Shown in pieces: positions 1 to 20,902 of a stretch of 20,902 bases of DNA. The position numbers were made by a program, and so were the translations under genes. The notes under the pieces were generated by a model. The model saw only the letters and a program-made list of their open reading frames with translations, searched no databases and was not told the origin of the DNA. The DNA lies in NCBI GenBank assembly GCA_030637025.1, contig DAOVVV010000040.1:1-20902 (forward strand), written 5' to 3'. Numbering within the stretch: position 1 is the stretch's first letter; every line of letters starts with the position of its first letter. This DNA comes from JAGLHV01 sp023143305 [NCBI: Clostridia bacterium] (GTDB lineage: Bacteria > CBDUZB01 > JAGLHV01).

Positions 1-228
1 ATAATTAATTTTCATCCCCAAAGAAGAACCATCCCCAAAATAACCGGTAATCATTTCAGGTGCAGTGTACAAATTAATGGTTACTTCGGTAATATTATGT
101 TTTTTTAATAATTGTAATGTATATTCTAAAACAGGCCTATTAGCCAAGGGCATCATCGGCTTAGGGACACTATAAGTCAAAGGCCTCAACCTCGTTCCAA
201 TTCCCGCAGCCATAATCATTGCCTTCAT
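1..228 (-). CDS. Sugar-phosphate nucleotidyltransferase, N-terminal part (runs off left edge)
   Basis: The reverse strand from 228 reads MKAMIMAAGIGTRLRPLTYS, then a PKPMMPLANRPVLEY stretch. This is the classic N-terminal NTP-binding signature (GxGTRLxPLT, PKPM) of NDP-sugar pyrophosphorylases such as mannose-1-phosphate guanylyltransferase or glucose-1-phosphate thymidylyl/uridylyltransferase. Such enzymes activate a sugar phosphate with an NTP for cell-surface polysaccharide or nucleotide-sugar synthesis in the cytoplasm. Only 76 codons are present, so the sugar and nucleotide specificity cannot be called. The start is supported by a GGGAGG Shine-Dalgarno seven bases upstream of the ATG. 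The remainder lies outside the window. Confidence 0.9.
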   Translation of the reverse strand, partial: MKAMIMAAGIGTRLRPLTYSVPKPMMPLANRPVLEYTLQLLKKHNITEVTINLYTAPEMITGYFGDGSSLGMKINY

Positions 229-252
229 AAAAAACCTCCCTTCTTTATTGAT

Positions 253-283
253 ATTATCAAAAAATAAACATAGAAACTGTCAA
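253..283 (-). promoter_or_regulatory. Candidate sigma70 promoter for the nucleotidyltransferase gene
   Basis: On the reverse strand a perfect TTGACA (278-283) is followed after 19 bases by GATAAT (253-258), about 25 bases before the ATG at 228. The hexamers are good; the 19-base spacer is longer than the usual 17, so this is a plausible but not certain promoter. Confidence 0.45.
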
Positions 284-408
284 ACAAAATTACAACTATC
301 TCTTTATACAATTGTCATACCATCTAAACAAATTCAAAATCTAAAACACTAAATTCAAAACAAAAAAAATGAAGGTGAAATGTGTTTTGAACGACTTAGC
401 AAATTTTA

Positions 409-481
409 GCGAAAATAAGCGTTAAAAAAATAAGCCTGTCTGAGCAAAGCGAGTTGCTTATTTTTAGCTTGTTTTTGCGTG
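409..481. repeat. Long imperfect inverted repeat (palindromic element 1)
   Basis: Arms at about 409-435 and 456-481 pair imperfectly along about 25 bases, with a perfect ten-base core AAAAATAAGC (426-435) against GCTTATTTTT (456-465). The 20-base loop holds TGAGCAAAGCGAG, itself partly palindromic. It has no U-run beyond the stem and sits about 180 bases upstream of the nucleotidyltransferase start, so it reads as a REP-like intergenic palindrome rather than a terminator. Confidence 0.55.
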
Positions 482-620
482 CCCATAGGGTAAAATTATG
501 CGTCTAGAGAAAAACATATTTTACCTTTATTTTCCTCGTTCTAACCCCTGACTCATGAATCCTATATCACAAATTGTCATAAACTATAATTGACTATTTT
601 CAGATTGCTTATACCTTTTT

Positions 621-682
621 CGGTGTAAAAGAAGTTCGGCAAAGCCGAATTTGGATGGAGCGAAGCGTAGTCTTTTACACCG
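621..682. repeat. Nested perfect palindrome (palindromic element 2)
   Basis: CGGTGTAAAAGA (621-632) and TCTTTTACACCG (671-682) are a perfect 12-base inverted repeat. Inside it lies a second perfect hairpin, TTCGGC AAA GCCGAA (635-649), followed by a GGAGCGAAGCG stretch. It ends 17 bases past the stop codon of the 700-1332 gene. A structured RNA, a miniature mobile element or a bidirectional terminator are all possible; the nested design favours a REP/MITE-type element. The GCAAAGC loop motif is shared with the element at 409-481. Confidence 0.6.
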
Positions 683-699
683 TGTTATCTGCTGTACTC

Positions 700-1332
700 C
701 TACATACAAGATTTTATACCTTCTCCACTTGACATATACTTCCAAATGCTATGGTCGAGTACTGATTTATTAATCCCCATTTGTTCCGCAGATTTGTTTA
801 CGATTTCCCTTGCTTCTGAGTAGCTAATCCTATCTCTCTCAATACCAGCCCTATTGAGAAATTTAATTAGATGGCGATCCACGGCACTGGTTGGAATATC
901 ACAGAGTATTTTGAAGTAGTCAGCAGTTTTGTCTCCTATACCTTTGAGATCTTTCAGTCTTACTATGTTTGCCTCATTTTCAAGCCAAGTCTTTAAATCT
1001 ACCTCGGTTTCTATTCCTTCTTCAGCGAAAAAACGAGCAATTATCAAAACACGATTTGGTTTTTCTGGGTCATTCCAGTTTAATAATTCTCTTGGACCTA
1101 TCCTCTCCAAGAGCTTGAGAAATCCTGTTGTTGTCTTAGCCTCTGAATAACTATGTCTTAACTCTTGGACACGGGGACTAACAACTGTTTCCCATTTGAT
1201 TCCTGCTTGGAGTATTGCATCCGTGACCGTTGCCCCCATGTGGTGATATGGGATGTCCGGCTCAATGATTTTGAAGTCTGAAAGAGATTTAATGTAATTT
1301 ATAAGTAATTTTACCTTCTTTTCAATAGTCAT
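700..1332 (-). CDS. HhH-GPD-type DNA glycosylase/AP-lyase-like protein, no FeS cluster
   Basis: The 210-residue product has the helix-hairpin-helix signature LKGIGDKTA (residues 129-137) followed by VDRH (151-154). In endonuclease III-type base-excision enzymes the lysine of G-x-G-x-K-T-A forms the Schiff base and the later aspartate activates it; K135 and D152 occupy these places with nearly the usual spacing. The C-terminal four-cysteine iron-sulfur loop of EndoIII/MutY is absent, since the protein ends 58 residues after D152 with only one cysteine there. It should act on damaged DNA in the cytoplasm, though the substrate lesion cannot be told. The ATG at 1332 has a GGAAGGA Shine-Dalgarno. 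Codon use (frequent GAG, AAG, CTC, AGG) differs from the neighbours, and the gene stands alone between repeats, suggesting acquisition. The family call is firm; the exact function is not. Confidence 0.7.
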   Translation of the reverse strand: MTIEKKVKLLINYIKSLSDFKIIEPDIPYHHMGATVTDAILQAGIKWETVVSPRVQELRHSYSEAKTTTGFLKLLERIGPRELLNWNDPEKPNRVLIIARFFAEEGIETEVDLKTWLENEANIVRLKDLKGIGDKTADYFKILCDIPTSAVDRHLIKFLNRAGIERDRISYSEAREIVNKSAEQMGINKSVLDHSIWKYMSSGEGIKSCM

Positions 1333-1384
1333 TTTTCATCCTTCCTTATTGGAACATTGCAGATAACTATCTGTTATCTTTTGT

Positions 1385-1417
1385 CTATGGACTATCGACT
1401 GTGGACTATGGACTGTC
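1385..1417. repeat. Heptameric tandem repeat, about 4.7 copies
   Basis: Successive seven-base units CTATGGA, CTATCGA, CTGTGGA, CTATGGA and a partial CTGTC run head to tail between the glycosylase gene and ahcY. The units are too short and lack spacers, so this is not a CRISPR. It looks like a slippage-type simple repeat. Confidence 0.7.
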
Positions 1418-1443
1418 TTTATCCGTTGTCTTTTGTTTTTTCA

Positions 1444-1473
1444 AACCAATCTAAACTAATCTAAACCAATTCA
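1444..1473. repeat. Ten-base tandem repeat, three copies
   Basis: Three decamers AACCAATCTA, AACTAATCTA and AACCAATTCA lie head to tail, 26 bases after the heptamer tract and just before the end of ahcY at 1493. Nothing else is visible in the 160-base spacer. Confidence 0.65.
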
Positions 1474-1492
1474 ACTGTCTTTTAACCGTCTT

Positions 1493-2770
<1,278 letters not shown>

Positions 2771-2790
2771 TTAACCTTTGTCCTTGACTT

Positions 2791-3960
2791 TTATATTCCT
2801 GCCTTTTTTCGTAAAATCTCCGCTTTATCTGTTTTTTCCCAGCTAAACTCTTCCTCTGTTCTTCCAAAATGGCCGTAAGCCGCTGTTTTCAAATAAATAG
2901 GCCTACGCAAATTAAGTTCGTTTATTATCCCTTGCGGGGTCAAAGAAAAATTTTCTTTGACTAATTCAGCTATCTTCTTTTCAGATATTTTAGCTGTTTC
3001 TTCCGTATCAATCATAACTGAAACAGGATCGGCTACACCGATAGCATAGGCTAATTGAATATTACATTTATCCGCCATTCCCGATGCTACAACATTCTTA
3101 GCAATATATCTGGCCATATAAGAAGCAGAACGGTCTACTTTAGTGGGATCCTTCCCGGAAAAAGCCCCTCCGCCATGCGGAGCCATTCCCCCATAAGTAT
3201 CTACAATAATCTTTCTTCCGGTCATTCCTGTATCTGATTGTGGGCCGCCAACTACAAACTTTCCGGTAGGATTTATAAAATATTTAGTTTCTTTATCCAA
3301 AAACCGTTGCTCAATAATGGGATTAATCACTGCCTCAATAATTTCATCTGTAGCTTTTTGAGTTATTTTTTTTCCTGTAGAATCCAGTATCTCTTCTGTG
3401 TGCTGCGATGATATTACAACTGTATCCACCCGATGGGGAACTCCGTCTTTATATTCTACCGTTACCTGTGATTTCCCATCCGGGCCTAAATATTTGAGGA
3501 TTTCCTCTTTCCTCACTTGTGCCAATCTTTTGGTCAATCGATGTGCCAACATAATCGGTAAAGGCATAAGTTCTTCGGTTTCCCTGCAGGCATAACCAAT
3601 CATCAAACCCTGGTCTCCTGCCCCCCCGATATCTACCCCCTGAGAAATATCCGGTGATTGACTTCCGATAGCATTAAGAACAGCACAGGTTTCATAATTA
3701 AAACCATATTTAGCGCTTGTATATCCTATGTCCTTCAAAAGTTGTCGCACAAGTTTTTGAATATCCACATAGCTGGTAGTCGTAATTTCTCCGCCTACCA
3801 CCACTAACCCAATGGTTATGAAAGTTTCACAAGCAACCCGCCCTTTAGAATCCTGCCCGATAATTGCATCTAAAACCGCATCTGAAATCTGATCACAAAC
3901 CTTATCCGGATGCCCTTCTGTTACAGACTCGGATGTAAATAAAAAATCTTTTTTCGCCAT
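2791..3960 (-). CDS. metK: S-adenosylmethionine synthetase (methionine adenosyltransferase)
   Basis: The 389-residue product makes S-adenosylmethionine from methionine and ATP in the cytoplasm. All family landmarks are present: GHPDK (16-20), the GAGDQG nucleotide loop (113-118), and the long glycine-rich [16 protein letters not shown] stretch (263-278) with active-site lysines and arginine. Length is normal (about 385-400). The ATG at 3960 has an AAGGAGG Shine-Dalgarno. Upstream, the 224-base spacer to argD is filled mostly by a palindromic repeat element and I see no SAM riboswitch in it. The gene is followed after 41 bases by ahcY. Confidence 0.97.
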
Positions 3961-3993
3961 TTTTATCCTCCTTAATTATTTTTCTTTTTTTTT

Positions 3994-4170
3994 AGACTTT
4001 TGCAAAATTCAATATTCCGTCATTCCGTTCCGCCTCATCCGCCTGAGGCGGAAGACGATACGAAATCTATAATGCTTTTAAATATCAATAGATTCCTGCT
4101 TTCGCAGGAATGACCCTCCCTACAGACTGGCGGGCAGGCAAAAAAGATAAAAAGCTATTTTACAAAACTC
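3994..4170. repeat. Palindromic MITE-like element, copy A
   Basis: The left end TAGACTTTTGCAAAAT (3994-4009) and the reverse complement of the right end, AAGAGTTTTGTAAAAT, match at 13 of 16 positions, giving imperfect terminal inverted repeats. Inside are two tight hairpins: TCCGCC TGA GGCGGA (4038-4052) and ATTCCTGC TTTC GCAGGAAT (4092-4111), the second followed by GAC, typical of intergenic repeats ending in ...GGAATGAC. Both ends recur, in opposite orientation, at 17594-17801. It contains no open reading frame, so any mobility would need a transposase in trans. It separates argD from metK. Confidence 0.65.
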
Positions 4171-4184
4171 TTGTTTTCTTTTTT

Positions 4185-5384
4185 TCAAAATTTTTCATAT
4201 TTTTTAAAAATATTTTTTAATATCTTCAAAAAAACATCTATCTCTTTTTTGCTTATGGTTAAAGCCGGCATAAATCTCAAAATATTCCCTTGCGTACAAT
4301 TTATCAACACCTTCTCCCTGATAAAATCCTCAACTATTTTTTCTCCTTCAAAACTTAATTCCATTGCCAGCATCAACCCTTTACCACGAACATCCTTGAT
4401 AAAAGAAAATTCCTTTTTTATTTCTCTTAATTTCTTAAAAAAATAACTCCCTTTCTCTATTGTGTTTTTTAAAATGTTTTTTTCTTTTATTGTCTTTAAA
4501 ACAGCTATTGAGGCCGCACAAACAAGCGGATTACCTCCAAAAGTAGAAGCATGGTCGCCTGCCTTAAAGGAAAAAGCTATTTTATCAGTAGTAAGCATTG
4601 CCCCAATAGGAACCCCGCCTCCCAGGGCTTTCGCCAGGGTCATTATATCCGGTTTAATTCCAAAATGTTGATAAGCAAACATTTTTCCCGTTCTGCCTAT
4701 CCCTGTTTGCACCTCATCAAAAATTAATAAAATCTTTTTTTGATTACAAAGCTTATGTAACTTTTTTAAGTAGTCAACACTGATACTATTAACCCCGCCT
4801 TCTCCCTGAATTAATTCTAACATAACCGCGCAGGTTTTTTCGGAAATTGCTTTTTTCAGGGCTTCGAAATCATTAAAGGGAACATATTTAAACCCTTTCA
4901 GAAGAGGTTCAAACCCTTGTTGATATTTTTTCTGTCCGGTTGCACTTAAAGCAGCCATTGTCCGCCCGTGAAAAGAGCCCATCATAGTAATTATTTCATA
5001 CTTGTTACTTCCTGAATTCTTTTTCGCATACTTCCTGGCCAATTTAATTGCGGATTCATTGGCTTCCGCACCACTATTACAGAAAAAAACTTTATCCGCA
5101 AAAGATAAATGACAGAGCATTTTAGCCAACTCCGTTTGCGGTAAATTATAATAACTATTGGATATATGTAATAACTCCTTCGCCTGTTTATTAATTGCAT
5201 CTACTACTGCCGGATAACAGTGTCCCAGATTATTCACCGCCCAACCCGGAAAAAAATCAAAATAACGATTGTTCTCAATATCCCAAACATAAATGCCTTT
5301 GCCTTTTACTAAAACAAGCGGCTTACGGTTGTAAGTCTGTAATACACAGTTTTTATCCTGCTGAATTATTTTTTTTAATGACAT
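4185..5384 (-). CDS. argD: Acetylornithine aminotransferase (class III PLP enzyme)
   Basis: The 399-residue product is a class III pyridoxal-phosphate aminotransferase. Landmarks are SGAEANES (104-111), FHGRT (138-142), the PLP-ring aspartate in DEVQTGIGRTG (223-233) and the Schiff-base lysine K252 in TLAKALGGGVPIGA. In arginine synthesis it transfers an amino group from glutamate to N-acetylglutamate semialdehyde, giving N-acetylornithine. Succinyldiaminopimelate or other omega-amino substrates are possible because these families overlap, but argB lies immediately upstream (31-base gap, same strand), which supports ArgD. The start at 5384 has only a weak G-rich site upstream (GGGG, about nine bases away). 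Confidence 0.92.
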   Translation of the reverse strand: MSLKKIIQQDKNCVLQTYNRKPLVLVKGKGIYVWDIENNRYFDFFPGWAVNNLGHCYPAVVDAINKQAKELLHISNSYYNLPQTELAKMLCHLSFADKVFFCNSGAEANESAIKLARKYAKKNSGSNKYEIITMMGSFHGRTMAALSATGQKKYQQGFEPLLKGFKYVPFNDFEALKKAISEKTCAVMLELIQGEGGVNSISVDYLKKLHKLCNQKKILLIFDEVQTGIGRTGKMFAYQHFGIKPDIMTLAKALGGGVPIGAMLTTDKIAFSFKAGDHASTFGGNPLVCAASIAVLKTIKEKNILKNTIEKGSYFFKKLREIKKEFSFIKDVRGKGLMLAMELSFEGEKIVEDFIREKVLINCTQGNILRFMPALTISKKEIDVFLKILKNIFKKYEKF

Positions 5385-5415
5385 AAAGTTTTTCCCCTAC
5401 TAAAATTTCTTTTTA

Positions 5416-6198
5416 TTATCTTGTAATTATTGTTCCTTTATTCTGATTCTTTAATACAGTTAAAGCTAAAATATGTTTAGTTCGGGCATTAACAATGCGA
5501 CATTCTCCTACTCCTTTTTTTATTGCCCCGACACTTGCCTTAACTTTAGGAATCATACCCCCTAAAATCACTTTTTTATTTATCAATTTGCTAACATTAT
5601 CGGATTTTATTTTATTAAGTACTGTTCCTTGATGTAAAACCCCTTCCACATCCGTTAAAAAAATTAATTTTTGGGCTTGCAAGGCTATAGCTATAGCCTG
5701 TGCCATCATATCAGCATTGATATTTAATGTTTCCCCCTCATCAGTCATTCCGATAGAAGAAATAACGGGAATAAATCGATTTTTCAATAAAAGCTCTAAT
5801 AATTCCGTATTAACTTTTTTTACTTCACCCACTAATCCTAAATTTCCACCTGCTTTTCCGGCAATAACCATACATCCGTCTTTACCGCTTAATCCAACTG
5901 CTTTACCTTTTAAACCGTTAACCATTGCAACTAAACTTTTATTTATTTTAGCGGAAAGAACCATTTCTACTATTTCCAACGATTTTTTATCTGTATACCT
6001 CATTCCTTTTACAAACCGGGATTTTATTCCTAATTCATCCAGCATCCTGGTAACCTGGACACCACCCCCGTGAACCAGCACAGGGAAAAAATTATTTTTA
6101 GTTAAAAAAATAACATCCTTAATCAACTCTTTCTTTTCAGCGTCGTTCTCTAAAACAGCACCGCCGTATTTTATAACGATAACTCTCTTTTTTGTCAT
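5416..6198 (-). CDS. argB: Acetylglutamate kinase
   Basis: The 260-residue amino-acid kinase phosphorylates N-acetylglutamate with ATP, the second step of arginine synthesis. Visible motifs are IKYGGAV with K10, HGGG (43-46) for the gamma-phosphate, GMRYTD (65-70), GLSGKDG (102-108), NINADMMA (159-166) and LTDVEGV (181-187). Its length is close to the short enteric type (about 258) rather than the extended arginine-inhibited hexameric type, but the sequence alone does not settle feedback sensitivity. The ATG directly follows the comEC TAA with no spacer, and its AGGA ribosome site lies inside the last comEC codons, so translation is probably coupled. argC, argJ and the later arginine genes are not in the window. 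Confidence 0.94.
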   Translation of the reverse strand: MTKKRVIVIKYGGAVLENDAEKKELIKDVIFLTKNNFFPVLVHGGGVQVTRMLDELGIKSRFVKGMRYTDKKSLEIVEMVLSAKINKSLVAMVNGLKGKAVGLSGKDGCMVIAGKAGGNLGLVGEVKKVNTELLELLLKNRFIPVISSIGMTDEGETLNINADMMAQAIAIALQAQKLIFLTDVEGVLHQGTVLNKIKSDNVSKLINKKVILGGMIPKVKASVGAIKKGVGECRIVNARTKHILALTVLKNQNKGTIITR

Positions 6199-8409
6199 TT
6201 ATTGTCCTTTTATGTTTCTATATCCCTTTATTTCGTACGTTTTCCCACAGGTAGTAATTTCCAAAGCACCCATTTCCTTTGTGCTATATATTTTTAAAGT
6301 TTCCTTTTTTTCCGAACTTATTTGTTCCAGCTGCCTTAAAAAATTTGTCTTCGCTTTTCCCGAAAAGGTCATTATAGCACATTCGGGAAAAATTTCCCAC
6401 AAAAAATTTTCTAAAATCCCCCCCCCTTTTTGATCAGGAATTTGAAGGACTTTAACTTTTAAGTCATAATTATTAACTATCCTTTTTTGTGCCCTTTTCC
6501 CTATATCCCCGGGAAAAAGAATACTAAAATCTTTGTAAACCAAATATAATACTAAACTGTCGTTTCTGTTGTTTCTAAAAAACTCAGGATTTAAAACCTG
6601 AAAATCAAGTTCTTTTTCTTTTTTTATCCAATCCCCTCTTTTGGCCTTTCTAATTTTAAAAGGAATATTCTCCCGGGCAAGTTTACTATTAAAAATTATT
6701 TCCTTTATTTTGAAATTATTTAATATTATACCTAATCCTTTTGTATGAACAGGATTATCTCGCATAATTACAACAGTATTTATTTTTTTTACCCTTTTAC
6801 TTAAAAGAAATGGTACCAGAACCCTTTCCGCTACTTTAGATGTTCCGCCCACACCTATCAGCATATTTTTACCGTCCGGGAATTCTAAAAAGATACTGTT
6901 CCCTTTTCTAAGTGCCAAAAAAGTAATCTTTAAATCATCAGAACGAAAAAATGAACTATTAATAATAAATATTAAACTTACAATAATTCCTCCGGAAACA
7001 AAAAAGTACCGGACTTTCAAAAAAGAGCTGTTTTTATAAAACTTACTTACTATTCTATAATTTATTAAACAAAATATTATTAAATAAAAAACAACTAAAA
7101 ATAAAATAGAAGGAGTGCTTACTTTAACTGAAGCAAAAGGAAAAGAAGCAAAAAATTTAGCTTCTTTGATTAAACAAAGTATACATAAACTATTTATTTT
7201 TCCAATTAAACCAGCACAAAAACCACTTACCAGAGAAATAATACAAGTCGAAAATCCCAGTGTTACAATAATTCCCACCAAAGGAACCACAAAAAGATTA
7301 GTTAAAGGAGCTATCAATGAAATTTGATTAAAATAATAAGCAATCAAAGGACTTACCATAATCTGGGCACTCAGGGAAATAGCTAATGCATTACGTACCC
7401 ATGAAGGTAAAAAAGGCAACGACTTTCGAATTAAACCGGATAAATATAATATGCCTATAGTCGCTAAATACGAAAATTGAAATCCAATATTAAAAAGGGA
7501 CTGAGGATTAATTAAAAGAATAATCAAGGCAGAAAGATAAAGGCTGTGATGCAAATTTTTGTCCCGTCCCAAAAAATACGCACCTAATCCCAAAGTAGCC
7601 ATAAGAAAAGCCCGAACTGCTGAAGGACGTGCCCCTGTTATCTGGACGTAAAAAAAAATCATTATAATGGTTAAAAGATAAGACCTTCTTTTAGGAATAC
7701 CCAACAAGAAAAAAACTCCTAAAAAAATAAAAAGCACCAATCCTACATGAAGACCGGAAACCGCCAGAGTATGTACTATTCCACTGGCTATAAAATCCCG
7801 ATAAACCTGCTGGGGAAGAATATTGCGTTCCCCCAACATTATTCCGGATAAAACCCGCCAACAGCTCTTTTCTGTATATTGTTCGATTCTTTTTTTCATT
7901 TCCTGCCGTAAAAAAAAGAAAGGTGTCCATGAAAAATTTCTTTTTCCTGAAAGAATCAATTTTATATTGCTGCAACCATTTACCGTTAGTAAAGAATAAA
8001 TTTTTTTTCTGGATAAATACTTTTTATAATCAAACTCGCCGGGATTAAGTGCAGAAGCAGGAAAATTAAGAGACCCGGTTATTTTTACTTCATCTCCCCG
8101 CTTAAAATTAAACCGGGAAGAATAACAATTAACTAATATTTTACCCGAGACATTGCCTTTTTTATTTATTATCTTTTTTACTTTAAATATAAAAACAGTT
8201 TTATTTTTTTTCTTTTCAGGCTGACTGGCAATTACACCTTCTAAGCTTATTTTTCCGGAAACAAAATGAGAAATGTCTTTTTTAGGAACCTTGTTAAAAA
8301 ACCCTAAATAATCAGCTGTGATTATCGATAAGAGATAAAAAGCAGTTAAAATTAAAATTATTCTTCGTGGATACAAAATAAATTTACCAATTTCTTTTTT
8401 AATTCTCAC
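6199..8409 (-). CDS. comEC: ComEC/Rec2 DNA-uptake channel with degenerate metallo-beta-lactamase domain
   Basis: The 736-residue inner-membrane protein matches ComEC, the channel passing single-stranded DNA into the cytoplasm during transformation. Order: an N-terminal membrane and OB-like DUF4131 region with LNPGEFDYKKYL (121-132), the Competence domain with IVHTLAVSGLHVGLV (211-225) and GARPSAVRAF (259-268) plus many membrane spans to about residue 485, then a C-terminal MBL-like domain (493-736). In that domain the usual metal-ligand motifs are replaced: DVGQGD by ALRKGN (499-504), THxDxDH by MRDNPVH (549-555), HHGS by PDQKG (658-662). Only the PGDIG near 633-637 and the preceding NDSLVL (616-621) remain. 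The likely start is a GTG at 8409 with AAGG abutting it, an atypical ribosome site. It ends directly at argB. Confidence 0.9.
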   Translation of the reverse strand: MRIKKEIGKFILYPRRIILILTAFYLLSIITADYLGFFNKVPKKDISHFVSGKISLEGVIASQPEKKKNKTVFIFKVKKIINKKGNVSGKILVNCYSSRFNFKRGDEVKITGSLNFPASALNPGEFDYKKYLSRKKIYSLLTVNGCSNIKLILSGKRNFSWTPFFFLRQEMKKRIEQYTEKSCWRVLSGIMLGERNILPQQVYRDFIASGIVHTLAVSGLHVGLVLFIFLGVFFLLGIPKRRSYLLTIIMIFFYVQITGARPSAVRAFLMATLGLGAYFLGRDKNLHHSLYLSALIILLINPQSLFNIGFQFSYLATIGILYLSGLIRKSLPFLPSWVRNALAISLSAQIMVSPLIAYYFNQISLIAPLTNLFVVPLVGIIVTLGFSTCIISLVSGFCAGLIGKINSLCILCLIKEAKFFASFPFASVKVSTPSILFLVVFYLIIFCLINYRIVSKFYKNSSFLKVRYFFVSGGIIVSLIFIINSSFFRSDDLKITFLALRKGNSIFLEFPDGKNMLIGVGGTSKVAERVLVPFLLSKRVKKINTVVIMRDNPVHTKGLGIILNNFKIKEIIFNSKLARENIPFKIRKAKRGDWIKKEKELDFQVLNPEFFRNNRNDSLVLYLVYKDFSILFPGDIGKRAQKRIVNNYDLKVKVLQIPDQKGGGILENFLWEIFPECAIMTFSGKAKTNFLRQLEQISSEKKETLKIYSTKEMGALEITTCGKTYEIKGYRNIKGQ

Positions 8410-8504
8410 CTTGCCGATATTTACTTGAAATCTAAATATTTTTCCGGCTCTAAGGTGAGTTTCAACTATTTTTAAATATACTCAGACCTGCTTTTGCTAA
8501 GCAC

Positions 8505-9065
8505 TTATTCTAATTTAAAATTTTCCTTCCCTTCTTTCAACCTATTTATATTTTCTTCTATTTCTTCCTGTAGCATTATAATTTTTTTATTGTCTATTTT
8601 TTCTTCGGTTAAAAATTCATTTAATATTTTCATTTTTTCGTCTAAGCTATCCATTAAATTTTTTTCTTTTTTTGACTGTTCTCTTAAAACATCTACTAAC
8701 CGGTTGATTTTACCTACAAATTCATTTAATTCATCAGTTTTTCTTATTTGAATATTACGGCTAAAATCTCCCTGCCGAATTAACCCAACAACTTTCTCTA
8801 TACGACTGATTGGTCCGGCAATACGATGAGACAAAAGAAAACATAAAATAGCCTCAAATATTAATAAAACCCCTATTTTCCCTGCTACCAATTTTCCTGT
8901 TTTTACAATCAGTTCTTCAAAGAAAAATTCTCCTTTTAACAATTCTATCCACAAAGTAAAAAACACACTTAAACTTACAAACAAAGTAATTACCAACATT
9001 AAAAGAAAAAGAAATACTGCATACCGAAATTGAAAACTACTTTGATTTATATATTTTTTCCTCAT
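8505..9065 (-). CDS. Stand-alone HAMP-domain membrane protein with coiled-coil tail
   Basis: The 186-residue product has two membrane spans (about 14-38 and 60-80) enclosing a short extracytoplasmic segment, a HAMP signal relay (79-130) with its conserved proline in RIAGPISRIEKV and the second helix around KTDELNEFVGKINRLV, and then a charged coiled coil (130-180). There is no MA (chemoreceptor signalling), histidine-kinase, GGDEF or other output domain, so it cannot signal alone in any standard way. It lies 42 bases after the 7-TM gene and in the same run as the CheR-TPR gene, suggesting a chemosensory or methylation-linked role. Chemoreceptors are methylated in the helices beyond HAMP; whether this tail is a methyl acceptor is speculation. 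Family (HAMP) is clear, function unknown. Confidence 0.7.
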   Translation of the reverse strand: MRKKYINQSSFQFRYAVFLFLLMLVITLFVSLSVFFTLWIELLKGEFFFEELIVKTGKLVAGKIGVLLIFEAILCFLLSHRIAGPISRIEKVVGLIRQGDFSRNIQIRKTDELNEFVGKINRLVDVLREQSKKEKNLMDSLDEKMKILNEFLTEEKIDNKKIIMLQEEIEENINRLKEGKENFKLE

Positions 9066-9107
9066 TATTAGATACTATCCTTACTTATTGTTTATTTATT
9101 TTCTTCT

Positions 9108-9896
9108 TTATATCTTTACTTCTTTCTTTAAAGAAATTTTCAAGCTGATTATTTCAAAAATACCTGCCATCAATGCTCCTGCATAATATATCCACCACTG
9201 ATTGGGAATATTCCAAAAAATAAAAGTAAACCCGCAAAAAAGCATAGAAAGCCCAAAACTGAAAACAGCAAAAGATTGAAACAACAATTTTTTAGGCATA
9301 TTATCATATATTGTATCTTTAGGAAAAGTGACCGAACGCCGTAAACTAATAGTACCAGCTATAATCATCATCATTACCGGACTTAAAAAACGAATTACAA
9401 ATAAAATAGGCATAAGCCTTCTATTCGGATTAGTTTCATGAAACCATATCCCATCATAAACTACATATTTACCTATTTTAAAAATTTCTTTAGATCCGCC
9501 AACAGCAAAAACATTAATAACAGCAAACAAAACTGCTAACAACAAACAGCCTGAAAATATTATGATAATAAATTTTTTAGTGATTTTTTCATGCCCTAAC
9601 GAAAAACTGAGTAATCCTATAAATACCGCTGGAGAAAAAAGTCCTATCATAAGAAATTCACGAATATTATTGATTATAAGAGGCACAGGATGCGGACCTA
9701 ACAGAATTTGTAAAGGGCGCGTCATTAAAAAAACTCCAAAAAAAATAAACCCCCAGAATGCTCCCTTATAAGTAACTCGTCCGGTAACCAATAATCGCAT
9801 AGGAGCAATATATTTAATATACCCGGCCATAAAAAAATATACCATCCCGGCTAAAACAGGTACAATAATATTAGCAATAAATAATATTTTATTCAT
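9108..9896 (-). CDS. Seven-TM integral membrane protein of unknown function
   Basis: I do not recognise the family. The 262-residue product shows about seven hydrophobic spans (near 5-27, 45-60, 80-100, 108-130, 160-182, 205-228, 234-253), a layout like the 7-TM sensor modules that precede signalling domains, but no cytoplasmic output domain follows. An extracytoplasmic-sized loop (about 132-160) contains WFHETNPNRR. Its ATG overlaps the cheR stop codon by four bases (ATGA), so its translation is tied to the CheR-like methyltransferase, and a HAMP protein gene follows 42 bases later. The context suggests a membrane sensing or anchoring partner in a three-gene signalling module. Confidence 0.65.
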   Translation of the reverse strand: MNKILFIANIIVPVLAGMVYFFMAGYIKYIAPMRLLVTGRVTYKGAFWGFIFFGVFLMTRPLQILLGPHPVPLIINNIREFLMIGLFSPAVFIGLLSFSLGHEKITKKFIIIIFSGCLLLAVLFAVINVFAVGGSKEIFKIGKYVVYDGIWFHETNPNRRLMPILFVIRFLSPVMMMIIAGTISLRRSVTFPKDTIYDNMPKKLLFQSFAVFSFGLSMLFCGFTFIFWNIPNQWWIYYAGALMAGIFEIISLKISLKKEVKI

Positions 9897-11362
9897 TTTT
9901 TTTCATTCACATTCTTTTTAGATGTTTTTATTTTATCAATATTCTGCCGGCATGTTTGAATTAACAATCTAGCTGTAATTCCTTCTGAAAATTCCATTAT
10001 TTTTTCCGGGGAAGATTTTATTAGAACTTTTATTGCATTAATATACTCTTTTATAGCTTCTTCATCTTTACCTTGCAGCTGATAAATGCGTGCCATATTA
10101 AAATAAGCCAAACTAAAATCTCTATCAATATAAATAACTTTTCTAAATTCACTGATTGCCTCATGGGACTGCCCCATTTTATCATAAACAACTCCCAGAA
10201 GAAAATGAGCAGCAAGAAATAAAGGAACAATTTGTATTGCCCATTGACAAGACTCTATCGCTTCAACAAATTGATGAGAATTAGCATGAATTTTTCCTGC
10301 TAAAAAATGCGCTTCAGCCATTTGAGAATCTATTTTAAGAACTTCTGTAACTTTTCCTAAAGCTTGAGAAAACTCTCCCTCTTCAAATAATTCTACGGCT
10401 TTGCTGTATAAATCCCTGGGTAAAGTAGCTTCATTAAAAGATTTCGCCTCTGCCTTTTTTTCCGAAACAACAGTTTCTTCTTTGTTGTTTACAATTTTTT
10501 CTATTTGCGGTAAATCCTGCCTTCTTTTTTTATATATGAAAATGTCTTTCCATTTAAATGGCACAAACTCAGAAGATATATGTTGCAAAGTTTCTGCATA
10601 TCCAATAAAAAAATAACCACTATTTTTAAGGCTCCTATAAAAATTATGTATAACCCTTACAATTGATTCTAATTTAAAATAAATAGTAACATTACGGCAA
10701 AAAATAATATCCCATCCCTCCATTTTAGCTAAAGGGTATGGTTCTTTAATCAAGTTGAAATATTCAAATTTCACCATTTTTTTTACTTTATCTTTTAGTT
10801 GAAATTTATTTTTATCTATCTGTATAAAATATTTATTTTTTATTTTTTCACTGACTAATTTCAAAGCATACGCAGAATAAATTCCCTTTTTTGCTTTGCT
10901 TAATGCTTTTTTGCTTACATCTGTGGCTAAAATTTCAATATTCCAATCGTTATAAAATCCAAGCGCCTCCAAAATAGCTATAGCTACAGTATAAGGCTCT
11001 TCCCCTGTAGAACATCCTGCACTCCAGATTTTAATACCCTCCCCATATACCATCTTTTCCGCTATTGATGTAGAAAGAATGTATTCTTTTAAAAATTTAA
11101 AATGCCCGGGCCCCCTAAAGAAGTAAGTCTCATTTATGGTTATTAAACTCAGTAATTCTTTAAATTCTTCTTCTCCCAAGGCATCACATTTAAGAAAAGA
11201 ATAATACTCGTAATAATTTCTAAATCCTTTAGCGCTTATTCTGAAAAGAAGGCTTATTCTTAAGGAATCCTCCCTGTTTCTATCCAAAAAAATACCACTG
11301 TTTTCCAGGATAAAATTTTGAAATAATTTAAATTCTTGTTCCGTTAAATCCGGATTAATCAT
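9893..11362 (-). CDS. cheR: CheR-type protein-glutamate methyltransferase with C-terminal TPR repeats
   Basis: The 489-residue cytoplasmic protein has a CheR N-terminal helical part ending in NETYFFR (77-83), then the SAM-binding fold with SAGCSTGEEPYTVA (114-127), the acidic ATD (146-148) and IIFCRNVTIYF (219-229). CheR proteins methylate glutamates of chemoreceptors using S-adenosylmethionine. After a linker rich in K and E (about 281-315) there are about four TPR-like repeats (around 319-450; for example AEAHFLAGKIHA and LAYFNMARIYQLQGKDEEAI), as in CheR-TPR proteins of alternative chemosensory systems such as Myxococcus FrzF. No cheA, cheW, cheB or full chemoreceptor is in the window. The start at 11362 has no clear Shine-Dalgarno. 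It overlaps the next gene by four bases. Confidence 0.9.
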   Translation of the reverse strand: MINPDLTEQEFKLFQNFILENSGIFLDRNREDSLRISLLFRISAKGFRNYYEYYSFLKCDALGEEEFKELLSLITINETYFFRGPGHFKFLKEYILSTSIAEKMVYGEGIKIWSAGCSTGEEPYTVAIAILEALGFYNDWNIEILATDVSKKALSKAKKGIYSAYALKLVSEKIKNKYFIQIDKNKFQLKDKVKKMVKFEYFNLIKEPYPLAKMEGWDIIFCRNVTIYFKLESIVRVIHNFYRSLKNSGYFFIGYAETLQHISSEFVPFKWKDIFIYKKRRQDLPQIEKIVNNKEETVVSEKKAEAKSFNEATLPRDLYSKAVELFEEGEFSQALGKVTEVLKIDSQMAEAHFLAGKIHANSHQFVEAIESCQWAIQIVPLFLAAHFLLGVVYDKMGQSHEAISEFRKVIYIDRDFSLAYFNMARIYQLQGKDEEAIKEYINAIKVLIKSSPEKIMEFSEGITARLLIQTCRQNIDKIKTSKKNVNEKK

Positions 11363-11419
11363 AATTGTTTGTTTTTTGCTTAATCAACCTAAATTTATTT
11401 TTTTTACTATATTAAAATA

Positions 11420-12082
11420 TCATTCCCATCTTATTTTTTCTACACCCTCTATATTTATTAATTCGTCAACTAAATTTTTATCAAATTTTACTTTTCTAAA
11501 CTTAACATTTATTTCTATTTTTATCTTTTTAGTTATTTTTTCTTTTTCAATAATACAATTTTGTATTTTGCCATCGGACTCTTTTAAAACTTGCTTTATT
11601 TTTTCCAGTTGTTCTCCATCACCTACCCCGCTAATATAAATTGTCTTATACCAGTCTCTCTGAAAAAAATGTTCTAATCTCCACAATAAAAGTAAGGTAA
11701 AAAGCACTAATGCTTCTGTAATAAAAGCGGCAAAATAACAACCGGAACCTATTGCCATACCAATACCCGCCACTACCCATAAACTGGCAGCAGTAGTCAA
11801 TCCTCTTACAGAAAACTTCGCCTGCATAATTGTTCCCGCGCCAATAAATCCTATTCCGGTAATAATCTGAGCGGCAATACGGGAAGGATCAACCGCAGCA
11901 ACATTTCGATAAAGAAAAAACATGTGTTGGGAAACCAACATAAATAAATTCGCCCCCATACAGACTAATACATGAGTTCTTAATCCTGCTACCCGTCCAT
12001 GGGTTTCTCTTTCCCACCCAATAAGTATACCAAATAAAAAAGATAAAATTATTCTTGTTAATATCTCATTACCAGAGAACAT
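11420..12082 (-). CDS. MgtC/SapB family inner-membrane protein
   Basis: The 220-residue product has the MgtC membrane domain: GWERETHGRVAGLRTH (22-37) with the conserved Arg/Glu region, GIGFIGAGTI (76-85) and VRGLTTAASLW (92-102), then membrane helices to about 137 and a soluble C-terminal part (about 145-220) like the ACT-type domain of MgtC proteins. MgtC proteins help growth in low magnesium and modulate F1Fo-ATPase in some pathogens; the general members have less defined ion-homeostasis roles, so no gene symbol is assigned. The ATG has a GGGAGGA Shine-Dalgarno and a near-consensus promoter about 40 bases upstream. It is 57 bases upstream of cheR on the same strand and may be co-transcribed with it. 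Confidence 0.9.
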   Translation of the reverse strand: MFSGNEILTRIILSFLFGILIGWERETHGRVAGLRTHVLVCMGANLFMLVSQHMFFLYRNVAAVDPSRIAAQIITGIGFIGAGTIMQAKFSVRGLTTAASLWVVAGIGMAIGSGCYFAAFITEALVLFTLLLLWRLEHFFQRDWYKTIYISGVGDGEQLEKIKQVLKESDGKIQNCIIEKEKITKKIKIEINVKFRKVKFDKNLVDELINIEGVEKIRWE

Positions 12083-12123
12083 TTAATCCTCCCATATTAA
12101 ACTCCCTTTTGCTTTACAAAAGT

Positions 12124-12152
12124 ATCCTATCAAAATTAGTAAAAAAAGTCAA
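12124..12152 (-). promoter_or_regulatory. sigma70-type promoter of the mgtC-like gene
   Basis: On the reverse strand TTGACT (12147-12152) and TAGGAT (12124-12129) are separated by exactly 17 bases, with the start codon at 12082. The predicted leader is about 35 bases and carries the GGGAGGA ribosome site. Confidence 0.7.
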
Positions 12153-12765
12153 AATATTTTATTTTCCCTAAAAAAATTAAATCATACAGGTTTCTTCCCA
12201 AACAAAACTATCAGGTAAGAGATAAAAAACAATAGTTTCCCTGCTTTTTCTGTTTCCTAAACACTTTGTAATTTTAGTAATTTTTATATCTAAAATTTAT
12301 CAACGAAGAAATAAATTTCCGGGGAAACTCCTGATAACCTAAATCCGATAAAGAGAAAAGGAACTAGACGATAAAAAGCAAAAAAGATTTCACCAAACAG
12401 GTGCAAAAGGATATAAAAAAACTTGCTTTTTGGTATAATAATACTTGATACGGAAATTTTAAAAAGTAGTTACAAAATCTTCCCATTAGAACTATCCAAT
12501 TGAATTGATTAATAATTTTTTCAGTCATAATAGGTTGATCCGGCCGAAACCTAAGACCAATATCGAAATTTGGGTGTTTTTTTATTCTTGTTTTCTCCTA
12601 AAACTTTTACTATAATTAAGTATTGATTGAGCTGGTGACTTTTTAAATACTTCTTTGATATTAATGGTGTTAAAAAAAATGTGCCCTTTGTAGAATAATA
12701 TTCATAAATAATTCAATTAAAACAAGGTCTGCTTGCTTTTAAAAATTTAATTCGAAAATAAAATT
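12153..12765. other. Non-coding spacer between divergent genes
   Basis: This roughly 600-base stretch is very AT-rich and holds no convincing reading frame on either strand. It contains a perfect inverted repeat TAGGTT / AACCTA (12531-12553, loop centred on CGGCCG), a TATAAT at 12434-12439 without a convincing -35, and the promoter candidate for the permease described separately. I compared it by eye with common riboswitch cores and recognised none. Confidence 0.5.
12588..12616 (+). promoter_or_regulatory. Candidate sigma70 promoter of the permease-EIIA gene
   Basis: TTGTTT (12588-12593) and a perfect TATAAT (12611-12616) are spaced by 17 bases. This would give a leader of about 140 bases before the ATG at 12766, with the TAGGTT/AACCTA inverted repeat lying about 35 bases upstream of the -35 element. 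Confidence 0.5.
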
Positions 12766-14634
12766 ATGGCCAATTTTAAAAATATAAAATTACTCCGTCA
12801 ACTCAGCGCTTTAGATGTATTCTGTATTTCTACCGGGGCAATGATTAGTTCCGGTTTATTTATACTTCCCGGAATAATTTACGCTAAAATCGGCCCGGCA
12901 GTAATCTTAGCTTATATTTTCGCCGGGCTGTTTATTCTTCCGGCGTTATTTGCTAAAATAGAATTAGCCACTGCAATGCCTAAAGCCGGCGGCGATTATT
13001 TTTTTATCGAACGCAGTATGGGTTCAGCAGCCGGCACAATCGGAGGATTTGCCAGTTGGTTTTCGCTTACCCTTAAAAGCGCTTTTTCGTTAGTAGGCAT
13101 AGGCGTACTTATGACCCTGATTAATCCCGGAATTACTGAAGGGCAAATTAAATTCATTGCTATACTTTTTTGTCTGCTTTTTATGATTTTTAATTTAACC
13201 AGCGTTAAACTTACCGGTAGAATTCAAATTTTTCTTGTTTTCCTGCTTATCGGGGCCCTATCTCTTTATATTCTTCGAGGTGTAATGTTAATTAATGTCC
13301 ACAGTTATACCCCATTTATGCCTTTTGGTAAACGTTCATTGTTTCTGGCAATCGGCATGGTTTTTATCTCTTTTGGTGGATTAACCAAGGCAGCCAGTAT
13401 TGCCGAAGAAGTCAAAAATCCATCTAAAAACATCCCTTACGGAATGATTTTATCTTTTTTAGTAGTATTGTTTCTTTATGGGTTAACTATTTTCGTAACA
13501 GTAGGGTTGCTTAACCAGGATGAATTAACCCATTCCCTTACTCCTATTTCTACCGGCGGTTACAAAATATTTGGTACTTTTGGCAGTATAATTATGTCTT
13601 TTGCCGGAATTCTGGCTTTTGTCTCTACAGCCAATGCCGGGATATTATCCGCTTCCCGCTTTCCCCTGGCAATGAGCCGTGACCAGCTTTTACCGGATTT
13701 TTTTGCTAAAATAAATAAGCGCTTTAATACCCCTCATTTTTCCATAATATTTACCGGAATTTTTATGATGGCTTTTATCCTTTTTTTGAATCTGGAAAAT
13801 TTGGTAAAAGTGGCTTCTACTTTAAAAATCATCTTGTTTATATTTGTCATCCTGGCTTCCATTATTATGCATGAAAGTAGGATATTAAATTATAAACCGG
13901 CTTTTTCCTCTCCACTTTACCCGTGGTTACCGATAGCGGGTATTATCTCTTACGGTTTTTTCTTATATGAAATGGGCACTATAGCCCTTTTATCGACAAG
14001 TGTATTCATTCTATTCAGTATGCTCTGGTATAAAATTTATCTTAAAGGAACGGCTATGCGAAAATCTGCCTTAGTACATATTGTAGAGCGGGTCACGGCC
14101 AAAGAAATAGCCGGGAACTCATTGGCATCTGAGTTGCGCGAAATATTAAAGGAACGGGATGAAATAGTTGAAGACAGATTTGACGAACTGGTAAAAAAGT
14201 GTGAAATAATTGATATCGGTAAACAAATTACCCTTATAGAATTTTTCACTCTGGTGTCTAATAAATTGGCTAAACAATTAAATATTAATGCCAAACAATT
14301 ACTTGATTCCCTTATTACCAGGGAAGAAGAGTCCACTACCGAAGTGAGGCCGGGATTAGCCATTCCCCATATTAGTATCGATGGTACTCATAAATTTAAA
14401 TTACTTATAGTCCGGTGTGAAGCCGGTATTAATTTTTCCAATGACTTACCTCCCGTTTATGTTGCTTTTATTTTAGTCGGCTCACCGGATGAAAGAAATT
14501 TTCACTTACGGGCATTATCTGCCATCGCCCAAATTACCCAGGATACGGACTTTGATAAAAACTGGCTGAGAGCTAAAAACATTGAAGAGTTACGTGATAT
14601 CCTTCTCCTGGCCAAAAGACTCCGTAATAAATAA
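12766..14634 (+). CDS. APC-family amino-acid permease fused to a PTS EIIA (type 2) domain
   Basis: Residues 1-425 form an amino-acid/polyamine/organocation transporter with about 12 membrane spans and the helix-1 signature STGAMISSGLF (22-32), plus GGDYFF (75-80) and EEVKNPSKNIP (214-224). A cytoplasmic linker (about 430-482) leads into a complete fructose/mannitol-type PTS EIIA domain (about 483-622): REEESTT (519-525), GLAIPH with the phospho-acceptor histidine H535, and HLRALSAIAQI (580-590). In the phosphotransferase system EIIA takes phosphate from HPr, so transport could be gated by PTS phosphorylation or energy state. The domains are read directly; the gating role is inference. No HPr or EI lies in the window. 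Substrate unknown. The ATG has no visible Shine-Dalgarno. Normal APC permeases are about 430-500 residues. Confidence 0.88.
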   Translation: MANFKNIKLLRQLSALDVFCISTGAMISSGLFILPGIIYAKIGPAVILAYIFAGLFILPALFAKIELATAMPKAGGDYFFIERSMGSAAGTIGGFASWFSLTLKSAFSLVGIGVLMTLINPGITEGQIKFIAILFCLLFMIFNLTSVKLTGRIQIFLVFLLIGALSLYILRGVMLINVHSYTPFMPFGKRSLFLAIGMVFISFGGLTKAASIAEEVKNPSKNIPYGMILSFLVVLFLYGLTIFVTVGLLNQDELTHSLTPISTGGYKIFGTFGSIIMSFAGILAFVSTANAGILSASRFPLAMSRDQLLPDFFAKINKRFNTPHFSIIFTGIFMMAFILFLNLENLVKVASTLKIILFIFVILASIIMHESRILNYKPAFSSPLYPWLPIAGIISYGFFLYEMGTIALLSTSVFILFSMLWYKIYLKGTAMRKSALVHIVERVTAKEIAGNSLASELREILKERDEIVEDRFDELVKKCEIIDIGKQITLIEFFTLVSNKLAKQLNINAKQLLDSLITREEESTTEVRPGLAIPHISIDGTHKFKLLIVRCEAGINFSNDLPPVYVAFILVGSPDERNFHLRALSAIAQITQDTDFDKNWLRAKNIEELRDILLLAKRLRNK

Positions 14635-14710
14635 TCCATACCTAACATAAGTTCGCTTTTAATATCAGAATATTAATTTTACAATAAAAAAATTGTTAAA
14701 ATCACCGATA

Positions 14711-14742
14711 ATACAACTTATATGTTGTATACTAAATTTTTT
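14711..14742 (+). terminator. Possible weak terminator after the permease gene
   Basis: ATACAAC TTATAT GTTGTAT (14711-14730) is a perfect seven-base stem, followed after six bases by TTTTTT. It stands between the convergent permease and pilin-like genes. The stem is AT-rich, so termination strength is doubtful. Confidence 0.35.
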
Positions 14743-15799
14743 CTTCTCTCCATGCAAACATTTCCACTCTATCAATACCGGGAACTGTTCCGATACCAAT
14801 TAAATTTGGGTCATGTTTTATATCTGAAGTTCCGTCACCGGTATAACTATGAACATTAATCGCACCCTTACCCCAGGAAGTTCCTACTACATTACAATCA
14901 TATTTAGGAGCATAAACAGCTGCATAAATATCACTGGTCCCATGCAACTTTATATTCCCGCTTTCCCCTGTTCCATAAAGGAAAAAAGTAGTAGCATCGG
15001 TTGCTGTATTTACAAAACCAGTTCCTCCGGCATCAATATCACCCGAACAATATAAATATACCCCAGGTCCACCTGCTACTGTAGTTAATGTTATTTTAGC
15101 ATTTCCCCCTATATTTATAGAACTACAGGTATAGGTACCGGGAGCTACAATAAAATTAGCATTTCCAAGTAAATTAATGGCACCTAAATCTATAGCTCCT
15201 ACCGGAGCAACCGGTAAGGGAAAATTAGCTGTTGCGTAATCTTTTTCTGTAACTACTCCGGTAACATGAACCGCACCATTTACCGTATCACTGGTAATTA
15301 CATCCCCGGTTATATTACAGGTATCGAGAAGATCAATTCCTCCATCCCCTGCTGAAATAGCATAATCATACGGAGAATGTGTAGGAAAGGGTATTCTGTT
15401 AACTAAAGCTACAATTTTTCTTTTTTCTCCCGGGGCAACCATATTCGGCACATAACCAATGGTTTCTATTCCATAACGATTAACCGGCAAAAGATTGCTA
15501 TCAAACATACAGCCGGGAGTAGAAACATTAATTGTATATTGACCTTTGGATAAATTCTGTAATGCCCCGGGACCTGTATAATTTGAATTATTCACTATTT
15601 CACTCATTGCCCGTTGTACCCCGGCATCAGCTAATTGAATTGCTCTCGTTGATAGTACCGTTTTCACTGTTGTTTTCGTTTCAAAATCAGCTAAACGGCT
15701 CAAACCCATTCCTACAGGAATTAAAACTAAAATCATTAAAGTCACTAAAGGTAAAGCTATTCCCCTCTCTGTTAGTAAACATCTATTATTTTTATCCAT
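14732..15799 (-). CDS. PilX-like pilin/pilus-assembly protein (minor pseudopilin type)
   Basis: The 355-residue product begins with a class III-like prepilin leader and a hydrophobic helix: ERG then IALPLVTLMILVLIPVGMGL (14-33), so cleavage after G13 by prepilin peptidase is likely. The Glu5 of major pilins is missing (position +5 is Leu), as in PilX/GspK-type minor pilins. The helix continues with TRAIQLADAGVQRAMSEI (51-68), typical of PilX N-terminal domains. The rest is a secreted, Gly/Asn/Thr-rich beta region of the kind found in long PilX-like proteins (DUF7305-like; family number from memory) with six scattered cysteines, ending GIDRVEMFAWRE. No other pilin genes are adjacent. The ATG has an AAAGGAGG ribosome site, and the leader contains a c-di-GMP-I riboswitch and terminator. 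Confidence 0.8.
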   Translation of the reverse strand: MDKNNRCLLTERGIALPLVTLMILVLIPVGMGLSRLADFETKTTVKTVLSTRAIQLADAGVQRAMSEIVNNSNYTGPGALQNLSKGQYTINVSTPGCMFDSNLLPVNRYGIETIGYVPNMVAPGEKRKIVALVNRIPFPTHSPYDYAISAGDGGIDLLDTCNITGDVITSDTVNGAVHVTGVVTEKDYATANFPLPVAPVGAIDLGAINLLGNANFIVAPGTYTCSSINIGGNAKITLTTVAGGPGVYLYCSGDIDAGGTGFVNTATDATTFFLYGTGESGNIKLHGTSDIYAAVYAPKYDCNVVGTSWGKGAINVHSYTGDGTSDIKHDPNLIGIGTVPGIDRVEMFAWREEKI

Positions 15800-15850
15800 T
15801 TTTCTCTCCTCCTTTTATTATTAATATTTGGTAAACTGCTTATTATCTCC

Positions 15851-15897
15851 GAAAATTAAAAACCGGATTAATCCATTTTGCTACGGATTATCCGGTT
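15851..15897 (-). terminator. Intrinsic terminator, expression platform of the riboswitch
   Basis: On the reverse strand AACCGGATAATCC (15897-15885) pairs with GGATTAATCCGGTT (15874-15861) across a ten-base loop and runs into TTTTTAATTTT. It lies between the aptamer and the pilin-like gene. The 5' arm AACCGG can alternatively pair with the CCGGGTT of the aptamer 3' side, which would be an antiterminator. Confidence 0.85.
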
Positions 15898-15914
15898 AAC
15901 TTTTATTTTATGTT

Positions 15915-15999
15915 CTTCGGCAACCCGGCTGTCCGCCATTACTTAGTGACGAACCCGTAGCTTTGCGTCCTATCCTTACGGATAGTTTGCCTTTATCAA
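15915..15999 (-). promoter_or_regulatory. c-di-GMP-I (GEMM-I) riboswitch aptamer
   Basis: The reverse strand shows the GEMM-I core in order: GGCAAAC, a hairpin CTATCC GTAA GGATAG capped by a GNRA loop, GGACGCAAAGC, a second hairpin region with CTACGGG, then AGCCGGGTTGCCGA closing the GGCAA/TTGCC stem. By comparison with the Vibrio Vc2 aptamer, the ligand-contacting G20 (here base 15990), A47 and C92 are all conserved; the G at position 20 favours c-di-GMP over the cGAMP-binding variant. It should sense cyclic di-GMP and control the pilin-like gene at 14732-15799 through the terminator at 15851-15897. Confidence 0.93.
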
Positions 16000-16024
16000 A
16001 ATATAATTTCTGCTCTCGTTCTTA

Positions 16025-16053
16025 AGTATATCACAGGTTTACTGATTTATCGA
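16025..16053 (-). promoter_or_regulatory. Candidate promoter of the riboswitch/pilin transcript
   Basis: On the reverse strand TCGATA (16048-16053) and TATACT (16025-16030) are 17 bases apart. A start near 16018 would place the first transcribed bases about 20 ahead of the aptamer, as expected for a riboswitch leader. Confidence 0.6.
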
Positions 16054-16069
16054 TGTGATTTTGGTCACT
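16054..16069. promoter_or_regulatory. CRP/FNR-family-like operator
   Basis: TGTGA TTTTGG TCACT matches the CRP consensus TGTGA-N6-TCACA at 9 of 10 defined bases. Its centre lies about 43 bases upstream of the predicted transcription start, close to the -41.5 position of class II CRP activation. No regulator gene is in the window, so this is a sequence match only. Confidence 0.4.
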
Positions 16070-16370
16070 TTATTGAAAATGAAATTAATTTAGAAGACAG
16101 AGTCTTCCCGATTTAATGTCTTATTCCAGTTCAAATTTTATAGGTAATCGCACTCTTACCGGTACCGAGGTTTCCGGCTTTTAGGACGAGTATAACTTTT
16201 GCCTGTTTTATTTTAAAATAAGGTCTATGAAAAAAAATGCTAAATTAAATTCAAACTTAAAACCCGTTACTTCCGGTTGAATTAAATGTCAATTTATTTC
16301 CTATAGCCTTTAACCTCTGTCATAACTCTGATTTTAATGATTTTATTCAAAATTGTAATAGCAAAGTTTT
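16070..16370. other. Spacer with a possible promoter and small structured transcript (reverse strand)
   Basis: No reading frame is convincing here. The reverse strand has TTTAAA (16212-16217), 17 bases, then TATACT (16189-16194), followed by a GC-richer segment with short stems (GGTAA/TTACC at 16143-16160; CCGG/CCGG at 16159-16177) and ending with the perfect hairpin GAAGAC AGA GTCTTC (16093-16107). This could be a small RNA of about 100 bases or a second, upstream promoter for the pilin leader. The hairpin lacks a strong U-run. Confidence 0.25.
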
Positions 16371-17057
16371 TTATCCGCCTAACCCGCCAAGCCGAAGTTG
16401 AACTGCCTCACCGGTTAATTCACGAAGAGCATCAACCGCTATCCAATGGGCACTTTTGGAATTTATTTTTTGAATCTCCCTGGCAATAATAATTGCTCTT
16501 TTATTTAAAGTGCTATTCCTTTTTCCAATTTGTCGTAAGGCCCAGTTAACTGCTTTTCTAACCATATTTCTTTCATCTGTAGATTCCCTCTTTATTATTG
16601 GAAAAAATTGCTCGAATTTTTTATCTTCTGCTTGTTTATCACTAACTGCTAAACGGGCCATTAGGACAAACCCTGCTCTTTTAACAAATTCTTTTTTGCT
16701 TAAACTCCATCGAAAACATTTCTCATAAGCAAATCCGGTTTTTTCAAAAAGATTCATACAGCACTGGTCACAAATCTCCCAATAGTCAAACTCTTTTACC
16801 CATTTTTCTATTTGTGTTTCTGTGACTATTTGAGGATCATCAATCATACTGGCTAATATTCTGGTTTCCCTTATATTTAACGACCAGAGTTTTTTAGCAA
16901 GTTGATGATTTACTCCTATTTCTTTAGCTATTTTTCTTAAATTAGGAATTGATACACCGTAAGTTTTTTGGGGAGTAATTCCAAATCCAGACATCCCGGC
17001 AATTGATTTTGAATTAGATAAAGACTTCAGTCTTTTGATAATATCACTGCTTTCCAT
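16371..17057 (-). CDS. AlkD-like DNA alkylation repair protein
   Basis: The product from the ATG at 17057 (228 residues) belongs to the HEAT-like DNA alkylation repair family (COG4912/AlkD). Visible are YGVSIPNLRKIAKEI (33-47), the DYWEICDQCC segment (91-100) with the Trp and Asp of the DNA-binding cleft, FVKRAGFVLMARLA (124-137) and the signature NMVRKAVNWALRQIGKRN (164-181). AlkD-type proteins excise positively charged N3/N7-alkylated bases without flipping them. The frame stays open upstream to a TTG at 17102, but that extension overlaps an intergenic inverted repeat, while the ATG at 17057 has an AAAGG about ten bases upstream, so the shorter form is preferred. It stands alone between repeats and the next gene. 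Confidence 0.88.
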   Translation of the reverse strand: MESSDIIKRLKSLSNSKSIAGMSGFGITPQKTYGVSIPNLRKIAKEIGVNHQLAKKLWSLNIRETRILASMIDDPQIVTETQIEKWVKEFDYWEICDQCCMNLFEKTGFAYEKCFRWSLSKKEFVKRAGFVLMARLAVSDKQAEDKKFEQFFPIIKRESTDERNMVRKAVNWALRQIGKRNSTLNKRAIIIAREIQKINSKSAHWIAVDALRELTGEAVQLRLGGLGG

Positions 17058-17079
17058 TTCTTTTTTAACCTTTGAGAAA

Positions 17080-17112
17080 GGGACAGGTCTACAAAATAGC
17101 AAACCTGACCCC
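17080..17112. repeat. REP-like inverted repeat upstream of the alkylation repair gene
   Basis: GGGACAGGT (17080-17088) and ACCTGACCCC (17103-17112) pair at eight of nine positions over a 14-base loop. This short GC-rich palindrome in AT-rich surroundings resembles REP sequences. It lies just 5' of the alkylation repair start, and no transposase is nearby. Confidence 0.5.
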
Positions 17113-17128
17113 TTACAATTTGACCTTT

Positions 17129-17560
17129 TTAAGTAGTTATACTTTTCTGAATAAATTCACTAAGTTTTTGCGGTTCATCCGTGCCGATACGATAAACTTT
17201 TCCATTTTTCATCGATAACGCAACCGCATCTAATCCTGATATATTAAACAACCAACCCTTAGGACTCTTTCTAATCCCATACCCATACCACCATTTATTT
17301 CTAATCACTTCGCAACTTTTAATTTCTTTAAAATAAAATTTTTTCCTGATTAAACCAATCCCAAACTTAATTTCAACAAAATCTTTATTTCCTACAACCG
17401 TAAGCTTAAAAAATAAAATAATACTACAAAGTAATATTACTGACAAAATCAAAACACTCGCCCTATTTACATCTACTGCCCCTGAAAAATACCCAACAAA
17501 AAAAATCGCTGCTCCCAGTAATGCCACTACAAACATACCAAACTGAGTGTGCTTATACAT
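17129..17560 (-). CDS. Small membrane protein with two TM helices and a PH-like domain
   Basis: The 143-residue product has two membrane helices (about 8-29 and 34-54) followed by a soluble, beta-rich segment (about 60-140) with KFYFKEIKSCEVIRN (74-88), WWYGYGIRKSPKGWLF (90-105) and GKVYRIGTDEPQKLSEFI (120-137). This arrangement resembles bacterial PH-like domain (bPH) membrane proteins, most of which are uncharacterised. The ATG has an excellent GGAGG Shine-Dalgarno. It is separated from its neighbours by repeats on both sides and looks like a single-gene unit. Function unknown. Confidence 0.75.
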   Translation of the reverse strand: MYKHTQFGMFVVALLGAAIFFVGYFSGAVDVNRASVLILSVILLCSIILFFKLTVVGNKDFVEIKFGIGLIRKKFYFKEIKSCEVIRNKWWYGYGIRKSPKGWLFNISGLDAVALSMKNGKVYRIGTDEPQKLSEFIQKSITT

Positions 17561-17593
17561 CTTTACCTCCTTTCATTAATTTTTATCCTGGAC

Positions 17594-17801
17594 CCCCCTG
17601 CAAAATAGCCTTTTCACCTTTATTGTCATTCCTGCTTTCCAGACTGTGTCATAACTCTACTTTAGGTAGCCGCAGGCTTTAGCCTGCGTAATTTATCCGT
17701 CGATAACGCAACCTGAAGGTTGCGGCTCCCAGATAAAAAATGGAGTTGTGACACACTCTCTAAGTGCGGAATGACAGAATATGTCCTTTTGCAGAAGTCT
17801 A
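17594..17801. repeat. Palindromic MITE-like element, copy B, with a nested second element
   Basis: The right end, read in reverse, is TAGACTTCTGCAAAAG and continues to CATATTCTGTCATTCCG, matching the left end of copy A (3994). The left end GCAAAATAGCCTTTTCACC matches the reversed right end of copy A. So the two copies are in opposite orientation. Between the GTCATTCCTGC and GCGGAATGAC arms sits a separate palindromic unit (17645-17755): outer arms TGTGTCATAACTC / GAGTTGTGACACA (12 of 13 paired) and two perfect hairpins, CGCAGGC / GCCTGCG (17671-17688) and CGCAACCT / AGGTTGCG (17707-17724). No coding capacity. Confidence 0.65.
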
Positions 17802-17844
17802 TAATTTTTATCCCCCTTTATCCCATTTAAAGGAACATAAGAAG

Positions 17845-18903
17845 TTAAGTTAGATTTTTTAAATAATCATAACTAAAATCAATTTTTAATTCCACCCATA
17901 AAGGTAAGTGGTCCGACATTTGAAATGTCCTCCAGATTTTCTGATAGTACTCTCTTTTGCCGGCCTTGCTTCTTGGTTTACCGTCCTTACCAATATCTCT
18001 CTTTTCCGATGACATAAAATCCTTGTATGTTTCAAATTCATCATCTTTAAATACCGATTGGTAAAAATTGAAAACCCCTGCATTTTTCTGACTGTCTCCC
18101 AATTTTAATTCATTTTCTTTTGTCTTAAAGGCAATTTGGTCATAAAATTTTGTTCGGTCAAGGTTGGTAGATTTTTTCAAGCCTTCAGGGATTTTAAACC
18201 CGTTTTTTTCCAGAGCCTCCATTGTTTTGTGCTCCGGATGTTTAATGTTGAAATCTCCCAGTACAATATAATTACACTCTTTCTCTTTAGCCCTTTTTGC
18301 CAAAAACTTAGCAATCTTTTCTATCTCTTCTATTCTTCGTTCCAGCTGCTCACCATAATCAGCCCCGTAATAAATATGAACGGTACATAACTTAAACTTA
18401 AACCATCCCGATTGAAATGCCACAAGAAAAGGTGTCCTGGCAAACTGTAAAGCATCTTTTATCTTTTTTTTTGCGGGTAAAACAATCTCGCCCGCAATAT
18501 TTCGAAAACTTACTTTATTAGTATCAAAAACAAAAACCATCCTTTCTCTATTGCCTGATGTCCCTTCTGTTACATCTGTAGAAATAAAATCCCAATTTTT
18601 TCCTAAAATATCCATAACCTTATTAAACGCTTTTAAATCTTTATTGATTTCCTGCAAAGCTACGAGATCAAATGCTGAAATAATTTCTGCTATATAATAA
18701 TAAGCCTCGTTACTTCTGGGACCGTGTTTAAATTTGTTAGAGTCAAAATCACGTATATTCCAGGTGGCCAATAACAGGGTATCATCAACTAATTTGCGGG
18801 GAATTTCTTTTTTTAGCTGTGCTCTTAAATCAATTATCTTACCCGCTACTCTACTTCTTTCTTTTGGTTTAAATTTTCTTTTTAATTGGTAATAAAAAGG
18901 CAT
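17845..18903 (-). CDS. Endonuclease/exonuclease/phosphatase (EEP) family protein
   Basis: From the ATG at 18903 the product has 352 residues and the EEP (DNase I/ExoIII-like) active-site series in order: TWNIRDF (47-53), LQEI (83-86), GNRERMVFVFD (117-127), VHIYYG (175-180), LGDFNI (215-220), YDQIAF (254-259) and SDHLPLW (330-336). These supply the Asn, Glu, Asp and His residues for Mg-dependent phosphodiester or phosphate-ester hydrolysis. The substrate (DNA, RNA, inositol phosphate or lipid) cannot be told. The reading frame stays open 50 codons further upstream, but a GGAGGAG ribosome site eight bases before this ATG and the low-complexity upstream codons argue for the internal start. No signal peptide is seen, so it is probably cytoplasmic. 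Confidence 0.88.
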   Translation of the reverse strand: MPFYYQLKRKFKPKERSRVAGKIIDLRAQLKKEIPRKLVDDTLLLATWNIRDFDSNKFKHGPRSNEAYYYIAEIISAFDLVALQEINKDLKAFNKVMDILGKNWDFISTDVTEGTSGNRERMVFVFDTNKVSFRNIAGEIVLPAKKKIKDALQFARTPFLVAFQSGWFKFKLCTVHIYYGADYGEQLERRIEEIEKIAKFLAKRAKEKECNYIVLGDFNIKHPEHKTMEALEKNGFKIPEGLKKSTNLDRTKFYDQIAFKTKENELKLGDSQKNAGVFNFYQSVFKDDEFETYKDFMSSEKRDIGKDGKPRSKAGKREYYQKIWRTFQMSDHLPLWVELKIDFSYDYLKNLT

Positions 18904-18940
18904 TCTTTCTCCTCCTTTTTGTTTTCTTGACTCCTTAAAA

Positions 18941-18946
18941 ATTATA
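18941..18946 (-). promoter_or_regulatory. Possible -10 element of the EEP gene
   Basis: The reverse strand has a perfect TATAAT here, about 38 bases before the ATG at 18903, consistent with a short leader carrying GGAGGAG. No good -35 hexamer stands 16-18 bases upstream, so the call is tentative. Confidence 0.35.
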
Positions 18947-19009
18947 TAAAAACTTTTTAAAAAATACCAGCCTTTTCTTATACATAATATCTTATTTATT
19001 CCCATATCA

Positions 19010-19038
19010 GGGAATGTCATATGTATTGTAGCATTCCC
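19010..19038. repeat. Inverted repeat in the divergent regulatory region
   Basis: GGGAATG (19010-19016) and CATTCCC (19032-19038) form a perfect seven-base inverted repeat with a 15-base centre. It lies about 20 bases upstream of the exporter -35 box and could be a second operator or a hairpin. Confidence 0.4.
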
Positions 19039-19057
19039 AATCGTAATAAACAACTAC

Positions 19058-19086
19058 TTGACTTAATTTCAGTCAAGTTATAGAAT
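19058..19086 (+). promoter_or_regulatory. Promoter of the RND exporter gene with overlapping operator palindrome
   Basis: TTGACT (19058-19063) and TAGAAT (19081-19086) are exactly 17 bases apart. A perfect eight-base inverted repeat, ACTTGACT TAATTTC AGTCAAGT (19056-19078), covers the -35 box and most of the spacer, where a bound repressor would block RNA polymerase. Efflux genes are commonly controlled in this way by TetR- or MarR-type repressors; no regulator gene is visible in the window. Confidence 0.72.
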
Positions 19087-19156
19087 ACTTAATAGCCGGT
19101 TAAAACATTTTGCTAAAAATATTTAAAATTTTATCGTAAGCAGAAGGAGTAATAAA

Positions 19157-20869
19157 ATGTTTGCTTTTTTTATTAACAGAAAATTATTAGTTAACATTAT
19201 CGTAGTCTTATTTATTACCGCCGGATTTATCGCACTAAAGCGCACCCCCAGAGAAGGAATGCCCGCTATTGATCTCAACCAACTATCTATTGTTACCAGA
19301 TACCCGGGAGCATCACCGGAAGATGTGGAACTGAATATCACCTTTAAAATCGAAGAACAATTACAAGAGGTGGCTGGACTGGTGGAAATAACTTCTGTTT
19401 CTATAGAAAATAGTTCTTCTATTCTGGTACAAATTGATGAATCTCTTGGTAAAAAACGCATAGAAGAAATCAAAGATGATGTCCAAAAAGCAATTGACAG
19501 CATCGATGATTTACCCGAGGAAATAGAAGACAGGCCTCTTGTCACCGAAATAAAAACCAGTGATATACCCGTTATCGAAATAGCTCTATCACACAAAAAC
19601 AAGGAATATTTACGTGAAATAGCAATAAAATTAGAAAGGAAAATAGAAAAATTAAAAGAAGTAGCCGGGGTAGATAAAATCGGATATTTCGATAAAGAAA
19701 TACACATAGAAGTAGACCCCGGACAGATGAAAAAAGCATTTGTTTCCTTGCCGGAAATTGTAAGTTCTATCCAAAAAAGAAATCTCCGCTCTACTTCCGG
19801 AACAATGGAATCATACCAGGGCTTAAAAAATATTGTTATCCTGAATAAATTTAAAAATCCTCTGGATGTAGAAGATGTTATTTTGCGCAGTAATTTTGAT
19901 TTTAAACATATCAAGTTAAAAGAAATTTCCCGGGTAAAAATGTCAGAAAAAGACAACCATCTTATTATTAGAAATAACGGCCAATACGGTATGTCACTGG
20001 CAGTAAGAAAAAAACCAAATGCAGACATTATTAGAACTATCAGCCGTATCAAAGCCCTGATAAAAAAAGATACTTTTAACAACTTAACCTTTGCTTTTAT
20101 CAATGACCAGTCTAAAACAACCCGAACCCGTCTTCGTTTATTAACTTCCAACGGCCTCATTGGATTTGTACTGGTATTAATTCTTTTGTTTGTTTTCCTG
20201 AATCCTAAAGCTGCTTTTTGGACATCTTTCGGTATTCCTTTTTGTTTTATTGCCGCCTTTTCTTTCTTTCCTCTTTTTAATATAACCATTAGTGCCATAG
20301 CTCTGGGTGGTTTGATTATCGTACTGGGAATAATCGTCGATGACGCTATTGTTATCTCCGAAAAAATAGTCTCTTATCAGGAAACAGGGATAGAACCTAA
20401 AAAAGCATCTTTAATGGCCTTAAAAGAAATGGCCGGCCCGATTACCGCCGCTTCTATTACTACCATTTGCGCTTATATCCCGCTGTTTTTTTTAGGAGGG
20501 CGTCCGGGAAAATTTATTTGGGCCATACCGGCCATTGTTATTATTATCATTTTAATTTCTTTGTTTGAATGTTTTTTTGTTTTACCCAACCATTTGAGCC
20601 ACGGAAAAAACAAAATTAAACAGAAACCATTGTGGTTAATTACTATAGAAAATTATTACCAGAAATTATTGTATAAATTTATAAAAGCCAGGTATTTTTT
20701 CCTTGTTTTTTTTACGCTCATTTTAGTATCTATGCTGGTATTAGCCAAGTCCCACTTAAAATTTCAAATGTTTCCACAATCAGGGATTGATACTTTCTAC
20801 ATTAAAGTGGAAGGAAATAAAAAGCAAAGTGTTGTGAAGCCCGCGAAAAATCTTGTTTTCCCACCTTGA
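19157..20869 (+). CDS. RND-family efflux transporter, C-terminal half missing
   Basis: The protein begins like AcrB/HAE-type or heavy-metal RND exporters: a first membrane helix (about 8-26), YPGASPEDVE (49-58) at the start of the porter domain, then TM helices from about 332 with the proton-relay acidic pair in GIIVDDAIVISE (391-402; D395, D396) and GGRPGKFIWAIPAI (447-460). TM7 (about 512-531) leads to FPQSGIDTFYIKVE (539-552), where the second porter domain should start. Family members have about 1000 residues; here the frame ends at 570 in sequence that no longer resembles the family (GNKKQSVVKP onward). An inner-membrane pump of this kind works with periplasmic and outer-membrane partners, none of which is seen. 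The ATG has an AGAAGGAG ribosome site. As it stands it would be non-functional. Confidence 0.88.
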   Translation: MFAFFINRKLLVNIIVVLFITAGFIALKRTPREGMPAIDLNQLSIVTRYPGASPEDVELNITFKIEEQLQEVAGLVEITSVSIENSSSILVQIDESLGKKRIEEIKDDVQKAIDSIDDLPEEIEDRPLVTEIKTSDIPVIEIALSHKNKEYLREIAIKLERKIEKLKEVAGVDKIGYFDKEIHIEVDPGQMKKAFVSLPEIVSSIQKRNLRSTSGTMESYQGLKNIVILNKFKNPLDVEDVILRSNFDFKHIKLKEISRVKMSEKDNHLIIRNNGQYGMSLAVRKKPNADIIRTISRIKALIKKDTFNNLTFAFINDQSKTTRTRLRLLTSNGLIGFVLVLILLFVFLNPKAAFWTSFGIPFCFIAAFSFFPLFNITISAIALGGLIIVLGIIVDDAIVISEKIVSYQETGIEPKKASLMALKEMAGPITAASITTICAYIPLFFLGGRPGKFIWAIPAIVIIIILISLFECFFVLPNHLSHGKNKIKQKPLWLITIENYYQKLLYKFIKARYFFLVFFTLILVSMLVLAKSHLKFQMFPQSGIDTFYIKVEGNKKQSVVKPAKNLVFPP

Positions 20870-20902
20870 TGGCGATGGCTGAATCACATGGTTCTCCTCT
20901 AA
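20811..20902. other. Unrelated, more GC-rich sequence interrupting the RND gene
   Basis: From about 20811 to 20835 the sequence departs from RND coding and becomes visibly richer in G+C up to the window edge. The reverse strand carries AGGAG followed by ATG/GTG (20885-20889) and a short open stretch of about 35 codons with no recognised family. It could be the edge of an inserted element or a mis-join at a contig end. Confidence 0.4.

What the first reader, a model, noticed from the sequence alone, without database searches (positions are those of the whole stretch)
14732..15999. Single PilX-like pilin gene under a c-di-GMP-I riboswitch
Seen: a near-complete GEMM-I aptamer with the c-di-GMP-selective G at the position-20 equivalent, an intrinsic terminator, then a well-initiated PilX-like gene with no other pilin genes beside it. 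Known: c-di-GMP often controls type IV pili, and GEMM riboswitches precede pilin genes in some bacteria. Inferred: the terminator 5' arm (AACCGG) can pair with the aptamer 3' strand (CCGGGTT), so ligand binding would release the terminator, an OFF switch. A lone, riboswitch-controlled minor pilin with a large beta-rich domain suggests a surface adhesin that can be exchanged at the pilus tip.
Basis: partly seen in the sequence, partly recalled or inferred. Interest (0 to 1): 0.72.

Follow-up and report, generated by a model that had tools for sequence, protein, structure and literature searches.

The report
c-di-GMP OFF-switch on a tip pilin
An RNA sensor for the bacterial signal molecule c-di-GMP sits in front of a gene for a large, probably tip-located pilus protein and most likely shuts it off when the signal is high; in the same genus sister genes carry similar sensors, some apparently wired the opposite way.

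Summary
Window 15915-16000 (-) is a class-I c-di-GMP aptamer (72.5 bits, E 1e-15) with G20, A47 and C92, followed by an intrinsic terminator and a 355-aa PilX-like gene (14732-15799). The OFF direction is supported by comparing 17 leaders (the window and 16 from three relatives): terminator and antiterminator both covary. The protein is predicted to be a ComZ-like modular pilin: an ice-binding-type beta-solenoid inserted into a pilin sheet, suited to a pilus tip. "Lone" is true at this locus, but in the genus the gene belongs to a paralogue family inside a regulon of 12-19 class-I riboswitches per genome. In two genomes an inferred ON-type riboswitch with a long PilX-like gene lies just upstream of an OFF-type one with a short PilX-like gene. 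One syntenic orthologue has a decayed riboswitch. Ligand binding and termination are untested. Aptamer class and both switch directions are already known; platform detail, target and mixed-sign pilin regulon look new.

The parts
16055..16068 (.). GTGA-N6-TCAC palindrome (CRP/FNR-box-like), centre about -43.5 from the inferred start site
   Evidence: only match in the window, 0.06 expected, 5 of 100 shuffles had one; function not tested; the box name is recalled
16025..16033 (-). extended -10 promoter TGATATACT, start site inferred near 16018
   Evidence: promoter scan, with TG (that scan found 4 sites against 2.6 in shuffles, so it is weak alone); TGnTATnnT within 60 nt upstream of the aptamer in 26 of 44 leaders versus 2.1 (at most 7) in mononucleotide shuffles
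15915..16000 (-). class-I c-di-GMP riboswitch aptamer
   Evidence: RF03167 72.5 bits, E 1e-15; G20 15991, A47 15964, C92 15920
15952..15961 (-). P3 5' strand GCUACGGGUU: pairs with the aptamer 3' strand in the ligand form, with 15880-15889 in the antiterminator
   Evidence: 10-bp duplex, 0 of 500 shuffles as good; covariation
15922..15928 (-). aptamer 3' strand CCGGGUU (P3 3' strand)
   Evidence: alignment; P3 98.2% paired over 17 leaders
15892..15897 (-).
   Evidence: 93.8% pairable, no compensatory change
15880..15889 (-). AAUCCGUAGC: switching strand (3' part of the terminator 5' arm; antiterminator 3' strand)
15858..15874 (-). terminator 3' arm GGAUUAAUCCGGUU and U-tract
   Evidence: terminator outer stem 96.6% paired, 8 cells changed on both sides, 0/500 shuffles
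15808..15813 (-). Shine-Dalgarno AGGAGG
   Evidence: sequence
14732..15799 (-). PilX-like modular pilin, 355 aa: helix 15-70, pilin sheet, inserted beta-solenoid 141-336, closing strand 344-354
   Evidence: DUF7305 48.5 bits; PilX_N 22.0 bits, below cut-off; AF2 mean pLDDT 80.5, pTM 0.58; FfIBP-type Z 20.5, ComZ Z 13.4
12766..14634 (+). convergent amino-acid permease with PTS EIIA-like C-terminal domain; synteny marker
   Evidence: next to the same pilX in G003 C346 and G002 C174
6199..8409 (-). ComEC-like competence gene in the same window
   Evidence: PF03772 7.7e-65

Best explanation
A transcriptional OFF riboswitch for c-di-GMP controls a ComZ-like modular, probably tip-located, type IV pilin. 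Shown by sequence comparison: the aptamer has the canonical c-di-GMP contacts, and the leader can form three competing, conserved helices: P3 of the aptamer, an antiterminator and a terminator. Inferred: with little c-di-GMP, the strand AAUCCGUAGC captures the P3 5' strand as it is transcribed (perhaps helped by AACCGG on the aptamer 3' strand), so the terminator cannot form and the pilin is made. With c-di-GMP bound, P3 is locked, AACCGGAUAAUCC pairs with GGAUUAAUCCGGUU and transcription stops. The protein would be built onto pili made by machinery encoded elsewhere, carrying a beta-solenoid that binds DNA or a surface. In the genus this is one copy of a paralogue family, and other riboswitches of the same class appear to turn a second type of PilX-like protein on.
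For: Aptamer hit with G20/A47/C92; these as contact residues: PMC4744006, PMC3764141 (passages). Antiterminator: 92.4% of 119 cells paired over 17 leaders, 9 cells changed on both sides; 0/500 shuffles as high on pairing, changed cells and covariation score. One covarying column (A-U 14, G-C 3) is the bulged P3 residue, unpaired in the aptamer, so P3 cannot explain it. Terminator: 96.6% paired, 8 cells changed on both sides, 0/500. Cut before the terminator 3' arm, the window leader's free fold contains the antiterminator and is 5.8 kcal/mol better than aptamer and leader folded apart. GGDEF domains: 8, 9 and 7 in the three relatives. Protein model and ComZ/FfIBP matches; ComZ architecture PMC6561018 (passages). 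T2SSE-type ATPases (PF00437): 6, 7 and 7 matches.
Against: No binding or transcription data. The whole leader folds as aptamer plus terminator even without ligand, so the switch must be kinetic; and a joint fold can hardly be worse than separate folds, so the energy figure only shows that inter-strand pairing helps. The 17 leaders are related paralogues chosen by inspection, and the number of pairs with both-side changes is not above shuffles (3, reached in 105/500). Leader by leader, the best duplex of the P3 5' strand beats shuffles at p < 0.05 in 10 of 21 (one of them, G003_C2, through another strand) and not in 11, one of these 11 cut too early by my script. In G002_C191 and G002_C169a the truncated fold did not use the P3 5' strand; G002_C72a and G003_C346 pair only partly. 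The syntenic orthologue in G003 has lost the aptamer 3' strand and a good U-tract. PilX_N is below its curated cut-off here and in all relatives. No T4P assembly genes were seen in the window.
Confidence: 0.72

Rival explanations
1. ON switch: the aptamer 3' strand (AGCCGGGUUG) pairs directly with the terminator 3' arm (UAAUCCGGUU), and ligand binding prevents termination, as in sibling leaders that lack the extra strand.
For: This pairing is possible in 95.3% of cells over the 17 leaders. In about 14 sibling leaders it is the only terminator I recognised.
Against: No compensatory changes for it in the window-type leaders (0 cells), whereas the intervening strand covaries with both the P3 5' strand and the terminator arm; the intervening hairpin is in the minimum-energy fold.
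Confidence: 0.12
2. The riboswitch is a relic: an inherited leader at a duplicated orphan pilin copy that no longer regulates anything useful.
For: The syntenic copy in G003 is degraded (39.1 bits RF01051; terminator and U-tract broken); no partner pilins at the locus.
Against: The window copy has contact residues, terminator, extended -10 and Shine-Dalgarno intact and scores higher with RF03167 (72.5 by cmscan) than any of the 43 sibling leaders with that model (best 68.9 by the genome search); the ORF is intact and 85% identical to the G002 copy.
Confidence: 0.12
3. The ligand is another cyclic dinucleotide such as 3',3'-cGAMP.
For: 4 of 44 leaders have A at position 20. That A20 goes with cGAMP preference is recalled; PMC9262584 section 20 says the equivalent nucleotide guides selectivity, and PMC9481103 reports a pocket change with improved c-AMP-GMP binding beside c-di-GMP aptamers (passages).
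Against: The window has G20. Of 24 GGDEF matches in the three relatives, the 15 that fitted my motif end GD (10) or GN (5), none GS; 9 did not fit and were not judged (the Hypr serine signature is recalled).
Confidence: 0.04

Closest known systems
Cd1 class-I riboswitch of Clostridioides difficile (flagellar operon)
   Same: class-I c-di-GMP aptamer, transcriptional OFF switch, terminator hairpin that can coexist with the aptamer and competes with an antiterminator (PMC9262584: abstract, first parts of introduction and results, section 20)
   Different: Cd1's antiterminator takes the aptamer 3' strand including the ligand-pairing C87; here the covarying partner is the P3 5' strand; the target is a pilin, not flagella
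pilM riboswitch of Geobacter metallireducens
   Same: same aptamer family, controls pilus genes by termination (PMC9262584)
   Different: cGAMP ligand and ON sign; resembles the siblings whose aptamer 3' strand is the terminator arm, not the window
C. difficile c-di-GMP network: 12 class-I and 4 class-II riboswitches
   Same: many riboswitches, inverse control of surface structures by one signal (PMC11477304 passages)
   Different: there class I is OFF and class II is ON (one class-II element works by splicing); here one class appears to carry both signs, on paralogous pilins
ComZ of Thermus thermophilus (6qvi)
   Same: pilin-type domain with an FfIBP-like beta-solenoid inserted into its sheet, proposed tip DNA receptor (PMC6561018 passages); model Z 13.4 over 283 residues, rmsd 12.0
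   Different: shorter solenoid (about 195 versus about 380 residues), no partner pilin beside the window gene, DNA binding untested, riboswitch control
DUF3494-type ice-binding proteins (FfIBP)
   Same: solenoid fold, Z 20.5, rmsd 2.2 over 179 residues
   Different: 14-20% identity, no Pfam ice-binding hit, no long lateral helix in the model; fold only, no claim of ice binding

Membership tests
class-I c-di-GMP (GEMM-I) riboswitch | covariance-model match above the gathering score | tested here: met
   RF03167 72.5 bits vs 59; of the 43 sibling leaders 42 are above the RF01051 cut-off; no RF01051 score for the window was printed
class-I c-di-GMP (GEMM-I) riboswitch | ligand contacts G20, A47, C92 | tested here: met
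   15991 G, 15964 A, 15920 C by the alignment; contact roles from PMC4744006 and PMC3764141 passages
class-I c-di-GMP (GEMM-I) riboswitch | binds c-di-GMP | not testable with these tools
   needs in-line probing or ITC
c-di-GMP-I-GGC sub-model (RF03167) | G at the A47 equivalent, as in the model consensus | tested here: not met
   consensus GACGCG versus GACGCA in the window; that GGC names pocket positions 20/47/92 is my inference, not from a call
cGAMP riboswitch (GEMM-Ib) | A at position 20 | tested here: not met
   G in the window; A in 4 of 44 leaders; the rule itself is recalled
transcriptional OFF riboswitch | terminator compatible with the folded aptamer, and a mutually exclusive antiterminator that disrupts it | tested here: met
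transcriptional OFF riboswitch | ligand raises termination | not testable with these tools
   needs single-round transcription
PilX-type pilin (PF14341) | PilX_N above curated cut-off | tested here: not met
   22.0 vs 25.5 bits, E 1.7e-4, profile 1-50 of 51; also 0 of 6 searched genome handles (three distinct genomes) over the cut-off; a long N-terminal helix is in the model, hence 'PilX-like'
DUF7305 (PF23981) | curated cut-off | tested here: met
   48.5 vs 27 bits
ComZ-like modular pilin | beta-solenoid inserted in the pilin beta-sheet | tested here: met
   predicted model only
ComZ-like modular pilin | partner pilin beside the gene, as PilA2 beside ComZ | tested here: not met
   none in the window; N_methyl pilins do flank paralogues in G001 C323, G002 C72, G003 C34, G002 C191
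ComZ-like modular pilin | DNA binding / tip location | not testable with these tools
   needs EMSA and microscopy
DUF3494 ice-binding protein | solenoid fold | tested here: met
   Z 20.5, predicted model
DUF3494 ice-binding protein | sequence-family match | tested here: not met
   no ice-binding Pfam family at E 0.1; the alignment profile reaches ice-binding chains only at E 0.08-0.19

The most novel reading that the evidence does not exclude
A c-di-GMP-driven exchange of pilus-tip modules: one riboswitch class, with two opposite expression platforms, turns one family of modular pilins (short, solenoid-bearing, DUF7305) off and another (long, about 580-595 aa) on, from neighbouring genes, while no aptamer was found on the contigs that carry the paired PilB/PilT-like ATPase genes (G001 C24, G002 C83, G003 C57). 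The sign would have been set by gaining or losing a copy of the aptamer 3' strand between aptamer and terminator; leaders with a second 3' strand look like intermediates. A20 variants in a few leaders could add a second dinucleotide signal.
Probability: 0.35. Interest if true: 0.75.

Novelty: new variant of a known kind. Interest (0 to 1): 0.5.

Why it matters
c-di-GMP often promotes pili. Here it would remove one specialised tip protein and, through sister switches of the same aptamer class, supply another. That would make a single RNA class a selector of what the pilus binds (DNA, surface, partner) in an uncultured bacterial lineage, testable with short RNAs in vitro. The leaders also offer a natural series for how an ON riboswitch becomes an OFF one.

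Tried and rejected
The window's own assembly is not held, so its other riboswitches are unknown; relatives G001-G003 were used. The aptamer-enforced folds used a structure shifted by one base and were discarded; the free folds of that call stand, and one search replaces the rest. Automatic terminator classification mis-set some leaders (first U-run not the terminator, e.g. C11, C112a, C169a, C69, C9, C86), so the lists (21 window-type, 20 direct-type, 3 without terminator) were set by inspection; the G002_C191 region was cut too early and its null result is void. Of the 21, C333, C142, C183 and C48 seem to use a different switching strand and were left out of the 17-row covariation alignment, so 17 is a chosen subset. 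No covariation test was made for the direct-type leaders: 5 of the 19 examined have 11-13 contiguous base pairs between aptamer 3' strand and terminator arm and the other 14 have 5-7 (two of these with the strand clipped by my script), and G002_C86 has no U-tract there. Searches for a cGAMP-type GGDEF found none among the 15 of 24 readable. The AF2 model of the long pilin is unusable (mean pLDDT 36), so its head is unknown. Sliding the antiterminator partner by 1-3 columns drops pairing to 22-53%. VIA matches below Z 8 are not used as evidence. NCBIfam gave nothing for the window protein. An ice-binding function was considered and set aside for lack of sequence support and because the closest solved pilin (ComZ) shares the fold without it.

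Full report
What is there. On the minus strand the window holds an extended -10 promoter (16033-16025), a full-length class-I c-di-GMP aptamer (16000-15915; 72.5 bits, E 1e-15), a terminator hairpin ending in TTTTT (15898-15858), a Shine-Dalgarno AGGAGG and a 355-aa PilX-like ORF (15799-14732). The leader is more stable than its shuffles (z -4.16, 0 of 200). Upstream lies a DNA-alkylation-repair gene in the same direction, downstream a convergent permease; of 15 other ORFs scanned with Pfam none is a pilin.

Ligand pocket. By the alignment the positions equivalent to Vc2 G20, A47 and C92 are G, A and C, the contacts named for c-di-GMP in PMC4744006 and PMC3764141 (passages read). Rfam's best model is c-di-GMP-I-GGC, whose consensus has G where the window has A; I therefore describe the window as an ordinary class-I aptamer that happens to fit that model best. 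A search for papers naming the GGC or UAU sub-models listed three; in the passages read of one they are only named.

Relatives. The window's assembly is not held. The nearest held genome, G001, shares 32% of sampled 31-mers and a 99% identical permease; G002 and G003 are of the same genus. From identical matches I infer that they are the MAGs RS_2_16, CSMAG_496 and RS_13_36. They hold 12, 19 and 12 class-I aptamers (43 in all; contigs are fragmentary), whereas 14 of the 60 genomes searched, these three included, have any RF03167 match at E 0.001 (9 over the cut-off; most other positive genomes have 1-3, one has 8) and 0 of 14 control genomes do. With the window this gives 44 leaders. First genes or operons include PilX-like pilins, an apparent Tad-type cluster (by eye; Flp_Fap 17.1 bits, below its 32.2 cut-off), a subtilase with a type IX sorting domain, a stand-alone MshE-type c-di-GMP-binding domain (NF053729, 49.9 bits vs 38) and small proteins that look secreted; several first genes match no family. 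GGDEF domains number 8, 9 and 7, and a PilZ protein follows a short pilX in G003 C34.

Switch direction. Leaders fall by inspection into 21 with a separate terminator hairpin, 20 in which an aptamer 3' strand is the terminator's 5' arm, and 3 without a terminator. The window is of the first kind. For 17 leaders of that kind (4 were set aside because they seem to use another switching strand) I counted pairs. Antiterminator, P3 5' strand with CCGUAGC: 92.4% of 119 cells paired, 9 changed on both sides, covariation score 0.270 against 0.172 (0/500), slid versions 22-53%. Changes include CUGCGG/CCGCAG and CUACAG/CUGUAG. The column at the bulged P3 residue covaries (A-U 14, G-C 3) although it is unpaired in the aptamer. 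Terminator: 96.6% paired, 8 cells changed on both sides, 0/500. P3: 98.2% paired, no excess covariation. Direct aptamer-terminator pair: 95.3%, none. These are related paralogues, so counts are not independent events, and the number of pairs with both-side change in the antiterminator is not above shuffles (105/500). Tested leader by leader against shuffles of the downstream region, the P3 5' strand finds a better-than-chance partner (p < 0.05) in 10 of 21 window-type leaders, the window most strongly (0 of 500); 11 do not, one because my script cut its region too early. Cut before the terminator arm, the free fold is 5.8 kcal/mol better than aptamer and leader folded apart in the window and 2.8-12.5 better in all 17, through the P3 5' strand in 15; joint folds can hardly be worse, so this is weak support. 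Complete leaders mostly fold as aptamer plus terminator. Together this is what an OFF switch needs, with a mainly P3-directed antiterminator.

Direct-type siblings. In about 14 leaders, for example G001 C323c (GCCGGGUUACCGA with UUGGUAAUCCGGU, 13 bp), the only terminator I recognised uses the aptamer 3' strand, so ligand should prevent it: an ON switch, as for pilM (PMC9262584). The pairing is long and unbroken in 5 of 19 examined and interrupted in the rest; I made no covariation test of it. Six of the 20 (C31b, C336b, C178b, C69, C9, C32) hold two successive 3' strands (by eye; folds) and their sign is uncertain. A at position 20 occurs in 4 of 44.

The pilin. AF2 with 17 sequences gives mean pLDDT 80.5 and pTM 0.58: helix 15-70, a small sheet, a beta-solenoid 141-336 and a last strand 344-354. 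Solenoid matches are FfIBP-type ice-binding proteins (Z 20.5, rmsd 2.2, 179 residues), and the whole chain matches ComZ (Z 13.4 over 283 residues, rmsd 12.0, probably from domain placement) and simple pilins or pseudopilins at low Z. ComZ was described with this plan, its solenoid closest to FfIBP, and argued to sit at the pilus tip and bind DNA (PMC6561018 passages). Modular pilins, likely tip-exposed, are widespread (PMC8179133 passages). The window also encodes ComEC. I infer a tip receptor or adhesin; DNA as ligand is only a suggestion.

Lone or not. The convergent permease marks the same lone pilX in G003 C346 and G002 C174; in G001 the contig ends inside the permease (two bases after the match). 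The tree joins the window and G002 C174 (100/100) apart from the cluster copies. In G003 the lone copy's aptamer has lost its 3' strand (39.1 bits RF01051) and its U-tract is broken. In G001 C323 and G002 C72 a long PilX-like gene with a direct-type leader lies upstream (one small ORF between) of a short pilX with a window-type leader, with N_methyl pilins around; the short one in G002 C72 is truncated at 251 aa. Outside the genus, of 20 DUF7305 loci in 14 genomes, one (L132, an 887-aa protein, not pilin-like) has a class-I aptamer upstream; these loci reach only about 1.5 kb to each side of the match, so some leaders may lie outside.

Compared with what is known. [quoted passage not shown]) and inverse control by class-I OFF and class-II ON in C. 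difficile (PMC11477304 passages) are all in print. In my searches (listings, plus the passages cited) I saw no riboswitch on a ComZ-like pilin and no class-I riboswitches of both signs on paralogous pilins; the library is only part of the literature. Hence: new variant of a known kind.

Noticed in passing
L075 (G002 C183) 465-552, genes 673-3873: A class-I aptamer (75.4 bits RF01051) precedes a YhcG/PDC-S02-like nuclease gene and a 747-aa dCTP-deaminase-type defence gene (PADLOC dCTPase 1.4e-94). Sister leaders precede a 312-aa unknown with a PDC-S27 ATPase beyond it (L074), a 216-aa unknown with a TrwC relaxase-helicase beyond it (L076), and an ORF cut by the contig end (L063). c-di-GMP control of phage-defence or mobile genes would be unusual; one search listed no paper holding both 'c-di-GMP riboswitch' and either defence term among the 10 of 14 shown.
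   Followed up: partly
L055, L065, L079 (second aptamers), L070, L086, L090: Six leaders carry two successive copies of the aptamer 3' strand; the proximal or the distal copy could complete the aptamer, the distal one also being the terminator arm.
   Followed up: partly
L054, L056 (7260-7343), L069, L084: Four of 44 aptamers have A at position 20, the change linked (from recall) to cGAMP preference, in genomes where no Hypr-type GGDEF was recognised among the 15 of 24 readable.
   Followed up: partly
L084:3476-3724 and L069:529-777: A stand-alone 83-aa MshE-type c-di-GMP-binding domain (NF053729, tested for L084) is itself the first gene behind an A20 class-I riboswitch: an RNA sensor controlling a protein sensor.
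   Followed up: no
L054, L066, L078: Aptamer followed after two bases by the ATG of a subtilase gene (type IX secretion signal domain found in L066; ORF interrupted at 366 aa in L078), no terminator found and no Shine-Dalgarno seen: a translational platform seems likely.
   Followed up: no
upstream of the aptamers in L057, L060, L067, L068, L080, L085, L088; window 16055-16068: TGTGA-N6-TCACA-like palindromes (some with one mismatch) precede a family of leaders for small proteins that look secreted, and a similar one precedes the window promoter; a CRP/FNR-type activator may be layered on the riboswitch.
   Followed up: partly
window 8505-11362: CheR methyltransferase with TPRs, an unassigned membrane protein and a HAMP-like protein form an apparent operon that runs towards ComEC (6199-8409).
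   Followed up: no
L132 207-359: In an unrelated genome a class-I c-di-GMP aptamer (48.9 bits) precedes an 887-aa DUF7305 protein without a recognisable pilin N-terminus.
   Followed up: no
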